NCBI GenBank assembly: GCA_033807695.1 | Contig: CM066311.1 | Coordinates: 434,001 to 498,000, forward strand | DNA: 64,000 bases | Direction: 5' to 3' | From: Daedaleopsis sinensis | Lineage: Eukaryota; Basidiomycota; Agaricomycetes; Polyporales; Polyporaceae | Shown here: one piece after another, positions 1 to 64,000 of the stretch | Numbering within the stretch: position 1 is the first letter of the stretch | Layout: each line of letters starts with the position of its first letter | Notes under the pieces: model-generated | What the model was told of the DNA's origin: nothing | The model's input: only the letters and a program-made list of their open reading frames with translations | Databases searched by the model: none | Translations under genes and position numbers: made by a program

Positions 1-843
1 CTTGTTATCGTCAACAAGCGGTATTCGGTGATTGACTTCTCGCCACGGAGGAAGTACTAGGGGGATGTCTCCGAGTAAATCGGATACCTCCTCTATCCAC
101 TTCTTCCGTATATGAGGCAGTTCTTCTTCTTTTAGCTGGGGCTGAGACAGTTGATTAACTATCTCATCCTCCATGGCGTCATTGATTCCGTACGGATCCT
201 CTCGTCCAAACCGATCCCTGCGAACGTTCTCGCTCGACTTCCGACTGACAGTATCGCGATACTTCAGCGGAGGCGTCGGGTTGCGAGAGTCCCGTGTCTT
301 GATACGTGGCTCCATCCGGGATAGTGTAGCGTGCTCACTGTCCGGGTATCGTATATGCACGATCCTCGGTTTAGTGGTATTCGCACTCGTATTTGAAGGC
401 TCAGCTTGGGTTGATCGGGGTTCAGAGGGAGACGGTGGTGAGTCCGTCTCCTGCTCTTTACCTGGTCGACCCTTTTGCGCCGACTTGTAGCGGTGCGTTG
501 TTTTTCTTGGTTTCTTTTTCATACGGGGTGAGGAAGGCTCCTTGTCTTCCTCATCCGTCGGCATGAATATGGAAGGATGATGTGGAGGAAGGTGAGGAAC
601 ATCTCGTTGTCGCTTGATGTCCTCATCTTCCTCTTCAACGATACTTACTTTGTTTTTCTTCTTAGTTTTACGGTCTGCCGATGCCTTCTTTTTCTCATAT
701 TTATCCTCCTCGTCCGAGGGGATAAATATTGACGGATGATCATGGCGTAACGTGGGTTTAGCACGTTGCGCTCGTAGGTCCTGATCTTCAACTTCCTCGA
801 CCGTGGTACTTCTTTTGGAAATACCACGGCGAGGGTGTGCGAG
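1..843 (-). CDS. Pol linker leading into reverse transcriptase (partial)
   Basis: Directly after the TGA at 844-846, and in the same frame, 281 codons are open to the window edge. The stretch is Lys/Glu/Asp-rich and contains an imperfect internal duplication (HPSIFIPSDEEDK and HPSIFMPTDEEDK). It ends with the conserved proline-rich motif that precedes reverse transcriptase in fungal gypsy elements. There is no initiation signal of its own near the TGA. It is therefore either expressed by stop-codon readthrough from Gag-protease, or the TGA is a mutation that disabled this copy. The catalytic domains are out of view. Confidence 0.7.
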
Positions 844-3800
844 TCAGGGACTTCTTTCACGCTTTCTGTTGCTTCGGTACTCCGAGTCCTGCTCATGGCT
901 GAAGGCGGGGATTATAGTGCCGTTCACTATAATGTTCCGCCTCTGCACATCGAGCACTACTCCATACTTTGCCATGAATGGTGTGCCAATGACGCAGTCG
1001 TATCGATCAAGGTTAACTTGGTCGAAGTATACGATATCGTCCACTGGCCCCAGCTTTACCGGTATTCTAGTGCCATAGCTGATCTTCGATCGGCTACCGG
1101 AGCATCCAAGTTGTAGAGTGACTTGTTGCTCCAGTATTATTTTTGGAGCACGGCATATATGTGCAAACTCCGGCGTGATCGAATCAGTCGTACTCCCTGT
1201 ATCAAACAGGGTGTACGCCATGATCCCGTTCACGTCGACTAGTGCGCACAACGTCGCCGTCTCTTTCGCGCTTCGGTTGGGTTGTACCATGAGCGGTGTG
1301 GTAGACCTACGCCGTACTGTTGCCGAATGCTCTCTCGGGGCCTGCGGGGGCGTGTGTGCCTTCATGGCATACACACGCTCCTTTGCACCGGGCTCCGTAC
1401 GCATTGCGCAAACACGGACGTATGGTTCTTCTGGCTCGGTTTCCGAGTCGCAATCAATGATTCGCATTGATTGCGCCCGTACTACTTCCGAGCTTGCATC
1501 GTCCTCTCCGTTTTCCTCCTCCTCTGGCTCGCCCTGTGAGCCATGATCACTCTCGTACTGGGATCCGCCCCATTGCTCGGGGCCGGGTCCCAGTTCGGAT
1601 TCCTCGCCGTCTTCTACTCGTTGCGAGTGGAAACGGGGTCGAGGACGGGCATTCGCGGGTCCCTGCGATGCTTTTGGGCATGACGGGTCACCGCGGAAAT
1701 GCCCCACTTGGCCACAGGCGAAACACGCGTTATCACGCGGTTTTGCTCCGGGGGTAGGAGGACGGTAAGGCGTCTTTGCAGTCGGTGTGCGCGAGCTCGA
1801 TTCGCGTGGTTCCTCGCGACGGCCGCGGTCGCGCGATTGCGATCGCGGTCGCTCGCGGGAGTGCCGATTGCGTCCCGTTTCGCGGTCTCGACGGTGCTGG
1901 CTTGTCTGGTTCGCGCTCGTCGTTGGGCGGACATATGTGGGTGCGTTGCGATGACCAATCGCGTCCGCGCCCGCATATGCCTCCTCGAGTTGACGAGCGT
2001 TCTCCACGATTGTATCCCAACGATTATACTCAGCAGTAATCCCTCGATTAATGCTGAGGTTACGTCGGATGTTATCAGGCAGCCCGTTGAATAGCTTCCG
2101 TTTCATTTCATATTCCGTTGGATGCTCGATCATCTCGCGCGCGCGGCGGCGTAAGTCCGCTGCATATCGCTCCACTCCATTCTGAGAGCGATATGCGCAC
2201 TTTATGAACTCCTCCGTCGCGCGGGCAGCCGTGCTCGAGTGCACGAACCTTGCGTGCAGGAGGCATACTGCCTCCTCGAACGATGGCGTGCGCGAGTTGT
2301 CGGGATGGTCTATCTCCTGAGCATACCAGTCGTCAGCATCTCCTTTCAGATGCTGGCGCAAGTATATCAGTCGATATCCGTCCGCGTCCGGACCGCATAC
2401 ATTGTATGCTCGCATCCAATCCAGTACTCCATCCAACCAAGTATAAAATACTTGGTGGTTGTTAGCACCATCATATTTAGATGGTACCTCAATCTTTGGA
2501 TGCTTCATCCCTTCCGGGATGACCAGTTTCTTGCCTACTTTGTGTCTGATGTTATTGACAAGCTGCTCCAAGAGCGCGTCGAGATGCGCTCTTGGATTCG
2601 CCGTAGGTGTGGTGTCCTCGCGCGGGGCAGTCGATTGGAGCACGCTCATCGGCTGTCCCGCCGTGTATATTGTGACATTGCCATACCTCGCAGCTCCTGG
2701 GCGGAGTGCATCCGAGATGGACCCCGCCGGCTGCCGCGAGTGGTCTGTCTCGCCGGAGGGGGCAACAAACCTGACATTATTTTGTTCCCCCCTATGCGCG
2801 TTCTCGCCGCGCGGCGCGTTAGGCGCGTCGCGCATTATACGTGCAGCGTCGTGCTGCTCGTTTAATATATCATTGTACGTGGGACGTAGATACGCATATC
2901 TATCTACGTTCGACTCATCAAACGCGGGCGGCGGGACTACTGAGCGCGACGATTCGTTCTCGGACGGTATCGATGCGTTCGCGGCATGGAGCACCTCGTC
3001 CACATTCGGCTGGATGGCCTGCCGGTTGCGACCTTGATGTCGTACGGCGCGCGTGATTCGCGCGTCGTATTCGTCAAGACTCTCGCCAGACTGTCGCGCG
3101 TGCGAGCTCGTAGACTCGGCTACCGCGTGCGACGCCGAGTCTTGCTCCGTATTGTTAGTTGGAGGGCCTGGCTTGAACTCCATGTTGCGGCGCTGGGCTA
3201 TCTCCGAAAGTGGAGGTAGCCCTAGTAGCAGTCGCGCCTCCGCGATGGTCTGCTCGACATCGCGGATCATGTTTTGGTTGTCCTGGAGTGCGCGATTGGT
3301 ACGGGCGTGTGCGGCTCGTACCTCATCGGCGTACTCCTGGATCACTACCGTGGAGCGGGCTTGAAGTTGATTTAACTCGTGGCCATGCTCGGTAAGCTGT
3401 TGGGTGCGCAGATACATTTGTTCACGCAAAGCTAACTGGCTTTGCGTGACAACTTCTGCCACCCGGTTCTGCCTTTCCTCGGTCGTCGCAGGGGAATGGG
3501 CGGGGCGTCGATCACTCGACGCTGCCGCCGCTTCCATCTGCGACGCACTGGCCGCGAACGCGGCCGGGGATATGGTTGGATTTGGTTGATGGATTTCGGG
3601 GGACTCACCGGGGGCGCCTCGGATCAGCGGGGTGGTCCGTCCTCCTCGGGGAGTCGGCGAAATCGTTGATGTTGAGTTGTCGCCCCGGCTCAGTTCCTGG
3701 TCCGGTACGTCTGTTACGTACGGGGCCCGGGGAGCTGTCGGGGCGGTGGCGAAGCTTCCGGCCGGAGTGCTTCGCGACGAGGGATTGGTCCTCGTCGTGG

Positions 3801-3858
3801 GATCCGCGTTTGGATTGCCGGCCTGGTGGGAATTCGAAGCGTCGCCTGAGAAAGACAT
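844..3858 (-). CDS. Gag-protease polyprotein of the gypsy element
   Basis: A 1004-codon frame from the ATG at 3858. The N-terminal 450 residues are Ser/Pro/Gln-rich and poorly structured. A retrotransposon Gag (capsid-like) region follows at about residues 460-560, including FYTWLDGVLDWM and GDADDWY. Next comes an Arg/Ser-rich basic tract and a zinc knuckle at about residue 712 (CFACGQVGHFRGDPSC, C-x2-C-x4-H-x6-C). A retropepsin-type aspartic protease has its active site at about residue 886 (LFDTGSTTDS). The product should assemble virus-like particles, bind element RNA and process itself. The frame stops at a TGA (844-846), but the same frame is open from 843 to 1, so this may be the Gag-protease part of a longer Gag-Pol product. 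Confidence 0.88.
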   Translation of the reverse strand: MSFSGDASNSHQAGNPNADPTTRTNPSSRSTPAGSFATAPTAPRAPYVTDVPDQELSRGDNSTSTISPTPRGGRTTPLIRGAPGESPEIHQPNPTISPAAFAASASQMEAAAASSDRRPAHSPATTEERQNRVAEVVTQSQLALREQMYLRTQQLTEHGHELNQLQARSTVVIQEYADEVRAAHARTNRALQDNQNMIRDVEQTIAEARLLLGLPPLSEIAQRRNMEFKPGPPTNNTEQDSASHAVAESTSSHARQSGESLDEYDARITRAVRHQGRNRQAIQPNVDEVLHAANASIPSENESSRSVVPPPAFDESNVDRYAYLRPTYNDILNEQHDAARIMRDAPNAPRGENAHRGEQNNVRFVAPSGETDHSRQPAGSISDALRPGAARYGNVTIYTAGQPMSVLQSTAPREDTTPTANPRAHLDALLEQLVNNIRHKVGKKLVIPEGMKHPKIEVPSKYDGANNHQVFYTWLDGVLDWMRAYNVCGPDADGYRLIYLRQHLKGDADDWYAQEIDHPDNSRTPSFEEAVCLLHARFVHSSTAARATEEFIKCAYRSQNGVERYAADLRRRAREMIEHPTEYEMKRKLFNGLPDNIRRNLSINRGITAEYNRWDTIVENARQLEEAYAGADAIGHRNAPTYVRPTTSANQTSQHRRDRETGRNRHSRERPRSQSRDRGRREEPRESSSRTPTAKTPYRPPTPGAKPRDNACFACGQVGHFRGDPSCPKASQGPANARPRPRFHSQRVEDGEESELGPGPEQWGGSQYESDHGSQGEPEEEENGEDDASSEVVRAQSMRIIDCDSETEPEEPYVRVCAMRTEPGAKERVYAMKAHTPPQAPREHSATVRRRSTTPLMVQPNRSAKETATLCALVDVNGIMAYTLFDTGSTTDSITPEFAHICRAPKIILEQQVTLQLGCSGSRSKISYGTRIPVKLGPVDDIVYFDQVNLDRYDCVIGTPFMAKYGVVLDVQRRNIIVNGTIIPAFSHEQDSEYRSNRKRERSP

Positions 3859-3895
3859 GTCGCCTAGAATTGAGTACGAGGCGAGTCAAAAAAGA

Positions 3896-4142
3896 TGTAA
3901 ATGCACAGAGTCTACTCCTCGCCCTAGTCGTGACTCGTCCAAGCCTGTATATTCAGGAGACGTGTACAACGGGGGGTGAAGAGAGAGTTGTCCTCTCTCT
4001 TCCCCTGATACGCGGATACACTACATGATAACTGTACAGTACTTCAGCCACAGTGATGATATAAGCGGTAGTCCATGGTTCGAGACGCCAGCACAGCCAC
4101 TAGGCGTTAATACCGGGGTATTAACGCCTCGCGGCCTTTACA
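3896..4142 (-). repeat. LTR of the gypsy element
   Basis: On the minus strand this 247-bp segment starts TGTAAAGG and ends GCATTTACA, giving matched TGTAAA/TTTACA termini, the normal form of a Ty3/gypsy LTR. Its outer end coincides with the exact boundary of the repeated transposon tip at 4143. A 12-bp-arm hairpin lies near the 5' end (4103-4128). The inner end is 37 bp from the Gag start codon. The partner LTR is outside the window, so the boundaries rest on termini and context only. Confidence 0.75.
4103..4128. repeat. Perfect hairpin in the LTR 5' end
   Basis: ggcgttaatacc and ggtattaacgcc are perfect 12-bp complementary arms separated by two G residues, about 15 bp inside the outer end of the LTR. 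Subterminal palindromes of this kind occur in LTRs, but I know of no assigned role here. Confidence 0.7.
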
Positions 4143-4383
4143 GACTTGCTGGACGGTCACGAGTACTTTGTTCTGATCCCTGTGGTGGAGCGGCCCGTTA
4201 GGGTGTCCCCCGACCCGTTCTTATAGTCATGTATTTCTGGAGACGCTTTTCCACGCATTATGAGTATTCGTGTCTGATGCATATCTCCCGTTATGTATAT
4301 ATCTCCGTCGGATCAATATATTTCGAAGTCAGCTGTCTGTACGAGAATTCGAAAAGGGGTCTATCGTTTTGAAAACAGCTGTA
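4143..4383 (+). mobile_element. Right end of a second copy of the cargo transposon, truncated by the LTR element
   Basis: Positions 4143-4381 match 28416-28654 with a single mismatch (T at 4369 against C at 28642). The shared stretch holds the last 84 bp of the GNAT acetyltransferase coding sequence including its TAG stop (4224-4226), its 3' untranslated region and the 50-bp terminal inverted repeat (4332-4381). Both copies end at CAGCTG followed by TA, and diverge two bases later. On the left the match stops abruptly at the LTR boundary. This is best explained as another insertion of the same element, later split by the gypsy element. Confidence 0.85.
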
Positions 4384-5121
4384 AGCGAAGGCGATCACGA
4401 GATCACTAGAGACTAGAGTTTCTGAAGACGTACAGGCATTGTACAGGCACGGTGGAAGGGCGCGACAGGAACGGGGGTGGACTTGGAGGACAGCGGCTAA
4501 CGAGTACCTGAGCTGGGAATGCCCGCAATCACCGGCACCGTTGTTCAATCCTCCTCGTCCAATCCGCACTACACGGTTACAGGTATGTACATAGCACGGT
4601 GTGCACCGTGCATAGCTGGGGCTCACGAGACCCGCACGCGCGTCGACGTGCCCCCGGACCAGCGCACTTACCTCCGACCACCTAGGAGCGCAGAGAACGT
4701 CGACATCGAACAATTGCAAGCCCAGAAGCAGAAGACGCACTACGCGGGTGATCCACACCCCGGTCGCGCGCGCACACGCATGTCTTGTTTTCTCGAATGC
4801 GGGAAGTTGATTATGTACATACAACAAGACGACACCGGACATAACAGCGCTACCACCGGGGCCGGCACTGGCTAAGTCGTAACCACGACGTAGGGACATA
4901 CGCGAGCGGGTCCGCGAGAGCGGCAGACAACACACACCCGCTGCGGACGGGGCCCAGCCCCGCCGTTCGACGTCCAACCCCCGAACTGTGCATATGCATG
5001 TAAGTATGTAGAAGAGAACATTCTCGCAGAACCGAACCGAGCGCAAGCGTACACGAGGCGGGGCGCGCCTGCGCCTGCGTCCTCCCCCTTTCCCGCCCCG
5101 CCCGTGCGGGTCGCCCGCGTC
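4384..5121. other. Intergenic, no gene supported
   Basis: Open frames here lack splice-consistent or family-recognisable structure. It is the 3' flank of the secreted-protein gene and the original insertion neighbourhood of the truncated transposon copy. Confidence 0.5.
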
Positions 5122-8065
5122 TTACTCGTCACAGTGGACGCCCAGGGAGGGGAACGAGTATGTCCCGGGGATCGCGGCGGGGCACCCGGCCCTGTCCTGG
5201 TGGGAGTTGCAGTTCTCCTGGTCGTCGTGGCCGACGCAGCAGCGGAGACAGAACCGGTTCGCGGCGGGCTCGACTCTGCAGCGGGATGTGCGTGAGCCAT
5301 GTACGGTGGTCGTGGTTCGGTCGTTGGCCCGAGCGCAAGGTGACCAGGGGACGTAGCCGAGGAAGGTCGTCGTAGAGGTGCACAGATCGAGAATGGGGCA
5401 CAAAGGTCGAGCAGTCAGTCGGCGGCGAAGCCCGAGCATCGAGTGCGTCGACGGTCCAGCCCACAGAGTCGAGCGTGTCCAGTGCCGGAACGACAGATGG
5501 TGTCAAGTCCGGTGCGTCACCGGCGCACAGTACAGCAGGCGGATGTCGTTATCCCAGAATGCGTGGGACCGTCGCCGCGGGCGGTATATGTCATCGTCGA
5601 CCGTTAGCGAGCGCAGGATGTGCCGAGGTGCCCGATGCGACGCATCCGCGCGCGGCACATGTGGCCGCCGACAAGTGGGCCGTCGATGGTGCAGCAAGCA
5701 CCGTGTTGGAAGCAGTGCGAGGCGATGGGCCCCATTACGAGAGAGGGCACATCGGGCGAGCGCACGAGCGGTGTGGCGCGGGGTGGGGGACATGCAGAAT
5801 GCGGAGCGGGTCAGTCGAGGCTCTCGCGAGACGGAAGAAGGGGGCAAGCGACGTACAGCTGTATGAAGCTCGCACCGTATCCGCCGAAGGTGCACTGTGC
5901 TCCGTTGGGGAAGCGGACGTCGAACTGCCCACCGCTGTCCGAGGGGTCGAGGGAAGACTTGCTCCGGTCGAGACAACCCGTCACCTGTGCCATGGAGGCA
6001 AGGTCAGCCATACTGGTCCTTGAGTAGCACAAAGGGTAGGCTCGAACTCGGAACGATAGGTAAGAGACCGGAATAGTGCTCATGCGTCTAGAGCGTCGGA
6101 GCAGGATTGACGAGAGCAAGATCCGCGGTGTAAGATTGTGTCTAGACCACAGGGAGCCATCGGGAGCTTGTTGTACGATGCACGGTAACGTTACTGGCTC
6201 CAATGTCCCAAGCGCGGTATGCCTAAGCTGCATCAAAGAGGGCCCCAACTAGTGACCCTACGAATACGGTAGCTCTGTGGCAGTATGCACGAACATCGGT
6301 AAACTGATCGTCGTGGGCCCAACGTCTGGACCGAGGTCCACCCCGCAGGTGCGTACTACAGCATCCTGGGGAAGTCAACAGAGAGAAATCGTTTTGGGGG
6401 AACAACGGATGTCTCTCCGGAGTCAGCTGCGCCGGGTAGAACTAGCGAGCTTCGCGAGCACTGACTGTGCGTTGGGGGCTGAATTGGCAAGACACCTCCT
6501 CAGACCTGCGTGGATCTGGGGGTAAACGCTGAGAGACAGGAGAAGTAGCAATGGCACTATGCGAGATCGTGAATCGGTCCAATGCCATCGCGTAGCGTCT
6601 GCGTACGTGAGCCCGCCGGCAGAGGAAGTCATACTGCCTCATCTTCGAGCATGGTAAACTCAGCGAAGGGGGCGTGCCCGGCAAGTTCCCGGCCTGTCAC
6701 ATACAATCGCGGTGCGCCTGCCCGATCCTAGTCACAAAACGAAGCATGGGCGAGGCGCGACCAGCTTTGAGAACCTCTGGTACGCACGGACACACCACCG
6801 GATTACGATGACACGGCATTAACAACATCAGTCAGGAGTATTCGTCCCGAACATCACCGGTCGTCGCATGACGGAAGCAGAATGCCGCCATGCGAGATCA
6901 GAGGTAAGGGTCAACTGTTTCAATCACAGAAGATTCTAAGCTTGTGCGAAGACCGAGCCAAACTTGGCCTGTGCAATGCTTCTGCTCGCCGCAGGCAAGC
7001 AAGGCAGAGTAAGCAAGCACATGATTTCTCGTAAGGCCGCTCATCCTTTACGCGCAGGAAACGCAACAACGCGTTGCACAGATGACCTCGTCCGGTCATC
7101 ACGAGAAGTCAGATCGCATATATGCGCATAGCCAAGACAACAGACAGTCATCCACATGGATATGGCGTTGCACAACACGGGCCGCTCATCCGAAGAGGTG
7201 GACAACAGCAACAGAATTGGCGAGAGCGATGACGCCCATAAGACATGAAGTAGCCTGTCCAGAACCGGGGGCACGAAAGGATCACACACCTGAATGTAGG
7301 ACCCGTCCTCAGATCTGGAGATGGCCGCGGCACGGATGAAGCCCTCCTTGAAGTGGCGTTCGCACGTCCCGTCCTCGCTTCCAGGCGTGCAGAACGCGAC
7401 CCCATCGCTCTCGGCGTCTGAGATGAGTTCTGTGGGGTCGTGTATGCGTGGGACGCGTCGAAGAGAAAGCACGAGTATATATGTATTCGGAGCGAGGGTT
7501 GATGAAGCGGGTCGATTTCATGGACCATCCACGCGGCACAGACAGACAGGTGAGTGGTGGTCTGCAGCAGACGATGCGGAACAGAACGTGAGATGCACTC
7601 ACCATGAGATTTCTGAGGGAGGAGGAGCGCGAAGTCGTGCTCGTTCTTGATGTGCACCGTGGTCGAATGGGAAGCTGCGCCTGTCGGCTCTGGGGTCGGC
7701 TTTGTGTTGCGTCCAGAGCGAGAGCCGCTTTTTCGACGCTCGAGAGCCGTCTTGCTTGGTCCGCCCGGTGTTAGATTCGAGTGCGAGTCAGAGTCCGAGC
7801 CTGAGAGAGCGTTCGTATCGCTAGAGGCCCGGCGCAAGACTTTATTCATGTTCCAAGAGGACCAGCCCGGCAGCGCCTCTTGCTCAAAGTTGAATCCGCC
7901 AACGTACATGTAGTCCCCAGAGCTTCCTGCAGATGCATGAGAGGGGGGAGCTGCTGTATTTCCAGCCGCAGAAGAAACGGACATCCTTTCGGTGCAGCCA
8001 ATGTTTCGTGCGTGTGCGATTGCCACAGATGAGAGCAGGATCCAGTACAATGCGGCGGCGGTCAT
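5122..8065 (-). CDS. Secreted cysteine-rich protein, four exons with two long introns
   Basis: Model: 8065-7603, 7429-7290, 5984-5857, 5275-5122, giving 294 residues with all phases and GT-AG sites consistent. The start has a clear signal peptide (MTAAALYWILLSSVAIAHA). A Ser/Gly/Asn-rich low-complexity region follows. The C-terminal half resembles an uncharacterised family common in basidiomycetes: ELISDAESDGVAFCTPGSED, VTGCLDRSKSSLDPSDSGGQ, NGAQCTFGGYGASFIQL, VEPAANRFCLRCC and a final CPAAIPGTYSF block, with many cysteines expected to form disulfides outside the cell. Introns 2 and 3 are 1,305 and 581 bp, far longer than the 48-75 bp typical in this window. A TATA box sits about 40 bp upstream. 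Function is unknown. Confidence 0.72.
5985..7289 (-). other. 1.3-kb intron of the secreted-protein gene
   Basis: This interval is bounded by CAG/GTGTGT (donor) and CACAG/GTG (acceptor) and separates exons that join in phase 0 within a recognisable domain. I see no terminal repeats or transposase fragment that would explain its length. An unrecognised insertion, or a nested transcript, is possible. Confidence 0.5.
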
Positions 8066-8102
8066 CTTCAGTACTATTGTCGAGAATCGCCGTAGATGAG
8101 TG

Positions 8103-8112
8103 ATTTATAGAG
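8103..8112 (-). promoter_or_regulatory. TATA box of the secreted-protein gene
   Basis: CTATAAAT on the minus strand, about 40 bp upstream of the ATG at 8065. Confidence 0.5.
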
Positions 8113-9636
8113 AGAAGCGTTGTAGGCTGTAGGCGACTAGAGTGATAAGATTGATTAGCGTGGATGATTGCGGGGGCGAGAATAAGACTGGCTGGCAGTA
8201 GTAGTAGCGATAGATCGTGTAAGAGCGCGACAGGCGCCCAATAAGTCGAACAACGGTCACGTGATCGTTCAGTCATTCTTGTGACGTCACATTGTCTCAG
8301 TCACACGCTGGCTAAGACTCAGTAACGGTTGGCGCATCGAACTTTTACTCAGCCCTTATTCTCATCCAGCGACCTCAAGACATAAGCGAGTGTGGCCTCC
8401 ACGTTCAGGGGAGAAATTGATAGTACTGTTCGGTCCAGTACCAGTGCGAGGCGATAAAACTCGGTGGGTTGTTCGTGTTTAGTAGTAGTACTTAATTAAC
8501 GTTTGCAACTTTGATGCACTCACCGGATTGCATCGCAAAAGTTGACCAAACCATCATCACGGGCTGTAGATGCCGTCACACTGGATGTACACTAGGTAAG
8601 TATTGCGCGGTGAGTACTATCGAATAGTATCAGACCTCGCGTTCGTTGATATTGGTGACTTTTTCGCTCATGGATTCGGTCTCGTATGTCGTCGTCATTG
8701 ACTAGGAAGAAACTCAGCTTACAGATGGATGCAGTAAGTACTCTGGTTGCTCAGCGGGCTAGTAAGACGGAATCGACCAGGGCTAGGTAGGTGAATACGG
8801 TCCCATTGCATCTCGACGAGATTATCTGTTGCGAGCCTTTTGACAATGCGAACTTGAACTTTAGGTGGGCGTCCTATACAGAGATGTTATCTGAACCTAA
8901 GTTGATGTGCATGTCGACGTCGACATGAGGATGGACATCCGCGTCAAGGCACCTTGGGCGAACGGCAGAGTTCGCAAGCGAGAAGTCGAATGGGTGCTTT
9001 CAATGTCCGACTGGTCACCATTCTGCTGCCCGCGCCCTGGAGTCGCCGCAATTGACATGGTATGTCGATTCTTGAGGGTCCGCATCTCGGGCCCTCTGCA
9101 GGCCCTACCCACAGAAAAACACTCGAGCATCTGAAGCAAGGTACGACTCACTAGATTCAACTCGTTCTCACTTGATCAACGATAGTAGATACAATAGGAA
9201 TAAGTGCGATAGGACAGCAGATGACACAGCACAGGACAAGCAAGGATGAGCGGAGGTGGGGATTTGAGTTATGGGGGGTTGAGGATGGAGATGAGAGGGA
9301 TATCGTTAGGTGAGTGGGGAGGGGTGAGGGCAGAGGGCAGAGGGGAAGGGAGGAACAACACAGCGAGGCAGGATAGCGAGAGACCAATAACTTATACGAC
9401 ATGAGAGTCCAATGCTACAGAATACCTACCTTGCAGTCCGTTGTTGGTATCGAAGTCCAAGGTGTGTATGGTTGCCAGGACCGTGGCAGCTATTTGTGGC
9501 CGCAATAACGTGCAGCGATGAGGTGCGGGCTCTTCGCTCTTCTCCGAGCAAGTCAAGTAGCCTCGTCTCAGCAGCGTCCCCAGAGCAGGCAGAGCTTGTG
9601 CCAATGTACTCGGGGACAGCGGGCAAGAAGCCACTC
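8113..9636. other. Intergenic, no firm gene; weak minus-strand candidate
   Basis: A minus-strand ATG at 9671 in strong context (CCAAAATGGCG) opens an 81-codon frame. A hydrophobic stretch lies at about 9200-9240 on the same strand. They might be exons of one gene overlapping the 3' end of the DUF6699-like gene, but I could not join them convincingly. The rest shows nothing recognisable. Confidence 0.3.
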
Positions 9637-10367
9637 TCATCTGAGACGGCAGTCGACGAACGCGACGCCATTTTGGACTGTTCTCAGAGTGCAGCCGGAG
9701 AACGTGTTCCTCACGTGCAGCAGGTCACCCTTGGTGGTCTCTGCGGTGATAGAGTGCGGGTTGACGAGCCCGAGCTGGACCGCATTCGCGATCTCGGCGG
9801 GGCTCGCGCGCACCCTCAGCGCATGCACGAGCTGCGCGACGACGTCCAAGACCGTCGGCGCAGGGCCTTTGGTCGGGACGATCTCGACCACGAGGGCGTT
9901 GGGGCCGAGGTTGAGTTGCAGACGGTTCGCGGGGTGGTTGACCGCGGGGCAGCCCGCGGCCGTGCCGCTGATGTGGGTGCCTTGGCGAACGTCGAAGATG
10001 AGCGGCCCCGGCCCGTAGGCATCGAGCGTCGGGTGGAAGTCGAGCGTGCGGCTGCGGCCGTGGTGCGCGGGCCTTTCCGGGCTGTCCGGCGGGGTCATCA
10101 GGCCATCTGCGTGCGGTCGCCCATGATCAGCATGACGTCCGGATGTGTGACACAATAACACGAAATGAATCGAGAATGTATCGCCGAGATGTAACACATA
10201 CAGTGCTGGAGAGGGACGGCGTGCCCGGCGTGGTACGGCGACAAGGGCGGGCTCGGGGTGTGTGGGGACGGAGGGAGGCCCCGGGCTCCCATACGGGGAG
10301 CATTTGTCGCCTTCGACGGGGCGTCGTACCGCTGGTTGTAGCCCGATTTCGGCGTGTCCAAGTACAT
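9637..10367 (-). CDS. DUF6699-like protein, two exons
   Basis: Model: 10367-10202 and 10106-9637, 211 residues, joined at CACT/GTATGT and CGCACGCAG/AT. The N-terminal half is Pro/Ser-rich (MYLDTPKSGYNQRYDAP). The C-terminal half has the layout I associate with DUF6699: an initial LDFHPTLDAYGPGPLIFDVR strand, then PAVNHPANRLQLNLG, then a helical segment starting TVLDVVAQLVHALR. The function of that family is unknown; it is widespread and multicopy in mushroom-forming fungi. A longer 5' end is possible, because an upstream minus-strand frame (10718-10386) lies just below a TATA-like sequence at 10717-10722. A 41-bp alternative 3' intron was considered too short. Confidence 0.6.
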
Positions 10368-11612
10368 TTCGACAGAGCGTGCGAGTCACACGAATGACGT
10401 TCGCCGGTAGTGTTTGCCTGCTACACAGTTCCCAGAGGGCGAGGGGGGCGAGGACTGTTTCGGGAGGCGGAGGAGGGCGGCGGAGGGCGGGCGGCGGTCG
10501 GTTGCGGGGGCCATGGCGGTCGGCCATCTGGGTATAAATGCGTCAACATTGTGTTTGTACACCTCATTTGCATCCCGACGATGTTCACGCCCCGACCGAC
10601 CCGTCGGGGGGCGGGCATGGGGCGGGCGTCGAGTCATATCGAAGAACGTGTTCGGCTCCGTGATAGAAGAAGCCATATCAGGGTCATGGGGCGCCAGCGC
10701 TAACACGACGCTTGCCATTTATAGGTGAAAGTCTTCCACAGTGCGCCGCCGTTGCCTGTTTGCGGTAGATGGCGCCACGCCGAAACTTCCCCTTTCGGTG
10801 TGAGCCCGCCCTGCGCCCTATCCTCGTGTACGTCTCCGCTCGAACATGGGCGGCGATGGATACTATTATTACGATCAATCCCGCCACCGTGTGCCCGGAA
10901 TGGTTGCACCGTGCCCGTGGGTCTCACCGACTGTGACCGACGAACTTTCAAAACCCAACCCCCTGGCCGCCCAGCCCGCCTCGGCGGGCGAAGTTCTAAG
11001 TCGCGTTCGTGACAATTCACGGCGCGCTTTCATCGTGCGTAAACAGCTACATAGTTCGTGCGCGCACCTTGAGACCACGGGTGACGGGTGACTGACCCAA
11101 CTCATCGGATGCGGTTGAGTTCAGAAGTCCCGATACTGTGTCGTCGCCAATTCTCAAGGAACTCGCAGGTGCGTATTCCTTGGTGAGCTTTGGAGCAAGA
11201 GCAGATCGACATGTACAGGGAAATATTGATTAGGTTATGGCATGGGTACCTGGTCCCGTCCCTCAATCGTATATAGACGTAGCGTATATGAACCCGCACC
11301 TCACCACCGCTGTTAGTACTCGCGACGGAGTGCGGGTTCATACTCGCACGTCTGCGTACGAGACTAGGATATGGGCACTCCTGTACTCACCATCGTTTAG
11401 AAGAATCAGAATCGAACTGAGCGAAGCTAGTAAAAGTAGTGGAGGGCAGGACAGCGGGCGCCAATGCGTTTTACTTCCGCTGGTATGGGCGCCAAACACT
11501 TGCTACTCTCCTAAAATCCTTGACCCTCTACCAGCTCTGCGTCGCCTTTCTTTTCTGCGTGCCCTTTCAGTACTTTCTAGCTTTCTTCTTAGCGCATGTC
11601 GGCGTACTGCAA
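10368..11612. other. Intergenic: divergent promoter region
   Basis: This holds the upstream regions of the DUF6699-like gene (leftward) and of DNA polymerase gamma (rightward). Open frames present are GC-rich shadows or possible 5' leader. No recognisable product. Confidence 0.45.
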
Positions 11613-14600
11613 ATGCTACGAAAACTGCAGTCGACAACTTCGTCCAGTTCAACACGTTCTTTTCATGTCTCTTCTCCTGCATCTCTCCCCGCCCTCAAGT
11701 ACAAGTCCAGACAAACAAAGCCGGCTCCCAGACTCACGAAGCGCGAGGTCTTGGCAGATGCGAGGGAAGAGGAAGAGGTGTGCGAGGGCGCTACAACACA
11801 AGGTATGTCTTATCACTTCCCTGCTGTGCAAGCTGCGTGCTCGGCAGGATCCCAAATTCAAAGAAGGGGATCCGAAGGACGAGCACTTCGAGCGAGAGAG
11901 GGCCAGCCCGTTGGCGATTTAGATGATTCGAGGCGACTTATAGTAAGTCTTGTCGCGGAGCGTCGGTGCTCTTCTGTAGGAGTACCGACGCGCGGCAGAC
12001 GACTCCATTGCACGATCCGGGTGCCAGAATCCCGTGAAACTTCTAAAGGAATTATTGTCACCGAAACCTTCATGGGACGCGCTTCGACCATCAAGGAGCG
12101 TGAGCGTAAGGGTTTGGTGTGGTGTCTCTCCGTGACGGGTTTGCTGGGGGGTGTGGTCAGAGGCGAAGGCTATTTGATGCATGACTCGAGTATCGGAATT
12201 GGTGTAGAATCTCCACATGAATATTCGCCCAGACTCACCCACTCTGAACCACACTATCCGCATGTCTTTCGCACCAGTCTATTCTAATTACAACTTCCTT
12301 TACAGCAGAAGGATCGGACACCAAGCGAAATGAAGTGGGCGTGCAGCTCCTGTCGCGCAAGTTGCACGAGCAAATCTTCCGCAACGTCTCCTTTCCACCC
12401 CCTCCAAAACCCTACGTCGCGATCGCCCGGGATCATCTCAAGACACACGGGCTTGACCCGGCGCAGGGCTCCGTCCTCCCAGACATCAGCTTCACGCTCC
12501 CCCCCTTGCAAGGCCGGACCCTCGACGAGCACTTCTATCGCATCGGGAGCAGAGCTGCGCAACCATGGTTCACCCTCGCGAACGATCTGGCAGCAGCCCA
12601 GCTTCCACCCAAGCCCGACCACTGGCACATCCAGGCCGGGTGGACGCGGTATGCGTTCATGCCGGACGGATCCAGCTACAGCGAGCACGTCGAGCACCCG
12701 GAGTTCGACGGCAAGCCCGAGCAGATGCTCGTGTTCGACGTCGAGACGTTGCCTGCGCACCACGACTACGCTATCATGGCGTGCGCGGCATCGAAGAACG
12801 CGTGGTACGCCTGGATCTCCCCTTGGCTGCTCGGCGAGGACCCCGACCCGCAGCACCTCGTTCCGTTTGGAGATCCGAGCGTGCCCCGGGTCGTCGTCGG
12901 GCACAACGTCTCGTACGACCGCAAGCGCATGCGGGAGGAGTACAGCATTGGGGGAACACAGACGCGCTTCATGGACACTATGGCATTGCACGTCGCGGTG
13001 AAGGGCATCTCCTCGAATCAGCGCCCGGCGTGGATGCAGTATCGCAAGTCGAAGGAGAAGGAGAAGGAGCAGCACCAGGAGGCGATGGAAGCTGTCTTCG
13101 ACCTCATGCAACAGGCCGAAGAGCGGCTCCTGACGGAGACAGACCCAGACAAGAAGGCCGAGCTCGAGCGCTCCATGCGCAGGATGCAGGACAGCTTGTC
13201 ATCTATGCAGGTGGGGCTCGAGCCCGTTGAAGACGATGTCGATGAGGCGGGAGAGTCGCGGTGGGAAGCGTTGACATCTGCAAACTCACTCGCGGACGTT
13301 GCGAAGTTACACTGCGACATTACCATGGACAAGGACACGCGGAACGACTTCATGACCTGTTCTCGGGAGGAGATCCTTGAGGGTATCCATAACTACCTGG
13401 ACTACTGCTCGTCCGACGTCGAGGTCACCCACGCCGTTTTCTCGAAGGTGCTCCCCGCGTTCCTCTCCGCGTGCCCAAGCCCGGTCTCGTTCGCTGGTAT
13501 ACTTACGATGGGCTCGAGTTTGCTGACTGTTAATGAGGAGTGGGACGCGTACATTGCCAACGCGGAGCGCACATACCGGGAACTCGACAGCAAGGTGAAG
13601 GCACGGCTCGTCGACCTGGCGCACGAAGCGAAGCGTATGATGGGGACCGAGAAGTGGAAGGAGGATGTCTGGCTTGGGCAGCTGGACTGGACGCCGAAGG
13701 TTGCCGGGAAGTCGAGGGGTGTGGTACCACCTGAGGTCTGTCCGCAATTCATCGTTGCTGGGATGATTCTCACCTGCCGCGTAGACATCTCCATCTACAT
13801 CGAGCGACCTCGAACCTGTACAGCTCGTGGAACACGATTCCCTAGAAGCTGCGCCGCGCTGGTACAACGACGTGTTGGCCGATCCTTTCAGTCGAGCCGT
13901 CATTTACAGGCTTCTCCCGCTTCTACTCCGGGTCTCCTATGAAGACAAACCGCTGCGATACTCGACATCTCTTGGATGGCACTACCTTAATCACGGTCAG
14001 ACTGCGACACTGCCGAGTGGCAAAGGGAAGAAGGTGGCCTCCGTCCTCAGTAGCACCCATGGTCTTCAAGGGTTCAAGGCTGGGTGGCTGTCTGCATATG
14101 ATAAGACCCTAGCCGAAGCAATATGCTCGGGTGACCGTTCTGATCAAGTCAAGAATAAGATCCTACACCTTGCCAGGGCTACGTTAAAGCTCCCCGCCGA
14201 AGTCAGATCTACTGACGCTTCTTTGGAGCAACTAGACTGGGCGCTATCAGACGCGAGCTCCCCAAAGCCTCAGAAGTCCTCGAGCTCGCAACGCAAAGTA
14301 GCTACGCCGAAGCCCCCACCTGTGCTTTGGCCGAAGTGGTTTTGGGACCTCACAAGCCCAAAGAAGGACTGTCCGCCTGGGACGCTCGACTTGACCATCC
14401 GGAATCGCATGGCACCCATTCTCCTACGGCTGTCCTGGCAAGGCTGGCCACTCTTCCACTCTCGCGAGCACGGATGGACGTTCCGCGTGCCTCTCAAAGC
14501 CGACTTCCAGACCCGCGCAAGCCCCCTCAGCTTCACAAAACCGGCGGATGCATCGCTCCACAACGCGACCGCGCACTACACGTTCTACAAGCTGCCGCAC

Positions 14601-16208
14601 AAGGACGGCGAGAAGGCGAACGTGGGGAGCCCGCTCGGGAAGACGTTCATGCAGTACGCACAGGACGGGACGCTCGCGAGCCCGTTCCCGGAAGCCAAAG
14701 ACGCGTTGGACATGAACGCGCAGTGCAGCTACTGGATTTCGGCTCGTGATCGCGTGATGAACCAGATGGTTGTTTGGCAGGACAAGGGCGCGGGCAAGGG
14801 CCCGAATATCGGCATCTCCGCGCCCGCGGAGGAGGGCAAGAAATGGGGCGTCATCCTCCCCCAGGTCATCACGATGGGCACGGTCACGCGCCGGGCAATC
14901 GAGAAGACGTGGCTCACGGCGAGCAACGCGAAGAAGAACCGTGTGGGGTCCGAGCTCAAGGCGATGGTCCGCGCTCCTCCCGGGTATGCGATCGTCGGTG
15001 CGGATGTCGACTCGGAGGAGCTGTGGATCTCCAGTGTCATGGGCGACGCGCAGTTCGGGCTTCACGGTGCGACCGCAATTGGGTGGATGACCCTCGAAGG
15101 CACGAAGGCCGCGGGCACGGATCTGCATTCGAAGACGGCGAACATCCTCGGCATCTCGCGCGACCAGGCGAAGGTGTTCAACTACTCGCGTATATATGGC
15201 GCGGGCATGCGCCACGCCGTTCTGCTGCTTCTCCAGAACAGCGCAGGCATGCTTCCTGAGCAGGCACAGCAGCTCGCGGAGAACTTGTACGCGTCCACGA
15301 AGGGCAAGAACACGCACGGCACGCATCTCTTCGGGCGCAAGTTCTGGTACGGCGGCACGGAGAGCTTCGTGTTCAACAAGCTCGAGGAGATCGCGCTCTC
15401 TGACCGTCCGCAGACCCCCGCGCTTGGCTGCGGAATCACGTACGCACTCTCGAAGGACATCCTCCCGACGAAGTTCGGCTCGGACTACATGCCCTCGCGC
15501 ATTAACTGGGTCGTGCAATCGTCCGGTGTCGACTACCTCCACCTGCTCATCGTCGCGATGGACCACCTGATCGCCAAGTACAACATCCAGGCGCGGTACC
15601 TCATCTCCGTGCACGACGAGCTGCGCTACCTCGTCAAGGACGAGGACCGGTACCGCGCTGCGCTCGCGTTGCAGATCGCGAACCTGTGGACGCGCAGCCT
15701 CTTCGCGTTCAAGCTCGGCATGGACGACCTCCCGCAGGGCGTCGCGTTCTTCTCCGCAGTCGACATCGACCACGTTCTCCGCAAGGAGGTCGACATGCCG
15801 TGCGTGACGCCTTCGCAGCCGCACCCAATCCCGCCCGGGGAGAGCCTGGACATCGCGCAGGTGCTCGCGCACACGAACGGGGGCTCGCTCTGGCCGGGGG
15901 GCGCGCCGATGGTCGAGGTTGAGGACGACGGGCTCCATTACGGAGGCAGCATCTACGGGTACTCTCCCCCGGACTGCCTCACGCACAGGGCGCGCAGCGA
16001 GCCGTGGCTCCGGGCGCAGGCGACGGCGGATCTGGATGAGGTCAGGGCGCTGGCGAAGATGCACAGGGGCCCGTTGACGGCGGCGAAGAAGAAGAAACGC
16101 GACGACTCGCTGATGCGGTTGAAGAAGGTGCGCGCTCTCGGGCGCGGCGGAGACAACGTGGACTGGACGACGACGCTCGAGCAGTTCATGAAGGCTTTGA
16201 ACGCGTGA
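11613..16208 (+). CDS. MIP1: Mitochondrial DNA polymerase gamma catalytic subunit
   Basis: Family A DNA polymerase that replicates and proofreads mitochondrial DNA. Model: 11613-11802, 12309-13735, 13785-16208, about 1346 residues; the 49-bp intron 13736-13784 is clear, the first (506 bp) less so. The N-terminus is Ser/Thr/Arg-rich (MLRKLQSTTSSSSTRSF), as expected of a mitochondrial presequence. Exonuclease motifs: LVFDVETLP (Exo I), VVGHNVSYDRKRMREEY (Exo II), YLDYCSSDVEVTH (Exo III). Polymerase motifs: AIVGADVDSEELW (A), RDQAKVFNYSRIYGAG (B) and YLISVHDELRYLV (C). All catalytic residues are present, so the enzyme looks functional. The length is within the range of fungal homologues, with a C-terminal extension after motif C. 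Confidence 0.95.
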
Positions 16209-18003
16209 ATGTAGGAGGGAGGGTGAGGATCGATGAGGGCCTTCGTCGGCTGTTGTGTGGGCATCGTGTAAGTTATCCTGGTATTGTATGCTCGTCCTAG
16301 ACATATAGTCAAAGTAATTTACTGTACTGCTGTAATTTGATCATGGAATTTGACCTCCGGAACTTATAACGAACCCCCAGTATTCCGCATGGCTTAGTAC
16401 ACAACTCGCCCGTGGGAAATTCTAAGTGGCAGACATAATCCCATCTTCGTACCGCCACTTGACCGCCACCGTTGAGCCTCTCTGCGACCCGCAGCCATCT
16501 ATGTTTGACCTGGAAACTACCTGTGAGACACTATCAACTACTCTAGAGTCGTCTGCGCCCAGTGTCTTCTTGTGCGCAGCTGTTCCTCGGAGACAACAAC
16601 ACACTGGCAGGTTGGTGCCGTCGTCGCTGTATTGAAGTCGTTTACCGCTGTCTCTAATGATGAATGAGCCCGCAAGTCATGCTGTCTCTGGGATCACACA
16701 TATACCCGCTCTTCGACCTTCTTCCTGGGGATGACACATAGAGCGATTGGCTGGGAACTGCGTGACATGGTGTACTATGCTGCTCGTACGGGTAGAAGAC
16801 ATTGTGGTAACCTGGTGCAAGGTGAGTATTCGCGAAAAAACATCTCGTGAACGTCAAAGTCTTCGTGAGGATTTTCAGATCACACCACAGCTATCGCGGG
16901 GTGGCAGTGAGGCACCCATGGGGAGGGCTGTACCTGTGTTGTTACGGGCTAACGCCTACGACAGGAGATTCCTGTGAGTTATTGAAGTTCTCTGTACACG
17001 TGTATCAAGCTTCCTCGCTGGTCGTTGCACTAGCTACCGCGATATTATCGTTGCATCTGAGCTTAAACAAGCTTCTAACCAGTGTCATCAGCCTGATATG
17101 TGATGATGCGCTTGTAGCTTGCAGTACTGCCCGCTCACTATCCACTTACCTATGTCGCAGACACCCCTCTTCCTGTCTCGACCAGCAGTGTCCCTGGTCC
17201 GCATGCCTTGCACAACGTCCCCCTGGCTGTCGGCTGGGCGTGTATGGGACTTCTCATGATCCCAGTTGCCTTCCGATCGTGACAAAACAATCGAACTCTA
17301 ATCGAACTCGCATCGAATGTAGGCTTTCTGATTGACGTCGATGGTAACCTGCTGCGACGATTATCACACTGACGGACGTGTACTCGTCACAGATTGCTCC
17401 GAACCCGGGTGTATACCCAAGAGTGGCCTGTCCGAACTTCAAGCTTGCATATCGTCGACGTTCAAGTTGGTGGCCATATTTGACACTACTCATGAATTGG
17501 TAAACTCTATCATCATAATCTTTGACTGTCCCGAACTCGGCACTCGCATATTAACTACTTGTGGATCCCGACATTTCGTTGAACAGCTACGCCGCAGGAA
17601 CGACTGGTCTATCCCTTGACCGAGCTGTGCCCTCGCTGATTGCGATAATAGATTACCGCTCTTCCGTCACGCCGGCCACACGTAGGGCTCGTCGTTATAG
17701 CAGATATGACCGTGCACGGGAGAGAAAGAAGCTTGTCGGCGCGACTTTCTGTCCCCGAACCTGGAGACGAGCTTCTCGACACATAGACACCGTCGACTAC
17801 ATATGTGGGCTGCATTCCGCCTCAGCATGGAGAACGACATCCTCTACACAGGCACGCAACACTATCCCCGGTATCAGCATGGGAGAGACGCACACAAGCT
17901 CATTCCACGATATAGTCACTGCAACCGGCGAAGCAGGGGTCAAACAATATCTTGAGGACAACTCTGCGTATGCATTGGCGTTCACGGATGGGTTGGAAGG
18001 AGG
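16209..18003. other. Intergenic, no gene supported
   Basis: Several frames of 60-190 codons occur on both strands, including one with hydrophobic stretches at about 16990-17100. None joined into a recognisable protein. An ATG at 17879 gives a frame ending at 18133 that overlaps the first exon of the membrane-protein gene in another frame; I judge it a shadow. Confidence 0.4.
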
Positions 18004-19765
18004 ATGGCTGACAGTCACGCTATCCACAATGCTCTTTGGTCAGCTACTACATTTTTCGCCCATCGAGTGTTTGACTCACAATGTTTTGAAGGAATTCTCA
18101 CCGTCTGCGCGACCGGCGCGGCTTTTGTGCTAATGTAAGTCCCCAATCGCAGCTCATTCACTTCTGGAGGAGAATCTAATGGGTATCTATCAGCCGCAAA
18201 GACCTCCGTCGACTCCCTAGTATACTTCTCCTCGTCGCACTGGCTGGCATGTACGCTAGCACATGTCTTGCCTGGGTGCTTGCATATCGTCTCGAATACC
18301 TCGCTACGAGCGCGGCCGCTGCCGCCGCACGCAACATCTACACCGCTCTCTTATGCCTCCGCGCGAACTCGCGAGACCCTCTGCTCTGCGCTCACCAAAA
18401 CGAAAACCTTGATGCGCTCGACGCTTTTAGCCAACACGATACACTACAAGATTGTGCTGCCACTGCCGCACTCACTGTGAATGTAAGTCGTCTTACAAAC
18501 ATGCGGTCCTGTTCATTTTCAGTGTGCAAATTTTAATCCGTCCTATTACTCATCCCGACGGTTACCCACAGGTTGTGCTAGGCGATATGATTGTCTGGTG
18601 GCGGGCGTGTGTAATATGGCAAGGGAACCGCGTCGTGCGCGCCCTTTGCACAATCCTCCTCCTTTGTACTTTTGGTGTGCTCCATCATTCCATTTTAAAC
18701 TGTCTTTATACTTATTCTACACGCTCCCCTTCCAATCCTTACATCTAGCTCTCGGCGTAGCGGACACGTCCCACTCGTGCACACAAGGTCGTGGCTTCAG
18801 TGCTGCGCTTGCAGCAGCGAACACTGGCCTAACGTTCCCGGTTGGCACGCTCTTCCAAGGGGACGCGACCGGCATCGCGACCTGCGTTCTATCACTCGTC
18901 ACAAACTTGGCTGCGACCGCGGTGATTGGGTACAAAGCCTGGTACGTCACGTCTGGATTCACAGATTGTGGAAGGCAAACTGATAAACCAGTTACAGGCA
19001 GCACCGCCGACTCATCGCAAAGCACCTCCGTCTGCGCTCACGGCGCTCACAGGTCGAGCGCGTGCTTGCACTGATCGTCGAGTCTGGAGTTATCTACTGC
19101 ATCATCTGGGTAGGTCTTCCGTTTTTCCAACGCTGACCCATTGGCTCAAAAGCTGCGCTACAGATATTCGTAGTCGGATACCAGCTCTCGGTGATGCGCT
19201 TCCACCTGTCAGCGTCGAGCACGCACCACGTCACCGACCACGTATCGATCCATGTGAACGCGAGCAGCGCGCCGATCGCACACGTGAACGCTAGCACAAG
19301 TGCAGACACCGCTCGAGTTGCGACAAATGCGTTTACAAGGCGCACGGACACAAGTGCGGACTTAACGAACGTGCCCTTCGTGCACGGGTTCGAATTCTTC
19401 GTCCAGGGATGCCTTGTGTTCGCTATAGTGAGTGGCAACTCTTGGCTTTCTCGTGTGTCATGGTTGGGTCACTTACCATGGCATCGCTCTCCGGCCTCTA
19501 GGCGATCTACCCCACACTCATCATCCTCATTGTTGCGCTTAACAAATCGTACTGCGACGATGGGGGCATTGGACTCAGACTTGGGGCGGGGAACACGGGT
19601 GACCTCCCACTCCCAATCTCGGTCGGCGGACAGTCGCTTGTCTTTCAACAGACGACTGATGCTCGGACTGAACTGTACTTGGAAGGTCGCGAAGGTGTGG
19701 AAGAGGACCAGCTGGGGTCACGGGCGGGCTCTGAGAAGGAACTGGACCTGATTGAGAACCACTAG
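18004..19765 (+). CDS. Seven-helix integral membrane protein, seven exons
   Basis: Model: 18004-18134, 18194-18482, 18572-18674, 18749-18941, 18998-19109, 19164-19427, 19502-19765; 451 residues, every junction GT-AG and in phase. About seven hydrophobic helices are seen, among them ILTVCATGAAFVLI, SILLLVALAGMYASTCLAWV, VVLGDMIVWWRACVIW, VVRALCTILLLCTF, VLSLVTNLAATAVIGYKAW, ALIVESGVIYCIIWIFVVGY and GCLVFAIAIYPTLIILIVAL. The loop between the last two is long, Thr/Ser/Asn-rich and likely glycosylated, and the C-terminal tail is acidic. The pattern matches a large uncharacterised basidiomycete family resembling seven-transmembrane receptors. Ligand and role are unknown. Confidence 0.8.
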
Positions 19766-19886
19766 TACTCCGATGCGAAGTCCGGGACTATCACTACTTG
19801 GAAGTTGTGCATGTAAATACAGTCAAAGTCGACGGTTGAGCGTCGAGTACATTCTAAGTGACATAGACATGAAACACAGTCACTTA

Positions 19887-22093
19887 TCAGATAGGAGTTG
19901 AGGCAATAGTGCGCAAAACAAACAGGTTGCTTGTACCATGATGCGCTTCAATCGTTGTCAGGCACGACAAGCGAGAACGTTCAATAAACTCCCCATGGCA
20001 ATACAATCTCTGCGGCGGCCGAGCTATAAAAATGTGAACATTCAAATTCCTATCAACGACGCTGGCCTGGGAACGACAGAGTAACAATTCTGTTACGCAC
20101 CTGCCGTCCGCGAAATCCAACAGCTGGAGAAGCATCGCCAGGTTTGCATTCTGGGCGGCCGAGTCATCGCAATCCAAAACATCGCCGAAAGTGAACCTCC
20201 TCTCGGCCTCCTCTTGCAAAACCTCCACGCTATCGCATCTCCCGGCTTGAACCCGTCTCCGATCCATGCGGGGGAACAAACGGCACAGGACATTCGTCAG
20301 CCTCTCCGGGTCGTGGACAGGAGTCGCCTGCTGCTGCTCAGCTCCCGGCTGCCATGCAGGGACAAGAGGCCCAGATATCGCCAGCTGCAGCACTCGCCCC
20401 TGCGAAGGTACAGATGCAGCGTCCTGTTCGAGCTTCAGCAAGTCCGCGTCGGTGATAGCCCCGGTGGGGAGCACGCAGCTCACGAGCTTGGGATATTGTA
20501 GTGCGAGGGCGACGAGTGTGTGAATAGATGGGCGGTCGACGGCTGGGTCAACCTGCAGCTCGACATGGCCGGCATGCGCAAACCGGTAGCGTGCACCGGT
20601 GGCGGCGATGTACAAGCAGGTAATGTTCGGCCATGAGCTTGCAATGCGCTGGACATCTCCATCCGTCAAAGACAGACTACGGTCGTCCATGTCGAATTGA
20701 AAGTATTCGAGGCTGTGCAACTGGAGCAGAGGCGCCCCGACGACCTCAAAGATGACCACCTTATTGGATGGGTGGTACGTGCCAGGGATTCCGGAATGGG
20801 GGAGGGCAATCTCGAGGGAGCGCAGCAATCCTGCCACGGTAGGAAGAGCAGTGAAGAGCTGGTGCACGAGATAAGGATCGTCCTCTCGGAGCGAGATGGA
20901 AATAGAGGTGAGAATGCGCGAAGAAATTGACAGAATCAGCATTTTGGTGTGCATGGCATCGCTCTTCTCCAGTTGCAGCTCTCGTAGCGCGGGAAAGAGC
21001 GTGCTATCCAGGATGCATGGCATAGGCAACGACGTCGGAAGGGGAGATATAATATCAGCGCGTAACAATGACTCGGGGGCCGTGGATCCGATCGACGTCC
21101 TGATGCTCCGTAGGTGCGATAGTCCCCCGATACTTTCAAGTGTGGGGGTGTCGACCCAGTGAGCCACAAATGTGCGCAGGCGGCGACATTGCGCTAGCCG
21201 CGTAAGTGTCCCGCTCTCGAAAGACATGTGAACGACAACATGCTCGAGATTATGGCTACTCCCCACGAGGGTTTCAATGTCCTGCGGTGTTCCTTCGCGC
21301 GGTGGGGGAAGGAAAATAGACGAGCCTTCTGCTAGCCCGGGCTCTTTCCAGTCGGGATAGCTCATGATCATGACAATGGAGAGCGATGGGCTTGACAGGA
21401 GTGGAAGGAATTGATCCAAGATCGCACCCTTGCTGCTGTGGTCTGCCGCGGACCGCTGCCACATAAGGGCTCGTAGCCGGGAGAAGAGTAGGCGGCCTGC
21501 GCTACGATTGACGATGGCTTCGAATACAGACAAAGAGATGGACCAGGGATAGTTTGTGCGGTCGTAAAGCCTGTGAACAGCAAGCTCGCGCACGCGGGAT
21601 GCGCATCGGAGGAAGGTCTCCCACTCTTCGTCGGTTATGTCCCCCTCAATATGCTGTTAAACGCAACGCCGCCACGTCAGTATCGACAATACTGAGCTCG
21701 CAAGAAAGCACGTACGTAGTTAGAAATGGAAAACTCATTCATGCCCTGAACGCTCATCCGGTATCTCGTACTCTTCGTTTCGGTGAACCCGGAGAAGAGG
21801 CCAAATAAGGTGTAGAGACCGCCGCGCGGTGCCTCCCAGAGATATGTTACTGCCAGCTCGGAGAATGACTTGCAAGTGAGGGCAGCATTCCTAAGAGCGT
21901 GTCGGTTCGTCACCGTAGAATCTCCGCCGTCGATACCATACTTCTGGTCCAGACCGAGTTGCTGTGTATTTTGGAGCGGTGCCCAATAGAGAGGATGACG
22001 CTGTTTGATGTCGAGTGGAGAGGATATGAGGGACAAATGAGAGAATATCTCAGCAAGAATGTCGTTGTCCTTCAGAGCGTGGTGTAGCGACAT
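19887..22093 (-). CDS. F-box-like / leucine-rich protein
   Basis: Model: 22093-21716 and 21653-19887, 714 residues, joined at a 62-bp intron (AACTAC/GTACGTGC and TTTAACAG/CATATT). The first 45 residues include an F-box-like stretch (ALKDNDILAEIFSHL) and, after an insert, RNAALTCKSFSELAVTYLWE, the usual second half in mushroom F-box proteins. The remainder has irregular leucine-rich strands (LRSIRTSIGS, LPSLRELQLE-like FPALRELQLE), as expected of a substrate-recognition region. Such proteins normally bind SKP1 in an SCF ubiquitin ligase; here that role is inferred. F-box genes are strongly expanded in these fungi and a specific substrate cannot be named. Confidence 0.75.
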
Positions 22094-22818
22094 GGCTGAA
22101 ACGAACGGTATAAGCGGGGTGAAGAAGACGAGGAGACTTGTTCGTTGGTAAGGCCAAAGTACCTGGAGGCAAGCGCTTTTACTAAGGCTTCTCAGGCTCC
22201 CAGGTCCATGCTCTATTTTCTCTCCTAATATGCTCGTCGAGCTACTGAAAACAGGAATGGTACGTGGCCTCGATTGTTCCTAACTTATCTGCGCGATCAG
22301 CGTGTGCTGGACCCACTATTTACAGGAGGATGCTTACCTCCATGGTACCAGATAGAGTCAAATGACTCTAGCACATGCAAGAACCAAGCGGGCCGCTTCG
22401 AGTTGCAGAGTACCGTAGGCAACTCAATTGCCTGCTTGATTGTATGGGTATCTCTAATACACGTAAACGAGCATGTTCACTTACCTAGGGAGCAATTGGT
22501 CGTATTATGATGGTACATTAGCTGCACCCCCTGCCCACGAGGAAGGTAAGATACTGAATGCAGGCTCTGCTTGGAGTAAGACTTGGTAGCGATACTCACA
22601 GTACGCACATGTATACTATGAGCATATATGAGTGCGCTTTGGAGGAGTGGCGCACTGTTTGACAGCACCTACACGTTAGAGAAGACAAAGTCAGTTGAGA
22701 ATTCATCGTGTGTGTACACAGTTCCGAGTCCACAATCTCGGCGAGACAACGAGCCTCGGAATAACGAGAACGAGAACGTTGAGAACGAGTCAGTATCCGG
22801 AACCGTGACTACATACTT
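22094..22818. other. Intergenic between the F-box gene and the cargo transposon
   Basis: No gene is supported. A short GAGAAC/GAACGAGAAC-type repeat is seen at about 22763-22790, just outside the transposon's left tip. Confidence 0.45.
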
Positions 22819-22820
22819 TA

Positions 22821-22870
22821 CAGCTGTTTTCAAAACGATAGACCCCTTTTCGAATTCTCGTACAGACAGC
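22821..22870 (+). repeat. Left terminal inverted repeat of the cargo transposon
   Basis: Starts CAGCTGTTTTCAAAACGATA immediately after TA (22819-22820). It is the reverse complement of 28605-28654 with one difference (A at 22835 against the partner) and identical to the reverse complement of 4332-4381. Confidence 0.9.
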
Positions 22871-22974
22871 GCCACCGGTGACTTGAAACTCCGATGATTA
22901 TGTAATTGTTTTCTTTTCCGGACAGTTCTGTCCAGCAGGCGCCTCGTACTCGTACCACCATCATCGACTCCAAC

Positions 22975-25188
22975 ATGCGCCGCCACATCATCTCCAAGGA
23001 GCTGAAGGAGCTCGCCTTGGGCCTCTCCCTACATCACCGAATGCCCGACAAAGCAATAAAGTCTATCACTGGTATCAGCATACGCACCCTGAAGCGGCTA
23101 CGTCGAATGTATAGGCAGACGGGAGATGTGGTGAGGATTCCTGTCATCGACGGTAGACCTCATCAGCAAAAAGTCGGTTGCATTGTCTTGAATCGAGTGC
23201 ATTACGATCTCCGCTCCAAACTGCAAGTGCTTGCAATGCATTCAATCCATTATATTGCATTACAATGCATTACAATCCAAAGACCGATTACAATCCCGTG
23301 TGTTCGGATAAGCTTGGTATTCACAGTCATTCTAATGCTTTTCAATGCACATCAAGCAATGACGACGCTGATGGCGTCACTTCTGAGAAGCAACCTTCTA
23401 TTATTTCGCTCCACAGCTGTCAGCCTTCTATATAAGGCCGTCCTCTCGCTCGACTCTTGTCACCAAAGCCCCCCCACTTGCTGCCGCTGTCTCCTCTCCT
23501 GCATATGCCTCGCTCCACCGCTCAGTGTCATCTCGGTAAAGACCTGCTCTTGACAGACCTGACCCTAACCCGACATTCTCGTGCCCCTCTCGACGCTCGC
23601 GTGCCCCTCTCGTACTGTTCTCTCACGCTCTCTCTTGTGCTCTCTCACGCTGTTCTCTCGTGCTCCTCTCGTGGCCTCTCACTCTTGCGCTGTTCTCTTG
23701 TGCTCCTAGGCTTGTGCACTGTTCTCACGCTACTGTTGCTGCTCTCGCACTACTGTCTGTGGTTTGCCCTATCTCGCACTTTTGCGCCTTATCTAGTGCC
23801 GCTATGCTGTCTTGGCCTTTATCGTGTTATGTACCGTATTGTTATCTACAATATATTTGCGTTTATTTTGCTAGTACTATCAGTGGGAATTTCAATCATT
23901 CAGGCGCACTGTTATAAGATTCTTTTCGGTTAAATGAATTACTACAGAAATGTTTACAAGCCCATGTAATCCCTCCAATACATTGTAATGCTCACAATAC
24001 CCCCAATGCGCTACAAGCGCTTGACTGCATTACAATGCATTATAATGCGACAGGTGGTGAAAGTTGTGCATTGGAATGCGCGTTGATACCCTATCATGCC
24101 TTGCAATTGGAGCCTCCGGATTGAGTGAAATATATGCATTGTAAGTACTTGTAGGGCCTCTCAATTCCCACACATTTTTGCTGATGCTCGGGCTCTGGAT
24201 GGACTGGATGCACGGGTGAGTGCTTTCTCAGAGTCAGAATACCAGCTCACTCATTTTTTACAGTTCCTTGAAGGTTGTATCGAACGACAACCGGACGCAA
24301 TGCTGGCAGAGCTCCAAACACTGCTGCTCGAGATCTGCAATGTTCAAGCTTCTTTACCGACCATCGAGAGGACATTGAAGCAACGAGGATTCACACGCAA
24401 AATGGTATGTACTACTCCACAACACTTCTCAAACTGTCTTATCCATCACATCTTCAAGATCACCCGTCCCGCATTGGAGAGAAACGAGGAGAGGAGGGCG
24501 GCCTTCAAGCTCCACGTGGGCGAGCAATACTCGCCCGAGCAACTCGTCTTTGTCGACGAGAGTCACCTCAACCGCATGTCACTCCGTCGCCGTTGGGGCT
24601 GGGCTCCAACAGGTATCCGGGCGCGTCGTCGGGAGTTCTTCGTCCGTGGAACCAGGTGTGTCGACACATGTTACGCTGACTTGTACGCATCTAATCCCCG
24701 TATATTCAGATACTCAATTCTCCCTGCACTTTCTCTCGACGGTGTGCTCCATCTCACTGCGCAAGACCGGGCCTTCAACGGCGAAGACTTCCTCGAGTTC
24801 ATCGACGGCCTGCTTGATCAAATGTGTCCGTGGCCGCAGCCCAACTCGGTTGTTGTGATGGACAACGCCTCCATCCATCACGTTCCGGGTGTTCGTGAGA
24901 TGATTGAACAGCGGTACGTCGTTCTTCTTCGATAACTGTGTTTGATACTGACCACACTGCAGTGGCATGCGCCTGCTCTACCTGCCGCCCTACTCTCCTG
25001 ACCTCAACCCTATTGAAGAAGCGTTCTCATCTCTCAAGCATTGGCTTCGCGCGAATCGCGACTACGTTCTCTGTGAACTCGAAGGCATCTCTTGTGATCC
25101 ATATCACCTTATATGGGAAGGGACTTATGCTACGCTGACACCGGAGTCAGTGTACGGATGGTTTAGGCATAGCGAGTATATTGCGTAG
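22975..25188 (+). pseudogene. DDE_3 (IS630/Tc1-mariner type) transposase split by an insertion
   Basis: Catalyses cut-and-paste transposition. Coding blocks: 22975-23160, 24189-24215, 24264 onward with further short introns, ending at a stop at 25186-25188. The N-terminus is a helix-turn-helix DNA-binding region (ALGLSLHHRMPDKAIKSITG, ISIRTLKRLRRMYRQTGDVV). The linker GRP-RALDGLDARFLEGCIERQ is interrupted at its proline by the 1,026-bp element at 23161-24186. The catalytic domain keeps LVFVDESHLNR (first D), SVVVMDNASIHH (second D) and PYSPDLNPIEEAF (final E). Apart from the insertion every exon is open and GT-AG introns are intact, so the disabling event looks recent. It may remain mobilisable in trans. 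Confidence 0.88.
23161..24186. mobile_element. Nested 1,026-bp non-autonomous element with 12-bp inverted repeats
   Basis: The segment begins CATCAGCAAAAA (23161-23172) and ends TTTTTGCTGATG (24175-24186), a perfect 12-bp inverted pair. It is flanked by CT on both sides (23159-23160, 24187-24188). Removing the element plus one CT restores GRPRALDG in the transposase linker. Inside are near-identical direct repeats of TGCATTACAATGCATTACAAT at 23256-23276 and 24026-24046, a TATA-like sequence (tatataagg, about 23430) and a CT-rich tract. The open frame at 23457-23933 is low-complexity and not credible as a gene. The superfamily is unassigned: the 2-bp duplication does not fit hAT (8 bp) and the dinucleotide is not TA. 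Confidence 0.78.
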
Positions 25189-25451
25189 GTTTGATGTTGA
25201 TCTCAACGTAGCGCATCGTGAACGCTGTATGTTGTGTGATGACGTTTACCATGTATTGAAGAATACCATAGCTTGCACAATCCTCAGTCAAAGTTGAAGT
25301 GTTTCCCAATGATGATGATTACTATGCCCTAACGTACTACAATGCGAGGCAGGGGGTGATTGCGGTATGCTACAACAAGAAATTGCCCAAGAAAGTCTGA
25401 ACGATGCGGCTATGGCTACAGCAAGAAAGATGGGACTCATCAACTAGTAGG

Positions 25452-25476
25452 TCAGTCTTCAAGTTCGTCAACCTCG

Positions 25477-25518
<42 letters not shown>

Positions 25519-27291
25519 CCATCCTCGTCCTCGTCCTCGACCACGTCCTCGTCCTCCTCCTGATGATCGTCGTCCGGGTTGTTGTTCACATCTCCAAGAG
25601 CGTGGTTCCATTGGGGCACTTCGGCAGCAGGGAGTGGCCCAGGCTCCACGTGCGCCTGCCGCACTGGACGCTGCATGCCCAAGACTGGGGCCACCCCGTA
25701 TCCAGCGTACATGTGCAGATAATGCGCACGTTCAGCTCCAATACCACCTATCTGACTTAGGCAGTCCTGCGGCAGCAGAAGGAGCTTGCATGCATCGTCG
25801 ATCCCCATGTTGAGGAGGCTCTGCTGAACGTCTCGGAAGCGATGTTGCGGCATGTCGACATCAAGGAGTGCGAGAACGAGGGAGATGTGGGGGTAGGCGA
25901 CCTGTCCTGGGGTGGACTTGGGTGGCCGCGTGAGATCTTGAACGGCTGCAAGGCGACACTCATCAAGATCTTGTGATTCCGTGCGCGCGCTAAGAGATGC
26001 GCTGGAAGACGGCTTGATCGGTGTGGCCTCGCGAGTGATGCTCGAGAGAGGGGTACTGGCAGTCGAAGTCACCGAAGACTCGATTGTGTTGATCGTAACG
26101 TGCACTTGCGGAGGGGGCTTGGAGTTGCGAGGCCGTTTCGCTGGACCACGGTCGAAGTTCATGCAATGCGGAGGATCGTATATGGTCGCTTCCCCCAGGG
26201 ACTGTACATAATATCAGAGTGATGATCCCGTGTACATATCAAACTGCGTACTCACGATCTTCTTGGCCCACAGCGTCATCTCGCCATGGCTAAGACGACG
26301 ATGGTTGTCTTGACCGCCCTGCCGCGACACAAAGCAGTGGCCTTGGTGAGCCTCGCATCGGATAGCGGGCTCGAGACGCTTGTACGCCTTGAGCTGGGAA
26401 TCGGACTCGGGGTCGTCAGCTCCGGGGGTGTCCAGTAAGTCGTCGTCTTCGCGTGCCCGCTTCTTCCCGTTGCCCTTGCCCTTCTTGGGTGCCGGAGCCT
26501 TTGTCTAAGTATGAGCACAACGTGAGTGCGTATACGTACACGACGGTCGCAACACGTCAAACTTACCGCGTTCTTGACGTCTATACTGACTGTCTTAGTA
26601 CGTGCGTGATCCGCCTTGTCGCACACCCGGTTCATAGCAGTCGCAAAATCATCCGCGTTCGTCAAGTTTATGCCCTTCCCCGCTTCGCCGCTAATTTTGT
26701 ATACAAGTTTGATAGGTCTAGGCGACCCGTCGAGGTACGCCTTGACACGGTCGTAAAAATCATCCCACGGCATGTCGGTCTCGCCGATAAATTCACGCTT
26801 CTCGTCGCCTGTGTCTACCACGACGGGGAAGCGGAACACTGAAGAATAATATGTGAGTAAATGCGACTATGTTCAAGTATAGACTTACCTCCTGGGCGTG
26901 GTTCAGCATTGGGGCGAGGTTTGGCAGCCTTCGCACCTCGCTTGCGGGCCGCTGCGTTTTGCAGTGGCGGCACTTCCGGGGGTTGAGGCTAAGGCTGGGG
27001 TGGAGCCGGAGCTGGAGCCGGAGGCTGAGGCTGCCAGTGAGGCTGGTAGTACGGCCCGGGTTGCTGCCAAGCCTGAGGAGCAGCGCCTGGATGCGGATAG
27101 AACGGAGGAGGAGGGTAAGGATAGTACGCGCCGGGTGGGTACGCAGGAAGTTGTTGAAGTGCAAGCTGATTGGGAGGCGGCGGGCCATCGTATCATGATT
27201 GTGCGAGTTGATTAGGTGGCGGTGGCAGCGGCGGGCCATGGTGTTATTGAAGGGCCAGTTGGTTGGGAGGCGGCGGCGGGATGTCGGGCAT
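25452..27291 (-). pseudogene. Pro/Gln-rich nuclear-type protein of the transposon, with three nonsense codons
   Basis: Exons: 27291-26889, 26838-26567, 26504-26256, 26201-25452; all introns GT-AG and in phase, total 558 codons. The N-terminus is a Pro/Gln/Tyr-rich tract with repeats of PPPPNQLALQ. A globular middle follows (VFRFPVVVDTGDEKREFIGE, WDDFYDRVKAYLDG). Then come basic patches (KKGKGNGKKRARE, PAKRPRNSK) that look like nuclear localisation signals, a SAM-like helical segment (PQDCLSQIGGIGAERAHYLH), and a long Asp/Glu tail encoded by a GTCCTC repeat. In-frame TAA (27244-27246), TGA (27193-27195) and TAG (26989-26991) break the first exon, each one C-to-T change from Gln, Arg and Gln. 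It resembles an uncharacterised multicopy basidiomycete family. Initiation downstream of the stops is possible. Confidence 0.72.
25480..25560 (+). repeat. Simple repeat (GTCCTC)n encoding an acidic tail
   Basis: A hexanucleotide-type GTCCTC/GTC run on the plus strand, read on the minus strand as alternating Asp/Glu codons at the C-terminus of the Pro/Gln-rich protein. Confidence 0.8.
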
Positions 27292-27511
27292 GGCGCGCTC
27301 TCATCTGCTGCCCCGGTTTGGCCCCGGTGTGCCAGTGGTATCTATAAGTAATGGCCCTCATTATCAGCCGATATGGCACGACTTTGGATATTTTTGAAGC
27401 GAGCTTCTAGCTTGTTCCATGTGATCCCTCCGTCGGGCGTCCGAAGGTGCTATATCTATGGCGCGAACGTGCTCAGCCTATCCACTACACTTCTTCATCT
27501 TCAACTTCAAC
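27292..27511. promoter_or_regulatory. Divergent promoter region inside the transposon
   Basis: The 220 bp between the start codons of the Pro/Gln-rich gene (leftward) and the acetyltransferase gene (rightward). The layout implies a shared divergent promoter. No specific operator is evident. Confidence 0.4.
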
Positions 27512-28499
27512 ATGGCGACCACACCTCCCAACACCAACACGATCACCCCTCCCACCTCCGTCCTTCCTCCCCCCCAGGCTCCCACCAAGAACAATCTGAC
27601 GTTTCAAACTATCGAAGGCCAAATGATCACTGAGGTACACTTGGCCCAGTGCGCCGAGCTATTCAGCGCGCACTATGGTATCTGGGGACAGCAAGCTGCT
27701 CCCCCTCTCAAGGCTGGTGAGTCTCTTTTTTTCGTTTCGTCGTTCGCTTCACTAGACTCAAGTACTCCTAGGAAATCGGGTCAAGATGACCTCCAGGAAG
27801 TTGAGGCAGCAGTGCCTGGGTCAACCTTACGAAACGATTCTCGCCATGGCTTGGGAGGATAACAGATTCATCGGCCATGCGTTCGCTACGAAGTGGAAGT
27901 ACGGGGACGGTAAGTCGTGTGTCATTCTATCACTCATGCTCTCTCTCATCATATTCGTAGGGTATGTTGGATGGATCACGCAGCTCGTCGTCGATTCGCA
28001 TTGTCGCAGGCAGGGAATTGCGTCCATGCTGCTCCGCCGCCTCACCAAGACGGATTGGAGCGAGGGTGTCAACTTCATGGGCCTTGTGTCCTCCCACCCT
28101 GGGGCGTGCAACGCGTTGTGCAACGTCTATTGTGCGTGCATAATGCATCTTGCGTGTGGTGAGACTGTACTAACCCACTATGTAGATATCCGTCCTGAAG
28201 ACATCGATACGACAATCATCAGCACGCATGCCGCCGCTGTCGTCGCTTGTACGAACGTGGACTACTTGAAGAACCTTCAGTTCCGTGGTTCTCTCTTCGA
28301 GCAGAACCCGCCGCCCGAGACAGTCTCACAGGTTTTTACATCGTTCTGGGTCGATCATTCCGAGCCTCTCCTCGCTCTTGGGATTTGCAAGCAGCGCAGG
28401 GAGTGGGTGCTGGGGGACTTGCTGGACGGTCACGAGTACTTTGTTCTGATCCCTGTGGTGGAGCGGCCCGTTAGGGTGTCCCCCGACCCGTTCTTATAG
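27512..28499 (+). CDS. GNAT-family N-acetyltransferase carried by the transposon
   Basis: Model: 27512-27716, 27772-27909, 27961-28131, 28186-28499, 275 residues, all junctions GT-AG and in phase. After a Pro/Thr-rich leader, the GNAT fold is visible: AELFSAHYGIWG, ETILAMAWEDNRFIGHAFAT, then motif A with the acetyl-CoA loop (WITQLVVDSHCRRQGIASML, R-R-Q-G-I-A), then SSHPGACNAL. The C-terminal half includes YLKNLQFRGSLFEQ, VFTSFWVDHSEPL and LDGHEYFVLIPV, a pattern I associate with a multicopy basidiomycete acetyltransferase family. The substrate is unknown. It lies inside the inverted repeats of the transposon, and its 3' end is duplicated at 4143-4226, so it is probably cargo or an accessory factor. 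Confidence 0.85.
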
Positions 28500-28604
28500 T
28501 CATGTATTTCTGGAGACGCTTTTCCACGCATTATGAGTATTCGTGTCTGATGCATATCTCCCGTTATGTATATATCTCCGTCGGATCAATATATTTCGAA
28601 GTCA

Positions 28605-28654
28605 GCTGTCTGTACGAGAATTCGAAAAGGGGTCTATCGTTCTGAAAACAGCTG
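28605..28654 (-). repeat. Right terminal inverted repeat of the cargo transposon
   Basis: Ends in CAGCTG followed by TA (28655-28656). It lies 105 bp after the acetyltransferase stop codon. It carries a C at 28642 where the other two copies have T. Confidence 0.9.
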
Positions 28655-28656
28655 TA

Positions 28657-29218
28657 AAGCGCTAAAGCGCTACTAAATTAAGAGCTATCACACTCAGCTT
28701 GAGCTCCGACTCGGACAATTCCGGTGACGGTGACAATCACAGTGGCACATTTGATTGGGTCTCCTCCTCGTTTAAACGTTTAACGTTTACTACTAGAGCT
28801 CAGAGCCTCCTAAGGATGTCTCTTTTGGAGTCGATTTTTGAGCATGTCTGTAATTCGGAGTCCTTGTGAGTCAAATGCATAATGTTATCGCACAGAGTAC
28901 GCCGCATGATCATCATCACAATCTAACCTCGATATACACTGGTAGGAGAAGCCTGCAGACCCCGGCAACCAGTGTCAATCCGCCGTTACTCTGGCCCGGA
29001 TACATCTGCCACCGTCACGGCGGACGCCCCACACTGCCGACGCACAGTACTTGTCACTCACTTCCCTTGTAGCCGTGGATACCGATGGCATCCAACCCTT
29101 ATATACATATCAAGATCTTTTTCATTTCCAAGACTCCGAATCTTGTCCACACCCCACTGTACCGCTCTATCTCTCCCCGTCGCACCATATTGCCTACACG
29201 ACAGCTTCAACAATAGCG
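28657..29218. other. Intergenic right of the transposon
   Basis: Begins with two copies of AGCGCT (about 28657-28671) forming a small palindrome next to the insertion site. No gene is supported. TTATATACAT at about 29098 is a possible TATA element for the next gene. Confidence 0.45.
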
Positions 29219-30247
29219 ATGCGTGACAGTGATATTATCGTTGTATGTATACTCGCTATCCTCTGCCTTCTCATTGGATCTATATTTGTCTACGTTTTCC
29301 TTTGTGTCGGACGCCAGAGGAAAGTAGAGTCGGAGCCTGGTGAGCACAACTCGACCGTTCCGTACTCGCACTGCTCTCATTGTGACACTCCACTTACAGT
29401 GCTACGAGATCACCCCGAGCCACAATTGTCCAGCCAACCACGCCCCCGTCCGACTGCGGTCGACCTCGAGGCTGGAGAGAAGAGGTTTGTCCACGCGAAA
29501 GCGGGAGAAATACCCACCTTCTCTGCCGCTAGACCCCCTATCGCCACCGTCGATCTGCAACGTCTTCCCTCTTTCATCGTCAGCAGATTGCAGGCACCGA
29601 GCCGTAGCGTCCCACAGCTCATGGTGCCAGAGGGATCGAAGCGGAAGCACATCACGACCCGTCCACCCCTGACGCGACCTCTCAGAGTAGTGAATGATGT
29701 GGAGAGCAGTTCCATCGGCACCTCGAGCAAGGACATAACTTTAGGCGTACAGCGGCGCACCATGATATTTGCACCGAAGAAGGCAGGAGTGCGACCTGCG
29801 AAAGGACAACCGCGGTCACGCAGCAGCTCATTCCACGTCGACGATGCCTCTGGAATCAACCTCGACGACGTGATGTCCTCCCAGACAATGTCAACCCTCC
29901 CTCCATCCTACCGTTCACAACGCCCGAACATCAGCCCGTCTTTCAATCTGAGACACCTTCTATCTACATCTCGCCAATCACGCAGAGTTCCTCGGGGTAC
30001 AGTCACGCCAGGGAATCCAGCCGTGGTCGTGAACTCCGTTGGTTCGACTGAGCCTCCGATACAATACAACGTCGGGCCATATACAAGTACCAGGATTGGG
30101 AGAGGAAGGGAGGACGGAATGAGAAGGTCTTTCGACGGAGGCGTTCGCTTGGACAGCGGACCTTCGAACGCAACGGTCGCCCATATTGTGAGGGATCATG
30201 ATGGGAGCTTACCGGTGGTGGAGCAGCTACCACCATATACCCAGTGA
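29219..30247 (+). CDS. Single-pass membrane protein with PPxY motif
   Basis: The ATG at 29219 starts a short lead followed by one strong hydrophobic helix (DIIVVCILAILCLLIGSIFV), with a cytoplasmic or lumenal basic Ser/Pro/Arg-rich tail. A 60-bp GT-AG intron (29340-29399) keeps the frame, giving about 322 residues; unspliced it would be 342. The tail carries STLPPSYRSQ, a PPxY-type site that could bind the WW domain of a NEDD4/Rsp5 ubiquitin ligase, and a terminal QLPPYTQ. No known family was recognised, and the WW-binding role is inferred from the motif alone. Confidence 0.6.
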   Translation: MRDSDIIVVCILAILCLLIGSIFVYVFLCVGRQRKVESEPGEHNSTVPYSHCSHCDTPLTVLRDHPEPQLSSQPRPRPTAVDLEAGEKRFVHAKAGEIPTFSAARPPIATVDLQRLPSFIVSRLQAPSRSVPQLMVPEGSKRKHITTRPPLTRPLRVVNDVESSSIGTSSKDITLGVQRRTMIFAPKKAGVRPAKGQPRSRSSSFHVDDASGINLDDVMSSQTMSTLPPSYRSQRPNISPSFNLRHLLSTSRQSRRVPRGTVTPGNPAVVVNSVGSTEPPIQYNVGPYTSTRIGRGREDGMRRSFDGGVRLDSGPSNATVAHIVRDHDGSLPVVEQLPPYTQ

Positions 30248-30859
30248 GTACTATTACAGGCGAAGAAAGGTTGCAACAAACCGCTCATGCAGCCCACCCC
30301 CAGAACCACGACGCAGGTTTAATGGCATTATCGAACGTCAGTGATATGCAGATTCATCATTGAAGTTGAGTATCGTACGTCAATCGATCGGGCCAAACCT
30401 GACGTCTTTCTACGATACCCCCATATGCGCATCCTATTACTACTAGCTGCCTGCATACGCTTGTGCCGCGACTGTGGTATTTATATTTTCTGCAGCCTAT
30501 AGCGGCACAATTCGATCACGTATAAGTAAACACCACTTAGAGCAGCCTGAGATCCGTACTCACACATCATGATACTGTGTACCTCCTGTCATATGTGAGC
30601 AACGACAGAGACTCGGATACGAGGCTTCAATGTGGACAAAGCAGCACGGTCAATGGTCATGGCAGAGTATGTACATGTATGGAATTGCTAGTTAATTTCC
30701 AAAGACGACGCCCCAGTTAACCAGCAACTTCGTCTCGGAGTGCGGTACAGAGTCGGAAACTTCATGGGTAGGTGCAGTTTGGGAGCGAAAGATATCGAGC
30801 TGCGCACCGGTAGTACAAGCGGAGTCATGCAGCATGCTGTTCACCTAGAAGAAACGAGG
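30248..30859. other. Intergenic, no gene supported
   Basis: Shared 3' flank of the PPxY protein gene and the small secreted protein gene. Nothing recognisable. Confidence 0.45.
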
Positions 30860-31252
30860 TTAGCTAGTATCGTGCCGAAGGGTAAACGGAGAGTGTGTCG
30901 GCGCTGTCTCGTACTCTTCGCATTTCCCCTTCCAATTGTTGCAGGAGCATGCTAGTATAACATCTTCCGAGTCAGTGTATCATAATCCAGGTCCCAAGGG
31001 TGGACTTACAGCCACACTCCCTGTCAGACGAACAAGCCTATCGCCAGGGATTAGTCTACGACGCAGCAGGCGGCACTGTGCACGGCAACTTACCTTCCCC
31101 GTCGGGCAGCTGTTTGACGTAGCGTTGTCAAGCATAGGCCCGGTTTTCATAACACCCGGAATGTTCACGTTCACTTGGCCAGTGCCCGAGGACGCGAGTG
31201 CAGAGATGCTCAAGGAGAGCAAGATAGATATCGAGTAAAGGAAGTTTCTCAT
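30860..31252 (-). CDS. Small secreted cysteine-rich protein, 92 residues
   Basis: Model: 31252-31094, 31037-31010, 30951-30860, with two GT-AG introns of 56 and 58 bp in phase. A signal peptide is clear (MRNFLYSISILLSLSISALA). The mature part is short and has a compact cysteine array: SNSCPTGK, ACSSDRECG, SCSCNNWKGKCEEYE. The six or so cysteines over about 30 residues suggest a disulfide-stabilised knot. The tail is Thr/Ser/His-rich. It is the size and style of a fungal small secreted protein (effector-like), but no family was recognised and no function is claimed. A TATA box lies about 70 bp upstream. Confidence 0.65.
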
Positions 31253-31322
31253 CACGGTGAGCAGGGGATAGCAGTGAGGTATGTACAGTGGGGGGATGAA
31301 GAGCGACGAGTATTGGGGCGGG

Positions 31323-31330
31323 TTTATATC
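31323..31330 (-). promoter_or_regulatory. TATA box of the small secreted protein gene
   Basis: GATATAAA on the minus strand, 71-78 bp upstream of the ATG at 31252. Confidence 0.45.
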
Positions 31331-31842
31331 TTAGGTCTATTTGTTTGGCATGTTCCTTGAGATACTGGTCGCGCCTACTATACAAAGACTCGTGACTGTT
31401 GAAGGTCTTCATACAGCGTCAACATGAGCTTCGTGGACTGACAGTACACTCGGTTGAAGGTGCTTGCAGTTCAGGGAGAGATGTCAGCTAGTTCAGATCG
31501 GAGTAGTCATGGTCTATTGCGTAAAACTGAATGTCAGTACGCCGAGCTGATCAACGCCTAACCTACTCAGGTCCATTCTCTCTGTCATCCTTGAGTTGCA
31601 TGCGCGATAGCGCGCAAGCATGATAGGTGCGTAAGGCGACACGTACCTTCTACCAGAGCAGAAAGCGCTGAGCTACTGAGCACTGAAGGTGTCAGAGAAG
31701 ACGTCGATCTTGGAAGCAAAGACGGCTAACGAGCGGTCAGGTATGAGGAGTGCTGAACTTGAAAGGTGATATGCATCGGCCATCATATTCGCCGAGTCCA
31801 CGTTATGAGGGTAGAAGCACAACTCTACAGAGTGTCGTCCCT
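31331..31842. other. Intergenic, no gene supported
   Basis: 5' flank of the small secreted protein gene and 3' flank of the HET-domain gene. Confidence 0.45.
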
Positions 31843-34800
31843 TCACGTCAGTAACACGCTTATCTCTCGTAATGCGCCCAACCGGAAGGAGGGAAACTCC
31901 GGTCGGAACCTGTCTGAGCTCATAATGTGGTCCGGGAACAAAGCTCTATGGGTGTTGAGAACGCAAGTGGCGACGTAGGTAGCCCTGATGGGCTCCAATG
32001 AGTCCATGTGCGGCGGTTGTTCAGCTGTACCGAGTCGAATAGCAAGACAGGGAATAGGATGACGGTCGGCGGGTGAAAGGTCGTCGTCGATAAGCAAAAG
32101 AGCATCGAAGAGTATAGAATGGGAATGGGTTGTGTTCATGTGTGCTTCGAGCAAGTACAACGACTCCGTTGCGGGATGAACAATGTTGATGTAGTGCGTA
32201 TTACTACCACCTGCAGGGTGATCCACCCGGCAGTCCCATGGCAAACAGACAGGGACTTCGAACGTCCCAGCCACGTATTTAGCCATGAGCCCAGCATCCG
32301 TGCAGATAGCAGTCCCACTGGTGTCCTTGAACGGCGAATGACTGATGACGACCTCTGCTAGACTGCGCGGGGCCCAGCGGAAGTTCGGGACGTCCAGACG
32401 CTGCGACCTCTCCATCAGGAACTGTCTTGGTATATCCTTCAGCTGAAGGAGGCACGCTACCATACGGCGTTGAGCCGTTTTGACGTCGTCGCCGGTGATG
32501 TCTTGGAGCGCGTTCACATCTAATGGTAGCAGGGCTGAGACGGCGATGATTTCGTCCGCGGCTTTTGTCTTAGAACGGAGATGAAGTAGCCTAGTGACCG
32601 TGTTAAGTGGGACAGTGCCGATCCTTTCTCCAGCGGCGTAGAACTTTGCCCGCAGATTTAGGAGGAGCACGTGGGCGCACGCCGGACGGGACAGCCATGT
32701 CTTGCGATCCTCGAAGGGGTCCAGCCATTCCGAGCTCCCGGCAACAGGCTTCAGACCTAGTTTCTCTTCGACGTCGACGGGCCCGTCCCGGAACTCGAAG
32801 TACAGCTCCCGTGCGAGTAGACCTTCCTGCAAGGTCCACACGCGACGCACCCACCCAGAAGTCCCGATGTAGAACAGGTTGTCCTCCCAAGATCCCGTCC
32901 CCGAACACTGCGTGCGGATGCACTCGTCTATCACGAGCACCTTCGCCGCGTTTCGATACGTCTCGCCCATGAGGCTGATGGCGCGCTTTCGCAAGTCTTT
33001 GACGCTGGGGACGCAGAGAGAGTCTATCCAGAATGCGCCGCTGGACTCGGGAAGGAGCTGCTGTGCGAGCCCAGCTAAGCGAGCAATTTGACAGGTTGGG
33101 AGCCCCACTTCTGTTATGCTCCCCAGGCCGTCGGCCCAGACATGCGATATCGCAACGTAAGCGTTGTCAGCTGCTGGTCGGATACGGAGGATCGTCCCGT
33201 CATAGACAACAGCGGGGACCGTACCCTCTGATAGTAGCCGTTTGATATCTTCTAGAGGAGGGATCGTGTAGGCACAGTTGCATGAGGGATCGACATGTCG
33301 CTGAACGTAGGCACCGGCGTGGATGGTATAGAATGTGCACGCGTCCTCAGTACAGGCTTCGTGCTCTCCGGGACGTTGTCTGATATGAGGAGACAGTCGC
33401 ATCAGGTGTGTGAATAGAGGGATACTCCACCCGAGGTTGACGAACGGCCCTGACACGATGTTCGGGCACCACCCAGCGCGTATCATCTGCTGCCGACAGA
33501 ACATGGTGATGGTCTTGTGGTACAGACGAGGGCTCGCATCGGTTTCCTGCAGTAACTCCTTCATCTCCGGGAGCATGTCCCATATGCAATGCGCGATGGT
33601 GCAAAGAGGAATCACGGTGAGCGTGACCGTAGCGACTATAGTCGCGGCGTTGTCCATGTTAATCCCCGCGCGAACAAGCATGCTGGTCGCGGTCCAAACC
33701 TCCTCGTCAAGCGCATGGAGCGCCCTCTGAAGAAGGTGTGCTACTTCTCTTCCGTGTGCGAGATGTGCATCACGATCAGCCTCCTCGGCCTGTTCGTGCA
33801 TGAGGCCGTGCCACCTGACCAAAAAGCGAAGGATTCCGGAGCCGGAGACAGCAGCCGGTACTCGACTAGAAGCGCTTTGATTAAAGATGAGGAGAGACTC
33901 AGGGATACGCGTGCGTGTCACGGCTTCAAGGAGCCCGAAAGACATCGCACTGATCCAAACAGCAGCGTCGTCTAGAAGAGTCTGCATGGAGTTGGAGCGG
34001 CGAATTCTGACATAGGTTGACAAGGTAGGGCAGAAAGGATAGTCGTCATGAGGAGCACCGAGCCACGGAATATTCACCGGAGCTCCGTGAACGAGTTCGT
34101 GTTTGCGTACTTGGGGAGAGCTGGGAGCTACAAGATATCCTTCAAGAGCGGTATGTGTGCTGTATACTGATGGTTCTATTGTACGAGAAAGTTAGTTTAC
34201 CATGATCCGATGCTAAGGGAGATGACAAACCAGATAGAGACTTCGCCTGAGATAGCTCACGTATGGAGGCCTGTGACCAAGGCATCGGAGACCAGTCTGC
34301 ACCGCTTGCCCTGCTATCACTCTCAGACACCCAGAGCCAAGCAATGAGGTCCAGAAACATCGCTCGATAGATATCTGCTTCTGACACATCGCCGCCAATA
34401 CCCTCATCTCCGAGGCGCGCTTGCAGAGCCCGTGTGACGTAAGTTCGTCTTGGAACGGCGACAGCGAGAACGCCAGCCAGGAGGAGGTCAAGAAAACAGC
34501 GTTGGTCGAAAGTAACATGAAGCTGAAGGCGGTTGATAGTCTGTAGCTTCCTCGGATCCGGACTAGGCATGCGGTCAACAAGGACGTTGGTGAGGGTACC
34601 GAATGGGCGCGGAAAGCGAGATAGGTTGTGTCGGTATGGATGGTTCGCCAATAGGCGTGATATGTCGGACCGCGGCTGGAACTTCGCCTTCAGGAAAGAT
34701 ATGCATTCCTCGTACAGCGCGTAATGAATGTCCGGTGGGTTGATAGAAACCTCGAAGCCGCTGAAGGGGTGCGGTTCGATTAGTCGACCCCATGATAAAC

Positions 34801-34850
34801 GGATGACATTGGCATCAGCCGGAGAGCTTGAGCGAATAGATTGACTGGTA
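31843..34850 (-). CDS. HET-domain (heterokaryon incompatibility-type) protein; 5' end unresolved
   Basis: The main exon 34127-31843 joins an upstream exon ending at 34201 across a 73-bp GT-AG intron. The upstream exon is open to about 34850, where a start or further splice was not resolved. The HET domain begins at AYVAISHVWADGLGS, followed by FWIDSLCVPSVKDLRKRAI, MGETYRNAAKVLVID and WVRRVWTLQEGLLA, all standard HET blocks. N-terminal to it is a long helical region. HET-domain proteins trigger cell death when genetically different hyphae fuse, or act in related NLR-like immunity; no specific partner is visible here. In total about 970 codons are in view. Confidence 0.85.
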
Positions 34851-35420
34851 CGGTAATCAGCTCACGAGGCAGGCGATCTCTAATCGTCGCCTCAACCTAC
34901 CTTATAACGTCAACATCACTAGGTGTTTGTGTGATAGGATGAAGGTCTGCACAGAGAACACGCTGAGTGTATGTAAGATCAAACAGCCGGCGAGCTGTAT
35001 AATTGTACAAGAACTCACCATCTTTTCTAACAGACTAGTGAAGAGCAGAGTGAACGTACATGGGAGTCAACGTCGAGTCAACGTCAACGACCGAGTCGCA
35101 CAGCCTTGTTCGAGCGCGCGGGTGCGCAGCGTTCTCACGCCGCCGACTAAGACTGAAGTACTTCCTTGGCGTGTCGCGCAAAGGTGGACTACTACTATCA
35201 GCGAGTACGTACCCCATATGCTACCTGCCTATGGATCTTCAATAATGGATCGCTCAAGCAAACAAATTTGCTCACTATAGAACACTACGAATATACTTTA
35301 CTTTACACGCAGTGCCAGAAGCGCTGTTCGAATACTACAACTTCAGAGTCAGATGATCATACTACATACATACTCATACTCACCACTCCAAGAGAAATTG
35401 GGAAAGAGGCCATCGGGAGC
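34851..35420. other. Intergenic, possibly holding the first HET exon
   Basis: The minus-strand frame at 34880-34960 could contribute a first exon to the HET gene but lacks a clear ATG. Otherwise nothing recognisable. Confidence 0.35.
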
Positions 35421-36224
35421 TCACAAACCGGTTCCACCACTCGCACTCACCCAGGAGCGAGACCTTGCCTTCCTGGAGAACATGATCAGCTCCTCCGTCG
35501 ACATGTCTTCGCCGAGCACGGAGCCGATCTCCTGCGCACTGTCCGTAGCAGATGCGTCAGCCGACACACTGTCGGTCTCGCGCTGGCCCTCGTCGAGTAG
35601 GACATCCTGTTCCGATGCATTAGGGTTGGAATGGAGACGGCGCTCGAGCTCCTGTTGCGACACAGGCGGGTGCACGGACGCGAGTGGCACATCGTCTGCG
35701 CTCCGAGCGGCGCTATGTTCCGGCTCGTCCGGGAGCATCGCACGGCTCTCCGACTGTAGGCGAGCCTCATGCGAGTCTTTGAGTGCGCTCTGGGCCAACG
35801 ACGATGGCGATGTAGAGCCTGAAGGAGACGGCGCGAGGAGAACGCCCTCCGGGACGGGCGGGACGTCGCTGGTGGTGGTGGGGAACGATGGCACGTCTTC
35901 TGGTAGATGCTTGGGCTCGGATGGAGATGTGGGGGAGATGGGTGCGGGAGTGGGGGGTGGAGAAGGTAGAGCGAGCCATGGCGGGAAGCACGCGTGCTCG
36001 TCGGGCTCGGGGAGGGCGCGCACTTGCGGCCGCGGGGTCTTTGGAACGGGCACCGTAGGATCTATACGCAGAGCCCACATTGACGGATGGGGAATACGGA
36101 CAGCTGAAGGATTGCGGGGTCCCGACAGCACAGAAAATATCCCGCGAGGCGAAGAAGATGATCGTGGTCGCTCCGAGTAGAACTTGCTGAGGCCGTGGAG
36201 CGGGTAATAGACTTCAGTCGTCAT
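35421..36224 (-). CDS. Ser/Pro-rich hypothetical protein, 267 residues
   Basis: A single open frame from the ATG at 36224, with a good TATA box about 70 bp upstream. The start is MTTEVYYPLHGLSKFYSERP, followed by Pro/Ser-rich low-complexity sequence (LPSPPPTPAPISPTSPSEP). The C-terminal half is acidic and Ala/Ser-rich, with a possible amphipathic helix near the end (EDMSTEELIMFSRKARSR). No domain was recognised. The composition suggests a largely disordered protein. A 3' intron could alter the last few residues. Confidence 0.55.
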   Translation of the reverse strand: MTTEVYYPLHGLSKFYSERPRSSSSPRGIFSVLSGPRNPSAVRIPHPSMWALRIDPTVPVPKTPRPQVRALPEPDEHACFPPWLALPSPPPTPAPISPTSPSEPKHLPEDVPSFPTTTSDVPPVPEGVLLAPSPSGSTSPSSLAQSALKDSHEARLQSESRAMLPDEPEHSAARSADDVPLASVHPPVSQQELERRLHSNPNASEQDVLLDEGQRETDSVSADASATDSAQEIGSVLGEDMSTEELIMFSRKARSRSWVSASGGTGL

Positions 36225-36293
36225 TGCGTGCCAGTGAGCGGATGGAGGACGAGGAGAAGTGGGGGTGTAGCACGTTTGGTCTTCGCTGTCGCA

Positions 36294-36302
36294 CTTTTAT
36301 AC
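36294..36302 (-). promoter_or_regulatory. TATA box of the Ser/Pro-rich protein gene
   Basis: GTATAAAAG on the minus strand, about 70 bp upstream of the ATG at 36224. Confidence 0.55.
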
Positions 36303-37027
36303 TCCTGCAATAGCGCGCGGGGCCTTGGTCCGGCCGCAGGGGTATCCAGGATACGTAGACGAGCTCGCGGAGTTGAGTGCCACTCCCCCAGCTCCTGATG
36401 AGGCAGGTGAGTATCAGCCGCGTGTCTGTCGCGTGCGGACTAAGGACAAAGAAACGTCGAGCGCTGTTTCAAGATCTCACCAGCCAGGCCGCCATCCCAT
36501 CTGTGTTCACCGTAATAGGCAGGCTGAGGAGGAGCATATTGCCGAGCTGCAGCACCTCGAGGTGCAGGACGTCTTAGTGCCGGCCGCTATCTTCTTTGTG
36601 CATTCCTCCAGCTCGGTGGCGACGGCGGCAACTCCGACTTGAGTGTGTGATATTGTGAATAGCATTTGCCGCTGCCTTAGCTTCTGAAGCTATGTAATGG
36701 CTAGGTGTAGTGCGCAAGGGTCGTAAAATGCGTTGGCATAAGATCATGAGGATTCGTCAAAGGTCAGATCGTTAAGTCACAGGCATCATACAGGGTAGAT
36801 AAGAATGTCTCTAGAACACAAGCAACTACTACCACCGACTATGCCAGCATCCCCAGAGCAGAGATCAACGGTGTCCAGCACCGGGGCAACAAAAGTTACA
36901 CGGCGGATATAGAGTCACTCACCGACATCATCAGTCCAGGAGTGCTCTCGGTATGGTACGGCGTCTGGAAGGAGAGATGTCAGTACACTGGTGGTGACAT
37001 TCGGAGGGGCCTACTCGCGCATCCACA
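36303..37027. other. Intergenic, weak plus-strand frame only
   Basis: A plus-strand frame around 36325-36642 (YPGYVDELAELSATPPAPDE) contains a plausible donor (GCAG/GTGAGTATC) but no ATG and no recognisable product. I do not call it a gene. Confidence 0.35.
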
Positions 37028-37945
37028 TCACGACGAGCCAAACAGCACGCGGTACACGAGCTGCCCGTCGCGTAGCCTCTCCTCCCTAAGGCCCTTGAAC
37101 CAAAGCGCCTGCCCCCGCCCTCCCTCAACATGGTACAGGTCCACGTTCCGGATCGCGTCCCCATACCACGGCGCGTCCGTCCACCCCGCCCTCGCGCGCC
37201 ACTGCTGCGCCGACTGCGCGCGCGCGAAGCACGGGTGCTCCGTATAGAGCTCGCGGCATACGCTCCGCCGGAAGAGCTCGATGCTGACCGCGCGCAGGAT
37301 GTCCGCGACGACGAGGTGCGTCCCGGATGGCGCGACCGTCGCGAACCATGCGAGTTCGGTGCGGCTGCACGGAAGGAAGGCGAGCCGGAGGGAGGCGCGC
37401 GCGCGGTCCGCTGGGAAGGCGGGCTCGGAGAAGCGCCCTTCGTGCGCGGGGTCGTACGGCGGGCTCGCGCGGCGGCGCATGTCCCAGACATGAGGCGGGA
37501 AGGAGGAGAGGTAAGGGTGCAGGGATGGTGTGGCGCAAGTCGCATCAATCGTGTTGGTGTTGTAGGTGGCGGCGGACGAGGTAGGTTTCGGAGGAAGTGG
37601 CGGAGGTACCGGGGACGGCGTAGGTTCAATCGAAGGGTTGATGATGGACGGTTGATCTGCAAAGCGAACTCGTCGGGGGCTCGCAGTGGGTCTGTGCAGT
37701 TCGGGGTGCGAGTCACTGTGGCGGCGTGCGCGAGGTGGATGGGATGCCTGCCCAGAAGCTTCGGGAGCATTGATAGTCAGATATGGGACGTCCGGGAGCG
37801 GAACGAGTGCAGGTTTAGGTGCTGGGGGCAGGTCGAGTCTCTTCAAGTGGTAGTATATCACTTCGACGCGAGTGTAGTCTTGATGAGAGCGACGATGGGT
37901 GCGGTTGTGTGAGGGAGCGTTGGTATGGTACGTAGTGGAAGCCAT
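37028..37945 (-). CDS. DUF6699-like protein, 305 residues
   Basis: An intronless frame from the ATG at 37945. The first 165 residues are disordered, Pro/His/Arg-rich, with PRRVRFADQPS. The DUF6699-type domain follows: SLHPYLSSFPPHVWDMRRRA, EPAFPADRARASLRLAF, ELAWFATVAPSGTHLVVADI and ILRAVSIELFRRSV. The end has WTDAPWYGDAIRNVDLYHV and ALWFKGLREERLRDGQLVYR, the strand-rich closing region of the family. Function is unknown. The arrangement is close to that of the plus-strand protein at 45935-46614, and both share the closing RNVDLY/RKVDYY pattern. Confidence 0.75.
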   Translation of the reverse strand: MASTTYHTNAPSHNRTHRRSHQDYTRVEVIYYHLKRLDLPPAPKPALVPLPDVPYLTINAPEASGQASHPPRARRHSDSHPELHRPTASPRRVRFADQPSIINPSIEPTPSPVPPPLPPKPTSSAATYNTNTIDATCATPSLHPYLSSFPPHVWDMRRRASPPYDPAHEGRFSEPAFPADRARASLRLAFLPCSRTELAWFATVAPSGTHLVVADILRAVSIELFRRSVCRELYTEHPCFARAQSAQQWRARAGWTDAPWYGDAIRNVDLYHVEGGRGQALWFKGLREERLRDGQLVYRVLFGSS

Positions 37946-39804
37946 AGTCGGTCATGAGCTAGCTCGAGCCGGCGGTTGGTATCTGCAGTCTACACGGGGA
38001 AGAGGACTGACGTCCGAGAGATATAGTGACCGCGTGGGTGTGCGTTGGGAGATGGTATGAAGAATTGCATCCTGTGTCGAATGATAGACAAGAACGGAGG
38101 AGTTCTCGCAGTACCCCTTAGTCGTAGGATCAGCATGAGCGATTCTTCATCTGCATATCGGTGGAAACGGCGTGGTAAAACTTCGTACAGGCTTAATATG
38201 CAAACTCACCGACGACTGTCCCTAAATAGCTCCTCTTCTGCTTGTGTCCGCTATGAATACAGTTCACCGTCGTTAAGTTCACACACCTTCAAGTCCAGCC
38301 AGTTAACCTACGGGAGAAGGAGATCTGTCATCGCGAAAGCGCAAAGTCTCGGACTAGAATGCATCTGAAGGGTAATGGAGAAAGCATCATTGATGTCGAG
38401 ATGTGTAGTTGATTCAATTATTCCACAGTACTGTTAGAAGTCCAGCCAGTCGTAGATACACTTCATGAGACACGTACCATTGTAGTGACAACCTGCCTCT
38501 ATATCATGATGAGGTACATATGGCAGTCCATAGCATCTTCTTGTGCTGCCGAGAGACGCCAATTCCCTCTCCCGAATGAGCTGGTTTATGCATAACTACT
38601 TGTCCGGTGGTGAGTATTTCCGGTTAGCATATCGCTCCTTCCGGGGCCGCCCACGTCGTTGAGTCGCTGTGCGATCCGGGAACGGGGGAGACTTTGACAG
38701 AGATGCACTATCGCGTACGCGACAAGCACTCGCGCCGGGTGCGCTCTGGTCGTGTCAGTACACGGGGCCGAGTCAGCGGCTACCGAGATGTGAATGGCTG
38801 TCGCTGAGCAGCACCGCCGTCAGACGCATCTCAAGTTGCTCTATATTGCAAGCTTACCATCCTCTCCCGTCCGTTCGCCCTGGATCCTGACCGCATTCAG
38901 AGGGATACATCATGCAAAACAAATTGCACAGCTTCCGCTGTTGTGGGATCGTTGAACGTTGGGCCCTCACATTGAGATAGGTAGAGGGCCAGAGGAGTGA
39001 TGAACTGTATGCGTCCTCATTAGTAGTACTAGTACTAGATACATGGTCAATAGCGATCGGTACCGGTGTGCATTGAAAGGGCGGGTCAGCGACTAGCGCA
39101 TGAAGAGCATCGAGTGTAATAGTGGATCCATAGAGGTCAACGTCGTTGAGAATTGCGCCTTCGACATTCGAGTGAGGTCCTCGTCGTGTTGTCGACGTCG
39201 GAGCGATGAGCTACAGGCGCCCGCTCGAGTGCCCAAGAAGTAGGAGCAAACAGGGACAAAGTATGCCGTCATCAAGCTGACTTACAGCGCCGGCCCGCTA
39301 GGGTTGCCGTCGACCTCCAGGTCGGACGAGTCGGACGACGCGCGGGAGCCTCTTCATGTTCGAGTCAATATTTTCTCCTCCTCTTCCGGTACTTTAGTCT
39401 GGACTCTGCTCACAGACATTGGGTCTGATCTCGCACTGGGCGACTTATATCCTCTCACGAAGTCTCACAAATCAATATATTGCCAGTGACGCAGCGTGAT
39501 CTGAAGACGTGCCAGAGGAATTCAAATCAACAAGTTGTGCACAGCACATATCGAACTCCATACACCCACGCAGCTCTTAACCTGCAGTTGATTTATGACA
39601 TTCCAGGGATACTGATAGGAAGCTTGCGAGTTGCCCAATCGAGTGGACAACCTATCCCTGCAGTTTCGTAAGTTTCCTCGTGGTCAAGAACTTGAAGCTT
39701 CTCGTGTGCCTGCTGCAGTACACCTGCCAGTCCTTCGGCAGGCTGCATGCCCTTCCCCCTCCCCTCTCCATCCCTGCTACGACCTAATATCCCTATCCCG
39801 CTTG
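37946..39804. other. Intergenic, no gene supported
   Basis: Short frames on both strands only. A minus-strand frame 39862-39593 (LAGVLQQAHEKLQVLDHEET) overlaps the start of the next plus gene and might be real, but no partner exon was found. Confidence 0.35.
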
Positions 39805-41525
39805 ATGCGCCTCCGCCCATGCCCAGCCCGTCCATCGGACGATCCGACCATTGCATGTCCATCGTTGGTCATTCCTTCTCTTCCGTTCTGCCGTGTCCAC
39901 TATGAAGAGTACCGCATGCTGAAAGAGAGGGAAGCGTCGGCCATTCGGGAGGCTGAACGACTTGCGCCGATTGTTGAGGATATGCCCAGGGACAGTGTTG
40001 ACGAATACTCAACGATCCGCGAGATCAGACGGGATAGAGAGGTGGCGCAGATGTATCTCGATGCCGTCGAGAAGTGTGCAGAGGCTGGAGAGTCATTGAG
40101 AATGCGATTCATGAATGGTCCAGGTAAGTACAACACCATCTGTGGTGGCTGGCTGTCGCACTGATGTCAGTTCTAGGACTCGAAGAGCACACGCCAAACC
40201 TTCCAACGACGCTCTCGTCCAAGACACGGCAGCAGATAATAGCCTTTGTCGAAAAGCTCGACCTCAGGCAGAGTGTGATCGCTACTGCACAAGAGCCGAA
40301 CTTGGTACCGACATACGTGCCCGAGGGGTCCGCTAGTGAGGTTGGCGGAACAACTACGCTGGAACCAGCGCCATCCTCTTCCGTTGTGTGCGATGCAGAG
40401 CACATGGACACCGTGACTGACACAGTCACTCATACCCAAGGGGGGTTGGAACCGCACTCCTCGAGCGATCAGGGTGAGTGTACAGCTCTGTGAAACGTGC
40501 AAACCACGCTCATATTCGTTGGTAGCAGGAGAAAATGTACAGATGGGGAACGAGTCAAGGCTCCCTCAGGCTGCCGAAGTTCCAGCTGGTTTGCAGGAGC
40601 AGCGCCCACGCGCCCGCCGAGTCCTCAGTACTCCGCCGGGGAATGTACGCCTCCAATCTTCACCGTCGTTTGCCAGCAAATTCGAAGCTACGGCGCAATC
40701 TATCCTGAGCGTGCCGCACGCGGCGTTCTCCTGCCCTGATACCCCGTACATCGCTCCGGGCACGTCAGGCATCAAGAAGTGCCCGACGATCCAGCTCACA
40801 ACGTCGAAGCAATGCACGATGCAACCCTCTCAATCCGGTCGGCTCTGTCCCCTACACATATTGACACACGGGGCAGCCTCCGTTCCCATCCGCGTCAGTA
40901 CACAGTCCCTCGAGAGGTTCAGGCTCGAGATCGCGCGCATCAACATCGGGCACGGAGACGCAACGAGCAACATCGCGATCGCGAGGAAATACATATCGGC
41001 GGTAGAAGATCTCGAGGTGCTCAGGACCAAACATCAGGAAACGTACTCTTGTGCAGGTGCGCATACTAGAAGTTTACGCCAAGCTTGAATCGGTTCGACA
41101 ACTGATGCGTGACATCCATGCAGCGCCGGATGACCACAAGGCCGTTATGGACGACCTGGCGAAGAAACGCACTTATACGGTGCTTCTCCTAGCGATGCTC
41201 AAGGGCAGGACCGTCGCAGTGTTCAGCGCTGGGAAACAGGGCCAGGAGGAGCAGTGGGCTGCGGAGTACCTGGCTGAGGTGAAACGGGCGGAGCTTTCAG
41301 CTGGTCTGGACCTAGGAGGTCGCCTCACAGTGGTACGTGGCTTCTACGAGTTATCTGAGGACGATCAGCTTCTCACTGTGGACACCCTTGGCATTGCAGG
41401 GTGCAGCGGTCGGCGCGGGATTGACCGCTTTCTTCGGGGGTCCTCTCGGAGTTGGCGCGATGGTTGGTGCGGCTGTACTGGCCGCTGCTCGACCGCCGGA
41501 GAAGGGCGAATCGGAAGCTGCCTGA
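39805..41525 (+). CDS. Cys/His-module coiled-coil protein with glycine-zipper C-terminus
   Basis: Model: 39805-40123, 40171-40473, 40529-41016, 41057-41332, 41400-41525; 503 residues in phase, though the fourth intron is only 40 bp and its join is uncertain. Two related modules are seen. The first is RPCPARPSDDPTIACP then PFCRVHYEEYRMLKERE; the second is KKCPTIQLTTSKQCTM then RLCPLHI. Each is a C-x-n-C-x-n-C-x2-H array that may bind zinc, followed by a long charged helix. The last exon is very different: GAAVGAGLTAFFGGPLGVGA, a Gly/Ala-rich helix resembling a glycine zipper that could insert in a membrane. The start may lie further upstream. Function is unknown. Confidence 0.55.
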
Positions 41526-42602
41526 TCCTACCGTATTGATACGATGTGTACCTGTAACCTGACTCGAGAGTCGACTCTGCAGTACTATATATCACGATTG
41601 AGCGCCGCACAACTCGTTTGAACGGAAAGCAAACAGACTCGAGTAGTGGAAGACGATTGACTCCCCTATACTAGCGCATGCCAGCGCTAAGTCTGATTCA
41701 GGAGGAGCATTTGTCACTGTTTGCTCCTAGCGCTTATTGAGAACGTACTTTCGGAGTCGACGACTCATCTGGTAACCACGTCATTACCACGTCAGTAAGT
41801 CTTTCGATTGTCTTTCTAGTGAAGACTACAGTTGTGGGTATGTAGTATACTGGTTGCCACTCAGATTCAGCCTAATCTCAAACTTTCTGCCAGGAATCAT
41901 GCACATGGGACTGACTTATCATAACACGACCATGACACCGTGCCTGTGGTAAAGTTAGTTCGTTTTACACTTTAAGCTAGAGAACCCCTTCCTCGCCTTG
42001 GTCGACGCGACTACCGGAGTCATTGAAGCCGCTCATCTCAAGTCATAGGACTCGACCACAATGGTGCTAGAATACTTCGGTGACTCATCAGGTATGTGCT
42101 GCCGGCTCTCTACGGAACGCTGACAGTGATGACTGGTAGGCTGGAAACATATCGTTTCCGCCACAGCTACGTGTGCAGCCGGCGATAAAGAGGCTGATTA
42201 TATGTGGGTGATCCAACGTATCAGCACATGCTCCCCCGCTCATATCCACGATGTTTCTCATATCTGATAGTGTGTCTGCTACTCATACCAATGAATTTGG
42301 TATGAATGCATGTCCGACGTGTCATGTTATGTCAAGGCGCCGCGCTACGATATGAAAACACTCGTGTGCAGAGCAAGGGACGTTGAGCGGATGTTGAGGC
42401 CCATTCAACGAAGACTCTGCTTCGTCCTTCTCGGCCGAGAAAATCCGACGGCCTCGTTCACATAGCCCTGAAGGTGTGGGTGCGTCACGGCTAGTTTCGG
42501 ACACAAGGTTACATCCTCTGGCCGACCCACATCAAGGCCGACTATGCAAGCCGTTCACCTTACACGGTAGGTCGGATCAAACCCTCTCTGAGTACGAAAG
42601 CG
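41526..42602. other. Intergenic, no gene supported
   Basis: About 1.1 kb with stop-rich frames on both strands, ending at the P450 promoter. Confidence 0.45.
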
Positions 42603-42610
42603 TATAAATA
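42603..42610 (+). promoter_or_regulatory. TATA box of the P450 gene
   Basis: TATAAATA, 69 bp upstream of the ATG at 42679. Confidence 0.65.
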
Positions 42611-42678
42611 CACCTCTCTCCACACCTTCTAGGACCGCAACCCACCTTTATCAAGGTCCACCCTGCACACGCAACAGG

Positions 42679-45110
42679 ATGTCGAGCCTGCTGGTGCAAG
42701 TTGCACTCGTCTGCGCCGTCACATGGCTTTTGTGGAATCTGTTCAGGCAGCTCTTCGTGAGCTCGCCGTTGGACAATATCCCGGGACCGCCGTCTGACTC
42801 GTTCCTATACGGTGCGTGGAACTACTGGATTATGATATCTAACTGCGTTGACATAGGACTTACCAGGAAACGTGAGACAGCTGATGCATAGGAAAGGATG
42901 GGGCTTCATTCAGCATCTCGCCGAGTCGTATCCTGGCATTGCGAAGCTTCATGGGCCGATAGGCGTACGTTCTTCATCTGACGAGTCGCTAAAGCCTCAA
43001 TTAATGCTCTTTCGATCCAGAAACGGATGTTGTATGTCTTCGACCCTCTTGCAATGCACCATATCGTCGTCAAGGACGACCATATATTCAAAGAACCAAG
43101 ATTTATTGTGAAGTTCGTGCTCGGCCGAATGCCCTTTCTGTCCCCGGGACTCACACAGACGATTGTCAGATCCAACGTCATACGCTTTGGGCCAGGGCTG
43201 TTGGCGACCAGTGGTACGTTCCTGCCAGTGTACCGATGCGTCTTATAGTAATGTATGTTTGACGTCATGCTTCGCAGGTGAACGCCATCGCAAGCAGCGC
43301 AAGATGCTAAATCCCGTGTTCTCGATCTCCCACATGCGCCGCATGATCCCCATCTTCACGAAAGTGGTGCACCAGGCATGGCCATTCCCGTGCCCTCGCG
43401 ACCGCGCTCTGTCTGACGTGAGCCATGGCGCTCTGTCCGTCTTACAGCTGCAGAAAGCCATAGAGGATCGTGTGAGCGGCCATGATGAGCCGGTTGAGCT
43501 CGACATGCTCTCCTGGATGAGCCGCACCGCTCTCGAGCTCATCGGCCAAGCGGGCCTCGGATACTCGTTCGACCCTCTCGTCGCCGACCATCAGGATGAG
43601 TTTGCCGCCGCGGTCAAGGAGTTCCAGTATGTACTATATTCAATTCGCTGATAGTCCCTTGTGCTGACAATAGTGTGCGACTGACCCCGGTTCAGACCGA
43701 CGACCTCGAGTGTGCATCACTTCCGCCGGCTCGCACCGTACCTCCCGGACCGAAGCAGCGTGAAGCTCCGCAGGGCGTTCTTGAGCGTGGTCCCACACGC
43801 GGGCATCCGGAAGATGATGGCTTTGATTGAGACGTTGCAGCGGCGCTCGGGCGAGATCTATGAGGCGAAGAAGCGCGCACTGGAGTCTGGCGATGAGGAG
43901 GTAACAAGGCAGATCGGGGAGGGGAAGGACCTGATGAGCATCCTCAGTGAGTCTCTGGTTTCCGAGTCGCATACGAAGCTGATTGAGAGGATGCGCTTGT
44001 GCTGAAAGTGCGAGCGAACCTGGAGGCGGATGAAGGCGACAGACTACCAGAGGATGAAGTCATCGCACAGATGTCGTGGGTACCCCGTGGATGCGCGCCG
44101 CTCGCATGCGAAGATCGCTGAAACTCGTATAGGACCTTCATATTCGCGGGAATGGACACCACGTCGAACGCGCTCTCGATCACTCTCGAGCTCCTAGCTG
44201 ATCACCCAGACGTGCAGCAACAGCTTCGTGCTGAGATCCTCGAGGCGATGACGGGCAAGGACAGCTTAGACTACGACGCCCTCGTCTCGCTTCCGTATCT
44301 CGATGCGGTATGCCGGGAGACCTTACGACTGTGCGTTTCCATTCCTATACTGTTCTTGACTCGACTAACTCAAGAACTCTTGTATGCAGCCACGCACCTG
44401 CAACGTCCTCTTTCCGAGAGTGAGTCCACAGGCTCCTCATGATTCGAACATAACAGCTCACCCGGTCCACATATGTAGAGCCTACCATGACGGCGTCCTG
44501 CCCCTCTCGCAGCCCATCCGAGGTGTCGACGGAAGGATGATGCACGAGATTATTGTACCAGCCGGCACGGGGATTGTCGTAGGCGTGCTCGCCGCCAACC
44601 GGAACAAAGCTATATGGGGCGAGGATGCTTTGGAGTGGAAACCCGAGCGTTGGCTCTCTCCTCTTCCCGCGTCCGTGCTTGACGCTAAGATCCCTGGTGT
44701 ATACGCCAATCTGTGAGTAGAATCTCGACTGTTCCTCCTGTTGAGTACTCCAACTGACCTCGAATCAGTATGACCTTCATGGGCGGCGGAAGGGCATGCA
44801 TGTGCGTTCACACCAGCTTCCACGTCTAGGGAGTCACGACTCACTGCTAAGATTAAATGTACAGTGGCTTCAAGTTCTCCCAGCTAGAAATGAGTGAGTG
44901 TCTTCATGAGGCCTTGAGAAGGGTCGTGCGTGGCGGCTTAACGCTCACACTGCAGAGACCGTCTTATGCTCACTACTAAGCAAGTTTACGTTCGCTCCGT
45001 CCGGGAAGGAGATAGTGTGGAACCTCGCTGGTATTCGCTTTCCGACGGTTGGCAATGGCCTGAAGCCTTCGCTGCCACTGAAAGTCGGGATTTACCACGC
45101 TACGGTCTGA
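42679..45110 (+). CDS. Cytochrome P450 monooxygenase
   Basis: Haem-thiolate oxidase anchored in the endoplasmic reticulum, inserting oxygen into lipophilic substrates with electrons from P450 reductase. It has many short exons (first ones 42679-42811, 42867-42964, 43021-43213, 43278 onward). An N-terminal anchor (LLVQVALVCAVTWLLWNLF) is followed by the PGPP hinge (DNIPGPPSDSF). The I-helix has FAGMDTTSN, the K-helix CRETLRL (ExxR), then KPERW, and the haem loop FMGGGRACIGFKFSQLEM with the axial cysteine. All signature motifs are present and exons join in frame, so it appears functional. The sequence style resembles the CYP5144/CYP51xx-rich P450s of wood-decay fungi, but I do not assign a family. 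The substrate is unknown. Confidence 0.92.
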
Positions 45111-45892
45111 GTACTGCTCAGCAGTGATGGTAGTCACATTCTCTACACGTTCATTAATATTGTTCATTCCTCTGTCGACAGTGGTGCCGCCTACTGCGTA
45201 TCTCGTCAACTCAACAATCACATTCTTGTGTATGCATCTTTTGAACCTTCCTCAGTTTTTTTTTGCTTAGATATCTGATATCGCCAAGATATCGCGCCGG
45301 GACTCCGGAGTCATGCTCGCCCTGTGCTCGCCGCTCGAGCTTCTCACTGTGCCGCGGCTTGCCGTGCATACCGAAGAGGCCTCAGACGCCGAACTACCTA
45401 CTACCTCCGATGCTTCCGACCGGTGCCCCTCGACTCTGAATCATCACCTACCAACGCCCCACGCAAGAATATGAGCAGGGCGCCCTCTGATCCAGTAATC
45501 AACGCCTTCTGTGTTCACTGTTCAGCTCCTTTGCCGCTGCACTCACCATAAGCATGGCGCCGACCTAGGACCGTTGATCCCCCGTTCAGCAGGTTCATCG
45601 TTTGCCTAGGGGAGACTAATGGCAACCTATATTCGTTCAACGACCTGACACCAACGACCCAGCTGACGTCTTGGTCCAAATCTTGGGCCCACCGTTGGGA
45701 GATGCTGCGAGTGAGGCGAGACTAGTGTGGGGCACTTGTTGCTGCCGCAGGAAGATGCCAGCGGTCTACACGTGGTGAGTAAGCCCACAACGCCTCGTCT
45801 CTGCTCTACATGCCTCACACTGTCTCTCGACGCCCCAGCGCTGCCGTCAAGTCGATACTGCACGCCTTGTCTCCCTAGCACCTCCTCATCTC
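45111..45892. other. Intergenic, no gene supported
   Basis: A CT-rich stretch precedes the TATA box of the next gene. Nothing recognisable. Confidence 0.45.
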
Positions 45893-45898
45893 TATAAA
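45893..45898 (+). promoter_or_regulatory. TATA box of the DUF6699-like gene
   Basis: TATAAA 42 bp upstream of the ATG at 45935. An upstream ATG at 45906 in another frame opens a short overlapping frame that could reduce translation. Confidence 0.55.
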
Positions 45899-45934
45899 GC
45901 CCACCATGCTCGTCGTTACTCTCGTTAGACAACG

Positions 45935-46614
45935 ATGGCTGGCGCAAACCAGATACCGCCCCACGTCTTCCCCGTTGCACCCGCCCTCCGAACCATTCCT
46001 CTACCCGAAGTCCCTCCGTGGACCCGAATGGAACAGACCGGCGAACAAGCAGGTGGAGGCCCTGGCAGGTTCGCACTTCTGCATTATAGACCACCACCAC
46101 TATACTGACCGCGTACTACAGGAACTCTTATCACCACACCCCTCATCTCGCCGTGAACCAAACCCTGCGCTCCCCGACCTTCTACTGGAACGTCAGAGCG
46201 CACACCCTACCCCACATCCCGCACCCACAATGGGCGCATCAACCTGCCTTCGAGGAGGTCGGCGCGCACTGCCTCACGCTGCTCTTCGCGCCTACCGCCC
46301 TCTCTGATCGTCCATGGACGGTCACCATACACCCTCCACCCGGCTATCCATACCTCACCGTCGGGTGCGTTCTGCGCGCTATCGGCGGTGAGCTACACCG
46401 AGAGGCCATCCTCCCGGACGGAGACCCTACCTATGCCCGTGCCTGGGATGCATGGAAGCGTCGCTGTCGCCTCTACCGCGGAGGCAGAGACAGTCTCCGA
46501 AAGGTGGACTACTACTCCGTCGACGACCCAGGGCGCTGTGAATTGCACTTCCGCGGGCTATCGCCCATGCAGTTCCAAGGGGAGCCTGTGTGGCTCGTCC
46601 ATCTCGCTCCGTAG
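45935..46614 (+). CDS. DUF6699-like protein, 208 residues
   Basis: Model: 45935-46068 and 46122-46614, joined at GGCAG/GTTCGC and CTACAG/GAAC. The N-terminus is Pro-rich (MAGANQIPPHVFPVAPALR). The domain follows: HTPHLAVNQTLRSPTFYWNV, PHIPHPQWAHQPAFEE, CLTLLFAPTALSDRPWTVTI, YLTVGCVLRAIGGELHREAI, and the closing RKVDYYSVDD, ELHFRGLSP and EPVWLVHLAP. The order of strands and the central helix match the other two DUF6699-like proteins in the window, most closely the one at 37028-37945. Function is unknown. Confidence 0.78.
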
Positions 46615-48524
46615 CTGCGGTGAGCTGCTCGCTCTAGGTGCTATCCGCGAAATAGTACTGACGTCGCTCGCAGCACCAGTCATATTCTATATGTACTGAC
46701 ATGTACATGTATCAGCGACTCCGCGGTCTACCATTTCATCATCATCATCCCACTATTCCCTATACCCTGCATTGCTTCGTGAACCCGGAAGATACCCTCG
46801 CATATGACATACCTCGACGATTACGAAGTCGACGAGGTCTGCTAAGTAGAAGACTCCTAGTATTAATAACATCTCGTCTAAGTTCGGGCCCTACTGAGCC
46901 ATCCTATACATCATCACCCTGTAGCTCTAGTCAATTTATCTTATTCGTTGTGCTAATAGCTATATGCACTGAGTACCTATACGTCCATAGTACATGGCCT
47001 TGAATGACTCCCAGCTTGCTGCGTGCGGCCCGGGGCACGACAAAAGAGGGAGCCGCGCTATCAGGCGCTATCATCCAAATATGGGCGCCAATGACCTCGT
47101 TCTTTACCACCATGTCCCTTCCGACGTCGTGTCAGGCTCTCAGCTCTATCTTGCAGTCTAGAACAGTAGTCGTGCTCTGAAGTGCTACAAGGCTCATGTC
47201 GACTTATGGAAGAGTCAAAATCTACCCCGAGATGTGTGTTGTACTAGGAGGGAAAAGGGCTGGTTGTGTACCCAAGGTGCGTTTCGTGCTTCATGGCGCA
47301 TTGTATGTGTATACTCACCAACGCACCTGTCCATTCGATACATACACAGAAGATCTGTGTGTATCGATATGTAGACAAACACACTATCCTATACATTCGC
47401 GAAGATGTTCCAACATTCCCTGACGTACAACCACCTCTATGCGCCTACAAGGGAACGATCCTTATGTCGATCCATCATTATATCACGATATTCAGAGCTG
47501 GTACTGTGGCTGAATGCGAGTGTCCAGTTGTGGATTGTCCCCAAATGGCCGTAGACGTCCTGCATTTCAAGTCCTGCAACCAGCGTCATCGCCATCCCGG
47601 ACCATTGCATTGGCGGCGGTACCTCTTCCCAAACTCGCCTCTTGACTCTGGCGACGTACTCATCACTTTAAGGACCCAACCGACCGTCCCGGCCTATTCC
47701 ATTAATGAGATCAGCTGACGTTAGGCACGCCATACGCCCGGCTCCTTGTGCGATGCCGGCCAACGGTATAGCTGATACCTAACAGTATCTGCCAGGGAGG
47801 CAGATGCACTCACCTGCTGTTCTGTTCATTCAGCTGCAGGATGTAAATCGTTTCCGACTCAGTGCCGCCGTCATCCTCGACAGGTACATGTTAGTCGCAT
47901 CTTCATACTGCGTGATCCAATCACTTATGAAGCTTCACAACAGACATCTGCTCTCATAAAGTTCATGCCACAATTCCCATCACATTGCTCGTACTTTCTG
48001 CCTCTTTATGTAAGTATACTTGGTGTACTATCCCTGCCACGATCTGTCTGCATGAAGCATGCTGATCAATACCTGCAGTATCCCGACGAGCAACAGTCTC
48101 CGTTCTCCAGACTAGCCCCAATTCGTGCTCCCTTCATACCCGCTGCGTAGAATGTGATACCGGCCGCGCTTGACGTGACATGTCGAATGGGCGAAGCTCT
48201 GACTGATCAAGACGACGATGAAATACAGTCGTTGCTGAGATCTTTGAAGGATCTGCCCCTGATCTGTTCACTGGCCAAGGGATGCTCAAGCCTCACGCCA
48301 TGTGACAATCTCGCAGTAGTGATGGCTAAGTTGCGGTATATTGTTCCCTTTATATTGGCGTCCCGTTCTCCCCACGTCTCCGTACATCCTCCCTCGACAC
48401 TCAACGGCCATCTTGCCTCCCTACCTCACACGCTCGCGTTCACCCGTCGAGCACACCGACACTCCTTGCTGTTCATCCTTTCGCATGAACCTCACGCTCA
48501 CTTTACCACCCTCTTGACTACGCC
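46615..48524. other. Intergenic, 1.9 kb without a supported gene
   Basis: Frames at 47266-47718 (GTVAECECPVVDCPQ) and 48154-48603 lack exon structure or recognisable domains. A TATA-like ctttatattgg at about 48347 may serve the gene that begins at 48525. Confidence 0.4.
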
Positions 48525-49485
48525 ATGTACTTCCCCAAGACGCTTGCACTGCTGTCCGCGGCGCTCACTGCGGTCGCTGCCTCTCACCAGGCCCGCGGCG
48601 TAAACCACCACGCCATCGCGGCGCGCGCTGCGCAGCCCTACGCTGCTCCAGAGCCCGTCCCATCCAAGGCGATCCGCAAGCGTGCGGACACGAACCGTTG
48701 CAAGGTCCATGCGACGTCCAGGTACGTGTTTTGTATTTCATGATACCCTCCCCTCCATCATATCCCAACTTGGTCTGATTGTTCGTTCGTAGCTCCGTTG
48801 CCCCTGTCAAGAGCGTCGCTAGCGATCCCACTTCTGAGTCCACCAAGACTCCTGAGCCTACCCCCACTAAGACTACCCACAAGCCTACTACTACCAAGAC
48901 TACCCACAAGCCTACTACTACCACGAAGTCGTCTGGCGGTGGTGGCAATGACCCGCAACGCATTCTGAGCGGTACTCACACGGGTGAAGGTACGTGTCTG
49001 TATGCTCCGCATCTGTCGACTCAGTCTAAACAAGATCGAATTGCAAGGTACCTACTATCTCACCGGTTTGACCGCGTGCGGTATAGTCAACAACGACAGC
49101 GAGTACATTGTCGCTCTGTCTAAACTCCTCTTCGACACATACCCGTGAGTTCTGCTCCACTCCATTGACCCGCATGCGAGCTATCGCGGTGCTAACGTTT
49201 ACCTCTTCATGGATGCTAGCGGCTACAACGGTGCGAACCCGAACAACAACCCGCTCTGCAAACGCATGATCCGCGCCACCTGTGAGTTGTATGTTGGGCA
49301 ACTCACGCGATCCCACGACTGACCGCGGGGCCATCTGCTCGACAGACAAGGGCAACAGCGTCGACGTCATGGCCACCGACCGCTGCGAGGGCTGCGCCAT
49401 GTGGGACCTGGACTTCTCGCCCGCCGCGTTCAAGGCGCTCGATGCCGATGGTCGTGTCTACGGCGTCGAGTGGTACTGGCTCTAA
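48525..49485 (+). CDS. Secreted expansin/RlpA-like double-psi beta-barrel protein
   Basis: Model: 48525-48721, 48793-48989, 49048-49144, 49220-49281, 49346-49485; 230 residues, all phases correct. Signal peptide MYFPKTLALLSAALTAVAAS, then a propeptide-like region ending at a Kex2-type site (IRKRAD). A Thr/Lys/Pro-rich linker follows with repeats of KTTHKPTTT, probably O-glycosylated. The C-terminal domain is a double-psi beta-barrel: TYYLTGLTACGIVNNDSEYI, NPLCKRMIRATYKGNSVDVM, ATDRCEGCAMWDLDFSPAAF. This is the fold of expansins, barwin and related loosenin-type proteins, which act on cell-wall polysaccharides. The invariant Asp/Cys framework is present. Wall loosening or sugar binding is inferred. 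Confidence 0.88.
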
Positions 49486-50168
49486 GCCTATACGCTGTCA
49501 TTGTCACTGTCCGTCCTCTCCGCACCCAGCTCCTCCCTCCCCCCCAGCACAGTCGCAACTCTTCACGCCCGCGACTTGCAAGATACCACCTCACGGAATC
49601 CGATTTTTATTTCACATCACTTGTTCCTATTGCTTGGGTCACCGAAGTTTGGTTCCCTGTCCTCTGCCACCTGGGGCGCGTCTCGTCCCTGCGGGTAGAG
49701 GAAGGGCCGACGGCTGTGGGGGAAGGGTACATACATAACGCGCCGTGTTGTTGTATCGCATGCAATATCTGTAAGCGTGTATGTGTGAACTACATCGGAC
49801 ATTGCTGCTCTTTCTTCCCTTCTCCAGGTTGCGCCGCTCGACGCTCAGCGCTCAGCGACTTCCGGGCCTCTCAGTCGGTCTCTGAGACTCATCACCCGCA
49901 CTCGGGTGCAATGGCCGGATCCGACGAGACCGCGGTGCTTGGGAATAGCATCCCTTCCGGAACGCGCGGAAAGAAGACGAGGTGGTCCTCGGAACGCCTC
50001 GAGGCTCGCTGTTGACAGCAGTTGACAGCAGCTTCCCATCGCCCGTCGCGAGAGCTCGTATAAGTCGCGGAGATGAACGCCAGTCCCGCCACGAGTACGA
50101 CCAACCTCCCCGAGAGCCCCTTCTCCCGTCTCTGCTCGCTTTAGCCGACCGCGGGCGTCGATCCCGCC
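49486..50168. other. Intergenic, no gene supported
   Basis: 3' flank of the expansin-like gene and 5' flank of the next. Nothing recognisable beyond a CT-rich tract. Confidence 0.4.
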
Positions 50169-50924
50169 GTGTCGATTTGTCTGGCAAACATGCGTCCTCG
50201 GGTCGTACGACGCCGCCCAGCATTCACCAACCTCTCCCGCTCGGAGCTCTCTTTGCAGTCAACACTGGCCACTCTATCGGCAGCCGAGGCAGATGGCAAC
50301 GCTCGCATACCGCCCGAAAGCGAGAGCGAGGCGCACGGGACTCGCGGTAATCACAGGCCTGTACCCGCGAGCAGACCGACGGTCGTCGTGCTCGAATTCC
50401 GGCAGCTTGGGTTCAACGCCATGGTAGCCTGCGCGGGCTCCTTGACGAGGGTGGAGTACCACATCTCGGTGCACCTCAACTGCTTCGTTCCGACCTCGTC
50501 CGTCACCGTGGTCCGGCGGGCGAGCGTCGACGGGGAGTTCGTCGCGTCGTTCGAGTAAGTCCCGACTCCCGAGTCTCGATCTCGACATTCGCACTAGGAC
50601 TCGAGCCTCGCTACTCACTTTCCGGTCCGGCTTGCTGTGCAGGATGGGCATCTCAACACAGCGAGCGACAGCGAACATGTACGGGGTCGAGAGGCCGCTC
50701 GACGCTGTGCTTACGAGGGCTGGGAAGAAAGCGGACGTGAGTTCACGCGCGCCCGCTGAGTACGGACCCAGCTCATATTCACGGGAACGGGGTGCGACTG
50801 TCCACCTCCGTCCACATCTACACGATAGGAGCGCATCTGGCAATGGCGTTGGGATGACGACCCGAGCCGCGCCCTATGCTGGCACAGGGAGAGCCCTGTG
50901 AGATACGTACGCGCTCTCGTTTGA
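50169..50924 (+). CDS. Hypothetical protein, 191 residues
   Basis: Model: 50169-50554, 50643-50736, 50829-50924, three exons joined by GT-AG introns in phase. The start at 50169 is the first ATG of the frame, but the N-terminal exon may be longer. Features: an Arg-rich start (MRPRVVRRRPAFTN), a hydrophobic strand region (PTVVVLEFRQLGFNAMV), then strands VEYHISVHLN and TVVRRASVDGEFVASFEMG, and a C-terminal WQWRWDDDPSRALCW after the last intron. This looks like a small beta-rich fold. No family was recognised. Confidence 0.5.
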
Positions 50925-51408
50925 CTCGTTTTCCAGCTCGTTCTAAAGTTGACGGTGCGTGGCCCGTTTCCTCAGTGCTTCGTTATGGACGGCGCTGGCC
51001 GACCATCTGGCCCCATGATCGCCGCCTTTACTTGTCAATCCACAGGAACTGACTCTGGTGGGGGTGGGCAGCAGCAACCCGCTGTCCTGAAGGTCTATAC
51101 GCACGGCCTGCGACTAGTAGATCACATACTAGTGTCAGCGTTAGTAGTAGAGAGAAAGAGACTTACGCCGTCCGTTATGGGTTTCAATTCGATCTTCAAC
51201 TGAATCGTACAATGCGATGAGCATCTTGATTTTGCGCTCGTTCCCATATTCACAGATATGGATATGCGGTGTCGACACAATTCGTTGTTGCATTACTGTG
51301 ACGGTGAATCTACTGAGGTCGTCCCGGCCCGCGGTTCCCGGATGTCAATGAGCCTGCCCAATGTCGGAGACGGTACGACGTGTTCCAGAGGCCTGACTTG
51401 CAACCACC
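50925..51408. other. Intergenic, no gene supported
   Basis: Short region between two plus-strand genes. No features seen. Confidence 0.4.
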
Positions 51409-52342
51409 ATGATGTTTACTCGAACTGCTATCAACCTCACCGCTGGCTTTCGCCCACATCTTGTTTCCGCCTTCGGCCTAGGAGGATGGTTCTTCAACGC
51501 GTCGCGGCACGCATCCTCATCAGCTACGACGTCGGCATACCTCTTGCGTTCCCCATCCCCGTCGGCGCCACGTGAAGTCCCTACACCGCTAGTCTTCGTG
51601 TCTGCAAGCAAGTGGGACACCCGATCTCGAATTGGGTCAGTCTGCGGCATCGGAATGGAGCTAGGCATGCGCTGAAACTACGCCTTGATCCCCTTGGGCG
51701 CGGAAAGAATGGACAAATGTGCGGCATGGTTCGCGGAGCGGGGCTACACCTGTCTCGAGCTAGACATTGGACTGCCGGGGAGCGGGAGTACGGCGACCTC
51801 TGAGGCATTGATGAAGCACTATGAGTCTGGTACGTGTTGTTCCAATCGGTAGAGCGAAGGGTTTGGACGCTGTGGACCTCGCGATGCGGGTGCGAAAGTA
51901 CAAACTCATCACGGTCCATGGTACAGAACTTGCATCCCACATCCGACTCCTCGCGATCCCATTTGCACCCATCATCGTCGCTCGAGCAGGCGGGACACTT
52001 ATCGCGCAAACATACATATCCTCGCACCCCGCCTCCGCATTGTTGCTCATCTCTCCGCCTCCGTCGAATGCCTCTTTCTCGTCTTCCTCGTCATCTCCCT
52101 CCATTTCATCTCCCTCCCGCTCGCAACCGCTGCTACCGACGCCACTTCCAGAGTTCAACTTTGAACCCAAGTTTCCTTGTGCCGTCATGTGCACGGAGGA
52201 CGAGCGAGAAAAGCTCGAGGCGCAGAACAGATTATGGAAGGACGCGAACGTAGACAGGATGGTCGTCCGAGACGAGGCAGCAGTGGTCGGACAGGAAGGA
52301 GTCGTCAAGATAGAGCAGTGGTTGGACGAGCTTGGGTTCTGA
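51409..52342 (+). CDS. Alpha/beta-hydrolase-like protein, probable mitochondrial
   Basis: Model: 51409-51635, 51708-51829, 51927-52342; 254 residues. The first intron (GTCAGT donor, GCTGAAAC branch, GGAAAG acceptor) removes an in-frame TGA. The N-terminus looks like a mitochondrial presequence (basic, with FNASRHASSSATTSAY). The body resembles a degenerate alpha/beta hydrolase: PLVFVSASKWDTRSRIG, CAAWFAERGYTCLELDIGLP, then SHIRLLAIPFAPIIVARAGG and LIAQTYISSHPASALLLISP. The nucleophile position reads ARAGG rather than G-x-S-x-G, so hydrolase activity is doubtful. A Ser-rich insertion precedes the C-terminal segment. Confidence 0.65.
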
Positions 52343-52451
52343 GATGTCGTAGCACGTCCCTCCCGACGTGAACGCGTGGGCCTGATAGCAAAATACCTTA
52401 CAGGGATTCTCATACAATTTGTTGCGTTGACGGCCTGACATTATACATCTC
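52343..52451. other. Convergent 3' gap
   Basis: A 109-bp gap between the converging hydrolase-like and Kelch genes, so their 3' untranslated regions probably overlap. Confidence 0.5.
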
Positions 52452-55246
52452 TTACCGACGATTCCTGCTCTGCCCACTTGCTCCGTGGGGCCCAGCAGCA
52501 GCGCCCTTGCGCATCTCCTCTTCGTCGAGGCCGGCTTCCGCAAGGATACGTTCCACCTCTTCAAGGACTGGTTTGTATTCAGCTGCACGCGTAGACGCTC
52601 CGTCAGCGGCGGCCCCAGGCGCGAAACTCGAATAACTCACCATACCGCTCCCCTGCGAGCGTGAACCCGTCTCTGCGGAGCATCTTGCCACGGTTGTCGC
52701 TCTTCCCGTACGCCTTCTGCGCCCAATACTCACCTGCGTCCGGGTCTAAGTTAGAGCATGCATGTTGCGATGGGAGTCTGCGGGTGCGACGTACGAGAAC
52801 GTGCGTAGAACATCGCGAGGGTCTCCCCTGGCAGCGGCGTGCTGATGACGTCCTCCGGAGACCGCGTCGCATCCTTTGCGACGCCCATGAACGCCGTCGC
52901 TTTCTCGCGCAACGCATCCTATGTCGGACCATAGCAGTCAATGAACAGCCTCCTCGATGTCTGCGAGGTGCGCAAACGCACCTTGTCCTCCTCGATGATA
53001 GGCTCCAACACGTCCAGGTCCTTCTCCTCGTCCTCGCCGACGACGGTCACGCTCTCCGTCTCGTCGCGCTGCGTCTCGTCATCGTCATCGTCATCTTCGT
53101 CATCCTCGTCGTCTTCGTCCTCGTCGCTGCTGCTCACATCGTCGCCCTCGGCGATGACGATCTCAGAGCGCTTCAGGCACGTGTACCGGTCAAGCTTGTC
53201 GAGCGCGAGCGCGTGGAAGTCGTCGAGCGTGTACTCGCGCGAACCCTTCTCGAATATGCCGCCATAGCTGTGTTCCAAGGAACATGTCAGTACTCTGCAG
53301 AACGGTGGACGAGACGAGCCGTACACGCACATGTAGAGGGTGTTGCGAAGGACAGCGAGCATCGCATTGTAGCGCGGGAGGGGTACAGTCAGCAGCGGGT
53401 CGTCTGGGTCGATCTCGTCCTCTGGCGGTTCGCTCTGTCTGGGAGGAGGCGCAGGCTTTCGCGGCTTCGGCGGCTTCTTGTCCTCCTTCTCCCCGCCCTC
53501 TTCCTCACTGCCCTCGTCTCCCTCCCCAAGGTCGTCGTCCTCGTCGTCCTCAGGGCCCGCGCGCCGCTGCTGCGGCTGCACGACCTTCTTCTTCTGCGCG
53601 CCGCCCTTCTTTTTCGGGCGCTTGAGGTGCATGGACACCCACCGCCCGTTCCCGGTGATCTGGTACCCGTACAAATCGTTGTGGAACACGCTCTCGAGCG
53701 TCTCCTCGTTCGTGTCCTCGTCCGTCACGCCCCCGAAGAGGACGCCGATGTTCTTCGCGGTCCAGAGCGCCATCGTGCACCCGGAGCGGAGGGACGGGGC
53801 GTATGCCGTCGAGGGCTTCTTCCGGCGTTCCCACTTGAGCGTGAGTGGGTCGCCGGTCGACTTGCCGGGGGTGGCGGTTTCGGTGTTCAATGTCATCCTG
53901 TCGAAGGTTAGCGGAGGGTCATCTGAGAGGAGCACTAGATCGGAGACGGACCGGAGGAACCAGGTGTCGTCGAGCATGACGCCCACGGGTCGGCTGCCCT
54001 TCACGTATTCTTTGCAGTACCCTCCGTGTAGCAGGATGCCTTCCGGAGTAGAGAGGAAGGAGAAGCCGCTGCGCGGTCTACGGTGGGAACAGAGTGAGCA
54101 CGCGACAGGGTGCATGTAGAAGCTTCGCGGAACTTACGATGGTTTGCGATCGGCGTCCTTCAACTCGATCTTGGTCCACTTGTATTCTTGCGTGTCAAAC
54201 AACCATAGGTCATTCAAGTAATTCGCTGTGAGGTGGAAATCAGTGCCGCGTGCAGAGAGCGAGAGCGTGTATGTGTGCACGCACTCTTGATACCAGGGTC
54301 GTAAAAGCCGCCAAAAAGAACTACGTAGTGTTTCCACATAGCCATTCTATGGAACTCCGGTGAGAGCGTATCAGACAGAGTGAATCGGACCGCACACACC
54401 GATGCCCTGATCGTGCAGTGGGCCGGACCTTCGTCTCGATCCGCTCCCAACTATGCGTCGAGATGTCGAAGCACCAGAAGTCGCGGTAATGGTGAAAGGA
54501 GTTTTGATACAATGACGAGAACTCGCCCCCTGATACACGTACATCGCTTCAATGCAGAGTGGTATGACGGTGGATCGGAGGGGACGCACCGAAGAGATAG
54601 AGCTTACCACCGCCTGCGGGGGTGGCGACCACAGCATGAGCCGAGCGAGGCCCGGGGCATGTTGGGGAGACGAACTTCCGCCATTCGTTCTATGCCCACA
54701 ACGATACGATTTGAGTCTCGCATGGAAGCTAACATCTCAGCAACTCACCTTCTCAGGGGAGTACCGGAAGACGTCGCTGTAGAAGTACTGTGCGCAATGA
54801 GCCCGTATACGACTATATGCAGTTGTAAACTCACCGCTTTCCCGTCCTCGCTGAAGAACTCGCCGCCGATGCACCAGAGATGGTTCCCGTTTGGACAAGC
54901 GGTTAGGGTCGCGTTCGCGCGTCGACTTGGCGGGCCCTCCACCAGTTCCTCCGTAACTTTATGCGCTTCCTCCCATTCTCTTTGGATCTACTGACCACGC
55001 GCGTCTCAGTCCCATGTCCATCGACCACCGATGGCCCGTGCAAGGTGACGGTGCGCGATTAGGAAATCGACGGAGAGTGCTCACCCTGTCTAGGATGCTC
55101 TCGAGGTCTTGATCGTCATCCTCGAAGTCGTCCTTGCTCTTGGACACTTTCTTTTTCTCCTTCCGTTCGACCTTCTGTGTCGCTTTGGCCTTCTTCGCAG
55201 CCTTCGCGGTGGCTTTCATCGTCTCTTTACCCTTCTTCTTAGCCAT
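52452..55246 (-). CDS. KEL3: Kelch-repeat protein of the KEL3/KLHDC4 type
   Basis: A multi-exon gene from the ATG at 55246 to the stop at 52452. The N-terminus is Lys-rich (MAKKKGKETMKATAKAAKKA), followed by an acidic DDFEDDDQDLESIL segment. Kelch blades follow on successive exons: GNHLWCIGGEFFS, KLYLFG, FWCFDISTHSWERI, HYVVLFGGFYD, LNDLWLFDTQEYKWTKIEL, GILLHGGYCKEY and NIGVLFGGVTDED. A long acidic/basic insert (EEEGGEKEDKKPPKPRKP) lies between blades. The C-terminus has PLPGETLAMFYARS and EYWAQKAYGKS, which in this family follow the propeller. The set matches yeast Kel3 and vertebrate KLHDC4, conserved proteins of poorly defined role. Exon boundaries between blades were checked only where stated by frame. 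Confidence 0.85.
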
Positions 55247-55753
55247 TATGATGTAAACGCCTCAAAGCTCATATACTGTAACTTTGCGAGTGGATATTGT
55301 AGGAGAGCCTCTAATTTGCTGCCTGAGGGAGTGTTTGGCAAATAATAGCGCTGAGCACCATTTGTTTAACGTACGGTTCCTAAGAACATGGGCTTTGCAG
55401 GACCAATGTAGAGCGGGGAGGAGGAGCAATGCAGCCTAAACTTGAAGTTGAATGCAGCGGAGAAACTCACGAGCGCCTCGGTTATCTAATCTGATCGTGC
55501 ACACACTCGGAGGTACCGGCGTTGAGAAACCTAAACCTCAAGCAACCTCTGAGATGTAAATATCATCTGAATCGGTGATTTCACAGTTGCAAGTACTAAT
55601 CATTCGATTAAGGGGGTATACAGTAATGATGGATCGCTGACGCAAAGAAACATCCCAAGACCATTTCGGCATCCGTAGCCTTCAGGCCAACTCCCTCGGG
55701 CCGACGACTCATAGCCGGCCGTCTAGCAATCCTCGGAGCTAGTACTAACTCGC
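55247..55753. other. Intergenic, no gene supported
   Basis: 5' flank of the Kelch gene and 3' flank of the hydrophobin. Confidence 0.45.
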
Positions 55754-56223
55754 TCACATCGTGACCGGCATACAACCAACGTTGACGAATCCGCCTAATG
55801 GGCATTAAAGTCAGACAGTGTTGGATTTCGACGAGGTGTAAAGAGGGAGAGGTTATCCTACCGTAGGAGTTGTTGTCACAGCAAACAGTCTTCGCGGAGC
55901 TGCATAAAATGATGTCAGTATGCCAGTGTAGTTTCCAAATACAGGTTAGGGACATACCAAGCATTGGAGCTGGCGCTAACCACCGAGGCAAGCGGAGAAC
56001 AACCTTTCCCAATATATTTGTCCTTGTCGGAAAGGTCGGAAAGGTCGAGGTCAAGCAAGGAGCGGTAGAAGTCATGGTCTTCGACATTTCTGTACGACGT
56101 GATCTCGTTGCAGCACATGAGGCTGCCGGTGCTGCACACCCCCGGAGCGGCCTCGGGAACGGGGCTGGCAGCCGCAAGGATGGAGAATAGGGCGGTAGTG
56201 TAGATGGCGAGCATGGCGAACAT
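55754..56223 (-). CDS. Class I hydrophobin, 114 residues
   Basis: Small secreted amphipathic protein that self-assembles at air-water or wall interfaces to coat hyphae and fruit bodies. Model: 56223-55958, 55899-55862, 55794-55754, two introns in phase. Signal peptide MFAMLAIYTTALFSILAAAS. The eight cysteines are in hydrophobin order: GVC, then MCCNE, then GKGC, then NAC, AKTVCCD and VGC. The final stretch NNSYGGFVNVGCMP is the usual ending. The loop between the first CC pair and the third cysteine is acidic (SLLDLDLSDLSDKD), unusual in that it is strongly Asp/Leu-rich. A TATA box lies about 125 bp upstream. Confidence 0.9.
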
Positions 56224-56348
56224 GGTGATGATAGTGGATCAGGCGAAAAGATTGGAAGGGTTTTGTGCTGGTGTAGTGGGGAGAAGAGACTAACGAGTGT
56301 GAGTAGCGGATGAGAGTTCGCTGGGGAAAAGCGAGGGAGGCGTACGAG

Positions 56349-56358
56349 ATTTTATATC
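56349..56358 (-). promoter_or_regulatory. TATA box of the hydrophobin gene
   Basis: GATATAAAAT on the minus strand, about 130 bp upstream of the ATG at 56223. Confidence 0.45.
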
Positions 56359-58387
56359 TATCCATCCGCTTGAACATGGCGCCATCCTTTCTTGCTACAT
56401 GGGGAGCATCGCGAGACACGAACGCCACAGAGCCTGAGTGCGGCATGCTCGGGCATAGGGTCAGCGAGATCGCTTCAGTGATCACCGGTACGCTCGGGCG
56501 GCGCGATCACCAGATGCGACGCTGAAGGGTGCGGTACTTCAAAGGGCGCGATCGTGCTTGAAAGCGAGACGTATATCGCTCCGATACATGTAGGCAGGGG
56601 TCAGATACTGCCATAATGTGAACCGCATCTCTGTGAATGACTCACCGACTTACAGACAACATGACCCCGTCGTGAGCTCTAGTCAAGCTCCAGTTGCGTC
56701 CGTAGCAAGAGTGACTCGAAATGAGCGGTACGCAATATAGCTCAGGAATTTGTGTGGGTAAACTAGCTTCGAGGTCGAATTGCCAGACTTGAACAACCCT
56801 GTGGCCGAATAGCAGAGGGTCCAACTGCTTCCCAGCTTCGTTTTCGACAATCCGGTAACCACATTAAGTGCCCTGTAACATTTGTGTCAGTCGTGCAAGA
56901 CGCGAAGTTCAAGGCACAGCTTGGATGCTCGCCTCGTGTCACGGTACGGGAATGCTCCGTGGATGCCTTCAGTATCATCGACGAAGGAAGAGCATTGATT
57001 AGCTGTAGAAGGATAGTGGAGATCGTCCGGGTGGTTCGCGAGATGGGTGGATAGACATTGGCATGGGCAACGTGCACACCGGGAGGTGAGCATGATCAAA
57101 TATGTAGTCCTGCCATTCTTCATTAAGGAACACTTGTGCTAACTTGATGACCGGCATACGGACACGGTGCTCGCGTACACCCACCCGAGAACCTGGATCC
57201 ACGAGGCTTGTGCCGTTATCTTATGAGATTCGGACCCTTCGCTGGCTAACATCACCGTTGGGCGCACGGACCACGGGTGTGTGAGCACGATGTATGACAG
57301 CCGCATGCGGGACTAAAGTTCCTCCCAAGTACTGCGCCTAAGTCGAATTATGGTTTAGTAGAGATCACCACCGTCTACTTGCATCTTACCACATGCGATT
57401 CGTTGACTGCACCCCTCCGCTTTGTGTTTCCCTTAAGATGGCAACTATCGAGGACTCTGACGGTGGAATCAGTACGTACGGAAGGCGACACGCTCAATTC
57501 CCAACTACCGGGCAGTGAGCTCGACCACTTTGCGATCGTATATCCGACCAGTATCTGACCACAATATACGATGGCGGCTGCGGTAAATGGCTCGACAGCG
57601 GCATATCCAAAAGATGAGCTTACTGAGTCCATTCGGCGGCTGACCGCCGTGAAGCTTGAGGCCTGTGTGGTCGCGATGGTACCCTTCTTCCAACTAGAAT
57701 TTGCCTGTGCTATCGCCCTAGCGACCTTATGAAGAATAACGTGTATCGCGGATAATTCATCCCTGGTCGAGCACAATTCAATCCGCGACTCCTTGCATAT
57801 ACTTGGGTTGAACGAGTCAGTACTGCGATGTAGCAGGTCGGGGCAGCGCTAATCCTGAAGAGAGCCCTTTGCAGGTCGCGAGCCTAGGAAAGTAGAAGAA
57901 TAAGCACTTTCTGACCACGGCGCACAATTATCAGGTACGACCATGACATACCTACCAGATCTCTGCAAGTAAAACTGTCAGCAACAACGTACCTCTCCAC
58001 CCAAGCCTTAGATGCTTACTGCATACGAACCCAACGCTGAGTTCTGATGTATTGCTCGTCGCCTGCTGAGAGGAATTTGTATACGAGTCTTGTAGCCACA
58101 AGAACCAGATAGGACTTCGATAGAACCGAGAGTGACTAGTGAGGAGGAGGGAGGAGTCCGTGCACCACGCTCGTGTGCCCCCAAGGTGGAAGCGCCGGAC
58201 CTCCTTTCCCGGCGCTTCGTGTGTTGACAAACAGTCGATGCCGGACGGCATGATGATTGGACCATGTCCTCCTCTGTCCTCCTCCCCTTAAATTTGAGGC
58301 TTTGCGAATCTTCATAAGACTTAGAACCTGCCAACTCCCTTTCTGATCTCCTCGATACACCGTTGGATATACCTGGTCGACTGGTCA
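56359..58387. other. Intergenic, 2 kb without a supported gene
   Basis: Frames of 60-130 codons on the minus strand (for example 57776-57375 and 58394-58008) have no family likeness and no convincing splicing. The region holds the promoters of the hydrophobin and CAAX protease genes. Confidence 0.4.
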
Positions 58388-60062
58388 ATGTCACTCACAG
58401 CACCGATTTCTACATGGACAGCACACGCATTTGCTGCTTTCTTCACCTTCTCCTACGTCGGTTCGCTCTACGTCTCTAGCAGGGCCCGACTGTCCTTCAA
58501 GAAGGACGCGTCGCGGAATGTCTATGAGGGACAGGAGAGGACCAAGGAAAGTGATGAACGGTGGAGAAACGACCCCGACGTCATCCGGGCAAGACTACTC
58601 TCTGCAAGCCTGAGCACGATGCTGAGCGTCGGTGTTGTATATTGGTTAATACGGAGTATCATGTCGGGGAGCCAGGTGAGTTGCTTCTTGCTTATCTCGA
58701 TGTTGGATGTGAACCTGGGTGCTGCGCCGTGACGGCGGGTACCGCGCACGCATCGACAAGCTCTCCTCTCTGCAGGACAAATCCACATTCCTACTGAATG
58801 CAGAGGCAGTTTCAAGCCCACATCTGCTGCCGCTGTTCCTGACTGTTGCGCGCATACCCGTTTTCTTCGCTTTCATTGTGATATCTCGGCTGTTGTGAGT
58901 CGGGCCTTGTCACAGAATAGTCATCACGCTAGCTCTTGTCCGGGTCTGGGTCCTGAACAAAAGGCGGAGAAGCATCGTGAAGGCCCACTCAACAAGGAAT
59001 TATGAGACCGGAACTAGTCTGATAACTACCGCTGTCACGCGGAGTCGCAGAAGATCTCGAACTGCATGCCTTCCTTTAGTCTTGTGCGTATGAAGAACTG
59101 ACCCACGACTGTTGTAGGTTTCCGACCCATCCACTGTCTTGAACTCGACGTTGGCTCACCTTGGTGTGACGACCAACACTACGCAAAACAGCCTTCTAAA
59201 CATCGTACTCTCATGTCTGGTCGCGCCAGTCTTGTTTCTGGGACCCCTCTACGCAGACTACCTGTGTCAAGTGATGCCCTTCCAGCGCCTATGGAGCTTC
59301 AGCAGCAGTGTTCTTCCCGTTTTCACGACGTGGATCGGGTTGAGAAACTATGTCGTGGTAAGGCTCTTAGTTTGTTCGATATCCTGTGATAGCTCTGAAG
59401 GTATCTCATGGTAGGGTCCTATCACGGAAGAGGTTGTCTTTCGTGCTTGCCTGCTTGCGGTCTATCACATGGCCGGCGCATCTCACAAGAAGATGATCTT
59501 CCTCTCGCCCCTCTGGTTCGGCGTCGGTGCGTCACCGCAGCGCTACTAGTCTCTACTCCGTCACCGACTCTACTCCTAGCGCACCTCCATCACGCATGGG
59601 ACACTTACAACCGTTTCGGGCGGACGAGCTCCGCGATTCGGATCGCTATCATGCAGACTCGTCGGTGTCTACGCGTCTTCATTGCTGAACCTGGAACCAA
59701 TGGCTAACTACTTGATAGTGTTCCAACTCACGTACACGAGTCTATTCGGCTTCCACTGCGCCTACCTCTTCCTCCGGACGGGATCACTCCTGCCACCGGC
59801 GATCTCGCACGTCTTCTGCAACGTCATGGGCTTCCCACAGTACGCGCTGCATATCAAGATGTTCCCAAATCGGCGTCGCGGTGAGCTGTTCCAGCGATCT
59901 CAACTCTCCATCTCCGCTGACGGAGATCCGTCTGCGTGTCCTCGTGTACTCCCAGCCATCCAGACAGCCTACTTTCTAGGAATCGCAGGCTACATCTACA
60001 CCATACGCGCGTGGACGCATACAGATGACAGCCTCTTCTGGCACACTCCCGCGCGATTCTGA
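58388..60062 (+). CDS. RCE1: CAAX prenyl protease 2 (RCE1 type)
   Basis: Integral membrane glutamate protease of the endoplasmic reticulum that removes the last three residues of farnesylated or geranylgeranylated proteins such as Ras and mating pheromones. The start is the ATG at 58388. Hydrophobic segments include FAAFFTFSYVGSLYVS and LSVGVVYWLIRSIM, then NIVLSCLVAPVLFLGPLYAD. The catalytic CPBP motifs are all seen on separate exons: GPITEEVVFRACLL (EExxxR), AHLHHAWD (the metal- or water-binding His) and PPAISHVFCNVMGFP (HxxxN). The last exon ends TPARF. Intron positions are GT-AG (for example GGGAGCCAG/GTGAGT). All motifs are present, so the protein should be active. Confidence 0.88.
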
Positions 60063-60699
60063 CCTCACGATGGATCGGAATCGCTCCGTGTCATTCGAGA
60101 CCTCGGGTCTTAGTCCACGGCGAAGTTGAGTGGCGAATGGACGGAGGTGCATACGCAGCTGCAGATATCGTCGTCATCATGTGGATAGATCGCGGCTCGA
60201 TGCTCGGCGCTGAATACAGACATTCAGACAGTGCCACCCAGACCATCGATCTCATCGCGCTCGTACACGACCCAAATATATCCGAAGAAGCACTTTGCGC
60301 GAACCGCCAACACGACCAACGGGCCAAAGCCGAGGACAAGAACATGCGGCCTTCGCATGTCGCGCAGCGCGCACAGCCCGGCCCCTTGCCCGATCTGTGT
60401 GTATCTACTGCAGGTGGCACAACAAAGCGGCGTTTGCACACCGGGCGTCTAGACTCTATCCCGTGTTCCGCGTTCCTGGAAACTCGCCGGGCACATATAT
60501 ACCTGCAGGATCTCATCTTCCCCGTGCGCCTGGTCATCTCGCCCTTGTAGCGTGCTGCGTCAACCTTGCGGTATTCTCCCTTCCGACCTCTACTAGCCCT
60601 CGTCTACCACACCATCACCAGCCATCACCACGCCGAGTGGCGCACTACGCTTTGACAAACGACGCTTGGTATCCTCGAGCTCTGATCTCTCGTTCGACA
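60063..60699. other. Intergenic with weak overlapping frames
   Basis: A plus frame at 60137-60550 (ADIVVIMWIDRGSMLGAEYR) and a minus frame at 60537-60091 overlap almost fully. Neither could be assigned a product or extended by splicing, so neither is called. Confidence 0.35.
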
Positions 60700-61837
60700 A
60701 TGGCTGCTTTTCCGCGATGGTTAGACAAAGCGAAGGCGACGGGCGCAAGGCTTATAAGCTACGAGCCCGACAGCCCGAATCCCGCTCAGCGTCAGCACAA
60801 ACGCAAGCGCGACACCGACTACGCCGACATCCCACCCTTTCTCCTCCCTCTCTCCGTCCGTGTGCGTCTCGACAAAGGCCGCCGCAAGACACTTCCCCGT
60901 CCAGCGCCATACGACAAGAACTCCGTTTCTCCAGTCGTAAGTCGTCTTCTCAGTCCCACGCCCGACCCGACGTCCCCGACATCACCTTGACTGACGACGT
61001 CAGGTAACCGTGCTTCAGCATAACTTCAAGCCTACCGACAAGCGCAAGCACAAGCTCAAGATGCCCACCGTGCTGAAGCGTCTCGCGGGCCCGCCGACGT
61101 GTCCTATCGTCGTCGCACAGTACAAAGACGAGTACCGGGGCGTCGGACACGAACAGGAGCTCCACTGGGCCCTCGTCGTCATCACAGACCGTGCCACCCT
61201 TACCGGGCTCTCCTTCCAAGCATATTCACAGAAGCGCCGCCTTCGCCGCCCCTCCGGCTCCCACCGTTCCCAGCCGCAGCCCGCCTCTGCGAACGGCTGC
61301 AGCACTTCCCGGTACGGCAGCGGCACGAACGCCATTCGGTCCGACGGCCCCTCGACGTCTAAGACGGACACGCACTCGAAGTCGGCGCACACCGGCCGCC
61401 ACGCTCGACCGCCGTCCTCCGCCGGTCCCAGCGAGCCCGAAGCCGAGTACGAAATCCAATGGTACACGCGCTGCACGCCGGCCTCGCTTTTCGACGTCTC
61501 CGCCACCGTGCGCTCGCTCTGCCTCGGGGGTGTGCAGGTCGGCGCCGTGCGCCGCGCGGACCTCGACAAGCTCGCCGAGTACCTGCGGAGCCACCCGCCG
61601 GTGCCGCGCCACCGCGCGTGGTCGTCGCGCGACTACGTGCTCGAGCTGCTCGAGCTGCTCCGCCCGTTCAAGATGCTGCGTGCGGATCTGCAGAGCATCC
61701 ACCTCCGGGCGCCCGTGGGCGCCCCGCGGGAGGTGTGTTTCGAGGACTTGTTGCCGGACTTGAGAGAGGTGGGGCGGGCGACGCAGGAGAGCATCTTCCA
61801 GGAGGACTTTCGGCCGTGTGTCAAGTACAGCTCGTGA
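60700..61837 (+). CDS. Hypothetical protein, 356 residues (DUF6914-like layout)
   Basis: Model: 60700-60936 and 61004-61837, joined at CCAGTC/GTAAGT and GACGTCAG/GTAACC in phase 0. The N-terminal 110 residues are Lys/Arg-rich (QRQHKRKRDTDYADIPPFLL) and may carry a nuclear localisation signal. The core reads LKRLAGPPTCPIVVAQYKDE, HEQELHWALVVITDRATL, a Ser/Pro-rich insert, EIQWYTRCTPASLF, CLGGVQVGAVRRADLDKLAE and SSRDYVLELLELLRPF. The HWALVV strand, the later WY(T) strand and the C-terminal [S/C]RDYV-LELL helix recall DUF6914-type proteins, but the match is from memory and weak. Function is unknown. Confidence 0.6.
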
Positions 61838-62715
61838 GCTCGCACGATGTCGGCTTTTTGGGGACTTCGGGTCGGTCGGGCTCAGCCTGGTTCTGGGCTC
61901 ATTTGGACGCTATGTGGTATTCCGTGTGTACGATTCTGTGTGTACTGTATTCGAAGTGGGAAACATCGCATTACTACGGTCGGTTGTTGTTGTATCATTC
62001 TGCGCGTCGGTCTCGCAATCGAACTAGTTTCAGTGGTCTTGCTTTTGAAGGAAGCTTCAGGCCTTCTCAGGCCTCACAAGCTTGAGTACTATCTGAGTAG
62101 CTTCGAACATGGACACGAGCATCGCCAAGACGCTGCGAGTCGCGTGGCGTCACAGTCATCTGATGTCGGTAATTGCCGAAAGCCATCTGGAAGGCGCTCC
62201 ATCCAGCGCCCGTCTATTTTGAATCTACTCAATCAAAGTTGTAAAGGATCTAACCTCAGTGGTTGGTTCAATATAGATGTGAGAACCGATCTCAGGTTTA
62301 AATCCAGATGTGCGAATCGAATTCAGGATGGGGAGCCGTGCCCCGCTCGGTGCGAGTCGCTACAAAAATGAACCTTTTCGCACGGTTTGATTAGTGCTGG
62401 ATAAAAGGGTGGGCGGATTGGATGCATTCGATATCGAGCCCTCCCTCAGGCCTCAGCTCTCGTTTGCTCCATCTTGCTCTCCATCTTTGCCGTCTCTCTC
62501 ATTGCTGTACTCCTCAACTCTCATCACTGGTCCTATTATTTTGACCTCTCTCACCCGCTCAATCCCTGCTCTTTTTATCTCCTCTCGTTCGCTAGCACCG
62601 CTCTCTCTTCCTTTCTCGTGCATTCTCTCAGCCCTCTCAACAAAGTTTCTGACTCTGCCTTGGTAAGTAGCCCGACGATGGGATGCAATTTCATACTGAT
62701 GTCATTTGTCTAGTC
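61838..62715. other. 5' flank of the Plavaka-type element
   Basis: Contains two diverged direct repeats (62275-62296, 62306-62327), a TATA-like ggataaaaggg at about 62400 and a CT-rich leader up to the start of the transposase gene. The outer boundary of the element was not located. Confidence 0.45.
62275..62327 (+). repeat. Subterminal direct repeats upstream of the Plavaka-type gene
   Basis: agatgtgagaaccgatctcagg (62275-62296) and its diverged copy at 62306-62327 match at 18 of 22 positions. Short subterminal repeats are usual binding sites for transposases of CACTA/Plavaka-type elements. Confidence 0.5.
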
Positions 62716-64000
62716 ATGTCTTCTAAACCAACTCGCAAGGCTACCTGCGGAGCCTGTCAACAAGTTCTCGGTAAAGGCGGACAGGTCGAACATGACCTTA
62801 TTTGCCCGACTCGAGTCAAAGCCGCGCAGCACACGGCTCCAGGTTCGCCTGTCTCACGTCTGTTTCAACTACAACGCTGACTTGAACTCTCCTGCTACTA
62901 GGACCAGCGACTGGCGTCGGAGTGGAGCCAGTCCTGGTTGCGTCTCCCTACATTGGATCAGCACCTACTCTGAAAGGACGAGGTGAGTTTGTTTCTATGC
63001 ATGCCGATTCTCGCAGTCAACATTGTTCGTAGTGTACATACCGGAGCACGTCAACGCACCTGCACCCCTTCAGAGTTCCCAGGCTACCACCAGGAGCGCT
63101 CCTGTACGATCCAAGATCGTCGTCCCTGCCAGCCTGCTCAACATCCAGGCCCATTCGCGGACTCACGGTGAGGGACAGCCTCCTCCTCCGCCAGAGAGAG
63201 CACCTGCCACCTTGGACGCAGAGTCAGACGTCGACTCGGATACTCTCTCGCTTGCCGACTTGACAGAGTGGGTTCCGGAGGAAGGGGATATCAAAATCGT
63301 CCCCCACCCTCATGCGGAGAAGGGGCGCGTCACCTACTTGAAGCTCGGCGAGTTTCTCTCCGACACCCCAGCTTCCAGCTCGCTCGCCAACATCGCTTCC
63401 GAACCGTGGAAACCTTTCAAGACGCGCATCGACTTCGAGTTTGCGCACTTCGCGCTGAAGGCAGGGCTCACCAAGGCGCAGATGAACGAGTCTTTGTCCC
63501 TCATCCGGCGCATCGGGGCAGACTCGAAGGATCTGACCTTCAAGTCGTACAAGGACGTGCGGGCGGCGTGGAAGGATGCCGCGAATCTGCAGCCTGGTGT
63601 CTGTACACTTTGTCGCTCTAAGCTGTGTCTCTAGCTCATGTATCACTTTGTAGTTCACTTCGTACACAATCTCAGCCCCTTATATCCACGACACCACCCG
63701 AGAGTACACCGTGTGGGCGCGCAACATCTGGGATTGGGCGCTCGCACTCATCAGCGACCCGATCCTCGCTTCGAAGATGGTCTGGCACTCCGTCAGGCGC
63801 TATAAGTATACCAATGGCAAATGGGAAAGGTTCATCGATGAGCCACATACCGCTGCAGCCTGGTGGAGGATTGAGGTAAACATGCTAAGTGTATAATAAG
63901 CAGCGCTCACACGTGAATGCTTTTAGAGTTCCCTTCCGGCAGATGTGAATGGACCCGTACCGTTCATCCTCTACGCAGACAAAACCCGACTGTCCTCCTT
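62716..64000 (+). CDS. Plavaka-type transposase, N-terminal part (runs off the window)
   Basis: The frame starts at the ATG at 62716 with a C-x2-C...H-x4-C zinc finger (CGACQQVLGKGGQVEHDLIC). Later exons are joined by GT-AG introns: a piece starting PATGVGVEPVLVASPYIG, then VYIPEHVNAPAPL from about 63034, then PWKPFKTRIDFEFAHFALKA. The next exon has EYTVWARNIWDWALALISDP and YTNGKWERFIDEPHTAAAWW, and the last visible one PADVNGPVPFILYADKTRLS. These blocks are the conserved N-terminal half of Plavaka transposases of mushroom-forming fungi. All visible exons are open, so this copy may be intact. The catalytic part lies to the right of the window. Confidence 0.82.

Follow-up and report, generated by a model that had tools for sequence, protein, structure and literature searches.

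A three-gene Tc1/mariner-like transposon of Daedaleopsis sinensis with a conserved partner gene and a likely captured acetyltransferase

The three-gene unit and its transposase

In the window, by which we mean the whole 64-kb stretch of DNA analysed and to whose positions the coordinates refer unless a contig (C) or locus (L) is named, three genes lie between terminal inverted repeats edged by TA (left TA, 22819–22820; right TA, 28655–28656). The left repeat (22821–22870, plus strand, tip CAGCTGTTTT) and the right repeat (28605–28654, minus strand) were identical at 49 of 50 positions, confirming an earlier note's description of 50-bp, TA-edged inverted repeats around three genes. The outermost coding ends, which the same note had placed 154 and 155 bp from the tips, gave the same distances when measured again, the transposase ATG at 22975 lying 154 bp and the acetyltransferase stop at 28499 lying 155 bp inside. 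The 7.5-kb region and its reverse complement had 36 20-mers in common, and any shared 20-mer arose in 2 of 200 mononucleotide shuffles, a rate that by our own estimate is about that of chance palindromes.

The first gene (22975–25188, plus strand), with four introns of 48–54 bp in a model read by eye and then checked by computation, encodes a DDE_3 transposase of the DD34E type and is split in this copy by an inserted element of 1,026 bp (23161–24186). The second, on the minus strand (25452–27291; introns 26202–26255, 26505–26566 and 26839–26888), encodes a Pro/Gln-rich protein, hereafter PQ. The third, on the plus strand (27512–28499; introns 27717–27771, 27910–27960 and 28132–28185), encodes a GNAT acetyltransferase of 275 amino acids, and an in-frame ATG lies upstream of its start, at 27458. 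PQ and GNAT are divergent genes 220 bp apart. Without inserts, the unit measures 4,794 bp including both TAs, as in the copies on contigs C2 and C11.

The intact transposase of the C2 copy comprises 325 amino acids and matched Pfam DDE_3 with an E value of 3e-31, above the cut-off, with catalytic residues D150, D234 and E269 and 34 residues separating the second aspartate from the glutamate. Its N-terminal region matched HTH_33 (4.1e-4) and HTH_23 (0.061), both under the Pfam cut-offs. Among the best 120 of 6,840 matches, obtained from 7,999 candidates scored, the highest-scoring relative, at 68% identity, was a Trametes pubescens transposase of the Tc1-like type. Among named organisms, the nearest relatives of the element's genes are Agaricomycetes, several of which belong to the Polyporales. 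By its profile match and catalytic residues, the enzyme is a DDE_3, DD34E Tc1-like transposase. The element shares with the Tc1/mariner (IS630-Tc1-mariner) superfamily this type of transposase, terminal inverted repeats beginning CAG and TA duplication, TA flanking all four copies found on both sides, with an exact empty site identified for the C2 copy; it differs in holding three genes, compared with the single transposase gene that is usual, although not obligatory, in the superfamily. The same genome also contains a 1,623-bp TA-ended element (L019), the size of a one-gene element. Starship elements, which have a tyrosine-recombinase captain and no terminal inverted repeats, were ruled out, given that the transposase here is of the DDE_3 type and the element has such repeats.

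Copies, insertion sites and inserts

In the 51.6-Mb genome (24 contigs), we found at least four copies, all with the same three genes and the same ends; the genome DNA search scored the best candidates only, and the copy number is therefore a lower bound. The window copy (C12:456819–462656) is broken: its transposase gene is split and its PQ frame stops early. Its GNAT frame is open. Two copies, on C11 (C11:2382844–2387637) and C2 (C2:847927–852720), keep every frame open. In the fourth (C12:423324–438383), whose 3′ end lies in the window at 4143–4383 on the plus strand, GNAT is cut by a 10,276-bp insert. With inserts excluded, pairs of copies differed by 24–28 mismatches and 0–38 gap columns over 4,779–4,794 aligned sites.

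All four copies, at four different genomic places, showed the same junctions, with T-TA followed by CAGCTG on the left and CAGCTG followed by TA-A on the right. Furthermore, the C2 copy sits within a repeat of about 690 bp, and the element is absent from two further copies of this repeat, on C4 and C10. Both empty sites read GCACCTTAATCCC with one TA, as opposed to two in the filled C2 site; the single TA of the empty paralogous repeats shows that the element inserted exactly at the C2 site and duplicated TA. The empty-site search covered the flanks of the C2 and C11 copies and the right flank of the window copy: for C11, no match spanned both sides of the junction, and the window right flank matched the repeat itself and nothing else. 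Short DNA matches at L024–L026 showed neither a significant protein match (best E 0.16) nor a strong inverted repeat. Because four same-ended, TA-flanked copies occur together with an exact empty site, the three genes appear to move as one unit, and we regard the three-gene stretch as a mobile unit with near certainty. The earlier note, which had proposed that the three genes travel together and had looked for support to multiple copies and to empty sites in other strains, is supported by the parent genome. It yielded four copies, two of which have one gene interrupted by an insert, and, for the C2 copy, empty sites at two paralogous places.

The same note had named independent MITEs as an alternative source of the repeats. 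Among the best-scoring candidates of the DNA search, the exact tip and the 50-bp repeat were confined to the four copies (8 ends), which rules out two such MITEs here, although short elements with related tips do exist. Related 21-bp tips occurred at 62 genomic places (22 of them mismatch-free; 3 for a reversed-pattern control), and a number of these, with tips like CAGCTGTT..CGATAG, formed facing pairs 200–300 bp apart, short elements that are likely to be non-autonomous relatives.

The 1,026-bp insert in the window transposase has short inverted tips (CATCAGCAAAAA) with CT on either side; it is missing from the other three element copies and has one other match, of 96%, at C6:574191–575190. 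The 10,276-bp insert of the fourth copy (C12:427867–438142; window 1–4142, ending at about 4142) has identical 247-bp ends and a 5-bp duplication, GACTT, and is likely a young LTR retrotransposon.

The Pro/Gln-rich protein in older elements

Where its frame is open, in three copies, PQ is 551–553 amino acids long; in the window copy it stops after 15 codons. Outside this genome, 14 homologues were found at E 0.001 or better among 4,332 candidates; all 14 belong to Agaricomycete genera. Within the genome, there were 12 diverged transposase loci beyond the four copies, and all but C1:4538811 and C6:3642251 were fetched. Of these 10, 8 showed a clear enclosing inverted repeat, and no strong one was present at L013 or L017.

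An HMM search of 3,855 ORFs placed PQ homologues antisense to the transposase and between the repeats in two of these elements: C2big (C2:1586733–1605102, 18.4 kb), with a match of 2.1e-33 and an interior that also holds frames resembling other mobile elements, and L012 (C2:218688–222694), with frames matching at 2.6e-9 and 2.4e-8. A third, L014 on C9, gave a weak direct match to the PQ profile (0.023) and joined the group via L012 (1.8e-9 and 4.9e-7 among 78 ORFs). The hhalign probabilities were 95.6% and 93.3% for the L012 frames and 5.2% and 4.5% for L014, compared with 0.9% for the best of 78 shuffled frames. By these profile matches, three older element lineages keep a PQ-type gene, one of them (L014) being linked indirectly. 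Because related transposases have such a homologue on the opposite strand in these three lineages, PQ is best described as a conserved partner gene and not as random cargo. The earlier note had asked whether homologues of both accessory proteins adjoin DDE_3 transposases elsewhere; PQ homologues do, in older elements of the same genome, and GNAT was not found there.

In a homologue of PQ, two domains are predicted: a PB1-like assembly domain and a helical domain of the RAD51-N/SAM-like type. On this predicted fold and the gene order, we consider it fairly probable that PQ acts as a transposase cofactor.

Other relatives differed in their second gene. L015 (7820–9082, minus strand) and L016 (1979–2872, plus strand) have a different second gene in common (3.3e-14), with no clear sequence match to PQ (E 0.41 for a piece of L015), and no second-gene match was obtained for L018. 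A layout with two genes may be common in this DDE_3 group. The tips of the older PQ-bearing relatives are flanked by 2-bp direct repeats of CA (L012, 4688–8694), TC (C2big) and perhaps TT (L014, 3158–6443), not TA, and their targets appeared partly palindromic by eye. Target choice in that lineage may be looser than TA.

Origin and role of the acetyltransferase

The third gene matched Acetyltransf_1 at 2.1e-9, with 38.1 bits against a cut-off of 20.7. The acetyl-CoA loop of GNAT enzymes follows the motif Q/RxxGxG/A, and the transposon protein reads RRQGIA; the match and the motif identify it as a GNAT superfamily acetyltransferase. The position of this loop that is usually G is filled by Y in 20 of 46 aligned relatives and by G in 21; the own-genome paralogue has Y and the transposon GNAT has G.

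This paralogue, the one other GNAT place in the genome (C2:1093725–1094692; in locus L006, 8725–9668 or C2:1093725–1094668), carries its three introns at the same positions, all of them in phase 1, as read by eye. The family tip was not found within 19 kb around it, and it looks like a host gene. Since the paralogue has the same intron positions and phases, the transposon GNAT is likely a captured host gene and a late arrival. The opposing possibility, that GNAT is a host gene at a fixed syntenic position, was rejected for this unit, as the paralogue sits elsewhere, on C2. Moreover, GNAT was found in the young four-copy family only and in 0 of 8 diverged elements bounded by inverted repeats; L012 has no room for it at the young family's position, because about 0.34 kb lies between the likely 5′ PQ frame (assigned by eye) and the right repeat. 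The sequence evidence thereby separates PQ, the old partner, from GNAT, the later capture.

Beyond this genome, 86 GNAT homologues were recovered among 438 candidates, from Agaricomycetes, ascomycetes, bdelloid rotifers and metagenomes. In trees, the transposon GNAT grouped with two Daedaleopsis nitida proteins (support 100/99 with 58 rows and 100/100 with 28 rows), and one of these paired with it (100/99 and 100/98). Because a 69%-identical GNAT and a 73%-identical PQ homologue of D. nitida each lie on a contig of 3,508,359 bases, the three-gene unit probably exists in that species too. Cytidiella melzeri has a GNAT and a homologue of PQ whose locus tags follow one another on a contig of 24,691 bp. 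AU tests on 28 rows, drawn from the 86 homologues and two own-genome proteins, rejected the Cytidiella GNAT from the lineage of the window GNAT (p 0.0007) and did not reject (p 0.16) a group uniting the window GNAT, its two Daedaleopsis relatives and the own-genome paralogue; these p values presuppose a group named beforehand, where ours was chosen after the first tree. In the PQ tree, Cytidiella sat on a long branch close to the window family, a placement with modest support (86/87). The adjacency of the two Cytidiella genes reflects either a second recruitment or chance.

With respect to function, the model that we favour, and hold to be on balance probable, combines a cut-and-paste transposase, a bridging PQ and a host-captured, chromatin-opening GNAT. 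The transposase would likely cut and paste the whole unit into TA sites. As a cofactor, PQ is predicted to polymerise via its PB1-like domain, to touch DNA with a conserved Cys/His stretch as well as the RAD51-N/SAM-like helical domain, and thereby to assemble on and bridge element DNA. The captured GNAT would likely keep element chromatin open. That GNAT acts against silencing is the least-supported of these inferences and is put forward tentatively, by analogy with the TET/JBP enzymes carried by fungal DNA transposons of other kinds, for which such a role has been proposed.

A comparably tentative reading makes GNAT a passenger: a host gene that became trapped between PQ and the right terminus and brings the element no benefit. 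Its confinement to the young family, its absence from all 8 diverged elements with inverted repeats and its introns, which match those of the paralogue elsewhere in the genome, fit this reading. So does the lack of a sign of selection among the copies: synonymous and nonsynonymous changes between C2 and C11 numbered 2 and 0 in the transposase, 6 and 6 in PQ and 1 and 2 in GNAT, and the window GNAT differed by 2 and 1 from C11 and by 1 and 1 from C2, too few changes for selection on GNAT to be demonstrable. However, the GNAT frame is open in three of the four copies, the fourth being cut by the insert with identical 247-bp ends, and the D. nitida GNAT and PQ homologue, on contigs of equal length (3,508,359 bases), suggest an association that outlived the species split. 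It seems improbable that GNAT is host-benefit cargo, for instance for small-molecule detoxification with the element as vehicle, in a genome that already has a GNAT paralogue and in which two of the four copies found (of at least four) are broken. Quite improbable is that GNAT modifies the element's own transposase or PQ to tune assembly or activity, a reading favoured by N-terminal acetyltransferases as top fold matches (near-tied with others) and by the divergent arrangement with PQ across 220 bp, but opposed by the lack of GNAT in older relatives.

Under the favoured model of transposase, bridging cofactor and captured acetyltransferase, a broader picture can be drawn, which we consider doubtful at present: mushroom-type fungi may harbour a two-part Tc1/mariner class, with a DDE_3 transposase and a polymerising, DNA-binding cofactor of PB1/RAD51-N-like type, some members of which have repeatedly recruited a host acetyltransferase against silencing. 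Repeated recruitment is suggested because the Cytidiella melzeri GNAT, of a different branch, adjoins a cofactor homologue by locus tag. Tc1/mariner is the textbook one-protein transposon; a conserved PQ with predicted assembly and DNA-binding folds would, if true, mean that some Tc1/mariner elements use a cofactor. The four young copies and the exact empty site offer a workable system.

Among known systems, the VANDAL elements are of the Mutator type. Like the unit described here, they encode a non-transposase protein, VANC, reported to counter silencing; they differ in being Arabidopsis elements, and to our knowledge VANC is no acetyltransferase. The TBE and Tec elements of ciliates, Tc1/mariner-type DD34E elements, likewise have three ORFs, one of them in the complement in Tec and one encoding a zinc-finger protein in TBE (PMC7325037). 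In contrast to our unit, the section on them describes them as ciliate-restricted and mentions no acetyltransferase, and Tec has a site-specific recombinase and inverted repeats of about 700 bp (PMC7325037). A search of CC-licensed PMC papers by titles and abstract openings found no fungal Tc1/mariner element with an acetyltransferase. Closer in host, the fungal DNA transposons Kyakuja, Zisupton and Plavaka carry TET/JBP genes, in a paper whose main text does not contain the words mariner, GNAT or acetyltransferase (PMC12730594). Those elements resemble ours in being fungal and in bearing a captured chromatin-type enzyme with a proposed role in silencing escape, and differ in belonging to other transposase superfamilies and in relying on DNA oxidation as opposed to acetylation (PMC12730594). 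In the literature covered, therefore, three-ORF Tc1/mariner elements of ciliates and chromatin-type enzymes of fungal DNA transposons are already known, and the present gene set was not found. If true, the capture of an acetyltransferase would extend the few chromatin enzymes borne by fungal transposons to a further enzyme class, and GNAT recruitment would be the acetylation counterpart of the transposon-borne TET/JBP enzymes.
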